NCBI RefSeq assembly: GCF_030913655.1
Contig: NZ_CP133189.1
Span: forward strand, 2,232,001 to 2,296,000
DNA from: Clostridium sp. MB40-C1
GTDB lineage: Bacteria; Bacillota; Clostridia; Clostridiales; Clostridiaceae
Length of the DNA: 64,000 nt
Direction of reading: 5' to 3'
Positions 1 through 64,000 of this stretch are shown here, one piece after another (positions within the stretch are counted from its first letter, which is position 1; the number at the start of each line of letters is the position of its first letter). Below the pieces are notes generated by a model. That model ran no database searches. It was given only the letters and a program-made list of their open reading frames with translations, and had not been told where the DNA came from. Made by a program: the position numbers and the translations under genes.

Positions 1-215
1 ACCTCCATAACCTTTTTAGAAGACTCAATTGCTAAGGTTAATGCATTTTCCTCATTTAAATCACCGAAATACCTATATTCCCTCCCTAAATGTTCCATTA
101 ATTTTTCTACTTTTTCAGCTTCTTTGTCAAAGTGTTTAACAAAAAATGAATTATGCACTTTATTTTTGGGATGATATATTTCTATTCCTTTTAATCTTAC
201 GTTCCTATAAGTCAT
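1..215 (-). CDS. 3-oxoacyl-ACP synthase III-like protein (5' part only)
   Basis: The first 71 codons of a minus-strand gene that runs off the left edge. The start chosen is the second of two ATGs, at 215, because it lies 9 nt behind a strong AGGAGG at 225-230; the ATG at 221 would be only 3 nt away. The protein begins MTYRNVRLKGIEIYHPKN and continues through FVKHF, LGREYRYFGD and ALTLAIESSKKVME. This layout (short beta start, conserved IYHP, then a helix of ALxLAxxS type) resembles the N-terminus of FabH-like beta-ketoacyl-ACP synthase III or HMG-CoA-synthase-like thiolase-fold enzymes. The catalytic cysteine would lie outside the window, so the family call is from the N-terminus alone. Confidence 0.55.
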   Translation of the reverse strand, partial: MTYRNVRLKGIEIYHPKNKVHNSFFVKHFDKEAEKVEKLMEHLGREYRYFGDLNEENALTLAIESSKKVME

Positions 216-713
216 ATACATATTCCTCCTCGTCTAGTCAAATTATGATATAAAACAATTATCGTCTAATAAGACTAAATTTTAACACAAAAATTAATTT
301 TATTATAAAAAATATTATATTTTAAGTTTTTAACTCATTAATATTTAAAAAAAGCTCTAAATTTAGAATTAAAATTTTATAAACTCCCTTATTTTTGTTA
401 TAAATTATATGCAAACCTAATGAAGTCTTTTAAACAAACATTTGAAAAGTTCTTTAATGTATTTTTACAATTTATTCATACAAAATATAATAATTTTATA
501 TATTTTAAACATGTACCTATTTATTTTTGATTAAATATATGCTTTATTTAAATATTTCACATCATAAGTTATCTTAAATAATCATTAACTTCAATTTGTT
601 CATTAACCCTTAAAAGGTTAGTTTTTTCTCTCAAATTAATTATATTTTCTAAGAAAAGAAGATTGTTAAATGCTTATGTAACTTAACATGTGAAACATAT
701 AGGGAGGTAATAT
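216..713. other. divergent intergenic region, no gene seen
   Basis: About 500 bp of very AT-rich DNA between two divergently transcribed genes. It should contain the promoters of both. I see no reading frame with a start and Shine-Dalgarno site, no RNA gene and no convincing hairpin. Confidence 0.6.
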
Positions 714-1628
714 ATGATATGTGATGCTGTATTTGAAGGTGGAGGAATGAGAGGAGTAGGTTTGATTGGAGCACTAAGTTACTTTGAAAAGAAAGGATAT
801 AAGTGGCGAAAAGTAGGTGGAACCTCTGCTGGTGCTATAATTGCTGCTCTTTTAGCATCTGATTATACTGCAAAAGAAATAGAGAAGATAATGGTTGAAA
901 CTAATTTTCTTAAATTTTTAGACAAGGATAGAATGCAAAAAATCCCTTTACTAGGAAAACCTTTGGGAGTCTTTGCAGAGAAAGGAATTTACTCAGGAAA
1001 CTATTTTGAAAAATGGATGGAAGAGTTACTGAACAAAAAAGGAGTTTCTAAATTTAAGGATATTTGTAAAAATGGAGAATGTAAACTCAAAGTAATTGCT
1101 TCAGATATTACAAGAAAAAAGATGTTAATTCTTCCAGATAGTCTTTCTGATTATGGAATAAATCCAATGAATTTTAAAATTTCTAAAGCTATAAGAATGA
1201 GTATGAGTATACCCTTTTACTTCAAACCTGTAAAATTTAAATATCATGGTGGAATTAGTTATGTTGTAGACGGTGGAATATGTTGGAACTATCCTATATC
1301 TATATTTGACTCTAATGATAAATGTGAAATACCAACCATTGGTTTTAAATTTAAAACTTCAAATTTAAGTTATACTTCTGAAGGAAAAACAGACCCAATG
1401 TCTTTTTTATTCGACATCGCAGATACAATGACTTGTAGAACAAATGGAAGATATTTAAGTAAAAAAGATACTGCTAGAACAGTTTTTGTGCCCGCTTTTA
1501 ATGTAGATGTAACAGAATTTAATCTTTCAAAACAGAAAAGTTTAATGCTTTTTAAGTCTGGATACAGAGCTGCAAAAGAATTTTTAGCTAAATGGAATTT
1601 TGAAGAGTATACAGAAGAATCTAATTAA
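714..1628 (+). CDS. patatin-like phospholipase
   Basis: A 304-aa cytoplasmic serine lipase of the patatin family, which hydrolyses acyl esters of (phospho)lipids with a Ser-Asp dyad. The oxyanion-hole motif GGGMRG is at residues 9-14, the nucleophile motif GTSAG at 36-40 (Ser38), and the dyad aspartate in DGG at 186-188. No signal peptide is visible, so it probably acts on cytosolic or inner-leaflet lipids. The ATG follows GGGAGG at a normal distance. The gene is monocistronic: an empty upstream region precedes it and a long terminator-like inverted repeat follows at 1772-1819. Substrate cannot be read from sequence. Length is typical of small bacterial patatins. Confidence 0.85.
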   Translation: MICDAVFEGGGMRGVGLIGALSYFEKKGYKWRKVGGTSAGAIIAALLASDYTAKEIEKIMVETNFLKFLDKDRMQKIPLLGKPLGVFAEKGIYSGNYFEKWMEELLNKKGVSKFKDICKNGECKLKVIASDITRKKMLILPDSLSDYGINPMNFKISKAIRMSMSIPFYFKPVKFKYHGGISYVVDGGICWNYPISIFDSNDKCEIPTIGFKFKTSNLSYTSEGKTDPMSFLFDIADTMTCRTNGRYLSKKDTARTVFVPAFNVDVTEFNLSKQKSLMLFKSGYRAAKEFLAKWNFEEYTEESN

Positions 1629-1771
1629 CGTTATATTTCGCATATAGGTAACCCATAACTTAGTACAATGTTACGACATAATGAATAACGGCAGAGGAAT
1701 AGTTTTTCTAAATATATGTAGTTATACATTAAACCTTCAGTACGCAAAGAAGTACTAAAGACGTAGCCTTC

Positions 1772-1819
1772 TAAAAGTGCGTAATTGTCGGAGTCCATTC
1801 CGACAATTACGCACTTTTA
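1772..1819. terminator. 20-bp perfect stem between convergent genes
   Basis: Arms 1772-1791 and 1800-1819 pair over 20 bp with an 8-nt loop; the ends are A-rich on one side and T-rich on the other. It lies between the patatin gene (+) and the DUF3800 gene (-) and probably terminates both. Confidence 0.75.
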
Positions 1820-1821
1820 TT

Positions 1822-3012
1822 CTAAAGCATAGCCTTATCATAAAATTCCTTTAAATACTTATATTCTTGAAAGTTTAAAACATCGAATTCATTATCTGTT
1901 GCACTTAATACCCTATTTCTACATATCCTAAGTCTTTCTAACATAGGTTTAATCATAGAGCTTGTTTGATTGACAAAAGCTAATATTTCTTTTTCTTTAA
2001 TAGGTATCTTATAGCCATTTTGACTACTAGAAATTATTATTCCTGCATCTCTTAGCTTAGCTATTATTTTCGTCTTAAAGTATTGTGGATTATACTCTCT
2101 TCCAGTTATTTCACATAAATTATTTATAATATCTCTCGAAGAAACATACTCATTTGATTTTTGAGAAATTAACATACTCAATAAATATTTTAGTACATAA
2201 ACTTGTTCTTGTTTCTCAATGTGGTTACTATTTTTATTATTTTTAATAAATTTAATAGATAATTTTATACTATTGTATGCTATGTTTTCATCATAATCAT
2301 CAGTTTTGTATTGTTCTAATTTTTTAATATAATCTTCTAATTCTTGAGGCCATATTACCGTAGGCAAAAGCTTATCCTGTAATATGTTCATATAATCATT
2401 TAATTCATATGAATTAAACCCTTCTTCATATCCAGCACCAATTATTTCACAAATGAATTCAGATAATTGCACTAGATTTTCAGACTTATTATTACTAAAC
2501 CCAAACTCATATTCACCTAATAAATTTGGTATATGGTTTTTTAAAATGTAATTTTTAAATTCTTCTATGAACTCTTTATTTTCATCTTCCTTAGCTATTA
2601 TTTGTAACTTAGGAAAATAATTATGTATCTCATTATAGAGTAATCCATTAAGAAATTTTAAAAATGATTTTTTATGCTTTAATCCACTGCTCTCAAATAT
2701 CTTTCTTTTATCAACAATAACTGAAAAAACTTTAAACTCTAAATCTTTAATTTTATTAAGCATCATAACTCTATTGGGGTAACTATTTAGACTTTTTACA
2801 AGCTTTGTTTCTCCATCTTTTAAAAATTCCTTACTGATTTTACTCATCTCATTTTCCAAGTAATCTAGATTATTTTCATCTACTAACAAAGCTGTTATTA
2901 TAAAGTAATAAGATGTATCTTTTTTATCAACGTCCAACTCATAATTTCCTCTTTCATCTATGAAACCATACATTCTTTTACTGCTATCTATAAACGAAGT
3001 AATATTACTCAC
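1822..3012 (-). CDS. DUF3800 domain-containing protein
   Basis: A 396-aa protein whose N-terminal third matches the DUF3800 pattern: MYGFIDERGNYEL (the F-I/A-D-E-S/R-G signature at about residues 14-26), then YYFIITALLVDENN and a lysine-rich region. DUF3800 is a predicted RNase H-like fold of unknown function, often found in mobile or defence contexts; this is family knowledge, not seen here. The C-terminal part (residues about 230-396) is helical and unassigned. The start is GTG at 3012 behind AGGGGGAA. It is convergent with the patatin gene, and just upstream lies a broken gene remnant (3099-3300), so the locus looks accessory. Confidence 0.65.
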   Translation of the reverse strand: MSNITSFIDSSKRMYGFIDERGNYELDVDKKDTSYYFIITALLVDENNLDYLENEMSKISKEFLKDGETKLVKSLNSYPNRVMMLNKIKDLEFKVFSVIVDKRKIFESSGLKHKKSFLKFLNGLLYNEIHNYFPKLQIIAKEDENKEFIEEFKNYILKNHIPNLLGEYEFGFSNNKSENLVQLSEFICEIIGAGYEEGFNSYELNDYMNILQDKLLPTVIWPQELEDYIKKLEQYKTDDYDENIAYNSIKLSIKFIKNNKNSNHIEKQEQVYVLKYLLSMLISQKSNEYVSSRDIINNLCEITGREYNPQYFKTKIIAKLRDAGIIISSSQNGYKIPIKEKEILAFVNQTSSMIKPMLERLRICRNRVLSATDNEFDVLNFQEYKYLKEFYDKAML

Positions 3013-3098
3013 AACTTCTTCCCCCTCATTACAATATATTGGGTTTATTTTATTATACCATATTTTTCTATTTATTTTAAAATATTGATTTATTATAT

Positions 3099-3300
3099 TT
3101 AAATTCTCTCTAAACAGTTATTGTAAAGAAATTGAATAATATTATCTGATTTTCTAGTATTATAAAATTCTATCATTAGCTTGTTAAACTCTGATCTATC
3201 CTTTACTTTTACATTAAAAAATCCTTATCCGTAGCTTAATAATACTATTGAATAAATCTTTACCTATGTTTACATTATCTTCAATAACTTTACTAAAAAC
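3099..3300 (-). pseudogene. decayed gene fragment, possibly Fic-like C-terminus
   Basis: Two adjoining minus-strand reading frames in different phases, with no start codon or Shine-Dalgarno site. The upstream piece reads VFSKVIEDNVNIGKDLF and so on until about 3213. The downstream piece reads DRSEFNKLMIEFYNTRKS followed by IIQFLYNNCLERI and a stop at 3099. The composition is protein-like, and the second piece looks loosely like the C-terminal helices of Fic-family proteins. I cannot confirm the family. One frameshift and a missing 5' end would explain what is seen. Confidence 0.35.
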
Positions 3301-3309
3301 ATATTAAAA

Positions 3310-3351
3310 AACACCTTACTTTAAGATTCTCCTCTATAATAGTAAGGTGTT
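3310..3351 (-). terminator. msrA terminator
   Basis: Arms 3310-3320 and 3341-3351 form an 11-bp stem (AACACCTTACT). Read on the minus strand it is followed by a T run, 22 nt beyond the msrA stop. Confidence 0.8.
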
Positions 3352-3372
3352 AATGTTCAATTTGTATCAGAA

Positions 3373-3846
3373 TTAATCTAAATGTATATGACAATATCCT
3401 TCTGTATTTTTCTTTAAATATTTTTGATGGTATTCTTCAGCCTCATAAAAACATTTTAGAGGCTCTATTTCAGTAACCATATGCTTTTTATAGTTTTTCT
3501 GTTCTTGATTCTTACTGTCTATGATTACATTTAAATCTTCCTCTTCTAAATAAAATATACCTGTTCTATATTGACTTCCCATATCGTTACCCTGTTTATT
3601 TACTGATGTTGGGTCTATTATACTCCAAAACTTATTTAACAATTCTTTTAAAGACATAATGCTTTCATCATACTTTATGTAACAAGCTTCTGCGTGGCCT
3701 GTAGTTCCAGTGCACACCTCTTCATATCTAGGATTTTCTTTTATTCCATTTGCATAGCCAACTTTTGTTTCCAATACTCCCTGATTTCTTGACATATATT
3801 CTTCTACGCCCCAAAAACATCCTCCAGCTAAAACTATTTCCTTCAT
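3373..3846 (-). CDS. msrA: peptide-methionine (S)-S-oxide reductase
   Basis: A 157-aa stand-alone MsrA, which reduces the S epimer of methionine sulfoxide in proteins. The active-site motif [10 protein letters not shown] places the catalytic cysteine at residue 10. The conserved TGHAEA and the YHQKYL segment are also present. There is no fused MsrB domain, and no msrB neighbour is seen. The ATG at 3846 follows a GGGGG-rich Shine-Dalgarno site. The gene is monocistronic with its own terminator. Full length for the short clostridial MsrA form. Confidence 0.95.
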
Positions 3847-4160
3847 AATACTACCCCCTATTTTTTATAGTTTAATAGATTTTCCTAAAGTTATCAAACT
3901 AATTGCTTGTTTTGTATAAATTTCCATTTACATGATTTAATTATACTATAGTTGTTTCCATATTTTAATATTTATATTAATAAAATTCATGTCTATTAAA
4001 ACTTCCATTACTATTAGTGTAGAACAAAGATTTCTTTTCCATTTATATATCTAAAGATTTTAATTCTATAAATATAGTATTTGATGATTCAAATAAAGAT
4101 TACAGTGGTTATACAATCTCTGCTACTAGTAGCAAATAAGCTCTTACTTATTTTATTCTA

Positions 4161-4210
4161 TTAAGAAAATTGTATAATTAAAAACTTCAAATGTGTAATG
4201 CAATTTTCTC
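4161..4210. repeat. imperfect hairpin, family shared with 26353-26416
   Basis: A stem built on AGAAAATTG and its complement, with a variable AT-rich loop. The same arm sequences (AGAAAATTG, TATAATTAAAA) recur in a longer hairpin at 26353-26416 behind the PTS operon. This looks like a small dispersed palindromic repeat. Function unknown. Confidence 0.4.
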
Positions 4211-4230
4211 TATTTTGGATTTTCACCATT

Positions 4231-4275
4231 AAATTACCCCATAATTCATTTTTCCTATGAGTTATGGGGTAATTT
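4231..4275. terminator. orphan 19-bp hairpin
   Basis: Arms 4231-4249 and 4257-4275 pair over 19 positions (one G-U), loop 7 nt, with T-rich flank on the plus side. No intact gene precedes it. A start-less 35-codon plus-strand frame ending at about 4138 (VFDDSNKDYSGYTISATSS) may be the remnant of the gene it served. Confidence 0.55.
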
Positions 4276-4352
4276 AATTTCATTATATATTAAGCATTAT
4301 AGTCTTAGTATATATGTTGTATTAATTTTCCCCTTACCTACACCTCAATTTA

Positions 4353-4523
4353 TTAATAAATTAGTACTTGGTAGTTACATTTACAATTTAATTGTACTCT
4401 TGTTACAATTATGAGCATAATTTGTTGTAGTGGAATCGAATCACAGGCCTGCTCCAGACGCTCCATAAGTTCAACTTTCCCTGTTGACGAGTTGTACTCA
4501 CCTTCATTAATTAAATTTACCAT
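4353..4523 (-). pseudogene. GC-enriched 56-codon reading frame, probable gene fragment
   Basis: An ATG-initiated frame of 56 codons, starting MVNLINEGEYNSSTGKVELM and running through ERLEQACDSIPLQQIMLIIV. There is no good Shine-Dalgarno site before it. The middle (about 4430-4510) is markedly richer in G and C than its surroundings, suggesting it came from elsewhere. It could be a remnant of a larger gene such as a recombinase or transposase, but I recognise no motif. Confidence 0.3.
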
Positions 4524-4623
4524 CTTAATTAATTATAATAATTCTATTGTCCAGTTTTTAGCTTGGATATATATTATTTTAAAATTATAAAGTTCTCATA
4601 TATAGTACTTATACAATATATGA

Positions 4624-4837
4624 GCTACACTATTACCTTTATAAATATTAATTATGCTATTTTTATTTACTATTTTATATATAAATGATATAATAGCTAT
4701 ACTAATCACTTGTATATGTAATATATATATGTACATATATATTATATATGCTACATTATTAACTTGTTAAATATTTAACTGTGCTACTCTTATTTACTAT
4801 TTTATATATAAGTGATACAATAACTGTACTCATTACT
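4624..4837 (+). repeat. directly repeated promoter region
   Basis: Two direct copies of about 87 bp (4624-4710 and 4750-4837, offset 126 bp, roughly 80% alike by eye). Each contains a -10-like TATAAT or TACAAT preceded by a conserved run, ATTTACTATTTTATATATAA. They are separated by a stretch of alternating AT/TA palindrome. They sit upstream of the M20 operon and probably give it tandem promoters. Confidence 0.55.
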
Positions 4838-4866
4838 AATATTTATCATAAAAAGGGGCGATTAAA

Positions 4867-6174
4867 ATGACCAATGAAGAATTAAAAAAACTAGTCTGCA
4901 AAACTATTGATGACAATGCAGAAAAACTTATAACCTTAGCTAAAAAAATTGATTCATCTCCAGAGCTTGGTTTTAAGGAGAACAAAACTTCAGAAATTAT
5001 AGCAAATTTTTTTGAAGAACTGAATCTTCCTTATAAAAAAAATTTAGCTATAACAGGTGTGAAAGCAAAATTAAAGGACTCCTCAGAAGGACCTAATGTA
5101 GCTATTCTTGGTGAATTAGATGCCGTTCTTTGTCCAACTAGTTCTAAAGCAGATCCTTTAACAGGAGCAGCTCATGCATGCGGTCACAATTTACAACTTA
5201 CAGCAATGATGGGCGCAGCTTTAGGATTAAAATTATCTAATGTTTCAGACAAACTTCATGGTAATGTAACGTTTATGGGGGTTCCAGCTGAAGAATTTAT
5301 AGAAATTGAATATAGAGAAAAACTTCATAAAGAAGGTAAAATTCATTTCTTTGGTGGAAAACAAGAACTTATATATCTTGGTGAATTTGATGATGTAGAC
5401 ATCTCTATGATGATGCATTCTGACAAAAACACACCTGAAACTAAAGTATCCGTTGGAGATACAAGCAATGGCTTTATGGCTAAAACTATTCAGTATATTG
5501 GTAAAACTGCTCATGCAGCTGAAGCACCTCATGAGGGTGTTAATGCTTTAAATGCAGCAATGATAGGTCTTATGGGAATAAATGCTCTTAGAGAAACTTT
5601 CATTGATGAAGATCACGTAAGAGTTCACCCTATTATAACCAAAGGTGGAGATACAGTTAATAGCGTTCCTTGTGATGTTAGACTTGAAACTTATGTTAGA
5701 GCTAAAAGCATGAAATCAATAGAAAACACTCATGTTAAAGTAGACAATGCTTTAAAAGCCGGTGGTTACGCTGTAGGAGCTGAAACTATTGTAAAAACAA
5801 TTCCAGGTTATTTACCTTTGAACTGTTCTAAAGACTTAAATAGCTTGTTTGTAGATAATGCTTTAAGCATATTACCCAAAGAACAAGTAGTAAATGCTGG
5901 GCATTTTGGTGCTTCAACAGATATGGGAGATTTATCTCATATAATACCTACAATACATCCTTTTATTGGTGGAGTTGATGGTGCTCTTCATACAGAATAT
6001 TTTCACGCAGTAAACTATTCTTCAGCTGCTTTATTACCTGCTAAATTATTCGCTATGACTGTAATAGACTTATTGAGTAATGAAGCTGAAAAAGCTAAAG
6101 AAGTAAAAGCAAATTTCAAACCTTTATTAACTAAAGAAGAATATGTAGCTATGATGGAAAATTATTTTAGCTAA
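4867..6174 (+). CDS. M20 family amidohydrolase / metallopeptidase
   Basis: A 435-aa zinc-dependent amidohydrolase of the M20 family (AbgB/aminoacylase-like). Visible motifs are GELDAV at 82-87 and the metal-binding HACGHN at 103-108, followed by a long helix and a glutamate-rich VPAEE that matches the general base position. It hydrolyses an amide bond of an acyl-amino acid or peptide; the exact substrate is not readable. It heads an operon with two membrane proteins (6215-7018, 7018-7464) that look like a dedicated importer, so enzyme and transporter probably handle the same conjugate. ATG follows AAAGGGGCG. Two tandem promoter-like copies lie upstream. Confidence 0.85.
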   Translation: MTNEELKKLVCKTIDDNAEKLITLAKKIDSSPELGFKENKTSEIIANFFEELNLPYKKNLAITGVKAKLKDSSEGPNVAILGELDAVLCPTSSKADPLTGAAHACGHNLQLTAMMGAALGLKLSNVSDKLHGNVTFMGVPAEEFIEIEYREKLHKEGKIHFFGGKQELIYLGEFDDVDISMMMHSDKNTPETKVSVGDTSNGFMAKTIQYIGKTAHAAEAPHEGVNALNAAMIGLMGINALRETFIDEDHVRVHPIITKGGDTVNSVPCDVRLETYVRAKSMKSIENTHVKVDNALKAGGYAVGAETIVKTIPGYLPLNCSKDLNSLFVDNALSILPKEQVVNAGHFGASTDMGDLSHIIPTIHPFIGGVDGALHTEYFHAVNYSSAALLPAKLFAMTVIDLLSNEAEKAKEVKANFKPLLTKEEYVAMMENYFS

Positions 6175-6214
6175 TTTATTCATATTATTATACAAAAGAA
6201 ACGGGGGCAAACAA

Positions 6215-7018
6215 ATGAAAAATTGGAAACTTCATGGGATAGTTCTTATCCTTGTAATTATCTCAGAACTTATTGGGGCATTTAACTTTAAATGTGGTCC
6301 TGGAACTATCGTTTTATTACCTATGCTTTATGCTTTAGTAATAGGTATATTCTTAACACCTAAATTTTTAAAAGTAGCAAATGAAAAAGATATGTCTGAT
6401 GCTGGAAGCTTAATAACTGTAACCCTAATGTTACTTATGGCTCGCTATGGAACTTTAATAGGTCCAAGTTTACCTCAAATAATAAAAGCTGGTCCTGCAC
6501 TTATTCTTCAAGAATTCGGAAATATAGGTACTGTTTTTCTTGGAATACCTTTAGCTGTATTGCTTGGTCTAAAGAGAGAATCCATTGGAGCTGCTCACTC
6601 TATAGCTCGTGAACCAAACGTGGCTCTTATAAGTGATGTTTATGGTATGGAAGGTCCTGAGGGCCAAGGTGTTATGGGAGTATATATTTGCGGTACGGTT
6701 TTTGGAACTTTATTTTTCGGCGTAATTGCAAGTTTTTTTGCTGCATACTCACCATTACATCCATATTCTTTAGCTATGGCTTCTGGAGTTGGAAGTGCTA
6801 GTATGATGACTGCATCAGTAGGTTCTCTAAGTTCTATGTATCCTCAGATGAAAGATACTTTAGCTGCTTTTGGTGCTGCAAGTAATATGCTGTCTGGTCT
6901 TGATGGACTATATATGTCTTTATGGTTATCCCTACCAATTTCAGAATGGCTATATAAAAAATCTTATAAACTCAAATATGGAACTTTACCTGAAGCAGAA
7001 TTAAAGGAGGATAACTAA
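6215..7018 (+). CDS. DUF3100 integral membrane protein (transporter subunit)
   Basis: A 267-aa hydrophobic protein with about eight predicted membrane spans, carrying the DUF3100 pattern (first span, GPGTIVLLPMLYALVIG, then ARYGTLIGPSLPQI and ASGVGSASMMTASVGSLS). DUF3100 proteins are often encoded beside M20 hydrolases, and a role in uptake of an amidated substrate is inferred from that. Begins 41 nt after the M20 gene with a GGGGG Shine-Dalgarno site and overlaps the next gene by one base (TAATG), so the three genes should be co-translated. Confidence 0.75.
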   Translation: MKNWKLHGIVLILVIISELIGAFNFKCGPGTIVLLPMLYALVIGIFLTPKFLKVANEKDMSDAGSLITVTLMLLMARYGTLIGPSLPQIIKAGPALILQEFGNIGTVFLGIPLAVLLGLKRESIGAAHSIAREPNVALISDVYGMEGPEGQGVMGVYICGTVFGTLFFGVIASFFAAYSPLHPYSLAMASGVGSASMMTASVGSLSSMYPQMKDTLAAFGAASNMLSGLDGLYMSLWLSLPISEWLYKKSYKLKYGTLPEAELKEDN

Positions 7019-7464
7019 TGAAGACAAAAGATACTTTATTGATAATGGTGATAGTCGGTATTTTGTCCCTAGTAGGTAACCTGATTGGTTATAAAAATGG
7101 AATTATGGAGTCTGTTCCTGGAATGATAATACTTGTTGGTATCTGCGTTTGTGGCGTACTTTTAACTAAATTTATTCCTGTTAAGATTCCAAGTGTAGCA
7201 TATATAGTTTTAATTGGTTCACTTTTAACATTCCCTGGTTTTCCTTTTGCAGCAGCTGTTTCAGCTTATGTAAAAAAGGTTAGCTTTTTATCTTTAACAA
7301 CTCCAATACTTGCTTATTCAGGTATTTCAATCGGAAAAGATTTAGATTCTTTTGCAAAAATCGGTTGGAAACTAGTAGTATTATCTTGTTTTGTATTCAT
7401 AGGTACTTATTTATCATCCGCTATTATTGCTCAATTACTTTTAAAAGCTATGGGACAAATTTAA
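7018..7464 (+). CDS. small membrane protein, partner of DUF3100 protein
   Basis: A 148-aa protein with four to five hydrophobic spans. The start codon overlaps the stop of the DUF3100 gene (TAATG), with GGAGG just before. Translational coupling and gene order argue that it forms a two-component permease with its neighbour. The segment YSGISIGKDLDSF resembles loops in LrgB/2-hydroxycarboxylate-type carriers, but I do not assign it. It is followed by a strong terminator at 7532-7569. Confidence 0.6.
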   Translation: MKTKDTLLIMVIVGILSLVGNLIGYKNGIMESVPGMIILVGICVCGVLLTKFIPVKIPSVAYIVLIGSLLTFPGFPFAAAVSAYVKKVSFLSLTTPILAYSGISIGKDLDSFAKIGWKLVVLSCFVFIGTYLSSAIIAQLLLKAMGQI

Positions 7465-7531
7465 TAACTTTAAATTATTTTAACATATTGAACATAAATT
7501 TATATTTTATTTATGTTACTACTATACTATA

Positions 7532-7569
7532 AAAAACTCAGCAGTACTTGATTACACTGCTGAGTTTTT
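7532..7569. terminator. terminator of the M20/DUF3100 operon
   Basis: Arms 7532-7545 and 7556-7569, a 14-bp perfect stem (AACTCAGCAGT core), A-run before and T-run after, so it can serve the plus operon and, on the other strand, the DUF2284 gene. Confidence 0.85.
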
Positions 7570-7621
7570 CACTAAACTAAAGTAAGGGTACAGTTAACAA
7601 TTTTTAATACAAAAAAACAAT

Positions 7622-8176
7622 TCACCACAGTATCATTCCAACATATGCTATAGAGTTATTCGAATAATTGTATTTTAAATCACAAGAATCTAAAAGTTGT
7701 CCTAAATCAATTCCATATGCTTCAGCAGATGATACTGCTTTCTCTGGATGTCTACACTTTTTCCCATCTAAATACGCACACTTTGTACATATTTTGCACG
7801 GTCCTGCTCCCATAGGTAAAATATGTTGTAGTTTATACTTTTCTTTTATAAATCCTACTACTTTTTTCAAAAAATCGTTATGTAGATCTCTTCCTTTAAT
7901 CATACCTTTTTTGTCATACTTCCCGTTTATTATCTCAACAGTTTGAAATACAATTCCATTTTCAAATTTAATAACTTCTTTTTTTAATTCTTGAATATTT
8001 CCTATAGCTGGTGGACACATCCAATTTGTATCATAAGAGCAACATAAGTTTTCTTTGCAATATTCTCTAATTTCATCTGAAAATTTAAGTTTTGATGGCT
8101 CAAATTCTTCTGCATATGCCGCCCCAAAACTTATTATATGTGCAATTATATCTTGATTTATACCTTCATTATACAT
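7622..8176 (-). CDS. DUF2284 cysteine-rich metal-binding protein
   Basis: A 184-aa cytoplasmic protein with the DUF2284 cysteine pattern: CKENLCCSYDTNWMCPP near residues 40-56, then PMGAGPCKICTKCAYLDGK with KCRHPE, and SAEAYGIDL. The cysteines suggest an iron-sulfur or zinc site; the family is described only as predicted metal-binding. Upstream lies a terminator belonging to the preceding gene, so it is probably transcribed alone. Function not known. Confidence 0.8.
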   Translation of the reverse strand: MYNEGINQDIIAHIISFGAAYAEEFEPSKLKFSDEIREYCKENLCCSYDTNWMCPPAIGNIQELKKEVIKFENGIVFQTVEIINGKYDKKGMIKGRDLHNDFLKKVVGFIKEKYKLQHILPMGAGPCKICTKCAYLDGKKCRHPEKAVSSAEAYGIDLGQLLDSCDLKYNYSNNSIAYVGMILW

Positions 8177-8294
8177 ATTAAAAATATCCCCTTTTTTATA
8201 AATCTTTTTAAATATTACTTAGTTTGACCTATAATTTATATTTTTCTTTAAAAATAAACCTAAATAAATGTTAGCTATAAAACATACCTAAATA

Positions 8295-8321
8295 AAAAGC
8301 CCTAGTATACCTAGAGCTTTT
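8295..8321 (-). terminator. terminator of the lysozyme-like gene
   Basis: Arms 8295-8305 and 8311-8321 (AAAAGCCCTAG type, one mismatch, 5-nt loop), followed by T's on the minus strand, about 145 nt after the stop at 8465. Confidence 0.65.
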
Positions 8322-8464
8322 CTATCCCAATCATAAATATATTATAAAAATTTTTTAAAACCTAGCATGATTGTATTTATAATAAAATAATCTCATAAAA
8401 GTTTATCGATTATTTATTTATAATTACTAATTGTCAATTTTGTATACAAAAAAATCAATTTATT

Positions 8465-9418
8465 TTATATAAACTCTTCCTTTAGCATACTAAGCATATC
8501 CTGTTTTTCTCTTGTAAATCTATTGTATACACTTTGCTTCACTCTATCAGAACTACTTCTAAAATATATATTAACTTTCTGACGCTCATTGTATAGATCA
8601 TTTATAATATTGGCATCACTATTATTTAAATTTAATTTAGAAAATATAGCTGAAGCTCCTCCTGTGCCATGCTGAACTACAGTAGACCACAAACTTTCCT
8701 TTAATGCATTGCTTCTTGTATTTATATCAAATCCAAATTTAGATTTTAAAGTTTGTGCAACTTTATCATAGTAATGTCCTTTTACATATCCCTGTTGAGC
8801 TTTCATAAATTGTTCTCTATTATTTGAAGCTATACTAGTCCATTCAGCATCAAAATTTTTCCCAAACTTATTGCCGTCCTTACTCTTTGCCTTCAAAAGC
8901 TTAGATGCAAACTCTCCATTATTATCTTTTAACCAGTTTATAAAATCATTTAGAGAACCTGTTTTTGCTGAAAACTGCCATGCTCCATAGGATTTTCCAC
9001 CATAATCTCCAGGAGTATTACTGATTGTACCTGGATTTACATTTGATTCATATTTAGAAGCCTTTATACCTAATCCACTAAAATCAGTATCCATTCCTTT
9101 GGTATAAGCTTGCAAATATGTATCATTGTAATTATTATTTCTCATAAATGAATTGTAATTGCTTAAAGTTTCCAAACCATAGCTTGAACTTAAAGAATCT
9201 TGCTGTGTTAAAGCAGTTGTTAGATACTCTTTCATCATGGAGTTACCTGAACTTTCCATCATTTGGTTGAGCATCATTTCAAAAGCTATTGTTTGCATTT
9301 CTTTATTAAAACTTTCTGTATCATTTGATAATTTTCCATCATTGTTTAAACTTTTTTTTGCTTGAGCCATATATGCTTTTAAAAACATGTTACTAATATT
9401 GTTTCCAGCGAAACTCAT
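8465..9418 (-). CDS. putative lysozyme-like cell wall hydrolase
   Basis: A 317-aa protein without a signal peptide. The first 110 residues are helical and Met/Gln/Asn-rich. The C-terminal part has the segment KYESNVNPGTISNTPGD followed by GGKSYGAWQFS, which is the active-site region of lysozyme-like (chitosanase/phage tail lysozyme) glycoside hydrolases: Glu then GDxGG then SYGxxQF. Such domains cut peptidoglycan. Absence of a signal peptide fits a spore, mother-cell or phage-type enzyme released in another way, which is inference. ATG follows GGGGAGAG. Monocistronic with terminator at 8295-8321. Confidence 0.6.
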   Translation of the reverse strand: MSFAGNNISNMFLKAYMAQAKKSLNNDGKLSNDTESFNKEMQTIAFEMMLNQMMESSGNSMMKEYLTTALTQQDSLSSSYGLETLSNYNSFMRNNNYNDTYLQAYTKGMDTDFSGLGIKASKYESNVNPGTISNTPGDYGGKSYGAWQFSAKTGSLNDFINWLKDNNGEFASKLLKAKSKDGNKFGKNFDAEWTSIASNNREQFMKAQQGYVKGHYYDKVAQTLKSKFGFDINTRSNALKESLWSTVVQHGTGGASAIFSKLNLNNSDANIINDLYNERQKVNIYFRSSSDRVKQSVYNRFTREKQDMLSMLKEEFI

Positions 9419-9795
9419 AATTCTCTCCCCGCTTTATGTAAATTTTTCAATTATATTTTTATCGTATAAAAAAAGTAAAAGTTTATATAATTTATATTTT
9501 TCATCCTTAATATATATCCATTAATGTTATTTTAAGTTTTAATATCTAATTTAAATAACAAAGTTTCACTAATATTATAAAATGTGTCCTTGTTAAATGT
9601 AAAGATGAATATATTATAAGTAATATTTTTTTATAAATATATAATTAATAATTATATATTTATATTATTCTTTTACATAAAATGCCATTATATTTAACTA
9701 TTTATTAACATACACAGAAAACTATAGATATGATAATATAATATAGTGTATTATTATATCTAAGTGACAAATTCTAAAATGTAAAGGTGCGTATT
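9419..9795. other. divergent intergenic region
   Basis: About 375 bp, extremely AT-rich, between the divergent hydrolase and glycosidase genes. A plausible -10 (TATAAT at about 9735-9740) serves the plus gene. No RNA or extra gene seen. Confidence 0.5.
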
Positions 9796-10779
9796 ATGAA
9801 AAAACCGAAGCTAAAATCTAAATTATTGAAATTTTTTTTACTAGAATTACTTTTTTGCAGTATAACTACACCTATTACTGTATTTTATGGTCCTTTTAAT
9901 AATGTAAGAAATACATTAGTTGGAATGTCAATGACAACATTAAATCATAGATGGATTGCTAAAATTTTTCTATCAGATAAAAAAATTCAAAGTATATTAA
10001 GTGAAAACTGTATTGAAACAATAGCTCAATCTAAAGAAAATATAGATAATATAGATATAAACTCTGATAATAAGAATAATATTGAAAGATATGATATTGA
10101 AGAGTCAGGATTTAAAGGATACCTTCTTGTAATTAGCAATCCTAAAAAAGTTAAAGTGGGATATGCTGAAAAGTTAGGTGAAGTTGGACAAACTACTAGT
10201 GAAATAGCTAAACGTTTTAATGCTATAGCAGCTGTAAATGGCGGTGCTTTTGTAGATAAAACATCAAATGGAACTACATATGCAGGTACTGGTGCTATTC
10301 CTCTAGGAGTAATAATGTCAAACGGAAAATTAATTAAAAGTACAGTTAAGAAAAATGAAAAAAAAGAAATTATCGGTATAACTAAAAAAGGCAACTTACT
10401 TGTAGGCGAATATACTTTAGAAGACCTAGAGGAGTTAAATTGTAGTGAAGCCTTATCCTATGGTCCAGCTTTAATTGTAGATGGTAAAAAAGTTAAAATA
10501 AAAGGAGATGGCGGATGGGGATCCGCTCCTAGAACTGCAATAGGTCAAAGAAAAGATGGTAGTATTCTTCTGCTAGTTATAGATGGTACAGTAGTCAAAC
10601 GACTTGGGGTTACTATGCCCGAACTTCAAGATATTTTATATGATCAAGGTGCATGTAATGCAGCTAATTTAGATGGAGGATCATCTGCTACTATGTATTT
10701 TCAAGGAAAAGTAATTAACAATCCTTGTGATAGTATAGGCGAACGTTGTATCCCTTCAGCAATATATGTAGAACCCTAA
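9796..10779 (+). CDS. phosphodiester glycosidase (NAGPA-like) family protein
   Basis: A 327-aa protein with one N-terminal membrane anchor (residues about 8-27) and an extracytoplasmic NAGPA/DUF2233 domain. Family hallmarks are visible: AAVNGGAF, the IPLGVIMSNGK stretch, YGPALIVDGK, PRTAIGQRKDGSILLLVIDG and NLDGGSSATMYFQGK near the C-terminus. The family includes the mammalian phosphodiester alpha-GlcNAcase and bacterial exopolysaccharide-associated proteins, so cleavage of a sugar phosphodiester in wall or exopolymer is likely. I place the start at ATG 9796 (AAAGGTG 6 nt upstream) rather than at GTG 9787, which lies inside that Shine-Dalgarno site. Followed after 15 nt by a membrane-anchored protein in the same operon. 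Confidence 0.85.
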   Translation: MKKPKLKSKLLKFFLLELLFCSITTPITVFYGPFNNVRNTLVGMSMTTLNHRWIAKIFLSDKKIQSILSENCIETIAQSKENIDNIDINSDNKNNIERYDIEESGFKGYLLVISNPKKVKVGYAEKLGEVGQTTSEIAKRFNAIAAVNGGAFVDKTSNGTTYAGTGAIPLGVIMSNGKLIKSTVKKNEKKEIIGITKKGNLLVGEYTLEDLEELNCSEALSYGPALIVDGKKVKIKGDGGWGSAPRTAIGQRKDGSILLLVIDGTVVKRLGVTMPELQDILYDQGACNAANLDGGSSATMYFQGKVINNPCDSIGERCIPSAIYVEP

Positions 10780-10794
10780 ATTGGAGATGAGTAT

Positions 10795-11892
10795 ATGAAA
10801 CAAACAAAGAAATTAAATAAAAAGAAAAGAAATATTAATTTTTTTAAGAAACTATTTGTATTTATAACTTTTGGTCTAGCTATACAATTTTCTATTCTGT
10901 ATTACATAAATAATTTTTTATTGGTAAAAAGAGATGTATCTAAAGATATGGTTTTAAAAAAAGTTGTTAATACCGCCAGCACTAATACCACCGATATACA
11001 GATAAGTCTACCTGATGATATAGAAAATCTTCAAGTTTCTTATGATAGTAATTACATTAGCTATATAGATAATGATAACTTAAAAGTTATTGATACTAAT
11101 ACTGGAGCAAAAAAAACATTGGACATCCCAAAATCAGGGTATATATCTTGTTATCGCTGGATACCTAATAGAAATAAACTATACATAGCTATTAAAGAAA
11201 AACTGAAAAAGAGTAGTAAATTTACTTTTTTCTCTTATAATGCTGATAATAATCACATGGATGAAGTTAAATATGATAATGAAGCTACAAAAATAGTTTC
11301 CAATACAAAATCAGAAATTGAGGATATAAATTCATCACCTTTAACTGGTATTGTTTGCTTAAAGTTAAAAAATTCAACCTCTCGTAATTCTTTATATAAA
11401 ATAGATAGGATGAACCATATATCTAAGTTAGACGTAAACAATACTAATATTAGTGATATTTCATTATTGTTAAATAATGATGCTGTAGTTTATGAAACAT
11501 TACCTAATCATAAAATTTATATTTTAAATAGAAAGAACACTAGCAGAGTTAACATTGAAAACTCAAAAAAATTAAAATTAATAAATACTGATAAAAACGA
11601 TATTATTTACTTAGGAGAATTAGTAGATGATAAGATATCTACTATATATTATAAAAAATTAGATGATGATAATACAGATTGGGCTAAACTAAAATTACCT
11701 TATGAAGTAAATAAAAAAGATCTTTATTTAATAGATAGAGATAAAATATATGTTAATGATTCTTTAAAAAATACTTTAACAGAAATAACTACTAACAAAC
11801 AGACCACTTACAAAGGAAAGTTACTTGGTATATATGATTCAAAAATAGTATGTAATGTTGATTCAAAACTTTTAAAAATTAATATTAAATAA
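10795..11892 (+). CDS. membrane-anchored beta-propeller-like protein
   Basis: A 365-aa protein: Lys-rich N-terminus, one membrane span (about 20-41), then a large outside domain made of repeated short beta strands (ISYIDNDNLKVIDTNTG, YISCYRWIPNRNKLYIAI, DIIYLGELVDDK). This is the look of TolB-like or DUF5050-like propellers. It is co-transcribed with the glycosidase (15-nt gap, GGAG before ATG), so it may hold substrate or partner at the cell surface. No catalytic motif seen. Confidence 0.55.
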   Translation: MKQTKKLNKKKRNINFFKKLFVFITFGLAIQFSILYYINNFLLVKRDVSKDMVLKKVVNTASTNTTDIQISLPDDIENLQVSYDSNYISYIDNDNLKVIDTNTGAKKTLDIPKSGYISCYRWIPNRNKLYIAIKEKLKKSSKFTFFSYNADNNHMDEVKYDNEATKIVSNTKSEIEDINSSPLTGIVCLKLKNSTSRNSLYKIDRMNHISKLDVNNTNISDISLLLNNDAVVYETLPNHKIYILNRKNTSRVNIENSKKLKLINTDKNDIIYLGELVDDKISTIYYKKLDDDNTDWAKLKLPYEVNKKDLYLIDRDKIYVNDSLKNTLTEITTNKQTTYKGKLLGIYDSKIVCNVDSKLLKINIK

Positions 11893-11896
11893 TAAT

Positions 11897-11944
11897 AGCA
11901 GCCAGTTTATTATAAAAACTATAATCTGGCTGCTACACAAACCC
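11897..11944 (+). terminator. operon-end hairpin
   Basis: Arms 11897-11910 and 11931-11944 (AGCAGCCAG core, one internal mismatch) directly after the stop codon; the T-tract is poor, so termination may be incomplete. Confidence 0.55.
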
Positions 11945-12056
11945 TAATTCACTTTTAAACTCATTGTCTACTGCCTTAATCACAAAACTTTCCTTCCTAA
12001 TTACCTCTGTTCCAATTTCAATTGCACTTACATACACTTTAATTGTTCATTTGGTA
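11943..12056 (-). pseudogene. degraded 3' gene fragment
   Basis: A start-less minus-strand frame reading KVYVSAIEIGTEVIRKES, then FVIKAVDNEFKSELGFV and a stop at 11943. An adjoining frame upstream (VGNKNLDLPNEQLK) would join it after one frameshift. The sequence is protein-like but I do not recognise it. It borders the repeat region 12094-12480 and may be the tail of a gene that decayed into it. Confidence 0.35.
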
Positions 12057-12093
12057 AATCTAAATTTTTATTTCCAACTTATCTTAATTCTTT

Positions 12094-12480
12094 GAGACTT
12101 TGACTCCTAAACTCTCAATTGCTTTTATGATTGAATCTTTTGAGCCTCTGACTCCAAACTTTTAACTATCCTAAATCTTCAATTCTTCAATTCTTTAATT
12201 CTTCAATTCTTCAATTCTTCAATTCTTCAATTCTTTAATTCTTTAATTCTTTAATCCTTTAATTCTTTAATTCTTTAATCCTTTAATTAATAATTTTTGA
12301 GCCTCTGACTCCTAAATCCTAAATCCTTTACTTATTTCTAAAACCTTCGAGCCTTTGACTCCTAAATTGATGTTACTTTTAATTACTTAATTACCTTAAG
12401 CCTCTGACTCCTAGATTATTTGCATTACTTCTTTAACACCCAAATCTTTTAAGCCTTTGACTCCTAAATTGATGTTAACT
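12094..12480. repeat. degenerate ~50-bp tandem repeat with 8-bp microsatellite
   Basis: Six copies of an 18-bp core (AGCCTYTGACTCCTAAAT) begin at 12094, 12142, 12299, 12349, 12399 and 12451. The steps are 48, 157, 50, 50 and 52 bp, so the unit is about 50 bp, with about three units replaced in the middle by an 8-bp microsatellite (CAATTCTT and TAATTCTT variants, about 12178-12290). Two units also share GATGTTA after the core. Short AACTCTTA iterations follow at about 12494-12520. No gene is supported in this stretch. Confidence 0.75.
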
Positions 12481-12732
12481 CTTTTACTTTTTAACTCTTA
12501 ACTCTTAACTCTTAATTACTTTGATAACTCTAACTAGTTTTAATGAATTAGGATTTGCAAGAAGAGTTTTTTCTTCTTGTTTATATTATAGCATGGTTCA
12601 ATAAAAATTAAAAGCCTTTTTCTGAATTTTCAGTTTTTTCATTTTTTGTTATACTATGTTTTAGATTAATATTTTTTATTTATTCTAAAACTTACTTTAA
12701 CTACATAAATTATAATTTCTAGATAATTCAAA

Positions 12733-12779
12733 AGGGGCTATCTCTCACTCTAGAAACTACTTTCTATTTCGAGACACCC
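12733..12779 (-). terminator. terminator of the receiver/zinc-ribbon gene
   Basis: An imperfect hairpin with GGGG and CCCC at its base and TCTAGAAA/TTTCTATT at the top; on the minus strand the base is followed by TTTT. Immediately downstream of the stop at 12786. Confidence 0.6.
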
Positions 12780-12785
12780 CCTACC

Positions 12786-13229
12786 CTATAAATGCTGTCC
12801 ACAAAAAGGACAAAATATAATTTTGCCAGATAAATCGCCTAGTTTATTACCACAATATGGACAAAACCTTAACTTTTTACTCTCATTTTGTTTATATTGT
12901 AGAATTCCCACTAATTTATCTGGATCTATCGGAGTTTGAATAATCCCATCCACTCCTTTTCCCTTGTACTCATCTATATTAAGCTCGTTACTAGAAGACA
13001 ATATACAAATTATATCTTTATTAATACTTTTTATTTTTTTTATAAGTTTATCTCCTGTTATTTCTTTCATTATTAAATTAACAATAACAATATCAGGAGA
13101 AAGCTCCTCGCTCATTTTTAACGCTTCATATTCATCACCTAATTCAACACTATATCCTAATCTTATAAGTAAATCTTTTATAACGATTTTTTCAAATTTA
13201 CAATCATTAATAAGAAGTACTCTTTTCAA
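12786..13229 (-). CDS. degenerate receiver domain with C-terminal zinc ribbon
   Basis: A 147-aa protein. Residues 1-115 have the CheY-like receiver pattern (MKRVLLINDCKF, SPDIVIVNLIMKEITG, ICILSSSN, GIIQTP). The usual phospho-acceptor aspartate is asparagine (Asn51), one of the two acidic-pocket residues is Asn8, and the conserved lysine before the cis-proline is threonine. The protein should therefore not be phosphorylated in the usual way. Residues 122-147 are a zinc ribbon, CPYCGNKL...CPFCGQHL. The combination points to a protein- or nucleic-acid-binding adaptor. TTG start at 13229 behind GGAGGTGAT. No kinase neighbour, monocistronic. Confidence 0.8.
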   Translation of the reverse strand: MKRVLLINDCKFEKIVIKDLLIRLGYSVELGDEYEALKMSEELSPDIVIVNLIMKEITGDKLIKKIKSINKDIICILSSSNELNIDEYKGKGVDGIIQTPIDPDKLVGILQYKQNESKKLRFCPYCGNKLGDLSGKIIFCPFCGQHL

Positions 13230-13469
13230 CCTATCATCACCTCCGTTATTTATATAAATTATTATATTACTTTATTAAATATTGTATATAACATACTGTT
13301 ATATATTTTATAATTATAGAATTCTGTATTTCATTTACTTATTTATTTCAACAAAGTAAATCATACATCAACTCTAGTTTCTAAATCCCTATATAAAAAT
13401 GTGGGTAAAATACTATTAAAGAATATTTAATTCAATATAAATGTGCTTAAAGTAAAAATATTATTTATA

Positions 13470-13913
13470 TTAACGAATAAAAGGTGCCTCTTGATTAGAA
13501 AGGGCATCTTTTAGCCATTGAGGATTCATTGGTAAAATATCGGATGGCAAATCATCTATTGGAAAATAACGTAACTCAAGAGTTTCAGGTGAAGAACAAG
13601 ACATTTGTCCACCTACTACCTTTCCCTCAAAATATGTAGTTATAAAATGAGTAGTAATTCCATTAGGATATTTAAACACTTGGGACTTTGGATCTGAATA
13701 AACACCTATCAATCTATTAATTCTAATATTTAATCCTGTTTCTTCCCATACTTCTCTAATAGCGGCTTCCATTACAGTTTCCCCTGGCTCTACATGTCCA
13801 GAAGGAATCCCCCAAAGGCCCACATCTGCACGCTTTTGTAGCAAAACTCTATTTTCTTCATCAAAAATAATCATAGCAACTCCTGGCCAAATATTATCAA
13901 TCTGTTGTGTCAT
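13470..13913 (-). CDS. Nudix hydrolase
   Basis: A 147-aa Nudix enzyme with a complete box GHVEPGETVMEAAIREVWEE followed by TGL at about residues 37-59 (GX5EX7REUXEEXGU). It cleaves nucleoside diphosphate-X compounds. The preceding VLLQKRADVGLWGIPSG fits the clostridial Nudix group annotated as ADP-ribose or NUDIX-type pyrophosphatases; substrate is not readable. ATG at 13913 follows AAAGGGG. Monocistronic. Confidence 0.9.
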   Translation of the reverse strand: MTQQIDNIWPGVAMIIFDEENRVLLQKRADVGLWGIPSGHVEPGETVMEAAIREVWEETGLNIRINRLIGVYSDPKSQVFKYPNGITTHFITTYFEGKVVGGQMSCSSPETLELRYFPIDDLPSDILPMNPQWLKDALSNQEAPFIR

Positions 13914-13977
13914 GTGTATTTACCCCTTTCAAATTTTAAAAATTTTATTTTTTACTAAAAAGCTTAATATATTGATA

Positions 13978-14016
13978 GTGAACTACCACCACTCATATAA
14001 GATGGGAGATTTTAGC
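13978..14016 (-). mobile_element. possible IS200/IS605-type element end (remnant)
   Basis: Read on the minus strand, CTCCCATCTT is followed by a short spacer and GAGTGGTGGTAGTTCAC. This resembles the right-end/guide-RNA end found downstream of TnpB genes in IS605/IS607-type elements. No transposase or TnpB reading frame is nearby, so at most this is a scar. Confidence 0.3.
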
Positions 14017-14155
14017 ACATTAAATTTAAAAATATATTTTACCATAACCCAATTTATATCTATACATTATTTTACTCTATTATATATCAAATGTAAATTT
14101 GAAATAATCTTTCCATTAACTAAATACTCCACTCACACCTCAAATTTAATATAAA

Positions 14156-14190
14156 AAAGCTTAGAGAACCCCACTACTTCCCTAAGCTTT
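14156..14190 (-). terminator. terminator of the flotillin/LytTR operon, distal hairpin
   Basis: AAAGCTTAG (14156-14164) pairs with CTAAGCTTT (14182-14190), followed by a T-run on the minus strand. Confidence 0.65.
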
Positions 14191-14218
14191 AAAAAAAACT
14201 GTATCATAACAGAAAAAC

Positions 14219-14266
14219 AACACAATATATTGATTGATTTTTATTAACCCTTCAATGTATTGTGTT
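14219..14266 (-). terminator. terminator of the flotillin/LytTR operon, proximal hairpin
   Basis: Arms 14219-14233 and 14252-14266 pair over 15 positions (AACACAATA core) with an 18-nt loop. It lies 40 nt after the LytTR stop and precedes a second hairpin at 14156-14190. Confidence 0.55.
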
Positions 14267-14306
14267 TAAAATTTATCTTTAGACATCAGCTTCTTCTAAT
14301 CACCTT

Positions 14307-15047
14307 CTATAAAAATATATTTTTCATTTCATCATATTTTTCATGTGTAAGAAGCGCATCTTTATCAGTATTTCTAAGCTTTGCAATATATGTCCATCTT
14401 CCATAAGGATATATTTTTTGTATCATAGAAAGATTGATAATATATGACTTATGACTTCTAAAAAACTGTGTTTTATCAAGTTTTTCTTCTAAAGAACTTA
14501 AAGCTTCCGATGTTATATAATTATTATCTACAGTATGTATAACTGTACTTCTGTCTTCTCTTTGAATCACAATTATATCTTTTATATCTACAAAGCTTAG
14601 TCCCTCCTTATTTTTTATTAAAATCTTTTCCAATCCTTTTTCATGACGAATTATTTTGTTTATAGATTGATTCTCTTTTAATTTATTAATATCTTTAATC
14701 TTTTGAAGGGTTTGATAAATCCTTTCTATTTTAAAAGGCTTCACTATATAGTCAAAGGCGTAAAGTTCAAAAGCCTCTGACATATATTCATTATATCCTG
14801 TGGCAAATATAATGATAATTTTAGGATCTATATCAGCTATTTTCTTTGCACATTCTACTCCGTTCTGCTTTGGCATCTCAATATCAATAAATACTATATC
14901 TGGACGAACCTCTTCTACAAGTTCAATAACCACTTCTCCATCTTCGGCTTCTCCCACTATCTTAAAACCTTCAACTTTTTCTACGGCTTTTCTTAAAACT
15001 GTTCTCATGCCAAATTCATCATCGCAAATTAATACCTTTAGCTCCAA
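14307..15047 (-). CDS. LytTR-family response regulator
   Basis: A 246-aa response regulator: CheY-like receiver (acidic pair Asp9/Asp10, phospho-acceptor Asp55 in PDIVFIDIEMP, VKPF lysine) and a C-terminal LytTR DNA-binding domain (residues about 140-246, with FFRSHKSYIINL typical of the family). Activates or represses genes with paired direct repeats. TTG start behind AAGGCGGTG, overlapping the preceding gene by 10 bp, so it is translationally coupled to the 15038-15619 gene. The likely partner kinase (17614-18471) is in a separate unit, with NfeD and FloA genes between. Confidence 0.9.
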   Translation of the reverse strand: MELKVLICDDEFGMRTVLRKAVEKVEGFKIVGEAEDGEVVIELVEEVRPDIVFIDIEMPKQNGVECAKKIADIDPKIIIIFATGYNEYMSEAFELYAFDYIVKPFKIERIYQTLQKIKDINKLKENQSINKIIRHEKGLEKILIKNKEGLSFVDIKDIIVIQREDRSTVIHTVDNNYITSEALSSLEEKLDKTQFFRSHKSYIINLSMIQKIYPYGRWTYIAKLRNTDKDALLTHEKYDEMKNIFL

Positions 15048-15619
15048 TCTTTACACCGCCTTCTCCTTTTAGCTTTTGATTTACCTAAAATTTCAGAATA
15101 TATTATAGCATTTCTTAATGTACATTTATTAAAATCCAACTCATTATTAATCTGATTATGATTTTGTTGAATGTCATAGGATACATCGTTACTATCACTT
15201 TGTTTAATATCACTGTTGCTATCCTGAGAAGTATTAAATAATACATCATTTTTATTATTTTCTTGGATATCCGTTGATGCAGTATTTTTATGGGCTTCAT
15301 GCTTAATATGCTTGTAATCTTCAGTTTTACTGACCTTAGATTTAATGTTATTGTAAACTTCAAGTAAATTGCTCTTAGCACCTATATTTCCATCTTCATT
15401 TGAACAACCCGCTTCACTTTTACAATTAACTTGATTTATTTCATTCCACTCTTTTACTTCACTCCAGTAATTTCCCCCATCTTCACCTTTGTTACATGTA
15501 TCCTCTACAATAATATCATCACTTTCTTCACCTTTAAATATTTTCTTTAATGATTTATTAGTCACAAACTTAAATATCTCTTCTAATATCTCGCCCACAA
15601 TATCCATAATAAATCCCAT
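15038..15619 (-). CDS. hypothetical protein between FloA and LytTR
   Basis: A 193-aa protein of unknown family. The first 35 residues are an amphipathic or hydrophobic helix (DIVGEILEEIFKFVTNKS) that could touch the membrane. The remainder is Asp/Asn/Ser/Lys-rich, low in hydrophobics and probably disordered, ending in a basic KSKAKRRRRCKDW. It starts 15 nt after floA and overlaps the regulator gene by 10 bp. The context suggests an accessory to the flotillin domain or a link to the regulator; nothing in the sequence proves it. Confidence 0.6.
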   Translation of the reverse strand: MGFIMDIVGEILEEIFKFVTNKSLKKIFKGEESDDIIVEDTCNKGEDGGNYWSEVKEWNEINQVNCKSEAGCSNEDGNIGAKSNLLEVYNNIKSKVSKTEDYKHIKHEAHKNTASTDIQENNKNDVLFNTSQDSNSDIKQSDSNDVSYDIQQNHNQINNELDFNKCTLRNAIIYSEILGKSKAKRRRRCKDWS

Positions 15620-15633
15620 AAACTAATCACCAC

Positions 15634-16620
15634 TTATTTTTTTATTTTAGAACTATCATTTCCAATCACCTTCTCTTTACTTCCAGTTTTAGAAATAGAT
15701 TGTCTCATCTTAGTATCTGAAATAACATTTTCCATATCGTAATAATCCATTACTCCAATGTTTCCTTCTCTAAGTGCTGCTGCTATAGCTTTTGGTATTT
15801 CCGCCTCTGCTTCTACAAGACTCGCTCTCATTTCTTGCTCTTTTGCAACAGCCATGGCTCTTCTTTCCTCCGCTTTTGCTTGAGCTATATTTTTATCTGC
15901 CTCTGCTTGAAGTGATTGAAGCTGTGCTCCTATATTTCTTCCAATATCAATATCTGCTATATCTATAGACAATATTTCAAACGCAGTTCCTGCATCTAAT
16001 CCTTTTGATAAAACTGTTTGAGATATTTTATCTGGGTTTTCTAAAACTTCCTTATGTGATTGAGCACTTCCTACAGTAGTAACTACCCCTTCACCTATTC
16101 TTGCAAGCACAGTACCTTCTCCAGCACCACCTATTAATCTTTCTAAATTTGCTCTAACAGTCACTCTTGCACTTGTTAATAATTCAATACCATCTTTCGC
16201 CACTGCTGAAATACTTGGAGTTTCAATTACTTTTGGATTAACACTCATTTTTACAGCCTCTAAAACATCACGACCAGCAAGATCAATAGCTGCCGCTCTC
16301 TCAAACGGTAATCTAAACTCTGCTCTATGTGCTGCTATAAGAGCATCTATAACACGCTCTACATCTCCTCCTGCAAGATAGTGCGCTTCAAGCTGATTTA
16401 TATTAACCTCAAGTCCTGCTTTTATTGCCTTTATTAGTGGACGTACAATTTTTTTGGGAACAACTCTTCTAAGTCTCATTCCAATCATAGTATCTATATT
16501 TACTCTAACCCCTGCTGCTAATGCTGAAATCCAAAGTCCAAGTGGAACAAAACTGAAGAATAACGCTAAAAAAGTTGCAACTAATGCTAAAATTACTATC
16601 ATTCCTATTGTGCTATTCAT
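15634..16620 (-). CDS. floA: flotillin-like protein FloA
   Basis: A 328-aa SPFH/flotillin scaffold protein that organises functional membrane microdomains. The N-terminal hydrophobic hairpin is at residues 5-35. It is followed by the highly conserved block [20 protein letters not shown], the SPFH domain with [20 protein letters not shown], the [18 protein letters not shown] region, and the Ala/Glu-rich coiled coil ([20 protein letters not shown]) used in oligomerisation. It is standard length. Encoded 219 nt downstream of an NfeD-family gene, its usual partner. ATG follows GAGAGGAGAA. Confidence 0.95.
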
Positions 16621-16839
16621 AAAAATTCTCCTCTCTATTAAATACTATCTTTTTCAATATAAATTTTCCTATATAAATTCGACGTTGATATAAATAGATT
16701 TATAAACTTAAGATGGAGTTTATAACTTCACCTAAAGATTAAAGTCATTTTTCAGTACCGTAGTGCAACTTATCTCTCCCCCTATTAGAAATTGAAGTAT
16801 TAGCAGCGCTATACATGTGATAAGAAAATCTATTCCTAT

Positions 16840-17325
16840 TTAAATAATCTCTTTTACTACTATACGTCTTCCTTCAACATGGATTATTTTTACCTTTTTT
16901 TCTTTTTGTATAAATCCCCCTTCTGAAATCACATCAAGCCTTATACCATTAAAATCAGCAGTTCCTGAAGGTCTTAAGACCGTAGTAGTCAAGCCTTCTT
17001 TATTAAGAAAAAAATTAAGGTCTTCTACACATATATACCCTCTCTCTTTTTTTTGTATATCTTCTAAAACAAGAGTTTTAGAAAGCCTTCCTTTTGAAAA
17101 TGATTTAAGAACTACTGTAAGGGTTATACCTAAAACAGCTAATATGATAATGAGCATAATTAGTGCTTGCACTACAGTTCTAGCACTAAATACTACACCA
17201 ACTATAAGTAATATTCCTCCAATAGCTCCCGGAAACCCAAACCCTGGATGAAACATTTCAATTATCATAAGTAAAAAACCTATGACAAAGCATATTACAG
17301 AAAGCGTTGAAATATTAAATATCAC
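16840..17325 (-). CDS. NfeD-family membrane protein
   Basis: A 161-aa short NfeD: two to three membrane spans (residues 5-25, 30-50, 52-75, with the conserved EMFHPGFGFPGAIG loop) and a C-terminal OB-fold domain (about 95-161). It lacks the ClpP-like protease domain of long NfeD proteins. NfeD proteins act with flotillins, and floA follows in the same direction. The start is GTG 17325; GGGGGTGATC, nearly the full anti-16S complement, lies 5 nt upstream. The gap of 219 nt to floA holds no clear terminator. Confidence 0.85.
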   Translation of the reverse strand: MIFNISTLSVICFVIGFLLMIIEMFHPGFGFPGAIGGILLIVGVVFSARTVVQALIMLIIILAVLGITLTVVLKSFSKGRLSKTLVLEDIQKKERGYICVEDLNFFLNKEGLTTTVLRPSGTADFNGIRLDVISEGGFIQKEKKVKIIHVEGRRIVVKEII

Positions 17326-17560
17326 TCCTTGATCACCCCCTACATAATTTTATCCTATGACTACCCCGCTAATACCAACATACTCTATGAAAGCAATTTA
17401 CACCAAATCAAAAATTTGGACTCTCTGCTTTTTTATAGGCTAGATATAACTAGCACTACGACTCTGGATAATAGCTTAGAGTATATTTAAAACAACTCCA
17501 AATTAAATATTTTGTATCTATGCTTATACATTACTATTTAAACTTACCTTCTTAAACACA

Positions 17561-17610
17561 AAAGGGCTAAAAAGTACATATTAAAGTCTGAAATGTCCTT
17601 TTTAACCCCT
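17561..17610 (-). terminator. terminator of the histidine kinase gene
   Basis: Imperfect long hairpin (17561-17579 with 17592-17610) just after the kinase stop codon at 17614; T's follow on the minus strand. Confidence 0.6.
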
Positions 17611-17613
17611 AAA

Positions 17614-18471
17614 CTATTTTTTTATAAAGCCTTCAAAAACAGTTATACTTTCATCGCTATAAACATAAATATCGCCGCCATAATTTGTGATTAATTCTTT
17701 TACAATCGCAAGTCCCATTCCTTCCCCTTGTTCTCCTTTAGTAGTAAATCCTACTTCAAATAATTTACTTCTAATATCTTTAGGAATTTTAGGACCATTG
17801 TTCTTCACTTTAAATCTATATGACTTTATATCTTCGTATAATTCTAACTTTAAAAATCCATTTCTATCTTTTTCATTAAGAACAAATATAGCATTATCAA
17901 TTACATTTCCAAGAACTCTACAAAATTCCCAAGAAGGCATATTTAAATCTTTTAGTTGAGATTTTACATCAACATCCATATTTATATTTCTTTTTTCTGC
18001 ATACAAGAGTTTCGCCTGAAGAAGTGCATTAACAGCTGGATTTGAGGTTTTTAATGCTTTATTAACCTTTTGAATATCATTAAACACCTTATCTATATAA
18101 TTTTGTGCTTCGCTATACTCTTCCATTTCCATAAGACTATACACTACTTGCAAATGATTCATAAAATCATGTCTCTGTGCCCTCAAGGTGTTATTTAAGT
18201 TTTCCACCTGCTCTAATGATTTTTTCATCATATTATACCTATAGTTGTGTTTACTTAATAGATAAAAATCTTTTACTATAATAAAAGCATTTAATATAAC
18301 TATTAATAAAATTAAATATATAAAAACATTTATTTTAAAATTTTCTTCTTTTACTAAGTGTTTCTTTATTGAAAATTTTAAAAATATAATTGATACAACA
18401 CAAGCTAACTCTATTATATTTAATATTACTATCGTTATAATCGTTTTGTTTATGTTAAGCTTTTTTTTCAT
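17614..18471 (-). CDS. sensor histidine kinase, Spo0B/GHKL type
   Basis: A 285-aa membrane sensor kinase. Two N-terminal spans (about 10-32 and 47-66) leave almost no outside domain. The dimerisation helix carries RAQRHDFMNHLQ, with phospho-acceptor His101 of the SPOB_a/CitA-DcuS type. The ATPase domain has the N-box (LGNVIDNAIFVL) and a G-box GEGMGLAIVKELI. With so little outside the membrane it probably senses membrane state or a partner protein. The nearest regulator is the LytTR protein at 14307-15047. Kinases of this type commonly pair with LytTR or CitB regulators, so they are plausible partners. Confidence 0.85.
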   Translation of the reverse strand: MKKKLNINKTIITIVILNIIELACVVSIIFLKFSIKKHLVKEENFKINVFIYLILLIVILNAFIIVKDFYLLSKHNYRYNMMKKSLEQVENLNNTLRAQRHDFMNHLQVVYSLMEMEEYSEAQNYIDKVFNDIQKVNKALKTSNPAVNALLQAKLLYAEKRNINMDVDVKSQLKDLNMPSWEFCRVLGNVIDNAIFVLNEKDRNGFLKLELYEDIKSYRFKVKNNGPKIPKDIRSKLFEVGFTTKGEQGEGMGLAIVKELITNYGGDIYVYSDESITVFEGFIKK

Positions 18472-18685
18472 AATATATCAGCCTTTCTATATATAAGCCT
18501 ATAAAAGTCGTTCATTCAAAATTATTATAACAAAATACTTGGACATAGTTAACGATTTTTACACTTTTAACTCTACAAAATATCCATAAAAAAACAGCAT
18601 TAATATAAAAAATTATCTAAAAAATATATATCCTCATATATTTTTCAAATGATGATATTGCATAATTCAAAAATAGTATAGCTCC

Positions 18686-18796
18686 ATGCAAGTTTTACTG
18701 TTCTCTGCTTCGAAAATTTCTCTTTTTAGGTTCAGAATAAGTTCAAAATGTAGTGAAAGAGAAATTTTAAGGCGCTGTTCACAATAAAACTTGCAT
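18686..18796. repeat. 111-bp nested inverted repeat (MITE-like)
   Basis: Outer arms ATGCAAGTTTTA (18686-18697) and its complement (18785-18796); inner arms AAAATTTCTCTTT (18713-18725) and complement (18756-18768). The stretches between outer and inner arms are 15 and 16 nt, so the element is nearly symmetrical. It looks like a small non-autonomous element or a structured RNA. There is no second copy in this window. Confidence 0.55.
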
Positions 18797-18859
18797 TTCG
18801 CATTTATAATTAGTAATTATGTAATTTACTAAAATACCCTGAACTATAACTATAGCTAA

Positions 18860-18917
18860 ATAAAACTCTCTAAAGCAAATTTAAATACTAATTATTTATT
18901 GCCTTAAAGAGTTTTAT
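18860..18917 (-). terminator. terminator of the chemotaxis receptor gene
   Basis: Arms 18860-18878 and 18899-18917 pair over 19 positions with two wobble or mismatch sites (ATAAAACTCT core), 24 nt after the stop at 18941. Confidence 0.8.
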
Positions 18918-18940
18918 CTATTAAAAATTATTTTATTTTT

Positions 18941-20661
18941 CTATATAATAAATTTACTTACCGCTTCTGATAAAATTTCTGCTCCTTCTGAGTTTTTCCT
19001 GCTTTCTTCTAAAATAGATGTATTTTTACTACTTACTAAAGTTACACTTTCTGCAATTTCTCCTGAAGATGCAGCCACTTGTGCAACAGCTGAAGCTACT
19101 TCTTCCATACTCTTAACAATTTGTTCTGTAGAACCATACACATTATCAGATATTTTAGCAAAATGTTCAATTAATCCTTTAACAGTATCTCCGTCATTCT
19201 TATATTGATAACTTACCTCAATTAATTTTTCATAGTCATTTAAAACTTCCTTTTCTATAAATACTAAGATATTTTTAGATGCTTCTGAAAGTTCTTGTAC
19301 TGAAGCTATAACTTGGTTAACATTGGTTTGAATTTCATTGACTGCGTTAGAAGATTCTTCTGCTAATTTTCTTACTTCTTCGGCAACTACTGCAAATCCT
19401 TTACCCATTTCTCCTGCACGAGCAGCTTCTATAGCAGCATTTAAAGCCAATAAATTTGTCTGTTCTGCAATAGATAATATACTATTAGCCATTTCTGATA
19501 TATTTTGAACAACTTTAGAATCCTCTATGGCTTTTTCTAATTTTTCCTTTGTACTATTATAAACTTTTAATGCATTTTCTTTAGACTTAGTAGAATCCTC
19601 TTTTACTTCCTCAGCTTTTTGTTGAATACCTAATGCTATATTTAGTCCTTCCTTAGCATTTTCAGTTACATTAATTATGTCTTCCTTTACTGTTGCTGTC
19701 ATAGACGTAACCTCTTCTACTGAAGCAGAAGATTCTTGCATTCCTGCAGAAATTTGTTGAGTAGCTACTGATACTTGTTGAACTTCATTAGTTACTTCCG
19801 AAAACATTTCATCTGTAATTTTTACACTTTCAACTATAGAATTACTTTCATCCTTAACAGTAGCAATTGCATTTCTTAAATTTGTTACAGCATTATTTAA
19901 AGCAGCTACAGTTCTCCCTATTTCATCATCTGAATGAACCTCAAGGTGAAAATCAAAATTTCCTTCAGCAAGTTTAGTTGCTCCTTCAGCTACTTCTGCC
20001 ATTTGTGTTCTTATACTTTTTAAAATTATATACGTAGAAAATACTACTAGTATAATACTAGCGATGCCCATAGCAATTAATAATTTCATCAAATTTTCTG
20101 CTAATTTAATAGTTTTTTGTGCTAATTCATCATTTGTTTTATTTTGATTATCTATTATTCGTTGAATACTAGCTATCCAATCCGTTTGAGGTTTTTCTAA
20201 GTCATTAATGATTTTTTCTAATTCAACTTCGGTTACTCCAACTTTAGATCCAAGTTTCAAGGAATCTTCAAATTTATTTAATCCCTTTTCTTCATTATTT
20301 TTTAATTGAGTTAATAAGTTTTTACCTTCATCAGTAGTAATTAATTTTTCTAAATTTCCTTTTTCTGTTTTATAATTCTCAACATTTTTATTAATTATCA
20401 ATTTCTTATCTTCAATATATTTCACATCATTACTTATGCAGATATTTCTTATATTGATTGCGGCATTGTTTATGTATCCTCTCATAGTGTTATCTACATT
20501 TAGCGCTTTGTTATTTACATTAATGAGGTCATTAAAAGATTTATTAATAGAAATTAGCCTCAAGGTTGTAACTACAGAAATTATAATTATTAGCAACCAA
20601 TACTGCCAAAACCACTTAAAAACTTACTATCTAACTTCATCCGATTACGTTTTAAATTCAT
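18941..20661 (-). pseudogene. methyl-accepting chemotaxis protein, frameshifted near the start
   Basis: The main frame (551 codons from TTG 20596) encodes a membrane span, a four-helix-bundle sensor region, a second span (about residues 165-188), a HAMP domain, and a complete signalling hairpin with [19 protein letters not shown] and [18 protein letters not shown]. The natural start is in another phase. ATG 20661 lies 7 nt behind GAGGAGA and reads [20 protein letters not shown], then stops at 20590-20592 where the main frame continues with LIIIISVV. Together these make a normal MCP N-terminus (cytoplasmic tail, then span 1), so one base appears to be missing. Either the gene is inactive, or the shift is a sequencing error or is rescued by slippage. 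Confidence 0.75.
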
Positions 20662-21103
20662 GTCTTATCTCCTCACTTATTGTTTATTATTTATATGTAC
20701 ATATAGCATTTTTCGACAATATTTTCTTATCCTTTAACATTATTTACTTCAAATTATATTACCAGTTAGGATTACTGCAACTAAAGAGAGTTCATTTTAA
20801 TTAACACCAAACTATATAATTTTTTCAGCTAAAAATTATGGATAAAGCACCTCAATTACAATATGTTAAACTTAAAATTAAAAGAAGTAAAAATTTGTAT
20901 TTGAATGAAAACCTTCATCTATATATGTAGACAATATTTTAGTTGGATTTGCCATGTATAGATTCTTTAAAAACAAAAACGTGTTTTACTTGATATGTTT
21001 ATGATTGACAATAATTATCTATGAATTAGTTGATCTCTTTTAGATATGCTTTTATAACCAAGATTTTTAATATATTTATTATTTAGAATTGTATCAAGAA
21101 TTG

Positions 21104-21128
21104 GGCTATTGGATATTATCCAGTAGCC
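21104..21128 (+). terminator. orphan plus-strand hairpin
   Basis: GGCTATTGGA (21104-21113) pairs with TCCAGTAGCC (21119-21128), followed by TTTTCTT. No intact plus-strand gene precedes it; start-less short frames at about 20830-21010 may be what is left of one. Confidence 0.5.
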
Positions 21129-21139
21129 TTTTCTTATAT

Positions 21140-21370
21140 TGACATACTCCCATGCTCTATAGGACGGTAGGCCTGGTTTTATTTTATTTCGCAATCTTAC
21201 CCAGTATGCATCTGCCTCAAATGTGGCTTCTGTACGTCAGTCCAGAGTTTTGCCACCGGCTTCCTTCAGATTCCATCTCATGATGTACCCCTTGCCTTAA
21301 GCTATGCCTTGGGATTATCAACCCATGCTAGGGACCTTCACCCATTAGATTATGCCCATGTTAGGCACAC
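21140..21370 (-). mobile_element. 5' fragment of a group II intron
   Basis: On the minus strand the segment opens with GTGTGCC at 21370 and contains TGGGTGAAGGTCCC (21331-21344), GAAGCCGGTGGCAAAACTC and the GGACTGACGTACAGAAG block. These are the signature strings of domain I of bacterial group II introns. Only about 230 nt remain: no reverse transcriptase frame and no domain V follow. The intron begins 7 nt (AATTTTT) after the terminator hairpin of the PTS IIA gene, which is the insertion habit of class C introns. GC content is well above its surroundings. Confidence 0.7.
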
Positions 21371-21377
21371 AAAAATT

Positions 21378-21407
21378 GACAACTGTCCTCATTAAAATAC
21401 AGTTGTC
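21378..21407 (-). terminator. terminator of the PTS IIA gene, intron target
   Basis: GACAACTGT (21378-21386) pairs with ACAGTTGTC (21399-21407); on the minus strand AATTTTT follows and then the group II intron fragment starts. It lies 55 nt after the stop of the IIA gene. Confidence 0.8.
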
Positions 21408-21461
21408 TAAAAATATAATAGATAATTAAAATATTACATTAATCAATACTTAGAAATATAT

Positions 21462-21887
21462 TTATAAGTCGTCAACATTGTCACTTTCTACTTTTTTTAT
21501 TTCTTCACTATAAACTCTAAAACTTTCTTTACTTGAATTGCTCAATAATAAAACCATCTCATCTAATTTAACAGAATTTTTTAATGATAAAGCTTCTAGA
21601 ACCAAAGGTAAATTCACTCCAGTAATTATGTCCATATTTTTCTTGTTATAACAGTGTTCTGCAACTATGTTATAGGGAGTTCCTCCAAAAACATCAATCA
21701 TAAATAAAACTTCATTATCATCATCACTTTTTGCTAAAACATCTTCAATTTTCTTTTTTAAATCCTCTGTTCCCTCTCCATTGAGAAAAGGAACAGCAAA
21801 AACCCCTTCCTGTTCTCCAAAAATCATATTAGATGCATTTAAAATTCCTGGTGCAATGTCTCCATGACCACATACTATTAATTTCAT
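21462..21887 (-). CDS. PTS mannose-family EIIA component
   Basis: A 141-aa cytoplasmic phosphocarrier of the mannose PTS superfamily. The phosphorylated histidine is His8 in IVCGHGDIAPG. The VFGGTPYNIV and GVNLPLVLEAL motifs are typical. It receives phosphate from HPr and hands it to IIB (23041-23511). Unusually for such systems it is on the opposite strand, separated from IIB-IIC-IID by the regulator gene. ATG follows AAAGGGTG. Confidence 0.92.
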   Translation of the reverse strand: MKLIVCGHGDIAPGILNASNMIFGEQEGVFAVPFLNGEGTEDLKKKIEDVLAKSDDDNEVLFMIDVFGGTPYNIVAEHCYNKKNMDIITGVNLPLVLEALSLKNSVKLDEMVLLLSNSSKESFRVYSEEIKKVESDNVDDL

Positions 21888-22078
21888 ATATATTCACCCT
21901 TTCTAAAATATTATTATCATATAGCTTCACCTTTTATAGAGTCTAGATACTTAAATGACAAAATTTCAAATGCAAAATACAAGTTTTATCTCTTGTACCT
22001 ACTCTAGATAACGTTTACTAAAGTATAGCTACATAAAAACTTCATGTAACTATGCAGTTTTAAATTTATTCAAGTTTC

Positions 22079-22801
22079 TTAAATAGTAAATTTAAATTTA
22101 TCTCCTAGTATATATTGAAAAGCTTTATGTGAAATTTTGCCATAATTATCTTCAGCAATTCCTTTAATTAGTATTATTGGATAATCTTTTTCTACATGAA
22201 GATACTCACTTAAAATATCATTTGCCCAAACTAATTCAATTGTTCTTTTTGCATTTGTAAAATAAAGTTCTTTCTCTTCATATAAAAGTTTATATAATGA
22301 ATTATTATCTAGGTTTTTGGTCAGTAAAAATTTAAAGCTACTTGGAAACTTTGATATCTCATAAGAAATAGGAGTCTCATTCATATATCTAATTCTTTTA
22401 ATAACTACTATAAGTTCTCCTTCTTCTAAATCAAGATCTTCTAAATCGCTCTCTGTTGGAATTTCTAAAGATGCACTTATTAATTTTGCTCCTGGTTTAA
22501 ATCCTTCTTTCTCAATTAATTCACTGAAACTATGAGATCCTTCCATAGGTTGATTTAATCTATTATCTTTTATAAAAGTACCCTTTCCCACTTCTCTAGA
22601 AATCAGATTTTTATCTTCTAGTAATTTAAGCGCTTGTCTAACAGTAATTCGGCTTACATCATATGCTTTAGCTAACTCGTTTTCAGTTGGCAATTTAAAA
22701 TTTTCATCATATTTCTTGTTATTTATCTCTACTTCAATAATCTGTGCTAATTGTTTATATAATGGAACATTTGTATTTCTATTTAATTTAATTTCTTTCA
22801 A
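22079..22801 (-). CDS. GntR-family regulator (HutC/UTRA type)
   Basis: A 240-aa repressor: N-terminal winged helix (LYKQLAQIIEVEI, LPTENELAKAYDVSRITVRQ and the LEDKNLISREVGKGTFI wing) and a C-terminal UTRA ligand domain (about 90-240) that normally binds a sugar phosphate. It lies between the IIA gene and the divergent IIB-IIC-IID operon, whose shared upstream region has two near-identical 21-bp sites (22824-22844 and 22874-22894). Probably the cluster's own repressor, comparable in role to FrlR. TTG start behind AAGGTGGG. Confidence 0.88.
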   Translation of the reverse strand: MKEIKLNRNTNVPLYKQLAQIIEVEINNKKYDENFKLPTENELAKAYDVSRITVRQALKLLEDKNLISREVGKGTFIKDNRLNQPMEGSHSFSELIEKEGFKPGAKLISASLEIPTESDLEDLDLEEGELIVVIKRIRYMNETPISYEISKFPSSFKFLLTKNLDNNSLYKLLYEEKELYFTNAKRTIELVWANDILSEYLHVEKDYPIILIKGIAEDNYGKISHKAFQYILGDKFKFTI

Positions 22802-22823
22802 TTATAACCCACCTTTTTTATTT

Positions 22824-22894
22824 GTTATATCCTTTAATTATAATGATTTATGTTTATTATTTTTTCAATATTGGTTATATCCTTTCATTATAAT
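22824..22894. promoter_or_regulatory. paired 21-bp direct repeats, likely GntR operators
   Basis: GTTATATCCTTTAATTATAAT at 22824-22844 and the same with one change (C for A) at 22874-22894, exactly 50 bp apart, i.e. nearly five helical turns on the same face. Both lie upstream of the regulator gene. A related dyad, TTGTTATAACCA, lies at about 22950, nearer the PTS promoter. Confidence 0.6.
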
Positions 22895-23040
22895 TATTAG
22901 TATAGCATAAACCAAGCCAGTATGCTAGTATATCCAACCAAAAAAATATTGTTATAACCATTGCATACAATACAAATTTATGCTATAGTTATAATACAAT
23001 ATAATACAAATTAAATAATTATAAATAAGGGGGCTTTTTT

Positions 23041-23511
23041 ATGATTAAACTTTTGCGCATAGATCACAGACTACTCCATGGTCAAGTAATTTTTTCATGG
23101 TGTAAAGCTTTACAAATCACACGGATAATAGTTATTGATGACGATGCTGCTAACAACGAATTTAAAAAAATGTCACTAAATTTAACAAAACCACCAGAAA
23201 TAAAACTAAATATTTTTACTGTTGATACTGCGATTTCTAAAATGGATAAAATAGAAAAATTAAGTGACAATGTAATGATTATATTTGGAGGAACTAATAG
23301 TACCTTAAGATTCTGTGAACAATATCCTAATATTAAAGAAATTAATTATGGTGGAATAGCAAAAAAAGATAACTCAAAACAATTTAGCACAGCCATTTTT
23401 TTAAATGATTCTGAAATAGAGGATAGTAGAAAATTAAAAGACATAGGAATCTACTTATATATGCAACAAGTTCCTACTTCTAGAAAAGAAGATTTAAATC
23501 CAAAGCTCTAA
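23041..23511 (+). CDS. PTS mannose-family EIIB component
   Basis: A 156-aa phosphotransfer protein. The active-site motif RIDHRLLHGQV puts the phosphorylated histidine at residue 13. Followed by IIC and IID in the same operon (25-nt gap). It takes phosphate from IIA and passes it to the incoming sugar. ATG follows AAGGGGG. Confidence 0.93.
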   Translation: MIKLLRIDHRLLHGQVIFSWCKALQITRIIVIDDDAANNEFKKMSLNLTKPPEIKLNIFTVDTAISKMDKIEKLSDNVMIIFGGTNSTLRFCEQYPNIKEINYGGIAKKDNSKQFSTAIFLNDSEIEDSRKLKDIGIYLYMQQVPTSRKEDLNPKL

Positions 23512-23536
23512 AATCATGATGATGGAGGGATAAAAG

Positions 23537-24295
23537 ATGTTTCTTAAATCAATACTTATAGGATTAGTTGGAGTATTTTGTATATTAGACTCACGTCTTC
23601 TTGGAAGACTTAACTTTGAGAGACCCTTAATTGTTAGTACTCTAGTAGGAATAATATTAGGAGATATAACAAAAGGACTTATGGTAGGTGCATCTTTAGA
23701 ATTAATATCATTAGGAATTGTAAATATAGGTGCAGCAGCACCCCCTGATATGAACTTAGGATCAATTATAGCAACCTCTTTTGCAATCTTAACAAATGCT
23801 AGTGCTGAAACAGCTTTAACTATTGCTATACCTATTGCTATATTAGGACAAATGCTTGGAATTGTATTAAGAATGTTGTTATCACAGTTTACCCATATTG
23901 GAGATAAATACATTGAAGATGGAAAATTCAATAAAGCTAAAAACCTTCATATAGTTTGGGGAGTAGTTCTTTATTCTTTAATGTATTTTGTACCTATTTT
24001 CATAACTATTTATTTTGGAACGGATTTAGTTAAACAAATAGTAGATATGATTCCAACTTGGTTAACAAATGGATTAAACCTTGCAAGTAAGATATTACCT
24101 GCTTATGGATTTGCATTATTATTAACATCAATGTTAACAAAAAAAATGTTGCCATTTTTACTAATTGGTTTTTTTATAACTGTTTATTCTGGTATAAGCT
24201 TAACAGGTGTCGCAATATTCGCAATACTATTAGCATTTATTTTATCTGAGATAAAATTTAGCAACAATAATACTAGTGTAGATACTCTTGATTAA
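23537..24295 (+). CDS. PTS mannose-family EIIC component
   Basis: A 252-aa membrane protein with seven to eight predicted spans, part of the sugar channel. Conserved family segments are DSRLLGRLNFERPLIVSTLVG, GLMVGASLELISLGIVNIGAA and PPDMNLGSIIATSFAI. Forms the translocation unit with IID, which follows 19 nt later. GGAGG precedes the ATG. Confidence 0.92.
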   Translation: MFLKSILIGLVGVFCILDSRLLGRLNFERPLIVSTLVGIILGDITKGLMVGASLELISLGIVNIGAAAPPDMNLGSIIATSFAILTNASAETALTIAIPIAILGQMLGIVLRMLLSQFTHIGDKYIEDGKFNKAKNLHIVWGVVLYSLMYFVPIFITIYFGTDLVKQIVDMIPTWLTNGLNLASKILPAYGFALLLTSMLTKKMLPFLLIGFFITVYSGISLTGVAIFAILLAFILSEIKFSNNNTSVDTLD

Positions 24296-24314
24296 AAAAT
24301 AAGGAGGTATAAAA

Positions 24315-25148
24315 ATGTCAACTGAAGCAAACAATCCAAATAAAAAAGATCCTAATAAGAAAAAATATTGGAACTTCTTTTGGAAGTCATGGGCTGTACA
24401 AGCCTCATGGAATTATGAAAGACAAATGAACATGGGATATATGTATGGTATGGCTCCTATAATAGATGAAATATATAAAGATCCTAAAGATTTAGAATTA
24501 AAAAAGGAAGCTTACAAAAGGCATATGGTGTTCTTTAATTGTACTCCTCAAACCACTTCTTTTATTATGGGTCTTACTTCATCTATGGAAGAACAATATT
24601 ACAAAGATAAGGAAAATTTTCAACCTGATACTATTAATGCTGTAAAAACCAGTTTAATGGGACCACTATCCGGAATAGGAGATTCATTCTTTCAAGGAAC
24701 AGTTAGAATACTTGCTTTTGGATTAGGTGTTAACTTTGCAAAACAAGGGAGTATATTAGGACCTATTTTAGCAATGCTTGTATCTTTTATCCCTTCTTTT
24801 TTAGTAACTTACTATGGCGGTAAAATTGGATATACTATGGGAAACACATACCTTTCAAAATTATATAAAGAAGGTTTGATGGACAAGTTAATGTATATAT
24901 CAACAATTGTAGGTTTGATGGTTGTTGGCTCTATGATAGGAAGTATGATTGGTATTACAACACCTATAAAAATAGGTACCTCATTTGAGCTTCAAAAAGT
25001 TTTAGATGGTATTATACCAGGCATGATACCTTTAGGTTTAACCTTCTTCATGTATTGGTTGCTTCAAAAGAAGGTTAAAACCGGCTGGATTCTATTCTTA
25101 TGTATTGCCGGAGGAATATTATTAAATTCCCTTGGTATATTCATATAG
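24315..25148 (+). CDS. PTS mannose-family EIID component
   Basis: A 277-aa membrane protein, second half of the channel. Family marks: WNYERQMNMGYMYGMAPII near the N-terminus, HMVFFNCTP, then MGPLSGIGDSFFQGTVR and several spans to the C-terminus. Good GGAGG before ATG. A 224-nt gap to the deglycase gene contains a short inverted repeat but no proper terminator, so read-through is likely. Confidence 0.92.
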   Translation: MSTEANNPNKKDPNKKKYWNFFWKSWAVQASWNYERQMNMGYMYGMAPIIDEIYKDPKDLELKKEAYKRHMVFFNCTPQTTSFIMGLTSSMEEQYYKDKENFQPDTINAVKTSLMGPLSGIGDSFFQGTVRILAFGLGVNFAKQGSILGPILAMLVSFIPSFLVTYYGGKIGYTMGNTYLSKLYKEGLMDKLMYISTIVGLMVVGSMIGSMIGITTPIKIGTSFELQKVLDGIIPGMIPLGLTFFMYWLLQKKVKTGWILFLCIAGGILLNSLGIFI

Positions 25149-25372
25149 CTTAAAATTTAATCCGGCTTTTAAGGTTTAAACATTTAATAAAAATATTAAA
25201 TTAATTGCTTAATAAAAAGCAAAATATGTTAAAAACCTTACTGTGGTATTTTAAATTTATGTGGTGTATTTTTATTATAGCACAGGAGAGGAAAATATAA
25301 AAGCTAGGGAAGTCAATACTCACATAGCTTTACATAGTCCTAGCTAAATATACTTTAAAGGAGGAAATTTTT

Positions 25373-26341
25373 ATGACACCCAAAAACATTATTGCAACAA
25401 TAAAAGAAGGACAACCTAATATAAAGAGTGTTGTTTATGTTGGTTGTGGAGCTTCTCAGGCAGATTTATATCCTGCTAAATATTTTTTAGAGGAAAATAG
25501 TAAAGATATCCGTGTAAGCTTATACACTGCAAATGAATTCAATTATGCAACTCCAAAAGCTATTGATTCAAGTTGTATCGTTATTACAGCTTCTTTAGGA
25601 GGAACTACTCCCGAAACAGTTGAAGCTACCTCTAAAGCTAAAAGATTAGGGGCCCATGTTATAACTTTAACTCATATTGAAAACTCTCCAATAACTAAAG
25701 GCGCTGATTATGTACTAGTACATGGATTTGAAAAAAATTATGCTGCTAAATTAGAAAAAATGACTTTAGCAGTACAATTGGCAGTAGAAATTTTGTATCA
25801 GTTTGAAGGTTATGATAATTATAAAGAAATGATTAATGGTTTTGATAAAATATATAACTTAATAGAAGAATCTGTATCAACTGTACTGCCTGAAGCTAAA
25901 AAGTTTGCTGATTCTTATAAAGACGACAAGATAATCTATCTTATGAGTAGTGGTGCAACAGCTAAAGTGGCATATTCAACTTCTCTTTGCTTACTTATGG
26001 AAATGCAATGGGTTAATTCTGGAAACTTCCATAACGGAGAATTTTTCCATGGTCCTTTTGAAATAGTTGATAAAAATGTACCTTTCTTACTATTTATGAA
26101 TGATGGTAAAACTCGTCCAATGGATAGTAGAGCTTTAACATTTCTACAAAGATTCGATGCTAAAATAACAGTTATAGATGCTAAAGATTTTGGAATATCT
26201 TCTGTAATTTCACCAAAGGTTGTGGATTATTTTAATCCAATGCTAATTTCAGGCGTTATGAGAATATATGCTGAGCAATTAGCTATTGCTAGAAATCATC
26301 CATTGACTAAAAGAAGATATATGTGGAAATTGGAATATTAA
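25373..26341 (+). CDS. SIS-domain sugar-phosphate deglycase (FrlB-like)
   Basis: A 322-aa protein with two SIS (sugar isomerase) domains (about 20-150 and 180-300). The segments GNFHNGEFFHGPFEI and the C-terminal ending NHPLTKRRYMWKLEY match the fructoselysine-6-phosphate or glucoselysine-6-phosphate deglycase group (FrlB, GfrE/GfrF) rather than GlmS. These enzymes split a 6-phosphorylated Amadori product into an amino acid and glucose 6-phosphate. With a mannose-family PTS upstream, the cluster resembles the Salmonella gfr system. Which amino-sugar is used cannot be read. GGAGG precedes ATG. Confidence 0.8.
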   Translation: MTPKNIIATIKEGQPNIKSVVYVGCGASQADLYPAKYFLEENSKDIRVSLYTANEFNYATPKAIDSSCIVITASLGGTTPETVEATSKAKRLGAHVITLTHIENSPITKGADYVLVHGFEKNYAAKLEKMTLAVQLAVEILYQFEGYDNYKEMINGFDKIYNLIEESVSTVLPEAKKFADSYKDDKIIYLMSSGATAKVAYSTSLCLLMEMQWVNSGNFHNGEFFHGPFEIVDKNVPFLLFMNDGKTRPMDSRALTFLQRFDAKITVIDAKDFGISSVISPKVVDYFNPMLISGVMRIYAEQLAIARNHPLTKRRYMWKLEY

Positions 26342-26352
26342 ATTTACTTCAC

Positions 26353-26416
26353 TTAGAAAATTGCATAATTTTAAAACTGTATAAATATATTCAAATTTTA
26401 ATTATACAATTTTCTT
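26353..26416. repeat. long AT-rich hairpin, family shared with 4161-4210
   Basis: Left arm about 26354-26375 (TTAGAAAATTGCATAATT...) pairs with 26395-26415. The arm sequences match those of the hairpin at 4161-4210. It lies between the deglycase stop and the operon terminator. Confidence 0.45.
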
Positions 26417-26434
26417 AACCACATAAACCTATTT

Positions 26435-26471
26435 AAAAAACGATCTATCATTTTATGATGGATTGTTTTTT
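26435..26471 (+). terminator. terminator of the PTS/deglycase operon
   Basis: Arms 26435-26450 and 26456-26471 pair over 16 positions with two G-U pairs; A-run before and T-run after. Confidence 0.85.
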
Positions 26472-26689
26472 CATTAATATAATGATATATTTAATACTTA
26501 GATAAATCTAAATTATCTAAGTAACATTTATTGACAATTGCAGAGACACCCTACTGACTAAATACTAACATTAATTAAGTTTATTATTGGCTATGTTTTA
26601 ATAAATTGTTCATTTTGTAAATTTCAACAGCAATACTCTTTTAAAACATAACCTTGTTATTTAGATAAAGGAAAGGGAGGAAAATAAAT

Positions 26690-27349
26690 ATGATCAAAGC
26701 AGTGATTTTTGATATGGACGGGCTTATGTTTGATACTGAAAGATTAGCAAAAGAATCCTGGCAAAAAATTGGTGAAAAATATGGGTATATTTTTAATGAT
26801 GAGCTTTTCAATAAGGTAATGGGTCTTACTATAAAAGCTACAGAAAAGGTTTTTAAAGATACCTATGGTCACGACTTTCCTTACAATAATCTTAGAAATG
26901 AAAAAAATAAAATTATGCTAAAAGAAATTGAGGAAAATGGTGTAGGTATAAAAAAAGGCTTAATTGAATGCATTAAATACTTAAAGAAAAATAATATTTT
27001 AATAGCTATTGCCTCTTCAAGCCAAAGATCAGTAATAGATTTTTATTTAGAATCAGCAAATTTAATTGATGAATTTGATTATATAATAAGTGGACAAGAG
27101 GTTACAAAGGGCAAACCTGATCCAGAAATATTTCTAACATGCTGCAAAAAGCTTAATGTAAATAAAGAAAATGCTTTGGTACTCGAAGACTCCATCAATG
27201 GAATAAAAGCAGCCTTTGATGGTAATATCAACGTTGTATTGATACCTGATTTAGTACAAGTACCTAAAGAAATCGAAAAATTAACCTTAAAAAAACTATC
27301 CGATTTATCATTTGTTCCAGAATTAGTAGAAAGCATTAACAGAATATAA
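26690..27349 (+). CDS. HAD-family phosphatase / beta-phosphoglucomutase-like
   Basis: A 219-aa HAD hydrolase of the PGMB-like subfamily. Motif I is DMDGLMFDTE at residues 9-18 (nucleophile Asp9), motif II ASSS in IAIASSSQRS, motif III lysine in GKPDPEIF, and motif IV VLEDSINGIKAA. Probably removes phosphate from a small sugar phosphate. It stands 349 nt behind the PTS operon and after its terminator, with its own GGGAGG site, so a link to the sugar pathway is only by proximity. Confidence 0.85.
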   Translation: MIKAVIFDMDGLMFDTERLAKESWQKIGEKYGYIFNDELFNKVMGLTIKATEKVFKDTYGHDFPYNNLRNEKNKIMLKEIEENGVGIKKGLIECIKYLKKNNILIAIASSSQRSVIDFYLESANLIDEFDYIISGQEVTKGKPDPEIFLTCCKKLNVNKENALVLEDSINGIKAAFDGNINVVLIPDLVQVPKEIEKLTLKKLSDLSFVPELVESINRI

Positions 27350-27463
27350 TTATTTTTAAATTAAACATACTGTTCACCGTTTTCTTTACCATATATATAA
27401 TTATCACAATTGCTATATACAACTGAATTTTTTAAATCAATATATAATTTAATTGTTTATATT

Positions 27464-27517
27464 GTACTAATACTCTAAAGAACTTAAAAATATTAAATTC
27501 TTCTAGAGTATTAGTAC
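27464..27517. terminator. bidirectional terminator between HAD gene and htpG
   Basis: Arms 27464-27482 and 27498-27517 (GTACTAATACTCTA core) pair with one bulge between convergent genes. Confidence 0.75.
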
Positions 27518-27578
27518 TACTATAACATTAATTATATTGATTTAATTCAATATAATACTCTAAAAATAACTAATAATA

Positions 27579-29480
27579 TTATTTTGCAAGCTTTTCTAGA
27601 ATTGCATTACTTCTTGTTATAAAATCAGTCATTTTATCCGCATCTAAAGTTTTATGACTCATTAAAGCAAGATCATAAATATGTTCACATATTAGTTTCA
27701 CATCTTCTTTTCTATCTTCTTTTTTATTAAGTTCAAGTAGTGATTTTACTAAACTACTATTCCTATTTACAACAATACTTTCTTCACCACTAGGCATATT
27801 CATATTAATTCCACCGAACATCTTAGCCATTTCTTCCATTCTTCTTGATTGTTCGTCTAGTAGAATAACTGCTGGTATACTTTCTGTTTTTAAACCTTCT
27901 ACCTTAACATTAAATTTATCATTATCAAAGGTTTCTTTAAATATAGTAGTTATTTCATTAACTTGTGAATCTAGTTCTTCTTTGTTTTCCCCTTCTGATG
28001 CTTTATTATCTTTCATAGTTTCTGATAAGTCTGAATCAATCCTATTGAACTTAACACCACTTTCCTTCATTTCTAAGAAACTTACAAAATGTGAATCAAT
28101 AGGTGCATTAAGTACTATAGCCTCAATATTATTTTCTTTAAACATTTTAATATATTGTGCTTGTTGCTGCTCATCTGTTGTGTAGAATACTTTGTTTTCA
28201 TGGTTTTCCTTATTCTTTTCAAGATATTCCTTAAGAGTTATATATTCTCCATTTGTAGTTTTATATATTAGAATATCCTTAACTTTGTCATAAAAATCTT
28301 CTTCTTTCATGCAACCATACTTTATAAATACATTTATATCTTCCCAGTTTTCATTATATTTATCTCTAGAATTCTTAAATAATTCATTAAGCTTATCTGC
28401 TACTTTTTTACTTATATGTTTTGAAATTTTCATTACACTTCTATCATTTTGAAGAAAGCTTCTTGAAACATTAAGTGGAAGATCTGGGCAATCAATAACA
28501 CCCTTTAAGAGCATTAAAAATTCAGGAATTACTTCTTTTATGTTATTAGCAACAAATACTTGATTGTTGTATAGTTTAATTTCACCTTCAATAGTATTCA
28601 ATGCATTGTCCATTTTAGGGAAATAAAGAATTCCTTTAAGGTTAAAAGGATAATCTACATTAAGATGAATCCAAAACAATGGATCTTTATAATCATGAAA
28701 TACCTTTTTATAAAAGTCTTTGTATTCTTCATCTGTACATTCATTTGGACTTTTACGCCAAAGAGGTTTTGTATCATTTAAAGGTTTTGGTTCTTCCTTT
28801 TTAGATTCTTCATCTTTAGACTCTTCATTTACTTCTGTTTGTGCATTTTCATCCTCAAGATATATTTCTATAGGTAAAAAGCTACAGTATTTTTCAATTA
28901 TGCCTCTTATCTTAAACTCTTCAAGAAACTCCTTACTATCCTCATTAATATAAAGTGTTATTTCAGTTCCCCTATCCTTTTTATCTGAAGGGGCAATTTC
29001 ATATTCAGTACCCCCATCACATATCCACTTTACAGAAGAAGCACCTTCTTTATATGAAAGTGTATCAATTTGTACTTTATCTGATACCATGAAAGCTGAA
29101 TAGAATCCAAGTCCGAAGTGACCTATTATTTGATCCTTCTCGTCCATTTTATCTTTATATTTAGATATAAAATCTTCTGCTCCAGAAAACGCCACTTGAT
29201 TTATGTATTTTTTAACTTCCTCATCTGTCATTCCAATACCATTGTCAATAAATTTAAGGGTTTTATTAGTTTTATTGTAAACAACCTTAACATAGTATTT
29301 AGGATTATCCTCAACCTTTGCTTCTCCCATCATCGTTAAACTTTTTAATTTGTTTATGGCATCACAACCATTACTTATAAGCTCTCTTATAAATATGTCC
29401 TTATCAGAGTAAAGCCATTTTTTAATAATAGGAAAAATGTTTTCAGTATGAATAGATATATTACCTTTTTCTGCTGTCAT
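27579..29480 (-). CDS. htpG: molecular chaperone HtpG (Hsp90)
   Basis: A 633-aa bacterial Hsp90. The ATP-binding N-domain shows IFIRELISNGCDAINKL, DNGIGMT, GHFGLGFYSAFMVSDK and the GTEITLY strand; middle and C-terminal domains are complete. An acidic, Lys/Glu-rich insert at about 215-240 (ESKDEESKKEEPKP) resembles the charged linker of some Hsp90 proteins. I choose ATG 29480, 8 nt after GGAG, over GTG 29489, which lies inside that site. Monocistronic. Confidence 0.96.
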   Translation of the reverse strand: MTAEKGNISIHTENIFPIIKKWLYSDKDIFIRELISNGCDAINKLKSLTMMGEAKVEDNPKYYVKVVYNKTNKTLKFIDNGIGMTDEEVKKYINQVAFSGAEDFISKYKDKMDEKDQIIGHFGLGFYSAFMVSDKVQIDTLSYKEGASSVKWICDGGTEYEIAPSDKKDRGTEITLYINEDSKEFLEEFKIRGIIEKYCSFLPIEIYLEDENAQTEVNEESKDEESKKEEPKPLNDTKPLWRKSPNECTDEEYKDFYKKVFHDYKDPLFWIHLNVDYPFNLKGILYFPKMDNALNTIEGEIKLYNNQVFVANNIKEVIPEFLMLLKGVIDCPDLPLNVSRSFLQNDRSVMKISKHISKKVADKLNELFKNSRDKYNENWEDINVFIKYGCMKEEDFYDKVKDILIYKTTNGEYITLKEYLEKNKENHENKVFYTTDEQQQAQYIKMFKENNIEAIVLNAPIDSHFVSFLEMKESGVKFNRIDSDLSETMKDNKASEGENKEELDSQVNEITTIFKETFDNDKFNVKVEGLKTESIPAVILLDEQSRRMEEMAKMFGGINMNMPSGEESIVVNRNSSLVKSLLELNKKEDRKEDVKLICEHIYDLALMSHKTLDADKMTDFITRSNAILEKLAK

Positions 29481-29773
29481 ATTGTTCACTCCTTATTTTT
29501 ATTTTATCTAATGTCTATATTCACTAACAAGTGAATACATGAAAAAACCCTATTTAACGGGCTATAAGCCTCAGATGGAACTAAAAAACTCCACTTGAAG
29601 CTTAAAACTTATTCATATAATACAATATATATTTTAATCTTCATTGCAATATATGTCAATATAAGTAAAATAATTATTTATCTTTTTAAATTTTTGTAGA
29701 CTTAAAAAATTTGATCTATTATTTTTCTCTTGATACGCTATTGCGATCATATAATCATACCCTTTCATCATTA

Positions 29774-29898
29774 TTACAAAAACGTAAGTTACAAAACTAT
29801 AAATGTAATTCAAATCAATGGTTGTTAAGCCTCTTAGGATATATAATTAAAATATAGATTGAGTTGCAAAATTAAAACAAATTATAGGGGGTACACAA
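29774..29898 (+). promoter_or_regulatory. conserved leader of 56-aa gene, copy 1
   Basis: Begins with a boxed element bounded by TTACA (29774) and TGTAA (to 29808) that contains AAAACGTAAGTTAC, followed by ATCAATGGTTG, a TATAAT-like -10 and AGGGGGTA before the ATG. The same order and mostly the same bases occur at 50796-50921 and 52574-52699. This copy is the most diverged. Confidence 0.65.
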
Positions 29899-30069
29899 AT
29901 GAAAATGTTAAAAAACTTATTAGATAAATTAATTAAAGCTATAGATGAAAATGAATTAGGAGCTACCGATTACTTAGAAGAAGTTGAATTCAAACTTAAT
30001 AATGATGAAGAATACAACTTAAAAGCTTGTGAAACTTTAATAAACATGAATAACATGTTTAGTGTTTAA
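29899..30069 (+). CDS. 56-aa small protein, family copy 1
   Basis: A short gene with AGGGGG 7-8 nt before ATG. The protein starts MKMLKNLLDKLIKAIDENEL, continues GATDYLEEVEFKLNNDEE and ends with YNLKACETLINMNNMFSV. It is predicted helical and acidic, with one cysteine, no signal peptide, no membrane span and no double-glycine leader. Two other copies (50922-51092, 52700-52870) have the same length and about 85-90% identical residues, and all three keep the same leader. Selection at the protein level is suggested by substitutions that keep length and frame. Function unknown. Confidence 0.75.
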   Translation: MKMLKNLLDKLIKAIDENELGATDYLEEVEFKLNNDEEYNLKACETLINMNNMFSV

Positions 30070-30106
30070 TTCTTTTCAATGTATTAGCTTTGTATTTTAT
30101 ATAAGT

Positions 30107-30616
30107 TTACATAGACTTATTCATTGTATTAGCAAATCTATTAATGTTTTCACCTAAAATATCTGATACATTTTTATTTATATCTAGTGGAGGAATACTC
30201 TTGTCTTTTTTAGATATCATCTTTATTATAAATCTTTCCATAAAATTCATCTTGTCAAACCTAAATTCTCCTCCAAAAGATTCCGTAACAACAGCATTAA
30301 TTAATAATTCTTGCGGAAAGCAATCATTAAGCTGCGTCTTTGCTTTGTCTCCCTTTGACATACCACATATAAAGATGCCTACTTTTTTCTCTTTTAACAT
30401 ATTAATATTTTTCAAACAAAATTCACTCACTTCTTTTTGAATTTTTCCTGCATAAATTGATCCACCAATAATAATTTTATCATATTGTAAAAGTTCTGGA
30501 ACTTTTTCAACTTTTAAATTGCATAAATCAACTTTTCCCATTAATTTTTCTGATAAAATCTCAGCGCATTTTTCTGTACACCCATACTTAGTAGCATAAA
30601 TTATTAAGTTATTCAT
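30107..30616 (-). CDS. flavodoxin-domain protein
   Basis: A 169-aa flavodoxin-like protein. The FMN phosphate-binding loop is YATKYGCTEK at residues 7-16, followed by the conserved IIIGGSIYAGKIQKE (HemG/flavodoxin-5 style) and IFICGMSKG. It resembles menaquinone-dependent protoporphyrinogen oxidase relatives, but flavodoxin activity is all that is supported. Last gene of the TetR / FMN-binding / flavodoxin operon, with AGGAGG before the ATG. Confidence 0.85.
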   Translation of the reverse strand: MNNLIIYATKYGCTEKCAEILSEKLMGKVDLCNLKVEKVPELLQYDKIIIGGSIYAGKIQKEVSEFCLKNINMLKEKKVGIFICGMSKGDKAKTQLNDCFPQELLINAVVTESFGGEFRFDKMNFMERFIIKMISKKDKSIPPLDINKNVSDILGENINRFANTMNKSM

Positions 30617-30653
30617 ATTTTTTACCTCCTAATTAATCGATATAATTCATAAT

Positions 30654-31034
30654 TTAATATTTATTAATAGCAACTTCTACTGCTTTACGAATTACATTGC
30701 TACTTAATGTAGAACCACTAATACTGTCTACATCTAAGGATTGCTTACTTATGATCTTATCTATTATTTTTTCTGCATTCTTTCCCATACCATTCTTATG
30801 CTCCATAATAATTATGTTCACTATCTTGTTATTCTTCACCTGAACCTTAACAACAGCTTTTACTGGATTAGCAAAATATTCACCAGTATATGAACCATCA
30901 CTAACATTTTTCAAGTTTACATTAACAACAGGAATCTCTGGCACTTTTATTGATTTGATATAAAAAAAAGCTATAGACATAACAATACATAATGTTAAAA
31001 ATACTATTCCTAATATTTTTATTACTCTTTTCAT
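30654..31034 (-). CDS. membrane-anchored FMN-binding domain protein
   Basis: A 126-aa protein: N-terminal membrane anchor (residues 5-26), then an FMN_bind domain with DGSYTGEY, VKVQVKNNKIVNI and the flavinylation-like motif DSISGSTLSS, in which the threonine is the usual site of covalent FMN attachment. Acts outside the membrane in electron transfer. Its gene lies between a TetR regulator and a flavodoxin, suggesting a small extracytoplasmic electron-transfer module. GAGGAG before ATG. Confidence 0.85.
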   Translation of the reverse strand: MKRVIKILGIVFLTLCIVMSIAFFYIKSIKVPEIPVVNVNLKNVSDGSYTGEYFANPVKAVVKVQVKNNKIVNIIIMEHKNGMGKNAEKIIDKIISKQSLDVDSISGSTLSSNVIRKAVEVAINKY

Positions 31035-31038
31035 ATTT

Positions 31039-31662
31039 TTACTCCTCTTTTGTTAAAATTAATCCATCAAATAGTAAAGTAAAATGCCTTTCTATTAGAT
31101 TGTCCACTTGTTCTTTTGGAGTGTTATTTTCAATTATCAGTCTTATTATTAGTCCAAATGTCGATGTCCATATAATTTGAGCCGTAAGTTCAGCGTCACA
31201 AGGTATATATCTTCCTTGCTTTACTCCTCTTTGAATATTGTTACACAATAACTGTAAAGACTGTCTTTTTTGAGAAATTCCTTTTTCCAGTATTCCTATT
31301 CTATTTAATATAGAAGGATTATCATTTAACATAAAAGCCTTATATTCTTCTGGATACTCTAGCGCTGCTTTTATATAGTTTGTAAATACTTCCTTAATTT
31401 CTTTTTCTGGCTCATCATAATTTATTTTTGCTTGTTTAATTGAATTAAGTATTTTTTTATACCCCTCCATCATTACTGACTCTACAATCTCATTTTTATC
31501 TTTAAAATAATGATATATGATAGCCGGGGAGTACTCTATTTTACTAGTAATTTTACGTATTGACAATCCTTCAATCCCCTCTTTTGAAATTATATTTCTC
31601 GCAGTATCCACAATTAATTTTTTTATTTCTTCCTGCTTACGCAATTGTCTTTCCTTCCCCAT
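31039..31662 (-). CDS. TetR/AcrR-family regulator
   Basis: A 207-aa repressor: N-terminal helix-turn-helix (LIVDTARNIISKEGIEGLSI, RKITSKIEYSPAIIYHYFKD) and a helical C-terminal ligand domain. I place the start at ATG 31662, with AAGGTGA about 6 nt upstream, rather than GTG 31671. Two inverted-repeat sites (31683-31697, 31701-31715) lie 20-50 bp upstream and probably mediate autoregulation of this gene and the two redox genes that follow 4 nt later. Confidence 0.9.
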   Translation of the reverse strand: MGKERQLRKQEEIKKLIVDTARNIISKEGIEGLSIRKITSKIEYSPAIIYHYFKDKNEIVESVMMEGYKKILNSIKQAKINYDEPEKEIKEVFTNYIKAALEYPEEYKAFMLNDNPSILNRIGILEKGISQKRQSLQLLCNNIQRGVKQGRYIPCDAELTAQIIWTSTFGLIIRLIIENNTPKEQVDNLIERHFTLLFDGLILTKEE

Positions 31663-31682
31663 AATCATCACCTTCTTTTTTA

Positions 31683-31715
31683 TTAAACACCGTTAATAAA
31701 TTAAACACTGTTTAA
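31683..31715. promoter_or_regulatory. TetR operator, two sites
   Basis: TTAAACACTGTTTAA (31701-31715) is a perfect 15-bp palindrome around a central C. The adjacent TTAAACACCGTTAAT (31683-31697) is the same half-site with a weaker second half. They are spaced by 18 bp centre to centre. Confidence 0.65.
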
Positions 31716-31779
31716 TTTATTATATTTATAAATATATATTCTGTCAATTATAAGTTTAGAAAATATGATTTATTATCAT

Positions 31780-31894
31780 GTTAACAAAAACATTTTTTTG
31801 TTAACTGTCCCATTTAATTTTCTTCTATTTTTAAATCACTAAATTTTAAACCTTTCTAATGTTAAGAATAGCAATCTATGCTTAACATTAGAAA
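31780..31894. other. two perfect hairpins upstream of the sigma-54 activator gene
   Basis: Hairpin 1: GTTAACAAAAA (31780-31790) with its complement (31795-31805), 4-nt loop. Hairpin 2: TTTCTAATGTTAAG (31853-31866) with its complement (31881-31894), 14-nt loop. The string TTGTTAACTGTCCC occurs just after hairpin 1 (31798-31811) and again nearer the gene at about 31960-31973. They may be operators or attenuators of the regulator gene; no gene is seen here. Confidence 0.4.
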
Positions 31895-32045
31895 ATTATC
31901 ATATTATTCTAAGCTAATTTAATTAGTTTATTAGTTTTTATAAAATTTTTTTTAATAATTGTTAACTGTCCCCTATGACTTAACTTGCTATGATTTGTTA
32001 TAATGTACATAGGTTTTATGCTGAAAGATGTTAGAGTGAAATATA

Positions 32046-33440
32046 ATGAAGAGGTATGATAAAAATATGACAAATAAAGACATGTTAGTGGAACAATTAT
32101 ATCCATCACTTATTGGAAAATGTAATGATTCTAATAAAAATTTTAATGACATACTCTTAAAAGCATTAGATTCCGTAAACGATGGCATATCATTTTGTGA
32201 TAAAAATGGATATTTATTATATGTAAATAATGCATGTTGTGAAATAGTTGGAGCTACTAAAGATGAGCTACTTAATAAAAAAGTAGATAGTTTATCTCCA
32301 GACAAACCTATGTTAATAGAAGTTATTGAAAAGAAAAAAAGTATTATAGATATAGAGTATTTTTGGAATTTTAAAGGGAAGAAAACACATCTTATAAATT
32401 CCGGTTACCCTATCTTTGATGAAAATGGTGATATTATTGGTGCTATAGATATATTTAGGAGTATTGAGCGCTCTAGAAAACTTGCAAATACAATCGCAGG
32501 ACATCAAGCGTTTTTTATGTTTGATGATATTATTGGAGAAAGTAGTACTTTAAAAGAAGTTATAAATTTAGCTAAGACATTTTCAAAAAGTAATGAAAGT
32601 ATATTAATATATGGGGAAACCGGTACGGGAAAAGAATTATTTGCCCAGTCTATACACAATTATAGTAACAGGAGACGTAAACCTTTTGTTGCATTAAATT
32701 GCGCAAATTTGCCAAATGAACTCATAGACAGTGAACTTTTTGGATATGAAGAAGGTGCTTTTACTGGCGCAAGGAAGGGTGGAAAACCTGGGAAATTTGA
32801 ACTAGCAAACGGAGGAACCTTATTTCTTGACGAACTAGGAGAAATGCAAATAGATATTCAAGCTAAACTATTGAGGGTACTTGAAACTATGTGCATAAAT
32901 AGAATCGGTGGAAACAAACCTATAAATGTAGATGTAAGAATAATAGCTGCTACTAATAGGAATTTAGAAGAAATGGTTGAAAATGGGCAGTTTAGGAGAG
33001 ATCTTTACTATAGATTAAAAGTTTTATGTCTTGAAATTCCTCCTCTAAAAGAACGAGAAGATGACATATTATTACTTGCAGACTATTTCCTAAGGAAACT
33101 TGTAAATAAAGGCAATAAGTATGTTAAAGGAATAGATGATAAAGCAAAAAAAATTCTTATAGAACATAGTTGGAAGGGAAATATTAGAGAACTTGAAAAT
33201 GTCATATCTAGATCTATGTTTATATGTGATGGAGAGTTGATCACAGAAAAGACACTTTTTATGGCTGGATTTAAAGAACCACAATACGAAGAAATCATAA
33301 AAAAAGAATCAGTAATAATAAGCAAGGCTATTTTGATAAATACATTAAACTCAACTAAAGGCAATAAGAAAAAAACAGCTGAAATTTTAGGGATTTCTAG
33401 ACCAACACTATACAAATTTTTAAAAAAGTATAATTTATAA
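32046..33440 (+). CDS. sigma-54-dependent activator (PAS-AAA+-Fis)
   Basis: A 464-aa enhancer-binding protein. Domains: PAS (about 40-150, with GISFCDKNGYLLYVNNAC), AAA+ ATPase (about 160-390; Walker A GETGTGKE, the sigma-54 contact loop GAFTGA, Walker B GGTLFLDELGE, sensor RDLYYRLKV), and a Fis-type helix-turn-helix at the C-terminus (GNKKKTAEILGISRPTLYKF). It has no receiver, so it is switched by a ligand or redox cue at the PAS domain (RocR-like logic). The next gene, an aminotransferase, has a good sigma-54 promoter and palindromic upstream sites, and is the likely target. Confidence 0.93.
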   Translation: MKRYDKNMTNKDMLVEQLYPSLIGKCNDSNKNFNDILLKALDSVNDGISFCDKNGYLLYVNNACCEIVGATKDELLNKKVDSLSPDKPMLIEVIEKKKSIIDIEYFWNFKGKKTHLINSGYPIFDENGDIIGAIDIFRSIERSRKLANTIAGHQAFFMFDDIIGESSTLKEVINLAKTFSKSNESILIYGETGTGKELFAQSIHNYSNRRRKPFVALNCANLPNELIDSELFGYEEGAFTGARKGGKPGKFELANGGTLFLDELGEMQIDIQAKLLRVLETMCINRIGGNKPINVDVRIIAATNRNLEEMVENGQFRRDLYYRLKVLCLEIPPLKEREDDILLLADYFLRKLVNKGNKYVKGIDDKAKKILIEHSWKGNIRELENVISRSMFICDGELITEKTLFMAGFKEPQYEEIIKKESVIISKAILINTLNSTKGNKKKTAEILGISRPTLYKFLKKYNL

Positions 33441-33450
33441 ACAAGTGTAA

Positions 33451-33490
33451 CTAAGTGTAAAGTGTTTACATGTAAACGCTTTACACTTAG
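33451..33490. promoter_or_regulatory. 40-bp palindrome, likely activator-binding site (UAS)
   Basis: A near-perfect 40-bp palindrome (one non-complementary pair) made of two dyads, GTAAAGTGTTTAC (33457-33469) and GTAAACGCTTTAC (33472-33484). It lies about 150-190 bp upstream of the sigma-54 promoter, a normal distance for an enhancer. It starts 11 nt after the activator's stop codon. Confidence 0.65.
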
Positions 33491-33534
33491 TCTTTACGTG
33501 AAATCTCTTAGAAATAGCAATATTTTAAAATAAT

Positions 33535-33576
33535 AAAAGAATCCAAGTGTAAACCAGTTTACACTTGGATTCTTTT
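33535..33576 (+). terminator. terminator/second palindromic site
   Basis: AAAAGAATCCAAGTGTAAAC (33535-33554) pairs fully with 33557-33576 and is followed by T's, so it terminates the activator transcript. Its core GTGTAAAC..GTTTACAC repeats the dyad of the 33451-33490 palindrome, so it may also bind the activator. Confidence 0.75.
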
Positions 33577-33640
33577 ATTTATATAAATAAATAGTCCCTA
33601 TTGTTAATAATAGCAGGCTTTAAAAGACTTTTCTCGTATT

Positions 33641-33657
33641 TTGGAGCGATTCTTGCA
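33641..33657 (+). promoter_or_regulatory. sigma-54 (-24/-12) promoter
   Basis: TTGGAGCGATTCTTGCA: GG at the -24 element and GC at the -12 element with exactly 10 bp between, matching the TTGGCACR-N4-TTGCW pattern except for two bases. It lies 59 bp before the aminotransferase start and downstream of a sigma-54 activator gene. Confidence 0.75.
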
Positions 33658-33715
33658 AGTAGAGTATTTGAAAGCAAATATAAAAACTGAATTAGCTTAA
33701 AAGGAGGAACCAAAA

Positions 33716-35068
33716 TTGAATAAAAATATTGATAAATGTAAATCTATTGTAGAAAAAGATAAAGAAATATATGCACAAGCAGGTAAACTTCCTTATTTCC
33801 CATTAGCCGTAAAAAAAGGACAAGGGGCAATAATTGAAGATGCTGATGGCAACCAATATATTGACATGCTTGCAAGTGCCGCTATGCTTAATACTGGTCA
33901 CTGTCACCCTAAAATTGTAGAAGCAATTACAAATCAAGCAAAAGATTTTGTTCACTATATTTATCCTTATGTATATCATGAACCACTTGTAGAACTTGCA
34001 AAACAAATTATAGATATTACTCCTGGCAACTTTGAAAAAAGAATCATTTTTGGACTTACAGGATCTGACGCTAATGATGGAATGATAAAATTTGCAAGAG
34101 CATATACAGGAAGAAGTAAAATAATATCTTTTATAGGTTCTTATCATGGTTCAACCTATGGAGCCATTTCTCTTTCAGCATTAAATCTTAATATGCGTAG
34201 AAAAATAGGACCTTTACTTCCAGAAATACATCATATTCATTATCCAGACTGTTATCGTTGTAGATTTGAAAAAAAAGAATGTACTTGTAATTTAGAGTGT
34301 ATCAATGAACTAGAAAACGCTTTTAAGTATTATTTAGCACCAGAAGAGGTTGCAGCTATATTAATAGAACCTATAGCTGGAGATGCTGGATTTATAGTAC
34401 CTCCTAAAAAATACATGGATAAACTTTATAGTATCTGTAAAGAAAATGGAATATTATTTGTTGTTGATGAGGTACAACAAGGCTTCGGCAGAACTGGAGA
34501 ATGGTTTGGAATAGATAATTTTAATATAGAACCGGATATGGTTGTTCTTGGGAAATCAATTGCATCAGGTATGCCTATGAGTGCTATTGTAGGTAGAAAA
34601 GAAATTATGGAATCTTTAGATGCACCAGCTCATACATTTACCGGCACAGCAAACCCACTCTCTTGTAAAGCAGCTACTGCAACTCTTCAGGTTATACGTG
34701 AAGAAAAACTTATAGAACGTTCAAAAACTTTAGGAGAGTATATGAAATCAAGATTCATAGAGATGCAAAAAAAATATGAAATTATCGGAGATGTACGTGG
34801 TGTTGGAATGACTATAGGTGTTGATCTTGTTAAGGATAGAACTACTAAAGAAAGAGATACTAATGCAGCTGCAAAAATTTGTTACCGTGCATGGGAAAAT
34901 GGAGTATTAGTTACTTTCGTTTCAAGTAATGTTCTAAGAATACAACCACCACTTGTAATAAATAAAGAACAAATAGATAGAGCATTAGATATTATTGAAA
35001 ACTCTATAAAATCATATTTAAATAATGAAATTTCAGATGAGGTTTTGGAAATATCAAAAGGATGGTAA
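33716..35068 (+). CDS. class III PLP aminotransferase
   Basis: A 450-aa pyridoxal-phosphate enzyme of the omega-aminotransferase (GABA/ornithine) group. Seen: FGLTGSDANDGMIKFARAYT (PLP phosphate loop), SYHGSTYGA, VVDEVQQGFGRTGEWF, the Schiff-base lysine in VLGKSIASGMP, and FTGTANPLSCKA. A cysteine-rich insert (DCYRCRFEKKECTCN, about residues 179-195) is typical of a subset of such enzymes. Likely removes an omega or alpha amino group in amino-acid breakdown; substrate unknown. TTG start behind AAGGAGG. Probably under sigma-54 control. Confidence 0.88.
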   Translation: MNKNIDKCKSIVEKDKEIYAQAGKLPYFPLAVKKGQGAIIEDADGNQYIDMLASAAMLNTGHCHPKIVEAITNQAKDFVHYIYPYVYHEPLVELAKQIIDITPGNFEKRIIFGLTGSDANDGMIKFARAYTGRSKIISFIGSYHGSTYGAISLSALNLNMRRKIGPLLPEIHHIHYPDCYRCRFEKKECTCNLECINELENAFKYYLAPEEVAAILIEPIAGDAGFIVPPKKYMDKLYSICKENGILFVVDEVQQGFGRTGEWFGIDNFNIEPDMVVLGKSIASGMPMSAIVGRKEIMESLDAPAHTFTGTANPLSCKAATATLQVIREEKLIERSKTLGEYMKSRFIEMQKKYEIIGDVRGVGMTIGVDLVKDRTTKERDTNAAAKICYRAWENGVLVTFVSSNVLRIQPPLVINKEQIDRALDIIENSIKSYLNNEISDEVLEISKGW

Positions 35069-35101
35069 ATAGACTTATATAATATATATTATACACTAAA
35101 A

Positions 35102-35136
35102 AATCCCGATACTTTATTGGGTAAAGTATCGGGATT
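35102..35136 (+). terminator. aminotransferase terminator
   Basis: AATCCCGATACTTTA (35102-35116) pairs perfectly with 35122-35136, loop 5 nt, 33 nt after the stop codon. Confidence 0.85.
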
Positions 35137-35276
35137 CTAGGTTTTTACGAATATATATTTATACTCGTTTTATAATATTAATTCTGTAAAGTTTTTAATT
35201 TTTCAGAACTAATGTTACATATAAAGAGCATAACAATCTAAGTTACACTAATATAGATAGCTTATTACCTTACTAT

Positions 35277-35560
35277 AATCTTTCGACTATAATAAAGCAG
35301 GTCACAACCTATACTAATGGTTTCCTCGACTATATAACATATATGATAAACTTTATAAAATCTTTCGACTTTATAAAACCTATTTCAATACATCATATAA
35401 TCTTAGCTCGACCTTACACTATAAGTTTCAACCTCATTATAATGAATTTATTTTTCAAAATCCACTATAATAAAGCTTTACCCCACAGTGTAAAATCTTC
35501 TCTCTGACCTTATATAAGCCTCTATAGACCTATATAAAATCTTTGACCGACCCATATATA
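35277..35560. repeat. degenerate 40-50 bp tandem repeat region
   Basis: Units of the type AATCTT(T)CGACYTTATA recur at 35277, about 35326, 35359, 35399, 35494 and 35538, with small dyads (TATA...TATA) inside each. No gene is supported between 35140 and 35640. The region resembles the repeat desert at 12094-12480 in style but not in sequence. Confidence 0.5.
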
Positions 35561-35645
35561 CCCCAAAACCTTAAGAGCATATATAGGTCTTGACTCAACT
35601 GTCATGTTCCTTATGCTATTATTATGTTCATTTATAAAAAAACAA

Positions 35646-35688
35646 TTCACAATTATTCTTAGTAATTTTTTCTAAAAATAATTGTGAA
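35646..35688 (-). terminator. terminator of the PPC-domain protein gene
   Basis: TTCACAATTATT (35646-35657) pairs with 35677-35688; a run of seven T's follows on the minus strand. It lies 7 nt after the stop. Confidence 0.8.
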
Positions 35689-35694
35689 CTTTCT

Positions 35695-37203
35695 CTATTT
35701 TTGAATTACAAAATCCATTTTTGTTCTTTCTTTTAATATCTTCCCTGAAGTTGATTTTAAATCTTTAATGTATAAAGTATATGTTTCTCCTCTATTATAA
35801 TCTTTAACAGGTGTTACACTTATTTTATTATTTTTTACAGTATCTAATACATAAAGCATAGGAACTATACTTTTATTACTATCTAAAACATATATATTTT
35901 TTTCAGTTATTGTTTTAATATCTAATGCTCCACTAAAATTAATTTCCCATGTCTTATTTGGTGAAACATTGGTTTGAGTTGGTTTTGATTTAAATCCTTC
36001 TGTGTCAATAGTTGGAGAAGATGAATCTCCAATTACCTTTATGGAGTAATCTAAATCATTCTCAAAATAGCTTAAAGGAAACAAAAATACATGAACATAA
36101 TATGTCCCTTTATCTAATGTTACCTTATAAGAAACATTGTCAATATAATCAGGAACTAGTCTAGTATTTACAACTTCTTTTTCAGCAGCATCCACTATCT
36201 TAATTTGCATAAGAGTTGGGTACTTAGTTTTTATATTGTAATTATATAATTTAACTTCAACTGGTTGAGGTTTTCCTAAAACAAATGAATAATAATCATT
36301 ATCTGATTTAGACGATATAGCCCCATTATATTCTCTATTTAAATCAATTGGTGTAGAGAGTTTTAATGAATCATTAGGCTCTTTTTCATATGTATTATCT
36401 GAAGAAAATTTAACCTTTAATGAATAATTTAAATCTACACCTTTGCCAGAGTAAGGCTTGATTTTTACTAAATATGTTCCTTTACTTAGTGATATATTTT
36501 TTTCAAAACTAGTATCATCTGTTTTAGTGATGTACTCACTTATTAAAGTCCCATAAGTATCTTCTATACTTATTCTCCAAGTTCCTTTTTCTATTCCTTC
36601 AACTGGCTCATAGCCAAAATTTATTATAACTTTTCCATCCTTATTTATATAAAACTTGTAATAATCATCATCATAATAATCATCACTAGTACCTATATAA
36701 CTAGTATCTAAACTTATATCATTAGCAGTTTCTATAGAACCATTAGGCTCTTTTTCATAATAATTTCCATATTTTAAATTAACCTTTATGTCAAAACTTA
36801 CAGAACTTATTGAAGCATATTTTAAAACATAAATATAGTAAGTACCTTTTGGTAAATATGTTGTGTTTTTGTATTCTTCTCCTTTGGTTTGAGATGATTT
36901 TATTTTATAGCCATTTTCATCATATAACTCTATTAATAAAGTTTTATCAGAATAAGCTTTATCATGACTTATTGTTAAATCAACCTTACCATCCTTGTCC
37001 ATATTAAATTTATAGTACTTTCTATCATCTCTAAAGCTTTTATTAGTTAAAGTTTCAGATATCCTTTTATTATTACTTAGCAATGTAGCTTTATCCATGT
37101 TACTTTGTGTTATAATAGCCTGTGCTTTAGTAACTGGAATTAATGTCATTAAAAACGTAAAAATAATCATAGTTATAATTGAAACATTTCTAGACTTTTT
37201 CAT
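35695..37203 (-). CDS. secreted protein with PPC-like repeats and an Ig-like domain
   Basis: A 502-aa exported protein: signal peptide (residues 1-30, cut likely after AQA), three repeats of a pre-peptidase C-terminal (PPC)-like domain each with YEKEPNGSIETAND/YEKEPNDSLKLSTP and GTYY(I/V)(Y/H)V strands (about 45-150, 150-270, 275-395), then a bacterial Ig-like domain (about 405-502, TNVSPNKTWEINFSGALDIK and YTLYIKDLKS). It has no catalytic domain, so a surface binding or matrix role is likely. The same Ig-like type begins the 38480-39886 protein nearby. Confidence 0.75.
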   Translation of the reverse strand: MKKSRNVSIITMIIFTFLMTLIPVTKAQAIITQSNMDKATLLSNNKRISETLTNKSFRDDRKYYKFNMDKDGKVDLTISHDKAYSDKTLLIELYDENGYKIKSSQTKGEEYKNTTYLPKGTYYIYVLKYASISSVSFDIKVNLKYGNYYEKEPNGSIETANDISLDTSYIGTSDDYYDDDYYKFYINKDGKVIINFGYEPVEGIEKGTWRISIEDTYGTLISEYITKTDDTSFEKNISLSKGTYLVKIKPYSGKGVDLNYSLKVKFSSDNTYEKEPNDSLKLSTPIDLNREYNGAISSKSDNDYYSFVLGKPQPVEVKLYNYNIKTKYPTLMQIKIVDAAEKEVVNTRLVPDYIDNVSYKVTLDKGTYYVHVFLFPLSYFENDLDYSIKVIGDSSSPTIDTEGFKSKPTQTNVSPNKTWEINFSGALDIKTITEKNIYVLDSNKSIVPMLYVLDTVKNNKISVTPVKDYNRGETYTLYIKDLKSTSGKILKERTKMDFVIQK

Positions 37204-37279
37204 TGGTGTTTTTTTCCTTTCATTATGTATAATTTTCCTACATAAGTATACAACACCCTGTAAAATGTTTCAATATTAA

Positions 37280-38242
37280 CTATTTCATATATTTTTCAAC
37301 CAATTCATAACATCTATTTTTTGTTGATTTCCCTGATGAAGCAAGATAAGTTAGTGACTCCATTGTTCCACCTTTAAACTCTAGAGAATCTTTTTTAGCT
37401 TTATTATCCCTATAAGATATCCATTTACGCTGTTCTTCTTTTAATTGTTTCATATCCCTAGATGATAATTGTGACTCTAATACACCGTATATTTCATTCA
37501 AAGAAGTATCCCATCTTTTATACTCTTCTTGAGCAGCTTGTTTCATTTCCGATGTTGATCCACTGTACTTAACTTCTAAATCTTTTAATCCTTCTTTAAT
37601 ATTATCTAATTTATTTATATATAATTTTTTTTGATTTTTAATTACTGATACTTGTGTTTTTGTTGTATTTAAATTTTTTTCTTTACTATTTGCTGTATTT
37701 TTATTACTTCCTAAATTTTTTTCTTCACTAATAATTTTATTATTTATACTATTTATTTCTTCTTTTTGTTTATCATTTAACTTATTTTTATTTAATTCTA
37801 AAATAAGATTTTTTGCATCATCATACTTGTAGTTAGCATATAACGCATTTAATTTAATAATATCCTGATCAATTGTTTTATTATCTTCTTTAGCTTTTTC
37901 TATTTCTGTTTTTAATTTATTTATATCGTCTTTTATTGAGTATTCATTATATTTAGAATTAATTCCTTTAAGTGTGTTTTGTGCTTCTTCTACTTTACCT
38001 TGTTGTAAATATTCTTTAGCTGTTAAGTATCCATTTATAATACTTTTTAAAGTATTAGCTTCTTCATTTTTACCATCCTTCCCTAACGCTATGTCAAAGG
38101 AAGCTAATGCCTTATTATAATCTTTATTTTGAAGCGCTTCTCTTCCCTGTTTTATTGCATCTTTAACAACACTATTGCCACATCCAACTAATCCAAATAT
38201 AAAAAACATGGTGAAAATTAATAACCTTATTCTTTTCTTCAT
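37280..38242 (-). CDS. lipoprotein with TPR-like region and LprI-type C-terminal domain
   Basis: A 320-aa lipoprotein: signal peptide with lipobox LVGC (Cys21), a tetratricopeptide-like helical region (about 35-110, QGREALQNKDYNKALASFDI), a Lys/Glu/Asn-rich coil (110-200), and a C-terminal domain of the LprI/DUF1311 type (about 220-320: MKQLKEEQRKWISYRDNKAK, EFKGGTMESLTY and KNRCYELVEKY). LprI-like domains inhibit lysozyme in some bacteria; a protective role at the surface is possible. Confidence 0.75.
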   Translation of the reverse strand: MKKRIRLLIFTMFFIFGLVGCGNSVVKDAIKQGREALQNKDYNKALASFDIALGKDGKNEEANTLKSIINGYLTAKEYLQQGKVEEAQNTLKGINSKYNEYSIKDDINKLKTEIEKAKEDNKTIDQDIIKLNALYANYKYDDAKNLILELNKNKLNDKQKEEINSINNKIISEEKNLGSNKNTANSKEKNLNTTKTQVSVIKNQKKLYINKLDNIKEGLKDLEVKYSGSTSEMKQAAQEEYKRWDTSLNEIYGVLESQLSSRDMKQLKEEQRKWISYRDNKAKKDSLEFKGGTMESLTYLASSGKSTKNRCYELVEKYMK

Positions 38243-38479
38243 CTTTTACTCCTCCTCTTATGTACAAATGATATTTTACATCTTTTTTATTGATAATTCT
38301 ACATTTCAAGTCAAATTATATCAAGTTATCCCATAATCAGTAAAAATATAAACACACACTACTCTTAGTATATGTTTCCTTAAACTTACCTTACTAATAA
38401 TTAAACTTTTACATAAATTATCTCTATATTGTATTTCATGTTATAATATACATAAAAATACAACAAGGAGCGTGCTAAA

Positions 38480-39886
38480 ATGAAAACCTATTTAAAAAAC
38501 ACAATTCTATATTCATTTGTATTATTTGTAGTTTTAATTGCACTTTGCTTTACAACCTGCCGTATAACAGCAGCTAAAACCTCATCTATATCTAATAAAC
38601 TTGAAGTGGTACAAGCCCATAAAAATTGGACAATACACTTTAATAAACCTATTAATTCAACATATATAAACAATAATTATATATATGTTGAAGATGAAAA
38701 TAAAAATAAACTAAATTGTACACTAGAATTATTAAGTAACAATAAGTCTGTTATTTTAAAAGCTCCCAAAGAAGGTTACTCTAATGGGAAATCATATTCT
38801 TTAATTGTACACAATATACAATCTACAGATAACAAACTTCTAAAAAAAGATCATATAAAGCAATTTCAAATAGAAGCTACAAGTAATACTACTAATATAG
38901 TTGGAAATACTTCTGGTAACTTATTAGAAAACGGTTTTGTTGCTACTCAAGGTGATTGGATTTACTATATAAATCATTCTGATAATAATTCTATATATAA
39001 AATGAAAAAAAATGGGACAAATAAAATTAAGTTAAACAATAACAATAGTTCATACATTAATGTTATTGGTGAATGGATTTATTATATAGATTATGCCGAT
39101 GAGTTTACTCCAACAGGAATATATAAACTCAAAACTGATGGTAGTAAAAATATTAAAATTAGAGATGTAAATGATGAAAAGAAAGATTTATATGCATTAG
39201 TTAAAAATAGTGATAATTTTAATGAATTTAAAGAACGCGTTATAAATAATCAACCACCCAATATTCGTAATTTAACTGTAATTAAAGATAAAATTTATTA
39301 TATTTCTGCTATAGATGTTCATCTAGGATGTTATATAAGGATATTGAATCTTGATGGTCGTGTTGAAAATTCTATTAAACTTGACTACCCACCAGATAAA
39401 ATGATTGTACACGATAATTACATTTATTATTGGAATTATTCATATAGCAGAAATAAATCTCCTATTTCTAGAATTAATATAGATGGAGTTAATCATATTA
39501 TCCTTGATAAAGACGACGATTCTAGATTTCTTAATTCTGTTGATTTAGTTGGAGAACAAATATTTTTTGCTCAATCATATGATAATAAAAATTTATATAA
39601 AATAAATTTAGATGGTTCTAATAGAACTCTTATTACTTCTAATTTTTCTTCAAATTCTAATATAAATATTAACAATAATTGGATTTACTATGTTTATGAT
39701 TCCTCAATATATAGATTAAATGTAAATGGAGATAAAAAACAAACCTTATATTCAATACCATCTGATTATTCGGCTAGTATAAACGTACTTGATAACTATA
39801 TTTATATATTAGAAACAGACTCTAATAGCCATACAAAAATGTATAGACTTAATGTTAACACTCTTGAAAAAGAGGAACTATACTAA
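38480..39886 (+). CDS. exported protein with Ig-like and DUF5050 propeller domains
   Basis: A 468-aa protein: signal peptide (residues 1-32), an Ig-like domain (about 38-135, KNWTIHFNKPINSTYINNNY and YSLIVHNIQSTDNK), then a DUF5050-type beta-propeller of repeats such as DWIYYINHSDNNSIYKMKKN, EWIYYIDYADEF and NNWIYYVYDSSIYRL. DUF5050 proteins are surface proteins of unknown function. Divergent from the LprI-like lipoprotein gene. GGAG before ATG. Confidence 0.8.
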   Translation: MKTYLKNTILYSFVLFVVLIALCFTTCRITAAKTSSISNKLEVVQAHKNWTIHFNKPINSTYINNNYIYVEDENKNKLNCTLELLSNNKSVILKAPKEGYSNGKSYSLIVHNIQSTDNKLLKKDHIKQFQIEATSNTTNIVGNTSGNLLENGFVATQGDWIYYINHSDNNSIYKMKKNGTNKIKLNNNNSSYINVIGEWIYYIDYADEFTPTGIYKLKTDGSKNIKIRDVNDEKKDLYALVKNSDNFNEFKERVINNQPPNIRNLTVIKDKIYYISAIDVHLGCYIRILNLDGRVENSIKLDYPPDKMIVHDNYIYYWNYSYSRNKSPISRINIDGVNHIILDKDDDSRFLNSVDLVGEQIFFAQSYDNKNLYKINLDGSNRTLITSNFSSNSNININNNWIYYVYDSSIYRLNVNGDKKQTLYSIPSDYSASINVLDNYIYILETDSNSHTKMYRLNVNTLEKEELY

Positions 39887-40021
39887 AATAATTATAATCC
39901 TAAAAAAATTTATCATTTCACAATACTATATCTATATTTTATGATAAATCAATTCAATTGATCATCTTCTTGAAGAAACAGGTGGTGTAGTTATAGATAA
40001 TATATAATAATTCAAATTTAA

Positions 40022-40053
40022 AAAATGAGCAGAAGAACTCCTCTGCTCATTTT
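40022..40053 (+). terminator. hairpin of the ATGAGCAG family, copy 1
   Basis: AAAATGAGCAGA pairs with TCTGCTCATTTT, followed by T's. Two close relatives follow at 42455-42487 and 44056-44088. A start-less 19-codon frame (INSIDHLLEETGGVVIDNI, stop at 40005-40007) just before it may be a gene remnant. Confidence 0.75.
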
Positions 40054-40142
40054 TTATTTGCCCTTTATTAATGATTTTTAACCTTCTAGAGAAGCCTTTC
40101 ATGAAAAAATTGTTAAATACCTCATATACTTTTTATTTTACA

Positions 40143-40177
40143 ACAAACAACCTATATGATATAATAAAGTTGTTTGT
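40143..40177 (+). promoter_or_regulatory. promoter with flanking inverted repeat before kamA
   Basis: ACAAACAAC (40143-40151) and GTTGTTTGT (40169-40177) flank a consensus -10, TATAAT (40160-40165). The geometry suggests an operator that covers the promoter of the kamA-ablB operon. Confidence 0.45.
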
Positions 40178-40231
40178 AAGAAAATACAAAAATTTTTATA
40201 GTATAATAATTTCATTAGAGAGGAGAATGTA

Positions 40232-41539
40232 ATGTCTAAAAAAAATAAAAAGCAAAATATTACTTCAATTAATTGGGAGGAAAAATATTCCAGTTGGAAA
40301 GATTGGAAGTGGCAAATAAACCACAGTATAAAAGATATAGATACTTTTGAAAAATTACTAGGTATTACAATAGACGAAAAAGAAAAAAGTGACATGGAAA
40401 TAACAATGCGTAAGTTTCCTATGTCTATAACCCCATACTATTTGTCTTTAATAGATGTTAATGACTATAAAAATGACCCTATCTATAAACAAGCTTTTCC
40501 ATCCTCAAAAGAACTTATAATAAATAAATATGATATGATAGATCCATTAGCAGAAGACAAAGATAGTCCCGTAGAAGGCGTTACTCACCGTTATCCTGAT
40601 AGAGTTTTACTGCATATAAGTAATGTATGTGGTATGTACTGTAGACATTGTACCAGAAAAAGAAAAGTTGGAGACATAGATTGTATTCCTGATAAAGAAA
40701 CTATAAAAAAGGGAATTGATTATATAAAAAACACTCCACAAGTAAGAGATGTATTGTTATCAGGTGGAGATCCTTTTTTATTATCTGATGAATACTTAGA
40801 ATGGATTTTAAAAGAAGTTAGCAGCATACCACACGTTGAAGTTATACGAATAGGTACAAGAACTCCTGTAGTATTACCTTACAGAATCACAGATAATCTA
40901 GTCAGCATGTTAAAAAAATATCATCCACTATGGATAAATACACATTTCAATCATCCAAGAGAAATCACAAAATCATCAAGAAATGCATTAAAAAAATTAG
41001 CTGATGCGGGAATTCCACTTGGTAATCAATCTGTATTATTAGCAGGTGTCAATGACTGTCCTCACATAATGAAAAAATTAGTTCAAAAATTAGTTCAAAA
41101 TAGAGTAAGACCATATTATATCTATCAATGCGATATGTCAGAAGGCTTATCTCACTTTAGAACATCTATTGGAAAAGGAATCGAAATAATGGAATCTCTT
41201 CGAGGACATACGAGTGGATTTGCAATTCCAACTTTTGTTGTTGATGCCCCTGGTGGTGGTGGTAAAATTCCTGTTATGCCAAATTACCTAGTATCTTGGT
41301 CTGATAATAAGGTTATTTTAAGAAATTATGAAGGAGTTATAACCACTTATAATGAACCTGATTCCTATAAATCTAATTTATGTAATTTAGATTGTAATGC
41401 TTGTAATCTAACCTTGAACTTAGATGAAGCTGAAGAAATAAAAGCTATAGGTATTGAAAAATTACTTTGTGATTATGATAAAGCTATTTCCTTTGTTCCA
41501 AATAACAACGAAAGATTGGAGAGAAGAAAGAATGGATAA
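40232..41539 (+). CDS. kamA: lysine 2,3-aminomutase
   Basis: A 435-aa radical-SAM, PLP-dependent enzyme that converts L-lysine to L-beta-lysine. The [4Fe-4S] motif CGMYCRHC gives Cys133, Cys137 and Cys140; GGDPFLLSD is the SAM-binding GGE-like motif; the PLP site is in [16 protein letters not shown]; a C-terminal zinc/cysteine cluster ([10 protein letters not shown]) is present as in the clostridial enzyme. The next gene, overlapping by 8 bp, is a beta-lysine acetyltransferase, so the product is turned into the osmolyte N-epsilon-acetyl-beta-lysine. In this setting the gene is also called ablA. Confidence 0.93.
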
Positions 41540-42365
41540 TACAATAAGCAAAATAGGTAAATCACTGATTCAACATGATAAAGAAAATGACCGTATATAT
41601 TTAATGAAGCTCCATAAAGATGATATTTCTTATATTACAAATACCTTAGACGAATTATCAAAAGAAAAAGGATACACAAAAATATTTGCAAAAATTCCTT
41701 GTAGTGCAAAATCAATTTTTTTAGAAAAGCATTATTGTATAGAAGCTGTAGTTCCTAATTTATACAAAGGAAAAGAAGATGGAATATTTATGGCTAAATA
41801 TTTCTCTGAAGATAGACATGAAAAAAAAGATAAAGAGATTATTAATAAAGTTTTAGATAAATCCAAAGAGAATAAAAATACAAAAAAAGATTATCACCTA
41901 CCAGAACAACTTAGTTATAGAAAAGCCTGTGCAGAAGACGCAAAAATAATTGCCGAATTTTATAAAGATATTTTTAAAACATACCCTTTTCCTATACATG
42001 ATCATAAATATATTTTAAAAACTATGAATGAGAATGTTGTATATTTTTCCATTTGGAATGGTGATAAACTTGTAGCTATATCTTCTTCAGAAATGGATAA
42101 AGAAAAACTCAATGTTGAAATGACAGACTTTGGTACAAACCCTAAATATAGTGGTAAGGGATTAGCTGTTTATTTATTAAACAAAATGGAAGATGAAATG
42201 AGAAATAGAGGAATTAAAACAGCATATAGCATAGCCAGATCCATATCATATGGAATGAATATTACATTTTCTAAAAACAGCTATACCTTTGCCGGCACTT
42301 TAATTAACAACACTAATATTTCAGGTGGAATAGAAAGTATGAATGTGTGGTATAAAGAACTCTAA
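41532..42365 (+). CDS. ablB: beta-lysine N-acetyltransferase
   Basis: A 277-aa GNAT-family acetyltransferase (AblB). The acetyl-CoA loop is in [20 protein letters not shown] (about residues 200-220), with [20 protein letters not shown] typical of the GNAT N-terminal strand and helix. It makes N-epsilon-acetyl-beta-lysine, a compatible solute for salt stress. I place the start at ATG 41532 (GGAGAG 8 nt upstream); the frame is open further up but without a ribosome site. The 8-bp overlap with kamA indicates coupled translation. Confidence 0.9.
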
Positions 42366-42454
42366 TAATAAATATAAAACATTTTTATATTTAAATTAAG
42401 TTTTTGTGGCTTGTTTTATTTAAAAATTTCAAATTTTAATTTTTCCATTATTAA

Positions 42455-42487
42455 AAAATGAGCAGAATAAAACTTTCTGCTCATTTT
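42455..42487. terminator. hairpin of the ATGAGCAG family, copy 2
   Basis: AAAATGAGCAGAA (42455-42467) and its complement (42475-42487), 7-nt loop ATAAAAC-type. Ends the kamA-ablB operon and faces rtcB. The arm and loop are the same as in the copy at 44056-44088. Confidence 0.85.
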
Positions 42488-42596
42488 ATGTCTATTTCAT
42501 ATCTATCCTACTCTAATACTCTACTTTTCTTTAATAATTTAATTGAAGGAAAATTTAATAAAACGGGACTAAATGCTGTTTAAAAACTATTCCTTT

Positions 42597-43793
42597 TTAG
42601 TTAGCTTTAAAATTATAAACTGGCTTTATAACACTTATAACATCTAACGTATCTATTACATTTTCCATTATCTCATCTATAGGTTTATAAACCATTGGTG
42701 ATTCATCTAAAGTATATTGCGAAACACATGATGTCCATACTCCATTCATCTTATTTTTAAATTCTTCTAATGAAAGCACTTTTTTAGCTTGTTTTCTAGA
42801 AAATATTCTTCCTGCTCCATGAGGCGCTGAAAAGTTCCAATCCTCATTTCCTTTACCTATACAAATCAAAGCCCCATCTTTCATGTTTATAGGTATTACT
42901 AGTTTTTCACCCTTTTGAGCTGAAACTGCACCTTTTCTTAAAATCATGTTTTCTATATCAATATAATTGTGTATAGTTGAAAAGTATTCTTCTGCCTTCC
43001 AACCCATATTTTTTAATATTATATCTGCCATAGCCCTGCGGTTTGTTTTAGCATAGTTTTGAATTATATTCATATCATGTATATAATCCTTAAAATTAGC
43101 TCCATCAACATACATAAGTTCTTTAGGATTTTGTGGTGGATGCTTTAGTTTCTTTAAAGTTTTTTCAATTTCACTAGCTTTTCCACAGGCTTTTAATTCA
43201 TTTATTATTTTTTCTCTTTCATTCATAACTTTATCTCTGTTAAAATTCTTAACTGCTAAATCTTGATAATATTTAGCAACTTGTCCTCCAAGATATCTAC
43301 TTCCACTGTGTATAAGAACATAGTATGCTCCTTCAATATCAACATCTACTTCAATAAAGTGATTTCCTCCCCCAAGTGTTCCAATACTATTTATAGCTCT
43401 GCTGCAATTAACATGCTTAATACATTTTAGTTCTTCTAAATTTATATCTTTTGAAAATCTATGAGATTTATCATGAATATTCATTCCATAAGGAATATTT
43501 TCTCTTATTACCTTATCTAACTTTTCAAAATCTATTTCTTTACTATCTATTTTTATAACATCTACGCCACATCCAATATCGACACCAACCAAATTAGGTA
43601 CCACCTTATCTTTAATTGTCATAGTAGTACCTATAACACACCCCTTACCACTATGAGTATCTGGCATAATTCTTATTTTGCTATCTATAATAAACATTTG
43701 ATTTAACAGAGTGTATAATTGAGAAATAGTTTCACTATCTATATTATCAGTAAATACCTTTGCTGAATTATATCTCCCTTTAATTTCTTGCAT
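42597..43793 (-). CDS. rtcB: RtcB-family RNA ligase
   Basis: A 398-aa RtcB protein, a manganese/GTP-dependent ligase that joins RNA 2',3'-cyclic phosphate ends to 5'-OH ends. Metal and active-site segments are visible: PDTHSGKGCVIG, VGVDIGCGVD, GTLGGGNHFIEVD, LIHSGSRYLG and APHGAGRIFSRKQA (the histidine that accepts GMP). I choose ATG 43793 (MQEIKGRYN), 6 nt after GAGGTG, over the upstream TTG 43829. No RtcA or archease gene adjoins, so the repair target is unknown. Confidence 0.9.
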   Translation of the reverse strand: MQEIKGRYNSAKVFTDNIDSETISQLYTLLNQMFIIDSKIRIMPDTHSGKGCVIGTTMTIKDKVVPNLVGVDIGCGVDVIKIDSKEIDFEKLDKVIRENIPYGMNIHDKSHRFSKDINLEELKCIKHVNCSRAINSIGTLGGGNHFIEVDVDIEGAYYVLIHSGSRYLGGQVAKYYQDLAVKNFNRDKVMNEREKIINELKACGKASEIEKTLKKLKHPPQNPKELMYVDGANFKDYIHDMNIIQNYAKTNRRAMADIILKNMGWKAEEYFSTIHNYIDIENMILRKGAVSAQKGEKLVIPINMKDGALICIGKGNEDWNFSAPHGAGRIFSRKQAKKVLSLEEFKNKMNGVWTSCVSQYTLDESPMVYKPIDEIMENVIDTLDVISVIKPVYNFKAN

Positions 43794-44055
43794 TCTTAAC
43801 ACCTCATCCAAATTGTATTTAATTTTCAAGGGAATCTATTTCCTAATTACATTTTTCTCACTCCTGCTTTAAATAATCTAGGTTAATTTTAGCATTTATT
43901 ACTATTTAATTCAAACTCAAACATACAAAAACTTTTTCCATAATGATGCACTCATAGATAACACTTAAAGCAGTTTTAATACATGTTGTTTACTTTTTTT
44001 AGAGTGAATCTATTTAATAACAAATTTTTATCCATATAAAGGTTCCTATGTTAAT

Positions 44056-44088
44056 AAAATGAGCAGAATAAAACTTTCTGCTCATTTT
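44056..44088. terminator. hairpin of the ATGAGCAG family, copy 3
   Basis: AAAATGAGCAGAA (44056-44068) with complement (44076-44088); same loop as copy 2, followed by T's. There is no plus-strand gene directly upstream (rtcB is on the other strand), so this copy looks duplicated or orphaned. Confidence 0.7.
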
Positions 44089-44135
44089 ATTTTTATTTCT
44101 AAAAAACTAAACTATATTTTAATCACCCTTTACTT

Positions 44136-44175
44136 AACTACACATATAGTGTAAAATTACACTATATGTGTAGTT
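44136..44175. promoter_or_regulatory. perfect 40-bp palindrome, likely XRE operator
   Basis: AACTACACATATAGTGTAA (44136-44154) is followed by AA and the exact complement (44157-44175). It ends one base before the AGGAGAGG ribosome site of the XRE gene, so it covers the start of the transcript and could also fold as a hairpin in the RNA. Confidence 0.75.
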
Positions 44176-44189
44176 AGGAGAGGATTTTT

Positions 44190-44639
44190 TTGAATAAAAC
44201 AGATTTTATAAAAAAGATAGATGAAAAACTAAAGCTTATAAGAAATGAAAAAGAATTTACTCAGGACAAAATGGCAGAAATAATAGGAATATCAAAAAAA
44301 ACATTGGTTCAGATAGAAAAAGGTAGATCAAGCCTTGGATGGACTGGTGCTGTAGCAGTATGCACTATCTTTAAAGATTCAGAAATACTTCAAATGGCTT
44401 TTGGAGGGTCTTCTGAAGATTTAATACTGTCTATCGCATTTAACAATTATGAAGAGAACTATAAAAATACTTTGGGTGGAAAAGTATGGTGGATACCAAT
44501 TAACAGCAAAGGAATTTATAGAATACAGCAAAATATAATAACAAATCATTATAGAATCTTAGATAATAAGGATAGAAGAATATGTTCCTCTTTTGATCTA
44601 GAGTATATGGAAAAAAGATTACAAGAACTATATACATAA
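44190..44639 (+). CDS. XRE-family transcriptional regulator
   Basis: A 149-aa regulator with an N-terminal helix-turn-helix of the Cro/CI type (LKLIRNEKEFTQDKMAEIIG, ISKKTLVQIEKGRSSLGWTG, residues about 13-60) and a C-terminal domain with GGKVWWIPINSKGIYRIQQN, which I do not recognise. TTG start behind AGGAGAGG. A perfect 40-bp palindrome directly upstream suggests autoregulation. It forms an operon with a HemN-like gene 14 nt downstream and may sense a product of that enzyme. Confidence 0.8.
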   Translation: MNKTDFIKKIDEKLKLIRNEKEFTQDKMAEIIGISKKTLVQIEKGRSSLGWTGAVAVCTIFKDSEILQMAFGGSSEDLILSIAFNNYEENYKNTLGGKVWWIPINSKGIYRIQQNIITNHYRILDNKDRRICSSFDLEYMEKRLQELYT

Positions 44640-44653
44640 GGAGAAAATAAATT

Positions 44654-45934
44654 ATGATTACAGATATATTTAGAAAGTTAATACTTAAAAAGAAAGATAA
44701 ATTTATATTTAAAGGCTATAAAAATGGTATGGTAGATTTTAATAAAATAGAGGAAAATACAGGTTTATACATACATATACCCTTTTGTAAAAGCATTTGT
44801 CCTTATTGTCCATATAATAAAGTAGTTTATGAAAAAGAAAAGGTAGAAAAATATAAAAATGCTTTACTAAATGAACTCAATTTCTATAAGAAACATTTAA
44901 AAAACAAAAATATTTCTTCCATATATATAGGGGGAGGAACCCCCACTCTTTTAATTGATGAAATAAAAGAAGTATTAGATTTTATAAAAAAAGAATTTAA
45001 TTTTAATGGGGATGTTGGGATAGAAGTATATCCTAGAGAAGTAACAGAAGAACTTTTAAACAAAATACAACTTGCAGATATAACCCTTATAAGTTTAGGA
45101 ATTCAAACTTTTAATGATGATAAATTAAATTTCCTAGGTAGAAGATATAAAAAAGCTGAAGCTGAAAATGCCTTAGAAAAAATACTTAAATTTAATTTTA
45201 AATGTGTAGATGTAGACATTATGACTAATATACCTGGACAAACTATTGATGATATTGAAAATGATTTAAGAAAGATTTATTCATACAACATTCATCAACT
45301 TTCTATATACCCACTTATAATATTTCCTATGACGTCTATGGATAGAATTATAAAAGAAAAAAAGTTAAGTAGGTTTAGTGAATTTGGGGAGAAAAAAATT
45401 CTTAATCTAATTGAAAATGTATCAAAGGAATATGGATATGAAAGAAGTTCTGTATGGACATATGGTAAAGCTGAAAATAACAGATACACCTCTGTCACCA
45501 GGGAGAGTTTTATAGGAATAGGCGCAGGTGCTAGCTCTCTTTTTTCTAATTATTTTTATTTAAACACATTTAATGTAGATGAATATATAAAGTGTAACAC
45601 AATAGAATCTCCAACCCCTCCAATAAATCTAGTAAATACTATGACATCTAGGGAAAAGATGATATTTTGGATATTTTGGAGATGCTATGATGGAATAATT
45701 GATAACGATAGATTTTATGAACTATTTAATAAAGATATGGAAAAGGAATTTAAACTTTTATTTACAACTCTTAAGATATTAAGAATGTGTACTAAAAAAG
45801 GAAATAAAATTTTTCTAACACACCTTGGAAGATTTGCATATCATTATGTAGAAAAACAATATTCCATATACTATCTAAATTATTTATGGGGGGAATCCAT
45901 GAAAAATCCTTGGATAGAAAGACTGGAATTATAA
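44654..45934 (+). CDS. HemN-like radical-SAM protein
   Basis: A 426-aa protein of the coproporphyrinogen III dehydrogenase-like family. The cluster motif is CKSICPYCPYN (Cys45, Cys49, Cys52), followed by IYIGGGTPTLL, LSLGIQTFNDDKLNFLGRRY and GIGAGASSLF. True HemN enzymes decarboxylate coproporphyrinogen; many relatives are heme chaperones or heme-degrading methyltransferases, and the family cannot be split by eye. Operon with the XRE regulator. Directly after the stop codon the same reading frame stays open for 48 codons (see 45935-46081). Confidence 0.75.
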   Translation: MITDIFRKLILKKKDKFIFKGYKNGMVDFNKIEENTGLYIHIPFCKSICPYCPYNKVVYEKEKVEKYKNALLNELNFYKKHLKNKNISSIYIGGGTPTLLIDEIKEVLDFIKKEFNFNGDVGIEVYPREVTEELLNKIQLADITLISLGIQTFNDDKLNFLGRRYKKAEAENALEKILKFNFKCVDVDIMTNIPGQTIDDIENDLRKIYSYNIHQLSIYPLIIFPMTSMDRIIKEKKLSRFSEFGEKKILNLIENVSKEYGYERSSVWTYGKAENNRYTSVTRESFIGIGAGASSLFSNYFYLNTFNVDEYIKCNTIESPTPPINLVNTMTSREKMIFWIFWRCYDGIIDNDRFYELFNKDMEKEFKLLFTTLKILRMCTKKGNKIFLTHLGRFAYHYVEKQYSIYYLNYLWGESMKNPWIERLEL

Positions 45935-46081
45935 GGAGAATATATATGTGGAAGATGTGTAGAAATAGAAGGTTTATGTAAAGAATGTGGATATCTTTTT
46001 GCTGTAGAGTTTTCTATGTTGTTTGACGGTAATATAAAAGCTATATTCCAAATGTTAAAAACTTATTTAAGGTATGTATAA
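45935..46081 (+). pseudogene. small zinc-ribbon protein, start lost
   Basis: Right after the HemN-like stop the frame reads CGRCVEIEGLCKECGYLF and on to IFQMLKTYLRYV, stop at 46079-46081: a CxxC...CxxC zinc-ribbon of about 45 residues. No start codon exists in this frame. An AGGAGA site and an ATG (45946-45948) are properly spaced but two bases out of phase, giving only an 11-codon peptide. Loss of a TG in the ATGTG run would explain it. Alternatively the HemN-like protein was once longer and gained a stop. Confidence 0.5.
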
Positions 46082-46210
46082 TTATAGATTATTAGGTTAT
46101 TATGGCAATCCACCTCTATATTCAATACATCCATAGATTAATTTCACTTTCATTAGTATTATTAATCTAAAAGGATATTTCATATAAATGCTTGTTTTTA
46201 TTTTGCAAAA

Positions 46211-46258
46211 ATAAAACTTCTTAAGAATTTAAATTTCTAAATCCTTAAGAAGTTTTAT
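46211..46258. terminator. hairpin between the HemN-like operon and the lipoprotein gene
   Basis: ATAAAACTTCTTAAG (46211-46225) pairs with 46244-46258, 15 bp, flanked by A's and T's, between convergent genes. Confidence 0.75.
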
Positions 46259-46425
46259 AACTCTTGCCCCCTCTGAGTCCTTTACACTTTTATCCAATAG
46301 CCTAGGCCCTTAGTAAGAGACATATCCGACTCACTGATAATTAAAACAAGAAAGTATTATCTTTAAAAATATTAACTTTCCTCATCCATATATAAATATA
46401 ATTAGTAATAAAATATTAAAATGTT

Positions 46426-47265
46426 TTACTTTGAATATTCCTTAATTAATGTTTTTGTTACTTCAAGAACATAATTTTGACAATACTCTCCTGAGTTTCT
46501 ATCGTACTCTTCATTATTCACTTCACTGTTAGATAATATCCTAATTCCTAGGAAAGGAATATTATATGCCTTTGCAACTTGCGCTGCTGAAGCTGTTTCC
46601 ATCTCTTCTACTGATGTTCCATACTTTTTATTAATCCATTTAATTCTATCTAACTCACGGTTCCACTCATCAGCAGATCCAATAACTCCTTCTACCACTT
46701 TACCTTTTTTATATAGATTTGCTACACTTTTAGCAGATTTAATAAGCTGAGCATCACCTTCAAAATCTTTAAATTCCTTTGTTTCGCCGTTTACATTAAC
46801 TTCTATATTCATTGGAATCCAATTTTCAGGGTGAATTCCTTTATTATAGTCACCATGCTCAGATCTAAGAGCTCCGAAATTAACAGATTTTTTTCCTATA
46901 ACAATATCGCAACGATGTAATTGAGGATCATGTCCTCCAGCAGTTCCTTGATTTATTATTGCTCTAGGATTAAATTTTTCAATAGCTAACAGTGTTGATG
47001 CTGCAGCATTTGTCATACCTATTTCTGTTTTAGCAACAACTACAGGAAATTTATCTATTGTTCCTTTCCAAAAAGTCCAGCCACCATATGTAACTTTCTC
47101 AGCATTTTGCAGCTGTTTTACTAAACTTTGTGTTTCTACATCCATTGCCCCTTGAATTACAATTGGCCTAACTGCCTCTTTAGTTTTAGAATTACTGCAT
47201 CCTATAAATGCAAATGTCATTATAATTCCTAAAATTACTGCTAAAAACCTTTTTCTCATGTTCAT
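46426..47265 (-). CDS. nucleosidase-like lipoprotein (MTA/SAH nucleosidase fold)
   Basis: A 279-aa exported lipoprotein: signal peptide with lipobox FIGC (Cys23), then a purine nucleoside phosphorylase-like domain. Visible: VIQGAMDVETQSLVKQLQNA, KTEIGMTNAAASTLLAIEKF (phosphate/ribose loop of nucleosidases), NQGTAGG, VEEMETASAAQVAKAYNIPF with the catalytic METAS motif. The METAS and TAGG motifs are those of MTA/SAH nucleosidases. Being tethered outside, it would split extracellular purine nucleosides or related compounds to release the base. A purine riboswitch with terminator precedes it (47470-47605), which supports a purine role. Confidence 0.85.
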   Translation of the reverse strand: MNMRKRFLAVILGIIMTFAFIGCSNSKTKEAVRPIVIQGAMDVETQSLVKQLQNAEKVTYGGWTFWKGTIDKFPVVVAKTEIGMTNAAASTLLAIEKFNPRAIINQGTAGGHDPQLHRCDIVIGKKSVNFGALRSEHGDYNKGIHPENWIPMNIEVNVNGETKEFKDFEGDAQLIKSAKSVANLYKKGKVVEGVIGSADEWNRELDRIKWINKKYGTSVEEMETASAAQVAKAYNIPFLGIRILSNSEVNNEEYDRNSGEYCQNYVLEVTKTLIKEYSK

Positions 47266-47469
47266 CTCTCATTATCCTTTCTTATGTAAAAAATAATTTA
47301 TTTATAAATCCTCTTTTATGTTTATATAAAGAGTATTCTTGTACTATAAATAATGTTTTTAGATTAAATCTTAAACAGTAAATCAAAATTTTAATTTGTA
47401 TAAATGCATTACTCATTTGAATATACAAAAGTAAGTTTCTTAAAGCTATTCAATGTTGTCCGTCTAACA

Positions 47470-47605
47470 AAAAAACACCTTGTCCAAATTAATGGCATAA
47501 GGTGTTAAATACATCATACATGCATGACAATAAAACACTTATAGCCAAACTATTTACGGTAGTTGGTAGAAACTTTTAGCCCATATTGCTAAATTTATAT
47601 AAGCG
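47470..47605 (-). ncRNA. purine riboswitch with intrinsic terminator
   Basis: Minus strand, 5' to 3': P1 CGCTTATA (ends 47605) pairs with TATAAGTG (47536-47543). P2 is TTTAGC/GCTAAA around the loop AATATGG, followed by the invariant J2/3 AGTTTCTACC. P3 is AACTA/TAGTT around the loop CCGTAAA. The base in J3/1 that sets specificity is C, the guanine-type choice, but J3/1 reads GGCTAT where GACTAT is usual. A terminator follows (AACACCTT.. at 47499-47506 with 47475-47482, then a run of T's). It lies about 200 nt before the nucleosidase lipoprotein gene. Confidence 0.88.
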
Positions 47606-47895
47606 AACATTTTTTTATATTTTTTATTAAATGTTTGTATTATACATTATACACTAGGTATTTATATATTTCAACACATAATTTTATATATTTTAACATG
47701 TATTGCAAATAAAAAACCGTACAATAACTATGATTCTTATGTATTTCTATATAATATTAAAGTGTAGTATATTATTTTATCTCATTAATTAATAATTTAA
47801 ACTTATAAAAACCTAATCTTTCTTTTTATAACATATTTCTACATCAAATTGATATTTTCTTCCTAATATGTTAATCTATCATGGAGGTGTTTAAG

Positions 47896-48294
47896 ATGAA
47901 AAAATTATTAAAAGTCGTTGGTGCAATAATTGAAAATGATAATAATGAAATATTGTGTGCTCTTCGTTCCCCTAAAATGACACTTCCTAACATGTGGGAA
48001 TTTCCTGGTGGAAAAGTCGAAAAGAATGAAAGTTTGGGACAGGCTATAGTAAGAGAAATTCAAGAAGAATTAAAATGTTCTGTTGAAGATAAAGAAATAT
48101 TTTATGATAACACTCATGATTATGAAAAATTTATTGTAAACCTAACAACAATAAAATGCAAAATTAAAGAAGGTACTCCTACTGCTAATGAGCACTCTAA
48201 ACTTATATGGCTTAAAAGAGAAAATCTTAAATCATTGAATTGGGCACCAGCAGATATGCCAGCAGTAGAGCAGTTAGTCAATGAAAAAGTATAG
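47896..48294 (+). CDS. MutT-type Nudix hydrolase
   Basis: A 132-aa Nudix protein of the (8-oxo)-dGTP diphosphatase type. The Nudix box is GGKVEKNESLGQAIVREIQE followed by ELK; the WEFPGG before it and the LKSLNWAPADMPAV end are typical of MutT-like sanitising enzymes. I place the start at ATG 47896: GGAGGTG (47883-47889) is its ribosome site, so the in-frame ATG at 47881 cannot be the start. Monocistronic with a terminator. Confidence 0.9.
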   Translation: MKKLLKVVGAIIENDNNEILCALRSPKMTLPNMWEFPGGKVEKNESLGQAIVREIQEELKCSVEDKEIFYDNTHDYEKFIVNLTTIKCKIKEGTPTANEHSKLIWLKRENLKSLNWAPADMPAVEQLVNEKV

Positions 48295-48307
48295 TTTATC
48301 ATTAAAA

Positions 48308-48345
48308 TGGTCTATAAATAAATTTACAAATTTATTTATAGACCA
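48308..48345 (+). terminator. terminator of the MutT-type gene
   Basis: TGGTCTATAAATAAATTT (48308-48325) pairs perfectly with 48328-48345; only two bases are unpaired in the centre. Confidence 0.7.
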
Positions 48346-48623
48346 TTAACTTTCATTCCTTTTCATCCCCTATTAACATTAATTCTCTAATTCCATTTTT
48401 CTTCTTTTAGTATTCTCATCCTTTATTTTAATCACTATTCCTTATAAAATTTATTTCAGATAAATACTTATCAAACATCTTTAGTTATCACAAATAAATA
48501 TCATCTATTAATGCATAAATGTATTAGTTAAAAATTAAAAATCATACTACTTGAATACATAAAGATATGACAAAATAAACAAAAAATATATATATCTTTT
48601 TGCAAGTGCTTACATATGCCGTA

Positions 48624-48671
48624 TTGACAAAATCAGCTCAATTGTTATACTGTACTTATAAACAGTATAAC
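48624..48671 (+). promoter_or_regulatory. promoter and operator of the GntR/ABC operon
   Basis: TTGACA (48624-48629), 16-bp spacer, TATACT (48646-48651). The inverted repeat GTTATACTGT (48644-48653) / ACAGTATAAC (48662-48671) overlaps the -10 and start region, as expected for autorepression by the YtrA-type regulator encoded next. Confidence 0.75.
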
Positions 48672-48715
48672 AGTTATAACACCTTCAATAACTGATATAA
48701 AAGGAGAAAGCAACA

Positions 48716-49099
48716 ATGAAACTTATTATTTCCAACGTTTCAGGGGTACCAATATATAAACAAATTAAAGAACAAATTAAAAGTGCCATATTATCTGGTG
48801 AACTGGAAGAAAACGAAGCACTCCCTTCTTTAAGAAAATTATCAAAACATTTAAAAATTAGTGTACTAACTACAACAAGGGCATACACAGAGCTTGAACA
48901 AGAAGGTTTTGTAAAAAACATTCAAGGCAAGGGTTGTTATGTAATGGAGCGTGGCTCTAAACTCATTCGAGAACATCTTATACGAGAAGTTGAAAAAAAC
49001 TTGACTAATGCAATATTAGCAGCTAAAAGAGCAGATTTAAAAATAACAGATCTACACTCAATGCTTGATATCTTAGAGGAGGCTGAAGATGATGAATGA
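48716..49099 (+). CDS. GntR-family regulator, YtrA type
   Basis: A 127-aa short GntR protein: winged helix (VPIYKQIKEQIKSAILSGEL, LPSLRKLSKHLKISVLTTTR, GFVKNIQGKGCYV) and a brief C-terminal dimer tail, the YtrA subfamily layout. Such regulators sit at the head of ABC operons and respond to cell-wall antibiotics. AGGAG before ATG; the stop overlaps the ABC gene start. Confidence 0.92.
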   Translation: MKLIISNVSGVPIYKQIKEQIKSAILSGELEENEALPSLRKLSKHLKISVLTTTRAYTELEQEGFVKNIQGKGCYVMERGSKLIREHLIREVEKNLTNAILAAKRADLKITDLHSMLDILEEAEDDE

Positions 49100-49943
49100 T
49101 GCTTTAATAGTTAATAATCTTAGCAAAAATTATAGTAACTTTAAACTGAAAGATGTTAGCTTTCAGTTACCACAAGGCTATATCATGGGTTTAATTGGTA
49201 AAAATGGTTCTGGAAAAACAACCACTATTAGATGTATTTTAAATATGATTAAAAGAAATTCTGGAGAGATTTGCATATTTGGTAAGGATAATATTCAAGA
49301 TGAATTAGAAATCAAAAAAAATATTGGTGCTGTTTTCGATTCCAATTTCTTTGTGGATAATTGGAATATTACAGATGTTGAAAAAACAGTTAGTATGTTT
49401 TATTCTCATTGGAATAAAGTATATTTTCATACTTTATTAAAAAAATTCCATTTAAACAAAAACAAAAAGGTAAAAGAACTTTCCAAAGGTATGCAAATGA
49501 AACTTATGCTTGCTTGTGCCTTATCTTATGATGCAAACCTTCTTATTTTAGATGAACCTACAAGTGGCCTTGATCCAGTTTCACGTGATGAATTGTTAGA
49601 AATATTAGCAGATTACATTGAAGATGGGGTGCACAGTATCTTATTCTCAACACATATTACAGAAGATTTAGATAAAATTGCTGACTATATTACTTATCTG
49701 AATAATGGAGAAGTATTCTATACTGGGGGAAAAGAAGAATTTATCGACCTATTTAGAATTGTAAAAGGTGGCCCAGAAGAACTTTCCTTAGATTTAAAAA
49801 ATAAATTGGAAGGAATAAGAACGTTTCCCACAGGTTTTGAAGGACTTATTAAAACTCAATATGTAAAAGACTATCCAAGCTTATTATATGAACCTGCAAC
49901 AATAGATGATATTATTATTTTTACTAATAAAGGAGAGGTTTAA
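49089..49943 (+). CDS. ABC transporter ATP-binding protein
   Basis: A 284-aa ATPase: Walker A GLIGKNGSGKTT (about 35-46), signature LSKGMQMKLMLA, Walker B LLILDEPTSGLDPVS and the H-loop STHITED. The C-terminal 70 residues form the extra domain common in antibiotic-resistance ABC proteins of this type. Overlaps the GntR gene by 11 bp and is followed by its permease. Probably bacitracin/peptide-type export or sensing, inferred from the operon layout. Confidence 0.93.
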   Translation: MMNDALIVNNLSKNYSNFKLKDVSFQLPQGYIMGLIGKNGSGKTTTIRCILNMIKRNSGEICIFGKDNIQDELEIKKNIGAVFDSNFFVDNWNITDVEKTVSMFYSHWNKVYFHTLLKKFHLNKNKKVKELSKGMQMKLMLACALSYDANLLILDEPTSGLDPVSRDELLEILADYIEDGVHSILFSTHITEDLDKIADYITYLNNGEVFYTGGKEEFIDLFRIVKGGPEELSLDLKNKLEGIRTFPTGFEGLIKTQYVKDYPSLLYEPATIDDIIIFTNKGEV

Positions 49944-49944
49944 T

Positions 49945-50604
49945 ATGAATAATGTACTTAAGTCCATAAAACTTGATTTTATGCTAATTAAAGAGTATTT
50001 TAAAATATTTATTTACATTCTCATTATTTCTGTTTTTTTATCAGCTTCTTCAAAATTTTTAATAGGTGGACTTGTAACTTCCGTGTCTATATTAGCAATG
50101 AGGTTTACATCCTTAACATTTGAGTCTGAAGAAAAAAATAATATTACAAATTTATATGGTATACTCCCAATTAGTAAAAAACACCATGTAGTTGGACGCT
50201 TTATTTTTACCATTATAATTGGAATAGCTACTTTGATGATTTCACTAATTATACAGTCCATCATTCTTATAACTATGGGGGTTACTATTACAGGTACTAC
50301 ATGCATACTTGGATTAATTCTCAGTATGGTTGTTTACCTCTTTACTATCGCCTTACAACTACCAGGATTTTATAAATATGGAGCTATCAAAGGTAGAATG
50401 TTTACACTAATTCCACTTGCCGGCTTTTTTATTGTATATTATCTATTGGGTAAGCTAGAAAATTGGGGTATTTCAACAACAATCACATTTACTAATGCTA
50501 TAAAAGATCCAACACTTACTGCCTTAATTGCTCTAATTATTACAATAATGATTTCTATTATTTCCATGATTATTTCTGTAAAAATATACGAAGATAAAGA
50601 ATGA
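49945..50604 (+). CDS. ABC-2 type permease
   Basis: A 219-aa membrane protein with six predicted spans (for example FKIFIYILIISVFLSASS, FIFTIIIGIATLMISLII, LIALIITIMISIISMIISV). Partner of the ATPase, one nucleotide after its stop. ATG 49945 is chosen, with AGGAGAGG 6 nt upstream, rather than the open frame that starts inside the ATPase gene. Ends at a terminator (50659-50697). Confidence 0.9.
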   Translation: MNNVLKSIKLDFMLIKEYFKIFIYILIISVFLSASSKFLIGGLVTSVSILAMRFTSLTFESEEKNNITNLYGILPISKKHHVVGRFIFTIIIGIATLMISLIIQSIILITMGVTITGTTCILGLILSMVVYLFTIALQLPGFYKYGAIKGRMFTLIPLAGFFIVYYLLGKLENWGISTTITFTNAIKDPTLTALIALIITIMISIISMIISVKIYEDKE

Positions 50605-50658
50605 TACTAATAAAAATTCAATATTAACTATAATATAAGAAATTTAATTATAAATTTA

Positions 50659-50697
50659 AATAACTAGGTATTAGAATAATACTATTACCTAGTTATT
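50659..50697 (+). terminator. terminator of the GntR/ABC operon
   Basis: AATAACTAGGTA (50659-50670) pairs with TACCTAGTTATT (50686-50697). Confidence 0.8.
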
Positions 50698-50755
50698 CTT
50701 AAATATACTAACTTTAAATATAATATAATAAATATGTTTTCTACATAATATTTTT

Positions 50756-50779
50756 GTAGATGTAAATATTTACATCTAC
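50756..50779. promoter_or_regulatory. perfect 24-bp palindrome
   Basis: GTAGATGTAAAT (50756-50767) followed directly by its exact complement. It lies just upstream of the block shared by small-gene copies 2 and 3 and is not present before copies 1 or 3. Possible operator. Confidence 0.5.
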
Positions 50780-50795
50780 TATTCTAATATCTACA

Positions 50796-50921
50796 TTACA
50801 AAAACGTAAGTTACGAAACCCTAAATGTAATTTAAATCAATGGTTGCTAAAACACTTAGGTTGTATAATTAAAACATAAAGTGAGTTACGGATTAAAAAC
50901 AAATTACAGGAGGTAACACAA
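50796..50921 (+). promoter_or_regulatory. conserved leader of 56-aa gene, copy 2
   Basis: TTACAAAAACGTAAGTTACG opens a TTACA...TGTAA box (50796-50830) holding the dyad CGTAAGTTACG. ATCAATGGTTGCTAAAACAC and a consensus TATAAT follow, then AGGAGGTAA before the ATG. It is nearly identical to the leader at 52574-52699. Confidence 0.75.
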
Positions 50922-51092
50922 ATGAAAATGTTAAAAAATTTATTAGATAAACTAGCTAAGGTTATAGATGAAAATGAATTAGGAACTGACAATTATTTAG
51001 AAGAAGTTGAATTCAAACTTAACAATGATAAAGAATATAACTTAAAAGCTTGTGAAACTTTAATGAACATGAATAATATGTTTAGTGCTTAA
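50922..51092 (+). CDS. 56-aa small protein, family copy 2
   Basis: Reads MKMLKNLLDKLAKVIDENEL, GTDNYLEEVEFKLNNDKE, then YNLKACETLMNMNNMFSA. It differs from copy 3 (52700-52870) in only two residues (Thr/Ser at 22, Ser/Asn near the end) and from copy 1 in about eight. It is helical, acidic and probably cytoplasmic, with no recognised motif. AGGAGG is 9 nt before ATG. It lies between the ABC operon and the truncated MarR gene on the other strand. Confidence 0.8.
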   Translation: MKMLKNLLDKLAKVIDENELGTDNYLEEVEFKLNNDKEYNLKACETLMNMNNMFSA

Positions 51093-51170
51093 TACTTTGA
51101 ATATTTTTAAATACACAAATCAGTACTATACAATTATAGATTTTTTATACCTCTTTTAAATATAAATTTA

Positions 51171-51650
51171 TTAATCTGATATTTTATCCCTTCTTTTATT
51201 CGAAAACTTTTCTAATGCAATTCTTAATTCTTCCTCCATATCAATATTAGGTATCTGAACATTCTCTTCGAAACTATTCATTTCTACGCCATCAAAACTA
51301 TATATTTTAACCAATAAATTCCATGGAGTTTCTATTTCTTCTTTAGTGAAATCTTTAAAAATGGTAGCCATAAAATTAATAGAAGCATCTTTTCCACATT
51401 TAACCATAACATTCATCCCCATATCAGTCACACATACATTAACAGCTCTCTTATCTTTTTTACTAGGTATAATAGATACAAAGTCTTTTTTTTCAAGACT
51501 TTTAACTAATTGGGTTGTATTTTGTTTAGTTGTATCTAACTTCTTAGCACTATTAATAAATGTAGTCTCATCTTTAGGTAAGTTAAGAACTGCCAACATA
51601 GTCAATATATTGTCTATGTTTATATTATAAATTAGCTTTAAATTTACCAC
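51171..51650 (-). pseudogene. MarR-family regulator, N-terminally truncated
   Basis: The frame (159 codons from a GTG with no ribosome site) encodes the MarR winged helix (INSAKKLDTTKQNTTQLVKS, LEKKDFVSIIPSKKDKRAVN, VCVTDMGMNVM) and a C-terminal helix. The usual N-terminal dimerisation helix of about 30-40 residues is missing; the open frame starts only 12 codons before helix 2. The upstream DNA is a MATE gene remnant. Probably non-functional or a domain fragment. Confidence 0.6.
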
Positions 51651-51683
51651 AAAGACAGTTGCTATTTTTCAATAATGAATGAC

Positions 51684-52282
51684 CTATAGATATTGATAAC
51701 ATTTCCTGTATCGAAATATTAAAGCTATTGATATAAATAATGTCAGAAATTCAGCTAAAGGAACAGCCAACCAAATACCCGTTACATTTAGAAAAACAGG
51801 CAAAATGAGTAATCCTACTGTAATAAAACCCAATGTCCGTAAAAATGATACTATCGCTGATATTTTTCCATTCGATAAAGCGGTAAACATAGCAGAAGCA
51901 AAAATATTAAATCCGCAAAACAGGAAACTGAATGAAAATATAGAAAATCCGTATTTTGTAAATTCATAAACGCTTGTTTCCTGATCGATAAAAATATTAG
52001 CAATATAAGACCCGCCAAGCATGGAACACATAAATATTAATACCGAACATGTAAAAATACATCCTATACAAATACGAAATACTCTTTTTAACTGAATATT
52101 ATTACGACTTCCATAATTGTAACTTATAACTGGCGCAACCCCCGTTGAAAATCCAATATACATTGTTGTCATCAAAAATTGTGAATAAATGATGATCGTA
52201 ATAGCTGCCACGCCATCCTCCCCTAGGAGCTTCATCATCATAATATTAAATAAAAAGGTTGTAACTGCTGTTGATAATTGTC
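51684..52282 (-). pseudogene. MATE efflux transporter, C-terminal fragment
   Basis: The frame encodes about 200 residues of the C-terminal half of a MATE drug/sodium antiporter (FLMTTMYIGFSTGVAPVISY, NYGSRNNIQLKRVFRI, then four to five spans to a normal C-terminus). The frame is already open upstream of the first ATG (LGQLSTAVTTFLFNI), running back to about 52282 where it meets a stop in the AraC fragment. So the N-terminal half was lost by deletion, not by point mutation. Confidence 0.8.
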
Positions 52283-52360
52283 CTAATCTATTTTTTCAGT
52301 TAAATGTGCTTCAATATATTCAATAGCTAACATAATGTTTTTAATTCTGTTATTTGACAT
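52283..52360 (-). pseudogene. AraC-family regulator, N-terminal fragment
   Basis: An ATG with an excellent GGAGGGAGGG site opens a frame reading MSNNRIKNIMLAIEYIEAHL then TEKID and a stop. This is the first helix of an AraC-type DNA-binding domain (RIxxxxxYIExHLTEKIDL). Directly after it the sequence becomes the MATE gene. One deletion appears to have removed the rest of the regulator and the first half of the transporter. Confidence 0.7.
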
Positions 52361-52573
52361 ATGTTTTCCCTCCCTCCGATAGCAATTATATCAAAACTGA
52401 AAAACCTACTTTTAATTATTCTTGCTATTATTAAACTAAATCCTGATTTTTCTTAATTTTTTTATTTCTTTAGCTAACTCAACCCTATTAATAGCACTTT
52501 TATCTTTCACCCACCTTTAAGTATTTACATTTGTACATATAAATACTACCTATATAACGTTCTAATACCTACA

Positions 52574-52699
52574 TTACAAAAACGTAAGTTACGAAACCCT
52601 AAATGTAATTTAAATCAATGGTTACTAAAACACTTAGGTTGTATAATTAAATCATAAAGTGAGTTACGAATTAAAAATAAATTACAGGGGGTAATACAA
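52574..52699 (+). promoter_or_regulatory. conserved leader of 56-aa gene, copy 3
   Basis: Same elements as copy 2: the TTACA...TGTAA box at 52574-52608 with CGTAAGTTACG, ATCAATGG, TATAAT, and AGGGGGTAA before ATG. The match with copy 2 continues upstream to about TTCTAATA(C/T)CTACATTAC. Confidence 0.75.
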
Positions 52700-52870
52700 A
52701 TGAAAATGTTAAAAAATTTATTAGATAAACTAGCTAAGGTTATAGATGAAAATGAATTAGGATCTGACAATTATTTAGAAGAAGTTGAATTCAAACTTAA
52801 CAATGATAAAGAATATAACTTAAAAGCTTGTGAAACTTTAATGAACATGAATAATATGTTTAATGCTTAA
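52700..52870 (+). CDS. 56-aa small protein, family copy 3
   Basis: Reads MKMLKNLLDKLAKVIDENEL, GSDNYLEEVEFKLNNDKE, YNLKACETLMNMNNMFNA. Nearly identical to copy 2, including the DNA around it, which indicates a recent duplication of about 1.78 kb spacing. Between the two copies lie the AraC, MATE and MarR remnants. No function can be assigned. Confidence 0.8.
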   Translation: MKMLKNLLDKLAKVIDENELGSDNYLEEVEFKLNNDKEYNLKACETLMNMNNMFNA

Positions 52871-53069
52871 TGCTTTTAGATATTTTTAAATACACTAAGC
52901 TAATTGTACACTTGTTAGACTAGACTTAAATATCCATAAATAATAGATTTATAGTTTTATCTTATTGATAAGCCACTTAGCTTTATTAATAAAAACTCTT
53001 TTTTGAAACTAAAATAGTTAATTTATAATACATTCGCATCTTATTTTAAAACAGACTCTAAATAAAAGA

Positions 53070-53090
53070 CACCTCTCTGATAGAAAGGTG
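53070..53090 (-). terminator. terminator of the HNH gene
   Basis: CACCTCTC (53070-53077) pairs with GAAAGGTG (53083-53090), with one G-U; T's follow on the minus strand. Confidence 0.65.
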
Positions 53091-53134
53091 CTGTGGTAAA
53101 AATTAATTCGACATGTATAAAAACAGAAAATCTC

Positions 53135-54322
53135 CTATAGCCCAATATCCTTAACCTCATACCCCTGGTTATATGCAATCTGATATAAAGGATATATTGA
53201 ATTTTTTAATGATTCATAAAATGCTTCTCTACTTATACTCTCTCCTTTATTTATTAGCAAGGATATATTCAAAGTTTTACAAGTATTTAGATATTCTTCT
53301 AACACCTTGTCCTTTTTGAGTCCTATTAATATATTAAAAGCCATGTATTGCATATCACAAAATGGATTGAAATATTTCTCTATAGGCACTAGATTATTAT
53401 TTTTACTACTATTTATATTCTTAAATGTTGGTACAAGGTTCCACATCTCATCATGGAGAACAAAACTCCATGGAATAAAATGATCTATGCTCATTACTCC
53501 ATACCTATTAAAATTTTCAACATTAAATTCTTGGTTTGTATAGATATCTTTTACTCCTACATTTTCCTGAATTATATATCTCCAAATTTTTTTTGCATAA
53601 GTCAACTCTCTTGTATATGGTGGTTCTAACTTTAACGGTATGGCTGGTACATTAGGATTCCTCTTTTGAAGAAAATATATTAACTTATAGTTTATCCACC
53701 CTTTAATTATTGCTTGATTGCTTTCTATATATCTAAACCATTCATCATTTATTATTATTTTCCGTTCTCGATTTTCACTTACTATTTTATATAGAACATC
53801 TTCTTTTTCATTAGATAAATTTTCTATAATCCTATTCTTTTTACCATCTTTTAGACCACGTAATTCTTCTACAAAAAACGGTGCTATCAATCTATAGGGA
53901 ACCATATTGTAAAATACTTTTATTCTTCTATTTAGTTCCCTATCATCATCCTCTTCTAATCTATCTATTATTTCTTTCTCTTTTATATTGCTATCAAATC
54001 CATATCTTGAACTAGCATATAAAACAACCTCATGTAGTTTATCAAAAAATCCAAAACTTAAATGATATTGAAGTAATGGATACCATGCATTTGCTATCAT
54101 TCTACATACTATCCTCTTAAAACTTATTTCTTTATTACCTTCTAATATTTCTTTATATATCCCAATAAACCAATATATCTTATAACTAGCAACTAAATTT
54201 TCATAGCTGAGCATCTGCTCTAACTTTCTTGCTTCTACCCTTTCACTGCTAGGAAGTTCTGTATCTATATTTTTATATGTTAAATTCCAAATTGTAATAT
54301 TTTGTTTATCTATTGTATTCAA
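53135..54322 (-). CDS. HNH endonuclease-domain protein
   Basis: A 395-aa protein. The C-terminal part has an HNH nuclease site: IDHFIPWSFVLHDEMWNLVP followed by TFKNINSSKNNNLVP (about residues 275-315), giving the D-H, N and second N/H positions. The N-terminal 200 residues are helical and unknown. HNH proteins of this size and style often belong to restriction or other defence systems; that is inference from family habits and from the accessory surroundings. TTG start behind AGAGGGG. The promoter core shares 16 bp with those of the two radical-SAM/DptF-region genes. Confidence 0.75.
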   Translation of the reverse strand: MNTIDKQNITIWNLTYKNIDTELPSSERVEARKLEQMLSYENLVASYKIYWFIGIYKEILEGNKEISFKRIVCRMIANAWYPLLQYHLSFGFFDKLHEVVLYASSRYGFDSNIKEKEIIDRLEEDDDRELNRRIKVFYNMVPYRLIAPFFVEELRGLKDGKKNRIIENLSNEKEDVLYKIVSENRERKIIINDEWFRYIESNQAIIKGWINYKLIYFLQKRNPNVPAIPLKLEPPYTRELTYAKKIWRYIIQENVGVKDIYTNQEFNVENFNRYGVMSIDHFIPWSFVLHDEMWNLVPTFKNINSSKNNNLVPIEKYFNPFCDMQYMAFNILIGLKKDKVLEEYLNTCKTLNISLLINKGESISREAFYESLKNSIYPLYQIAYNQGYEVKDIGL

Positions 54323-54491
54323 ATTTTTTACCCCTCTTAGCTTGTTGCCCTATATGCTTTATCCATAATCTTCACCTATTGTATATAAATATATTTTATC
54401 ATATAATTACAGATAGCGATTGTTCTCTACACAAATTTAGTGTCTATCACATAAAGTAAATGTTTAAAGTAATATTAGGAGGTCTTGAAAA

Positions 54492-54803
54492 ATGCCTACA
54501 TACAACAAACTAGTTCGTGATAAAATCCCTGAGATTATAGATAATTCTGGAAAACAATTTGATATACATATTGCTGATAAATGCGAAACTCTAAAACTTC
54601 TTGAAGCAAAACTTGATGAAGAGGTTTTAGAATTTCATAAAGATAAAAATTTAGAAGAACTCGCAGATATAATGGAAGTAGTTTTTGCCCTTGCTAAAAA
54701 TCTTGGGTTTTCAGAGGAGGAATTGTTAAATAAAAGACTCTCTAAAAAAGAAGAACGAGGTGGATTTGACGAAAACATTGTGTTAGAAAAAGTGTATGAA
54801 TAA
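54492..54803 (+). CDS. MazG-like nucleotide pyrophosphohydrolase
   Basis: A 103-aa protein with the all-alpha NTP pyrophosphatase (MazG/PRA-PH) pattern: YNKLVRDKIPEII at the start, then the metal-binding KLDEEVLEFHKDKNLEELAD and ADIMEVVFALA with the EExxE...ExxD residues. Cleaves non-canonical or excess nucleoside triphosphates. GGAGG before ATG. Divergent from the HNH gene and followed by a large inverted-repeat element. Confidence 0.85.
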   Translation: MPTYNKLVRDKIPEIIDNSGKQFDIHIADKCETLKLLEAKLDEEVLEFHKDKNLEELADIMEVVFALAKNLGFSEEELLNKRLSKKEERGGFDENIVLEKVYE

Positions 54804-54804
54804 C

Positions 54805-54912
54805 AAAATGGGGCTATCGCATTAAGAAATTCACATACAATATACTGTTTTGAAAGTTTAAATTCAACACAATATATTGTATGATTTATTATTAGTGCGA
54901 CAGCTCCATTTT
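54805..54912. repeat. 108-bp nested inverted repeat
   Basis: Outer arms 54805-54824 and 54893-54912 pair over 20 positions with several G-U pairs (TGGGGCTATCGCATTA type); inner arms CATACAATATA (54834-54844) and its complement (54873-54883). It starts one base after the MazG stop and may act as terminator, but its nested form is like a MITE. The GGGGCTATC.. arm also resembles the arm at 12733. Confidence 0.55.
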
Positions 54913-54932
54913 CCAAACCCTTACGGTTATTG

Positions 54933-55132
54933 TTACTTAGTTAAAAATCCTTTTATATATTGATAAATTTCATTTTGCATATTTTTACTACTTTCTAAAA
55001 ATTTAATTATACTCTCTATAGATGGTTGCTTATACCTATGCCCTATCTTATTCCTAATCAATCTTGTTGCATTTAGATAATTCCCTTGTTCATCATTTAA
55101 TATATTAATTTTCTTAATCTTTCTTTATTCAT
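54933..55132 (-). pseudogene. HepT-like HEPN toxin, truncated and frameshifted
   Basis: ATG 55132 overlaps the MntA stop (ATGAATAA), reads MNKERLRKLIY and stops. One phase over, the frame continues LNDEQGNYLNATRLIRNKIG, HRYKQPSIESIIKFLESS and on to GFLTK (stop 54933-54935). RNKIGH is the R-x4-H RNase motif of HEPN proteins. The motif lies only about 33 residues from the start, whereas in full HepT it is nearer residue 100, so N-terminal sequence is missing as well as the frame. Confidence 0.65.
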
Positions 55133-55559
55133 TATCCAAAACCACCTTATCTAATATATACCAAAATTCTTCATTTTCTCTGTAAAGCCTGTCATATGAT
55201 TTTAATGCTTCATCTAATAGGTTGTCTTTGATTATTACTTCTTCACTATTTAAAGCTTCTATTTTGATTATATTATTAATGTTTTCATCATTTATGTCTA
55301 TAAAATCTATGTTTCTTCCTAATAATTCTTCAAGTTCTAATGTAATATTTAATTCAGTATTAAAAGAAATTTTATCTTCTGAAATTACTGCAATATCTAT
55401 ATCTGATTCCTCATTAAAAATTCCTGATGCTAGACTCCCAAAAATGATAACATTAGTAATGACATTATTTAAAAATATTTTTTTAAATAAATCGCTATGG
55501 ATAATTTTAAGTACTTCATCTCTATTATTCTCAGCTATAGGCACTTCATTAAAGCTCAT
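55125..55559 (-). CDS. MntA-like minimal nucleotidyltransferase (antitoxin)
   Basis: A 144-aa minimal nucleotidyltransferase with the active-site pattern IIFGSLASGIFNEESDIDIA (GSx10DxD, about residues 40-58). In type VII toxin-antitoxin pairs MntA adds AMP to the HepT toxin and blocks it. Here the toxin gene downstream (54933-55132) is broken, leaving the antitoxin alone. AGGAGG before ATG. A 10-bp inverted repeat (55576-55601) just upstream may be its operator. Confidence 0.82.
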   Translation of the reverse strand: MSFNEVPIAENNRDEVLKIIHSDLFKKIFLNNVITNVIIFGSLASGIFNEESDIDIAVISEDKISFNTELNITLELEELLGRNIDFIDINDENINNIIKIEALNSEEVIIKDNLLDEALKSYDRLYRENEEFWYILDKVVLDNE

Positions 55560-55575
55560 ATAAATTCCTCCTTAA

Positions 55576-55601
55576 TTTTAAAACAAGACTATGTTTTAAA
55601 A
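55576..55601. promoter_or_regulatory. inverted repeat upstream of mntA-like gene
   Basis: TTTTAAAACA (55576-55585) and TGTTTTAAAA (55592-55601), loop 6 nt, 17 bp upstream of the start codon and overlapping the presumed promoter. Confidence 0.45.
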
Positions 55602-55876
55602 GAATGTAAACATATATACCTGTAAACGTCCTTTAGTAACCCTAATTCTATGTCTTAAATCATTAAGTCTATTATAATGAAAATTACAATCCTTCTTTTA
55701 GTATTGTTTTTCAAATCATAGGAAATCAACAAATTACTAAAACACAGCTTAAAACAATTATACCATAGCCGATACTTTCTTTTAATAATATTATCCACTC
55801 TACTATACTTTAATCACTATTTGCTCATTTAATACCAACTCATAGATTATTTAACACATTATACTTCTAATATTCT

Positions 55877-55950
55877 CAATATAAATTACAACTAGTAGTA
55901 ATGCTTCCCATAAAAAATGGTGGTATATATTTACCTTTACTTTCTAACAT
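55877..55950 (-). pseudogene. 74-bp internal fragment of the radical-SAM gene
   Basis: About 95% identical to 58424-58497 inside the radical-SAM gene. In the parent frame it encodes MLESKGKYIPPFFMGSITTS then CNLY and a stop. It overlaps the last codons of the 55937-57376 gene. It is the remnant of a second, tandem radical-SAM copy. Confidence 0.8.
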
Positions 55951-57376
55951 CTCCCTTTCCACAAAGATAATAACTTCTAATAAATAAATTTAATAATTCA
56001 TCCCGTATGTTTTTATATTCTGTTTTCTTATCCTTTATGTCTTTAATCTTATCAAGATAACCTTTTGGATAATCAATATACTTTTTAAAATAAGATAGTA
56101 CGTCTTTAGAATTATTAAACTCTATTATAAAATCATCTATCTTTTGGTTTCTAAGATTTAAAGGATCTAAACTATTTAATTCTTGAAAGATAAAAGACAA
56201 TCTTTTATGATTAAAAATTATATTAGGCATAAGTAAATTTATATAATCCAAATTATTAAGCTTAGAAATTTTCCTTTTAAACATTGGAGAATTAATATCA
56301 ATATATGTTCCTGGAACTATTAACTCATATATAAAATTTATTAATTCTTTTGTTGAAATTGTTATCTTATTTTTAATAATACATTTACCCAATAAACCTA
56401 CTATTGAATCTTGTACATTTTCATTGCTTAGTAATTCATAATTTGCCTTAATGGGACAACAATCACAATTACTGCACTTAGTACAATTTTTTATGTACGA
56501 ATTATAGAAAATATTAAGATCTGATGAATCTGTAATTTTAGTTATTAAAGATTTTATATAACTTGAATGAACCTTGCCATCTTTTAATGTTAGTATATTA
56601 CACTCGCTAAAATTTATAGATTCTAATTTTTCTTCAATCTCACTTTCGATGTTCATATACTTTTCAAGATTAGTAAACTCACCTGATTCTTCACCAGTTT
56701 CTTTTGAATACTCTTTTAGTTTAGATAATTCTTGTATTAAACATTTTTTATCTAATTCGTTATTAATAATGCTTTCAATCATAAGGTCTTCAAAAATATT
56801 CTCTGCTTCCTCTTTTTCATTTATATCAAAAATATCCATGGTTTCTTCATTTTCTTTATCATCATCCTGTGTTTTAGCTATTGTATCTTCTGTATTTTTT
56901 ATGTTTTTTATGATTTTATATATAACCTCTAGCTCAATATCATAAACTTTATTTTCTGATGGCATTGGAATTTTATATGTTTCAGCTTCAAACTTACTGT
57001 CAATATAAGTTTGAACAAACCAAGCAGTGATTTTATAAATATTTTTATGTATATTTAAAGCTACTTCTAATTCTTCTTCAACATCAGCATAATTTTCTTT
57101 GTTACTAAGCATTCTAATTGTATGAAATGATTTTAATATTTCCCCCTCTAATGTTCCTTCATCTTCTAATTTTCCTAATCTTTCCTCTTGAGTCATCCTA
57201 TTTAATAGTCCATATCCTACTAGTTTACATGCTTCTCTAGTTAGATTTTCAGTAAAAGTTTTCCCCTTAATAATTGAGCTATGTGGAGAAATAAATAGTT
57301 CCTCATTAAAATCCCTTATGTAATTATTTAAATATCTATAATTTTCATCTAAGTAACTAAAAATATCTTTTTTCAA
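55937..57376 (-). CDS. HEPN-like (DUF4145) / DptF C-terminal-like chimeric protein
   Basis: A 479-aa protein. Residues about 5-125 look like the DUF4145/HEPN helical domain found at the N-terminus of HsdR-type and other defence proteins (SIIKGKTFTENLTREACKL, RLGKLEDEGTLEGEILKSFH, ADVEEELEVALNIHKNIYKI). An acidic linker follows (about 170-200). Residues about 255-479 resemble the C-terminal part of DptF, the phosphorothioation-dependent restriction protein: a cysteine cluster NCTKCSNCDCCPIKANYELL, ISTKELINFIYELIVPG, and NSLDPLNLRNQKIDDFIIEF. DptF's P-loop ATPase part is absent. TTG start behind GGAAGG. No dnd or dpt genes are nearby. Assignment is from memory of family motifs, so moderate. Confidence 0.5.
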   Translation of the reverse strand: MKKDIFSYLDENYRYLNNYIRDFNEELFISPHSSIIKGKTFTENLTREACKLVGYGLLNRMTQEERLGKLEDEGTLEGEILKSFHTIRMLSNKENYADVEEELEVALNIHKNIYKITAWFVQTYIDSKFEAETYKIPMPSENKVYDIELEVIYKIIKNIKNTEDTIAKTQDDDKENEETMDIFDINEKEEAENIFEDLMIESIINNELDKKCLIQELSKLKEYSKETGEESGEFTNLEKYMNIESEIEEKLESINFSECNILTLKDGKVHSSYIKSLITKITDSSDLNIFYNSYIKNCTKCSNCDCCPIKANYELLSNENVQDSIVGLLGKCIIKNKITISTKELINFIYELIVPGTYIDINSPMFKRKISKLNNLDYINLLMPNIIFNHKRLSFIFQELNSLDPLNLRNQKIDDFIIEFNNSKDVLSYFKKYIDYPKGYLDKIKDIKDKKTEYKNIRDELLNLFIRSYYLCGKGDVRK

Positions 57377-57428
57377 TTATAAATCGCCCTTCCTATAATT
57401 TAACTTTTGCCATTTACATCATTATGTA

Positions 57429-57444
57429 TATTTTATCATATAAT
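57429..57444 (-). promoter_or_regulatory. shared promoter core, copy 2 of 3
   Basis: TATTTTATCATATAAT (plus-strand letters) occurs identically at 54392-54407, 57429-57444 and 58700-58715, each 50-70 bp before a minus-strand start (HNH, DptF-like and radical-SAM genes). On the minus strand it contains a TATGAT/TATAAT-like -10. The last two copies extend the match to about 28 bp. Confidence 0.6.
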
Positions 57445-57474
57445 ACGCTACCATATTACATATTTCCCCACAAT

Positions 57475-57542
57475 AAAAGCACCTATTTTAAATATATCCC
57501 TATTTACTTGATACAGACATATTTTAAATAGATGCTCTTTTT
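57475..57542 (-). terminator. terminator of the radical-SAM gene
   Basis: Long imperfect hairpin (57475-57495 with 57519-57542, GC(A/T)CCTATTT.. arms) directly after the radical-SAM stop; T's follow on the minus strand. Confidence 0.6.
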
Positions 57543-57558
57543 AGCCAATCTTACTTTA

Positions 57559-58650
57559 TTACAATCCTAACAACTCTTTAACATCTTCTTCTTTTTCAAA
57601 TAATAAACATCCACCATCATGATCTCCAAGTAACATTTCATTATCTTTAAGTTTTTTAAATAATGGTGATTTTAAAGCTTCTCTTAAACTACATTCTTTT
57701 AAATTAATATCTGAATATGGCGAAAATGGACATGGCTCTGCTCCGCCATTAGCATTTATATGAAAAAAACCTCTTCCAGCGGATAAACATCCACCTGCAT
57801 ATTTCTCATCACCAGGGAATGATAAAAACACCATATTTTCAAATACATTTCTTAATTGCACTATCTTTTCTTCTAATATTAAACGTTCTTTATCTGTAGG
57901 TGCAAGATTTCTAGTAGATTTAGTTACTGGAACATACTCTACAAATACTAATGCTCTTGTTCCTTTATTGTAAAGCTCCTGTATAAACATTTTACTTGTA
58001 ACAGTCATTATATTTTCAGTTGTTACAGTTACAGAACATCCAAATAAAATTCCTTTTTTATTTAAATTATCCATGGCAGTCATTATTGAATTATAAGTTC
58101 CTATTCCTCTTCTGTTATCAGTTTGATATTCATCACCTTCAATACTTATCATTGGCACAAGATTTCTATTTTTATCGAATAAATTTATATATTTTTCATC
58201 AAACATAGTTCCATTTGTAAAGATTGGGAAAACTATTTCTTTAACAGAAGAAGCTTTTTCAATAACCCCTCTTCTCATTAATGGTTCTCCTCCTAATAAT
58301 AATGCAAATGAAATTCCGAGGTCCTTCGCTTCATTAAATATCTCTCCCCATCTTTCTTCTGATATCTCACTGCCTTTTATATTATTTCCACAGGATTTAT
58401 TAGCTCTTGCATAACATCCTTTACAATATAAATTACAACTAGTAGCAATGCTTCCCATAAAAAATGGTGGTATATGTTCACCTTTACTTTCTAGCATATA
58501 CCTTTTATTTTTTGCATCCTTTACTGCTAACATATATTTTATTACAAATGCACTCTCCTTTGGATTTTTTATGGATGCTTTTAAAATGTTCTTTACTATA
58601 TTTTCAATACCTTCACTCATATATTCAGATAAATTAAATTCTTTGCTCAT
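57559..58650 (-). CDS. radical-SAM protein with SPASM-like C-terminus
   Basis: A 363-aa radical-SAM enzyme. Cluster motif SCNLYCKGCYAR (Cys72, Cys76, Cys79), SAM-binding LLGGEPLMRRG, and a C-terminal cysteine region CLSAGRGFFHINANGGAEPC (C-x-n-G...PCP) that resembles a shortened SPASM/auxiliary-cluster site. Relatives modify peptides or small molecules; no precursor peptide is evident next to it. Strong GGGGTGGGGG site. A 74-bp piece of this gene is duplicated at 55877-55950 and its promoter core at 57429, so a second copy once lay downstream. Confidence 0.85.
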   Translation of the reverse strand: MSKEFNLSEYMSEGIENIVKNILKASIKNPKESAFVIKYMLAVKDAKNKRYMLESKGEHIPPFFMGSIATSCNLYCKGCYARANKSCGNNIKGSEISEERWGEIFNEAKDLGISFALLLGGEPLMRRGVIEKASSVKEIVFPIFTNGTMFDEKYINLFDKNRNLVPMISIEGDEYQTDNRRGIGTYNSIMTAMDNLNKKGILFGCSVTVTTENIMTVTSKMFIQELYNKGTRALVFVEYVPVTKSTRNLAPTDKERLILEEKIVQLRNVFENMVFLSFPGDEKYAGGCLSAGRGFFHINANGGAEPCPFSPYSDINLKECSLREALKSPLFKKLKDNEMLLGDHDGGCLLFEKEEDVKELLGL

Positions 58651-58818
58651 TATTTACCCCCACCCCAAACTCTTTATTTAAACAATAAATCTAGATATAT
58701 ATTTTATCATATAATACTCTACCATATATGCTTTTAACTATAATATTATTCAAGGACAAATCCACCACATTGATGTGTTTACAGTAAAAATGTATACCTT
58801 ATTTATTTAATACATAAA

Positions 58819-58854
58819 AAAAGTAGGACTATTCTTCTTTATAATCCTACTTTT
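58819..58854 (-). terminator. tlp terminator
   Basis: AAAAGTAGGA (58819-58828) pairs with TCCTACTTTT (58845-58854), T-run on the minus strand, 14 nt after the tlp stop. Confidence 0.85.
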
Positions 58855-58867
58855 CATCCATTAAATA

Positions 58868-59101
58868 TTATCTATATCCGTTTTTCTTATCCCTTGCTTC
58901 ATCTTCAATTTCTCTTCTCATTCCATTAAGAGCTTCTTTTCTTCTTACATTTTTCTCTTTTAATGTTTTTTTCATTTTTTCATCACTTGTTTCTGCAATC
59001 ATTTCATCTGCAAGCTCACAGTTTTGAATAGTTTTACTAATATTGTATTGGATTTTATCTACATTATCTTTTCTATCATCTGGGTTTGGTTTGTTTCTCA
59101 T
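58868..59101 (-). CDS. tlp: small acid-soluble spore protein Tlp
   Basis: A 77-aa spore-core protein of the Tlp family. The sequence NPDDRKDNVDKIQYNISKTI, the central EMIAETSDEKMKKTLKEKN and the ending NGMRREIEDEARDKKNGYR are the family pattern. Made in the developing spore under sigma-G control in relatives. AAAGGAG before ATG. Marks the organism as an endospore former. Confidence 0.92.
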   Translation of the reverse strand: MRNKPNPDDRKDNVDKIQYNISKTIQNCELADEMIAETSDEKMKKTLKEKNVRRKEALNGMRREIEDEARDKKNGYR

Positions 59102-59339
59102 AACTCATATCTCCTTTAATATAAAAAATATAGTTTTTGTAGACAAACACTTCTCTTTTATTATTAGTAGAAATATATTTTGTTATACAGCGAAAATTTA
59201 ACACTTTTGTTTATTATATTACTTAAATTTATTATTTTAATTGCGATGGCTACAGTAAAACTCGTTTATATGTCATAGATACATTTCTAAAATAAAATTA
59301 TATTTAAAACAATTAATTATATTTTGTAATTTTTTCCAT

Positions 59340-59372
59340 TTTTCCACAACCTGTGGATTATTCTGTGTATAA
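59340..59372. promoter_or_regulatory. cluster of three DnaA-box-like sites
   Basis: TTTTCCACA (59340-59348), TGTGGATTA (59352-59360) and TGTGTATAA (59364-59372). The last is a full match to TTATNCACA on the minus strand; the others differ by one base. Three sites in 33 bp between tlp and the glycerate kinase gene. Confidence 0.5.
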
Positions 59373-59383
59373 CTTTTCAAATA

Positions 59384-59428
59384 AAAAATCAACTAGACTT
59401 GATTTCATCTTAAGTCTAGTTGATTTTT
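59384..59428 (-). terminator. terminator of the glycerate operon
   Basis: AAAAATCAACTAGACTT (59384-59400) pairs perfectly with 59412-59428, T's follow on the minus strand. Confidence 0.9.
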
Positions 59429-59467
59429 ATTATATATATCACATTTTATTTGCTTACCTTAAAATAA

Positions 59468-60595
59468 TTATAAAGCTAATATTCTAACTATATTTTCTAC
59501 TGATCTTTCCATATTTTTAGTTCCTTCTTTTAAAGCTGTCTCTAAATCTACCGCTTCAGGTAAAATCCCTATAATAGAATCTATAGCAGAATCATAAAGA
59601 ACTTCAACATTGTCTCCTATTCTCCCAGCAAAAGCAATTACAGGTATATTAAACTTTTTAGCTGATACAGCCACTCCATAAGGAGTTTTTCCACAGATAG
59701 TTTGAAAGTCTATGCTTCCTTCTCCAGTAAAAACATAATCTGCACCCTTCATTTTTTCTTCTAAATTCGTAGCTTGTATAACTAAATCTACTCCTCGTTT
59801 AAGTTCCGCATCTAAAAATGCCATTAAGCCTGCTCCAAGTCCACCTGCTGCTCCTGCTCCAGGTACTTTAGCTATATCTTTTCCGAGGCTTTCTTTTATT
59901 ACATTAGCATAATTAGCAAGACTTTCATCAAGAATTTTCACAATTTCAGGTGTTGCTCCCTTTTGAGGTCCAAATACATGTGAAGCTCCATTTTCCCCTA
60001 CTAAAGGATTGTTTACATCACAAGCCACTTCTATTTTTAAATTCTGTAATCTTGGATCAATACAAGACAAATCTATTTTAGCTAGATTACTAAGCGCTCC
60101 TCCACCAAACGAAATATCTTTTCCGTTTTTATCAAGAAGTTTTGCTCCTAATGCTTGTATCATTCCTGCACCACCATCATTAGTAGCACTTCCCCCTATA
60201 CCTATTAGTATATGGTCAGCGCCTCTATCTAAAGCAGCTTTAATAAGCATACCTGTACCATAGGTAGTAGTTATAAGTGGATTTCTATCTTCTTTTTTTA
60301 CAAGATGAAGTCCACTTGCACTAGCCATCTCTATTACTGCTGTTTTTCCATCTCCCAAAATTCCAAAAGAAGCTTCTATTTTATTTCCTAAAGGTCCTAT
60401 AACATTTTCCTTTATTAATTCTCCTGAAGTAGCATCTATAAGAGATTGAACTGTTCCTTCTCCTCCATCAGCCATAGGAACTTTAATACATTCCACATTA
60501 GGCAATATCTTTTTTATTCCTTTTTCCATAGCATCTGCAACTTCTTTTGCAGTCATGCTCTCTTTAAATGAGTCCGGTGCTAATACAAATTTCAT
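59468..60595 (-). CDS. glxK: glycerate kinase
   Basis: A 375-aa glycerate kinase of the GarK/GlxK type, which phosphorylates glycerate to 2-phosphoglycerate (or 3-). Family motifs: MKFVLAPDSFKESMTAKEVA, MADGGEGTVQSLIDAT, GIGGSATNDGGAGMIQALGA, PGAGAAGGLGAGLMAFL and DYVFTGEGSIDFQT. ATG 60595 follows AAAGG at 5 nt; the upstream TTG 60610 lacks a site. Second gene of the permease-kinase unit. The leader between the genes (60602-60665) has a strong unused ribosome site and an inverted repeat that includes this gene's own AAAGG. Confidence 0.93.
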   Translation of the reverse strand: MKFVLAPDSFKESMTAKEVADAMEKGIKKILPNVECIKVPMADGGEGTVQSLIDATSGELIKENVIGPLGNKIEASFGILGDGKTAVIEMASASGLHLVKKEDRNPLITTTYGTGMLIKAALDRGADHILIGIGGSATNDGGAGMIQALGAKLLDKNGKDISFGGGALSNLAKIDLSCIDPRLQNLKIEVACDVNNPLVGENGASHVFGPQKGATPEIVKILDESLANYANVIKESLGKDIAKVPGAGAAGGLGAGLMAFLDAELKRGVDLVIQATNLEEKMKGADYVFTGEGSIDFQTICGKTPYGVAVSAKKFNIPVIAFAGRIGDNVEVLYDSAIDSIIGILPEAVDLETALKEGTKNMERSVENIVRILAL

Positions 60596-60601
60596 AGTAA
60601 C

Positions 60602-60665
60602 CTTTAGCAAAACATATTAAATACTTACTATTTGTCTATGTCTTTGCTAAAGTCCACCTCCTTCC
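60602..60665 (-). promoter_or_regulatory. inverted repeat and orphan ribosome site before glycerate kinase
   Basis: GGAAGGAGGTG (minus, 60655-60665) is the best Shine-Dalgarno site in the area but no start codon follows at a usable distance except GTG within it, which gives a 9-codon frame. CTTTAGCAAA and TTTGCTAAAG (60643-60652 and 60602-60611) can pair, tying up the AAAGG used by the kinase. May be a translational switch. Confidence 0.45.
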
Positions 60666-60713
60666 GTTTACTTATATTGGATTTTTTTAAAATTATACCA
60701 AATCAATAATTTA

Positions 60714-61967
60714 CTAAAAAATAGCAAATCCAAAAATAATTGTAGATACTATAGTCATCGTCAAACCTACAATAGATTCATAACATATAAGTTTAAGTCT
60801 TTCTTTCATGTCCATAAACACACTTCCACCTGTAGCATGAAAGAAACTTCCATGTGGTAAATGGTCTAGCACTGTGGCTCCTGAGTGAATCATAGCTCCA
60901 GCTGATAGAGGCTTAACTCCAAGCTGAAGTATTGTTGGTCCAAATACTTGGCTTGCAACAGCTGAGCCTGAAGTTGTGGATGCTGTAGCACCTGCCATAA
61001 GAATACCTGCTACTGGGGCTAATGCAAAAGAAGGAAGTCCTGCTGCATTTAATCCATTTATTATAACATTCTTAAGTTCTGAATTAGCAATAATTCCTGC
61101 TAATGTCCCAGTTCCTAAAAGAAGTATAGCCACTCCGCTCATCTTTGCTAATCCTGCACTAGCATATTTACTAATGTTTTTTATTTTACCCATACATAAA
61201 GCTCCTACTATACCTCCAACAGGTAAAGCTATTAAAGGATCAATACTAATATTTAACATAGGTCTTAGTGATAATATTATGATTGCAGTTAATGGTCCTA
61301 TTATAGCTGCAAAAAAGTTTGGCTTTTCTTCTGACGTAACTTGTATTTCATTTTCTGTAACTTTAGAACCTGTATGAGCAAGCTTTTTTGCTATAATACA
61401 AGTAACTATAAATCCAAATATTGCCGGGATTATTCCTGCTGCCATCACTGAAGTTAAAGGCACTTTAAAACTATCTGAAATTGCTATTGCGTTAGGATTT
61501 GGTGATATAATATTTCCAGCTTTACCTCCACCTATCATAGCAATAAGTATTGCTGTTTTAGTAAGATTTGCTCTTTTAGCAATAGCTAATGCTATAGGCG
61601 CAACAGTAATAACTGATACATCTACAAATACTCCTACTGAAGTTAAAACCAACGTTGCAATAGAAAGTGCTATAAGTGAGTTGGATTCTCCAAGCTTATC
61701 TACTATAGTCTCTGCAATTTTTGCTGCTGCTCCAGATTCTATAAGAACACCTGCTAATACTCCAGCTGTTAATATTCTAAGCACTGCTGGAATTATACCT
61801 TTTGCTCCATTCATCATTAAGGTAACAGTATTTGTAATTCCTGCTCCTCCTACTAATCCCCCCACTATGGCTCCAATAATTAATCCATAAGTTGGATGTA
61901 CTTTTTTAATAATAAGTATAATAGCTAAAACTAGGCCTATTAATGCTCCTAAAGCTGTAACTTCCAT
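60714..61967 (-). CDS. GntP-family permease
   Basis: A 417-aa membrane permease of the GntP (gluconate/glycerate) family with about twelve spans. Seen: VGGLVGGAGITNTVTLMMNG near the N-terminus, IGGGKAGNIISPNPNAIAIS, and VLDHLPHGSFFHATGGSVFM near the C-terminus, all typical. Imports an organic acid, most likely glycerate given the kinase behind it. ATG 61967 is chosen (AGGAGG 7 nt upstream) over the upstream TTG/ATG frame start. Regulated most likely by the CdaR protein encoded next. Confidence 0.92.
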   Translation of the reverse strand: MEVTALGALIGLVLAIILIIKKVHPTYGLIIGAIVGGLVGGAGITNTVTLMMNGAKGIIPAVLRILTAGVLAGVLIESGAAAKIAETIVDKLGESNSLIALSIATLVLTSVGVFVDVSVITVAPIALAIAKRANLTKTAILIAMIGGGKAGNIISPNPNAIAISDSFKVPLTSVMAAGIIPAIFGFIVTCIIAKKLAHTGSKVTENEIQVTSEEKPNFFAAIIGPLTAIIILSLRPMLNISIDPLIALPVGGIVGALCMGKIKNISKYASAGLAKMSGVAILLLGTGTLAGIIANSELKNVIINGLNAAGLPSFALAPVAGILMAGATASTTSGSAVASQVFGPTILQLGVKPLSAGAMIHSGATVLDHLPHGSFFHATGGSVFMDMKERLKLICYESIVGLTMTIVSTIIFGFAIF

Positions 61968-62272
61968 TTCAAATTCCTCCTTACACAAGCATTTTATGAT
62001 TTCGTTTTCATGTTAATCTTATAATATAAGTGTTCACACATCATCGTGTAAGGGATAAATTATTAGAATAATATTTTTGTTCATTTGCACAAAAGCCTTC
62101 AAAATTTTATACTACAAAAAATAAAAATCTCATGAAATAAGCTCCATTCTAAACTTTAGGAACTTAAAAATCCACCTATAGTTTAAAAATATTTATCCAA
62201 ATTTATATTCACCCTTAACTATACTTTAAAGTAATTAAAAATTTTATAGTGGGCAAATCCTTGAACAGCATT
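61968..62272. other. intergenic region between regulator and permease
   Basis: About 305 bp containing the presumed promoter of the permease-kinase unit (TTATATTATAAG dyad near 62020-62030, read on the minus strand) and GTTCATTTGCACAAAAG near 62080, a possible CdaR site. No gene or RNA seen. Confidence 0.4.
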
Positions 62273-63361
62273 TCATTGAGATTTTGATTTGTCAGATTTA
62301 TCTAATTTAAATACTACTAATGCCGTAAAAAGCTCTAGTAAATCTGTATAATTTCTAAGATTTTTGCCAGTAATATCTTGAATTTTTCTTATTCTATAAT
62401 TCAGTGAATTCCTGTGTATATGCAATTCCTTAGCAATACTATTAATTTCTCCATTATTTTTTATAAAACATATTAGAGTTTTTATAAGATCCGAACCTTT
62501 TCCTTCTTCTTGCAATTTTTTTATAATGTTAAAGTATTTTTCTTTATATGGTACATTACTAAGGGCATCTATAGGAATAATTTTGTTATACTCATTTAGT
62601 TCCATTGAAAAATCTAATTTCTTGATAATTTCTACACACTTTAAAGCCTCTTGTACAGATTTTGATATTATAGCATTATTAGTTCCTATACCTATAACAC
62701 TATTTTTAAGAAAATCCTCTTTGTAAATTTGTTTTATTCTATAATTTAAAATTTTATCATCTTTCAACAATAAAACTACCTCTTCAGGATTAATCCTAAT
62801 AATATACTCTTTTTGTTCTATATAGGTTCTTACTTTGTCTATTTTAATATTCTCAAACCGCTTAGAGCTTATTACTACAGCTTTTCTAGGAATTGTTAAA
62901 TCAATATTTAACTCTGCTGCCCTTTTTATAAAATCTTCATCATATTTATCTATTAAAAATGCCCATTGATAAAGTAGTTCATCCTTAAGTTGCTCCCTTG
63001 ATCTCTGCTCTGAAAACATATACTCTTGATTTATAAGCAGTGTGGCGGTTGCCTTTACTATGGATGCAAATTGTTTTACTATATCAGGTTCTCCACTAAT
63101 ACCAATGACGCCCATAATTTCTCCTTTAAAATAAATAGGCATATTAACTCCTGGCTTAGCTCCTCCTTTATCTTTATAAATCATTACAAGCTTTTTTAGT
63201 GAGATAGCTTTAACCGCTCCCTCATGGATTTTTCCTATCCTTGTGCTATCCCCACTACCAATAATGACTCCTTCTGAGTTCATTATGTTTACATTATATG
63301 GTATAACCTCCATCATCTTATTTACTATATCTTGAGCTAGTTGGTTTGTTAAATGTATCAT
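62273..63361 (-). CDS. CdaR-family regulator of sugar-acid use
   Basis: A 362-aa activator of the CdaR/SdaR family: N-terminal diacid-recognition domain (MIHLTNQLAQDIVNKMMEVI, NIMNSEGVIIGSGD, AKPGVNMPIYFKGEIMGVIG), a central GGDEF-like region and a C-terminal PucR-type helix-turn-helix (KELHIHRNSLNYRIRKIQDI). CdaR proteins sense glycerate or related acids and activate their uptake and phosphorylation. ATG 63361 is taken as start with AAGGTGG 5 nt upstream; GTG 63370 lies within that site. Confidence 0.9.
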   Translation of the reverse strand: MIHLTNQLAQDIVNKMMEVIPYNVNIMNSEGVIIGSGDSTRIGKIHEGAVKAISLKKLVMIYKDKGGAKPGVNMPIYFKGEIMGVIGISGEPDIVKQFASIVKATATLLINQEYMFSEQRSREQLKDELLYQWAFLIDKYDEDFIKRAAELNIDLTIPRKAVVISSKRFENIKIDKVRTYIEQKEYIIRINPEEVVLLLKDDKILNYRIKQIYKEDFLKNSVIGIGTNNAIISKSVQEALKCVEIIKKLDFSMELNEYNKIIPIDALSNVPYKEKYFNIIKKLQEEGKGSDLIKTLICFIKNNGEINSIAKELHIHRNSLNYRIRKIQDITGKNLRNYTDLLELFTALVVFKLDKSDKSKSQ

Positions 63362-63398
63362 CTGAACCACCTTATATTTAAAATTTATTTACTCCATT

Positions 63399-64000
63399 TT
63401 AGCATTTCCTAATATCTGACTGTGATTTATATGGTACACGCCCTGATGGAACCAGTTCAGAAGCTGGACCAACATGAACTTCTTGATCATCAAAAAATAT
63501 ATGAGCATTAAAAGCTTTAAGAACTTGTTTTTTTGATACTCCTCCTAGAAAAAATGCCTCATCAACTTTACATCCCCATTCTCTAAGTGTTAGAATAACA
63601 CGCTTATGTGCAGGACTATTTCTTGCTGTTACTATAGCTATTTTTAATAAAGAACTATCCTTCTCTTTAATTTTTGATAGTGTTTTTAAAAGCTTTCCAA
63701 AAGGTCCTTCTGGTAGTACCTGTTCTGCATTGTTCTTTTCATTTTCTAAAAAAGCATCTAATCCCTTTTCTTTATATATTTTTTCCGATTCTTCTGAAAA
63801 CACAACGGCATCAGCATCAAATGCTATACGTATTTCACTTTCTGTTGGCTTAAATTCATTAGGAATATTATAAATTAGTGCAGATGCAAATCCATTGTCT
63901 ATAGCTTCTTGTACATCATGCTCATTTTTTGATAAAAATAAATCAACATCAAATGCACCTAAATACGGTGCTATATTTTCTCCCCCTGTAAACGCCGCTC
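63399..64000 (-). CDS. 5'-nucleotidase family protein (5' end outside window)
   Basis: The frame is open from 63399 to beyond the right edge, at least 200 codons. Seen segments: PYLGAFDVDLFLSKNEHDVQ, AFDADAVVFSEESEKIY, IAIVTARNSPAHKRVI, LREWGCKVDEAFFLGGVSKK and FFDDQEVHVGPASELVPSGR VPY. This matches the bacterial cytosolic 5'-nucleotidase family (PF06189), a HAD-like phosphatase acting on nucleoside monophosphates. The short gene model that would start at GTG 63803 is only its C-terminal part. Head-to-tail with the cdaR-like gene. Confidence 0.85.
   Translation of the reverse strand, partial: AAFTGGENIAPYLGAFDVDLFLSKNEHDVQEAIDNGFASALIYNIPNEFKPTESEIRIAFDADAVVFSEESEKIYKEKGLDAFLENEKNNAEQVLPEGPFGKLLKTLSKIKEKDSSLLKIAIVTARNSPAHKRVILTLREWGCKVDEAFFLGGVSKKQVLKAFNAHIFFDDQEVHVGPASELVPSGRVPYKSQSDIRKC

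Follow-up and report, generated by a model that had tools for sequence, protein, structure and literature searches.

Introduction

Bce-type systems are a main route of Gram-positive resistance to peptide antibiotics, and their familiar outputs are mostly transporters and envelope enzymes. Small proteins are also known as inhibitors of histidine kinases, as MgrB inhibits PhoQ and Sda inhibits KinA, and VraH, of the VraDEH system of Staphylococcus aureus, has a length of 55 residues. At the BceR and PsdR promoters of Bacillus subtilis, work of Fang et al. from 2017 is said to have found that a secondary site is needed. One report describes VraH as a small transmembrane protein which has a YYKRREEKGK motif and interacts with VraD (PMC5786555). 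A consensus for the regulators of bceAB-type genes, TNACA-N4-TGTAA with an AT-rich spacer, is given in another (PMC9020739), and a third gives AnnTTACnAnnnnGTnAG as the operator consensus of L. paracasei, together with the statement that Bce-type regulons can include further genes, dlt and mprF for example (PMC10858260).

We consider here the window, that is, the whole stretch of 64 kb that was analysed (G000:C1:2232001-2296000), which belongs to a clostridial genome of 3.89 Mb, G000. A reading made from the sequence alone had drawn attention to three copies of a gene for a 56-residue protein. The explanation that we find best, and rather probable on sequence grounds, is that these three genes are the multi-copy small-protein outputs of one clostridial Bce-type antimicrobial-peptide response, the steps of which are laid out below.

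Three copies of one gene and one leader

The genes are found on the forward strand at 29899..30069 (copy 1), 50922..51092 (copy 2) and 52700..52870 (copy 3), each supported by reading frame, alignment and selection. That they are intact, 56 codons long and without indels, and that a leader of about 125 bp is common to all three, had been stated in the sequence-only reading and is borne out here. With copy 2 as a reference, the protein of copy 3 is 96% identical and that of copy 1 86%. Copies 2 and 3 arose by duplication of one block, about 300 nt long, that includes operator, promoter and gene: a repeat comparison delimits a common unit of 300 nt on the forward strand, 50782..51081, 97% identical to 52560-52859, and the flanks, taken over 200 bp on each side, are 54-59% identical, other flank comparisons of this AT-rich DNA being equally high. 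Between copies 1 and 2, identity is 92% in the box, 79% in the remaining leader, 90% in the gene and 47-60% in the flanks. Both loci are present in a named relative, Clostridium brassicae ZC22-4 (Clostridiaceae). The picture of conservation is less clean for the ortholog pair formed by copy 1 and its C. brassicae counterpart, with 97% in the box, 65% in the remaining leader, 92% in the gene and 96% in a downstream flank which contains another gene. Because dS is 0 for copies 2 and 3 and 0.32 for copies 1 and 2, copy 1 must be seen as the older branch, in agreement with the previous view that the two other copies stem from a recent duplication.

Purifying selection acts on the gene. The dN/dS ratio lies between 0.10 and 0.38 in 11 of the 12 gene pairs computed: 0.10 for ortholog pairs with C. 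brassicae (copies 2 and 3 with brA, copy 1 with brB), 0.14-0.31 for pairs among the genes of G001 and G004, 0.18-0.26 for older against younger copies, and 0.24-0.38 for two distant pairs. It is undefined for copies 2 and 3, because the two changes between them are both replacements, with none that is silent. None of the defined values is near 1, and an internal stop was found in none of the 17 family genes described below, so that neither neutral drift nor degeneration by frameshift, which the first reading had suggested looking for, is seen.

As for the surroundings, the box of copy 2 is preceded, at a distance of about 190 bp, by a set of genes for an ABC transporter (regulator, ATPase and membrane protein; 48716-50604), and the interval between copies 2 and 3 (51174-52241) holds a MarR-type regulator gene and a short ORF of 185 aa for a MatE permease, perhaps truncated. 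On the reverse strand, a purine riboswitch aptamer (Rfam RF00167, 80.1 bits; 47522-47622) stands upstream of a lipoprotein-like ORF (46426-47265) which resembles, by eye, a nucleoside phosphorylase, and a group II intron D1-D4-3 match (RF02001, 66.5 bits; 21119-21287) is located in a stretch without any ORF of at least 110 aa.

Anatomy of the leader

The leader is made of TTACA-N4-YGTAA, a second TGTAA site, a weak -35 hexamer, TGGTTR, a spacer of 17 bp and TATAAT. It starts with TTACA-AAAA-CGTAA in the window copies and with TTACA-N4-TGTAA in G004 and G001. The second TGTAA lies 21 bp beyond the right half of the main site and immediately precedes the -35, an arrangement also seen in several bceA promoters. 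The ATCAATGG element noticed in the sequence-only reading comes after this second TGTAA and runs into the hexamer, TGGTTG or TGGTTA, which a spacer of 17 bp separates from a perfect TATAAT. In copy 1, all features being on the forward strand, the main BceR-type site, TTACA-N4-CGTAA, covers 29774..29787, the second site block, AAATGTAATTCAAATCAATGG, 29801..29821, the -35-like TGGTTG, 17 bp before the -10, 29819..29824, and the -10 TATAAT, 68 bp from the start of the box, 29842..29847. The corresponding positions are, for copy 2, 50796..50809, 50823..50843, 50841..50846 (TGGTTG) and 50864..50869 (TATAAT) and, for copy 3, 52574..52587, 52601..52621, 52619..52624 (TGGTTA) and 52642..52647 (TATAAT). 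Main sites were assigned by sequence, pattern and matrix, second blocks by leader anatomy and matrix, and promoter hexamers by leader anatomy.

This geometry extends to the whole set of 12 family genes that carry the box: TATAAT begins exactly at +68 from the start of the box in every one of them, and a hexamer of the TGG type (TGTTTA in one gene) is always present 17 bp upstream. Among seven promoters of Bce modules, the best -10 is at +67 or +68 in five, two of which have the only perfect TATAAT of the seven, and a simple scan gave no -10 at these positions for the other two, the upstream box of G000 and the bceA gene of G169. The two-site layout of the leaders is also found before bceA or before a wall-enzyme gene in those Bce modules that we place in a group C. 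When compared with the published consensus, the strict form TNACA-N4-TGTAA is exact in seven of the 12 boxed genes (in G004, G001 and G008, two in G168 and two in G169), and the three boxes of the window and the two of C. brassicae, which read CGTAA, are one base off. The core of the L. paracasei consensus, TTACnAnnnnGTnAG (PMC10858260), is matched by every window copy, each reading TTACAAAAACGTAAG; the A with which the consensus opens, three bases ahead of TTAC, is shared by copies 2 and 3 but not by copy 1.

The leader thus reads as a two-site operator followed by a promoter, of the type used by BceR-like response regulators, and it can be read as tying the genes to antimicrobial-peptide or cell-envelope stress. 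The first reading had left open whether the leaders had a common regulator: their common layout stands, and what we add is its reading as a BceR-type operator and promoter. The spacing of 21 bp had suggested control of the LytTR/AgrA type; this appears less apt, as G004 has the gene with only one LytTR match and as the published Bce consensus also accounts for the upstream half of the leader. No RNA element was recognized at the leaders by an Rfam match at gathering score, and plain sigma-70 and terminator scans were uninformative, with 22 promoter-like sites against 20.4 expected.

How rare is the operator?

Taken alone, the short box of 14 bases is weak evidence, as it is not rare: the window has three occurrences of TNACA-N4-YGTAA where 1.49 are expected, and at least as many arise in 19 of 100 shuffles. 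The two-site matrix is decisive within its limits. It was trained on five promoters of Bce loci, none of them from the leaders, with training sites aligned by eye; these promoters were chosen among Bce boxes because their second site is placed as in the leaders, and therefore the matrix tests this sub-type and not Bce boxes generally, boxes with different layouts (L096, L097, L103, L120 and L130, for example) having been left out. With this matrix the three leaders rank first in the window, at 35.8, 35.8 and 35.1 bits, the next independent site being at 13.2, and the highest score in 100 Markov-1 simulations of 64 kb was 20.8, with at most 13.0 in 34 control loci (106,927 bp). The 12 boxed family genes score 22.3-35.8, the lowest value, that of the operator of the first G169 gene, being barely over the simulation maximum. 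In the whole of G000, a strict two-site pattern is found four times, at the three leaders and at one further place, and the reversed pattern never. An earlier matrix of eight promoters was partly circular, since three of its eight sites had been found with the leader pattern; it provides the scores of the group-C loci given below, the sites of G000, G001, G003 and G004 being largely its training sites and the independent ones those of G007, G008, G103, G168, G169 and of other G000 modules.

Other genes stand behind such operators. The fourth match in G000 has a Glucosaminidase-domain gene about 440 bp downstream. The leader pattern led to sites followed by a PAP2 phosphatase in G001 and by a Transgly-domain protein in G004, bceA also belongs to this set, and the group-C locus of G001 has an operator before an SLT-domain gene. 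In G000 and G003 the operator precedes an ORF of 148 aa which is 39% identical to the latter protein over only 61 residues (no Pfam match was obtained for the G000 ORF), and in G004 it precedes an ORF of 100 aa without a match to it. ORFs 31-34% identical to the G001 SLT-domain protein recur beside Bce modules or behind Bce-type operators (L178:11822-12426, L130:8507-9013, L201:3052-3558 and L202:7477-7914), that of L201 having no operator by the scan used.

A family across clostridial genera

A search with a single sequence found the gene in four of eight genomes of the genus, and profile searches covering 225 genomes of the order raised the family to 17 genes in eight genomes and four genera: four genes in G000, three each in G003 and G169, two each in G001 and G168, and one each in G004, G008 and G103. 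G008, G103 and the pair G168/G169 stand for three genera other than that of the window. This count leaves out 11 matches (E 0.0018-0.019, one each in 11 genomes), most of them inside longer frames or with stops, and the third G169 gene (E 0.015) was kept in it because it directly follows a family gene. Five of 13 weak matches were inspected (L145, L146, L147, L150 and L153), and two of the five (E 9.5e-4 and 0.0074) are short genes with a box directly upstream.

The operator is carried by 12 of the 17 genes, in three genera and seven genomes (G000 has three boxed copies; G003, G168 and G169 have two), and the earlier claim that regulation and product are kept together holds, in this sense, for most copies. 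It is absent directly upstream of five genes: one G001 copy, the G103 gene, a fourth G000 paralogue, its G003 counterpart and the second gene of the G169 tandem. Considering G008, G168 and G169 together, it is directly upstream of five genes in six, the sixth being the second of a tandem pair behind a single operator. The five boxed proteins of these genomes are 47-50 aa long; compared with the first G169 member, the other four are 49-70% identical and members of genus g1 23-38%. Distant members of the family are confirmed by the operator, and not by sequence alone. A D-x-x-Y motif is common to all 12 boxed members and to the unboxed G001 copy, and it is absent in G103 and in the fourth-paralogue type. 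This fourth G000 paralogue (G000:C1:2112399-2112551; L176, L181), diverged and without the leader, is placed downstream of an OmpR-type two-component system. In G001 (L052:1501-1640, L088:143-496), an intact operator with its -10 is followed by other sequence and no family gene; a Y2_Tnp transposase fragment lies near this operator, and the adjoining family gene has none.

The protein associates a short cationic amphipathic N-terminal segment with an acidic C-terminal part containing a D-x-x-Y-x3-A motif. All eight members computed are acidic (pI 4.05-4.89). The moment of their N-terminus is 0.44-0.71, with 0.03 or better against shuffles in six, and amphipathicity was not significant in one G169 (0.12) and one G168 (0.10) member tested. 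None of the eight has a hydrophobic 19-mer (maximum mean hydrophobicity 0.27) and the single transmembrane helix of a VraH-like accessory protein is found in none of them; tryptophan is absent from all 16 aligned members. The best Pfam match has 15.5 bits for a cut-off of 27, the best NCBIfam match 15.7 for a cut-off of 164, PHROGs gave weak matches only for 16 members scanned (best E 0.0041) and PADLOC none for five of five. The proposal of an undescribed family is in line with these results, as none of the four libraries names the protein, and neither a known family nor a mobile element, which had been suggested as explanations to look for, came out of the libraries searched. Among the matches listed in the open-licence literature on Bce regulons and small proteins, there was no such clostridial family. 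Profile matches in the PDB, to designed proteins over 20 residues (E 0.00076 and 0.028) and to a restriction enzyme (E 0.33), were judged to be due to chance.

A candidate regulator

Six loci of G000 contain genes similar to bceR, bceS, bceA and bceB. One of them, the group-C module at G000:C1:2933557 (L127), codes in order for proteins of 224, 343, 254 and 659 aa, an OmpR-type regulator, a short kinase, an ABC ATPase and an FtsX permease, with HATPase_c/HisKA and FtsX Pfam matches. An ORF that looks by eye like a transposase (L127:9984-10931, reverse strand) lies between bceS and the bceA operator. The regulator was searched in 12 of the 225 genomes, which are few and related. An orthologous group-C regulator is present in all seven genomes with boxed genes, its identity to that of G000 being 98% in G003, 87% in G004, 83% in G001, 79% in G169, 78% in G168 and 76% in G008. 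Every one of these group-C loci has the operator, which scores 34.9-35.7 at bceA in G008, G168 and G169 with the eight-site matrix, outside its training; the stretch compared was without bceA in G003 and without the permease in G169. In the genomes of the genus without the gene, the best match to the regulator is 63% identical in G007 and 44% in G002 and G006, with none at E<=1e-38 in G005, and it is 57% in G103, whose family member is unboxed. The 63% regulator of G007 is accompanied by an operator, the family gene being absent; in a tree of 30 regulators the four group-C proteins of the genus join it with support 92/83, a fork that is unsure. The family gene of G004 is divergent from a complete bceRSAB, and G006 has a copy of this adjoining module, with a regulator 92% identical, and no family member.

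When the loci of G008, G168 and G169 (L201-L203) are compared with L127, the regulator is 76-79% identical, the kinase 51-56% and the permease 43-48% (two loci). The regulator is thus far better conserved than its partners, as expected if it serves several promoters. The operator-promoter module is conserved and, in the genomes tested, co-inherited with one Bce regulator, and its protein is under selection. Taken together, sequence and co-occurrence support a control of the boxed genes which the group-C regulator would exert.

A proposed function and its rivals

We may therefore propose the following scenario. A BceRS-type two-component system would sense cell-wall-active antimicrobial peptides through a BceAB-like transporter. 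On induction, the phosphorylated regulator would bind the main site, TTACA-N4-YGTAA, together with the second TGTAA site and, once bound, would activate a promoter whose -35 is poor and whose -10 is perfect. As anatomy and co-occurrence suggest, several gene copies would then yield much of an intracellular protein of about 47-57 residues, alongside bceAB and cell-wall enzymes. Through its N-terminal segment this protein would attach to the inner membrane face and there assist the response, either by protecting the membrane or by binding some part of the Bce module; such a location and such a role seem to us the most likely. We infer in the same way that the group-C regulator activates these genes under attack by wall-active peptides. 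In a wider picture, which we put forward more tentatively, these small, acidic, membrane-touching intracellular proteins, multi-copy and present in at least three clostridial genera, would join transporter and wall enzymes as the third arm of one Bce-type response and would exert their action from the inner membrane face.

The main rival would have the small protein be a feedback modulator, itself under the regulator's control, which would bind either the transporter or the intramembrane-sensing kinase and so adjust signalling or bring it to an end, in the manner of MgrB with PhoQ or Sda with KinA. The co-occurrence of one orthologous module in seven of seven genomes with boxed genes, the position of the gene beside bceRSAB in G004, the small size and acidity of a protein without membrane span, and the way in which it changes across genera alongside a kinase that changes faster than the regulator (51-56% against 76-79% in G008, G168 and G169) would all suit it. 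However, a genome with several boxed copies, such as G000 (three) or G003, G168 and G169 (two each), suits a product made in bulk better than a regulator, and no convincing sequence match to a solved structure was obtained, making this modulator somewhat unlikely in our view.

It is also unlikely, in our judgement, that the link with group C reflects shared ancestry only, the box being the target of several Bce regulators at once or of a different member of the OmpR family. A search of G000 with the G004 regulator does give 15 matches at E<=1e-35, the genome has six four-gene Bce loci, and the matrix does not tell which regulator binds; moreover, cross-binding is reported in L. paracasei, where one Bce regulator binds the promoters of the other (PMC10858260). 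Yet group-C promoters share with the leaders both sites and, in five of the seven shown, their spacing, whereas the sites are closer together in the group-A promoters of G001 and G004 (L097, L103).

A secreted amphipathic or leaderless bacteriocin-like peptide, made in response to competitors, would be short and multi-copy, with an amphipathic N-terminus and no hydrophobic signal segment, and it might well be under the apparent control of a peptide-antibiotic sensor, with an ABC transporter ending close to the box of copy 2. We consider it very improbable all the same, the protein being acidic in eight cases out of eight, devoid of tryptophan in 16 aligned members out of 16, and the ABC transporter being absent from the 3 kb upstream of the C. 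brassicae ortholog. Finally, a mobile or repetitive cassette of operator and ORF without cellular function, to which the 300-nt unit duplicated as a block and the neighbours in G001 and G004, different from those of the window, might have pointed, is already disfavoured and hardly credible, in view of the purifying selection on the gene, of a repeat search that found no inverted repeat bounding the unit, and of the lack of a match in 72,556 plasmid records (two members) or 50,697 phage records (one member), PHROGs matches being at E>=0.004 only.

Returning to the small protein as an output of a Bce-type response, a dedicated intracellular product of this kind would, if true, be a new component of these responses. 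The fixed geometry of operator and promoter also offers a simple way to read clostridial Bce regulons and to find short genes that annotation may miss.

Comparison with known systems

The clostridial modules are akin to BceRSAB-type modules such as BceRSAB of B. subtilis and PsdRSAB or ApsRSAB of L. paracasei in their regulator, kinase, transporter and type of operator. They differ from them in that their target here, besides wall enzymes, is a multi-copy intracellular small protein, for which we found no described counterpart. VraH is likewise a very small protein belonging to a Bce-type system; unlike VraH, however, the clostridial protein has no hydrophobic span of 19 residues, and its gene is not part of a bceAB operon. 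Like MgrB and Sda, it would be a small protein that a two-component circuit either produces or works with: no sequence relation to the clostridial protein was shown, and a shared function is conjecture only.
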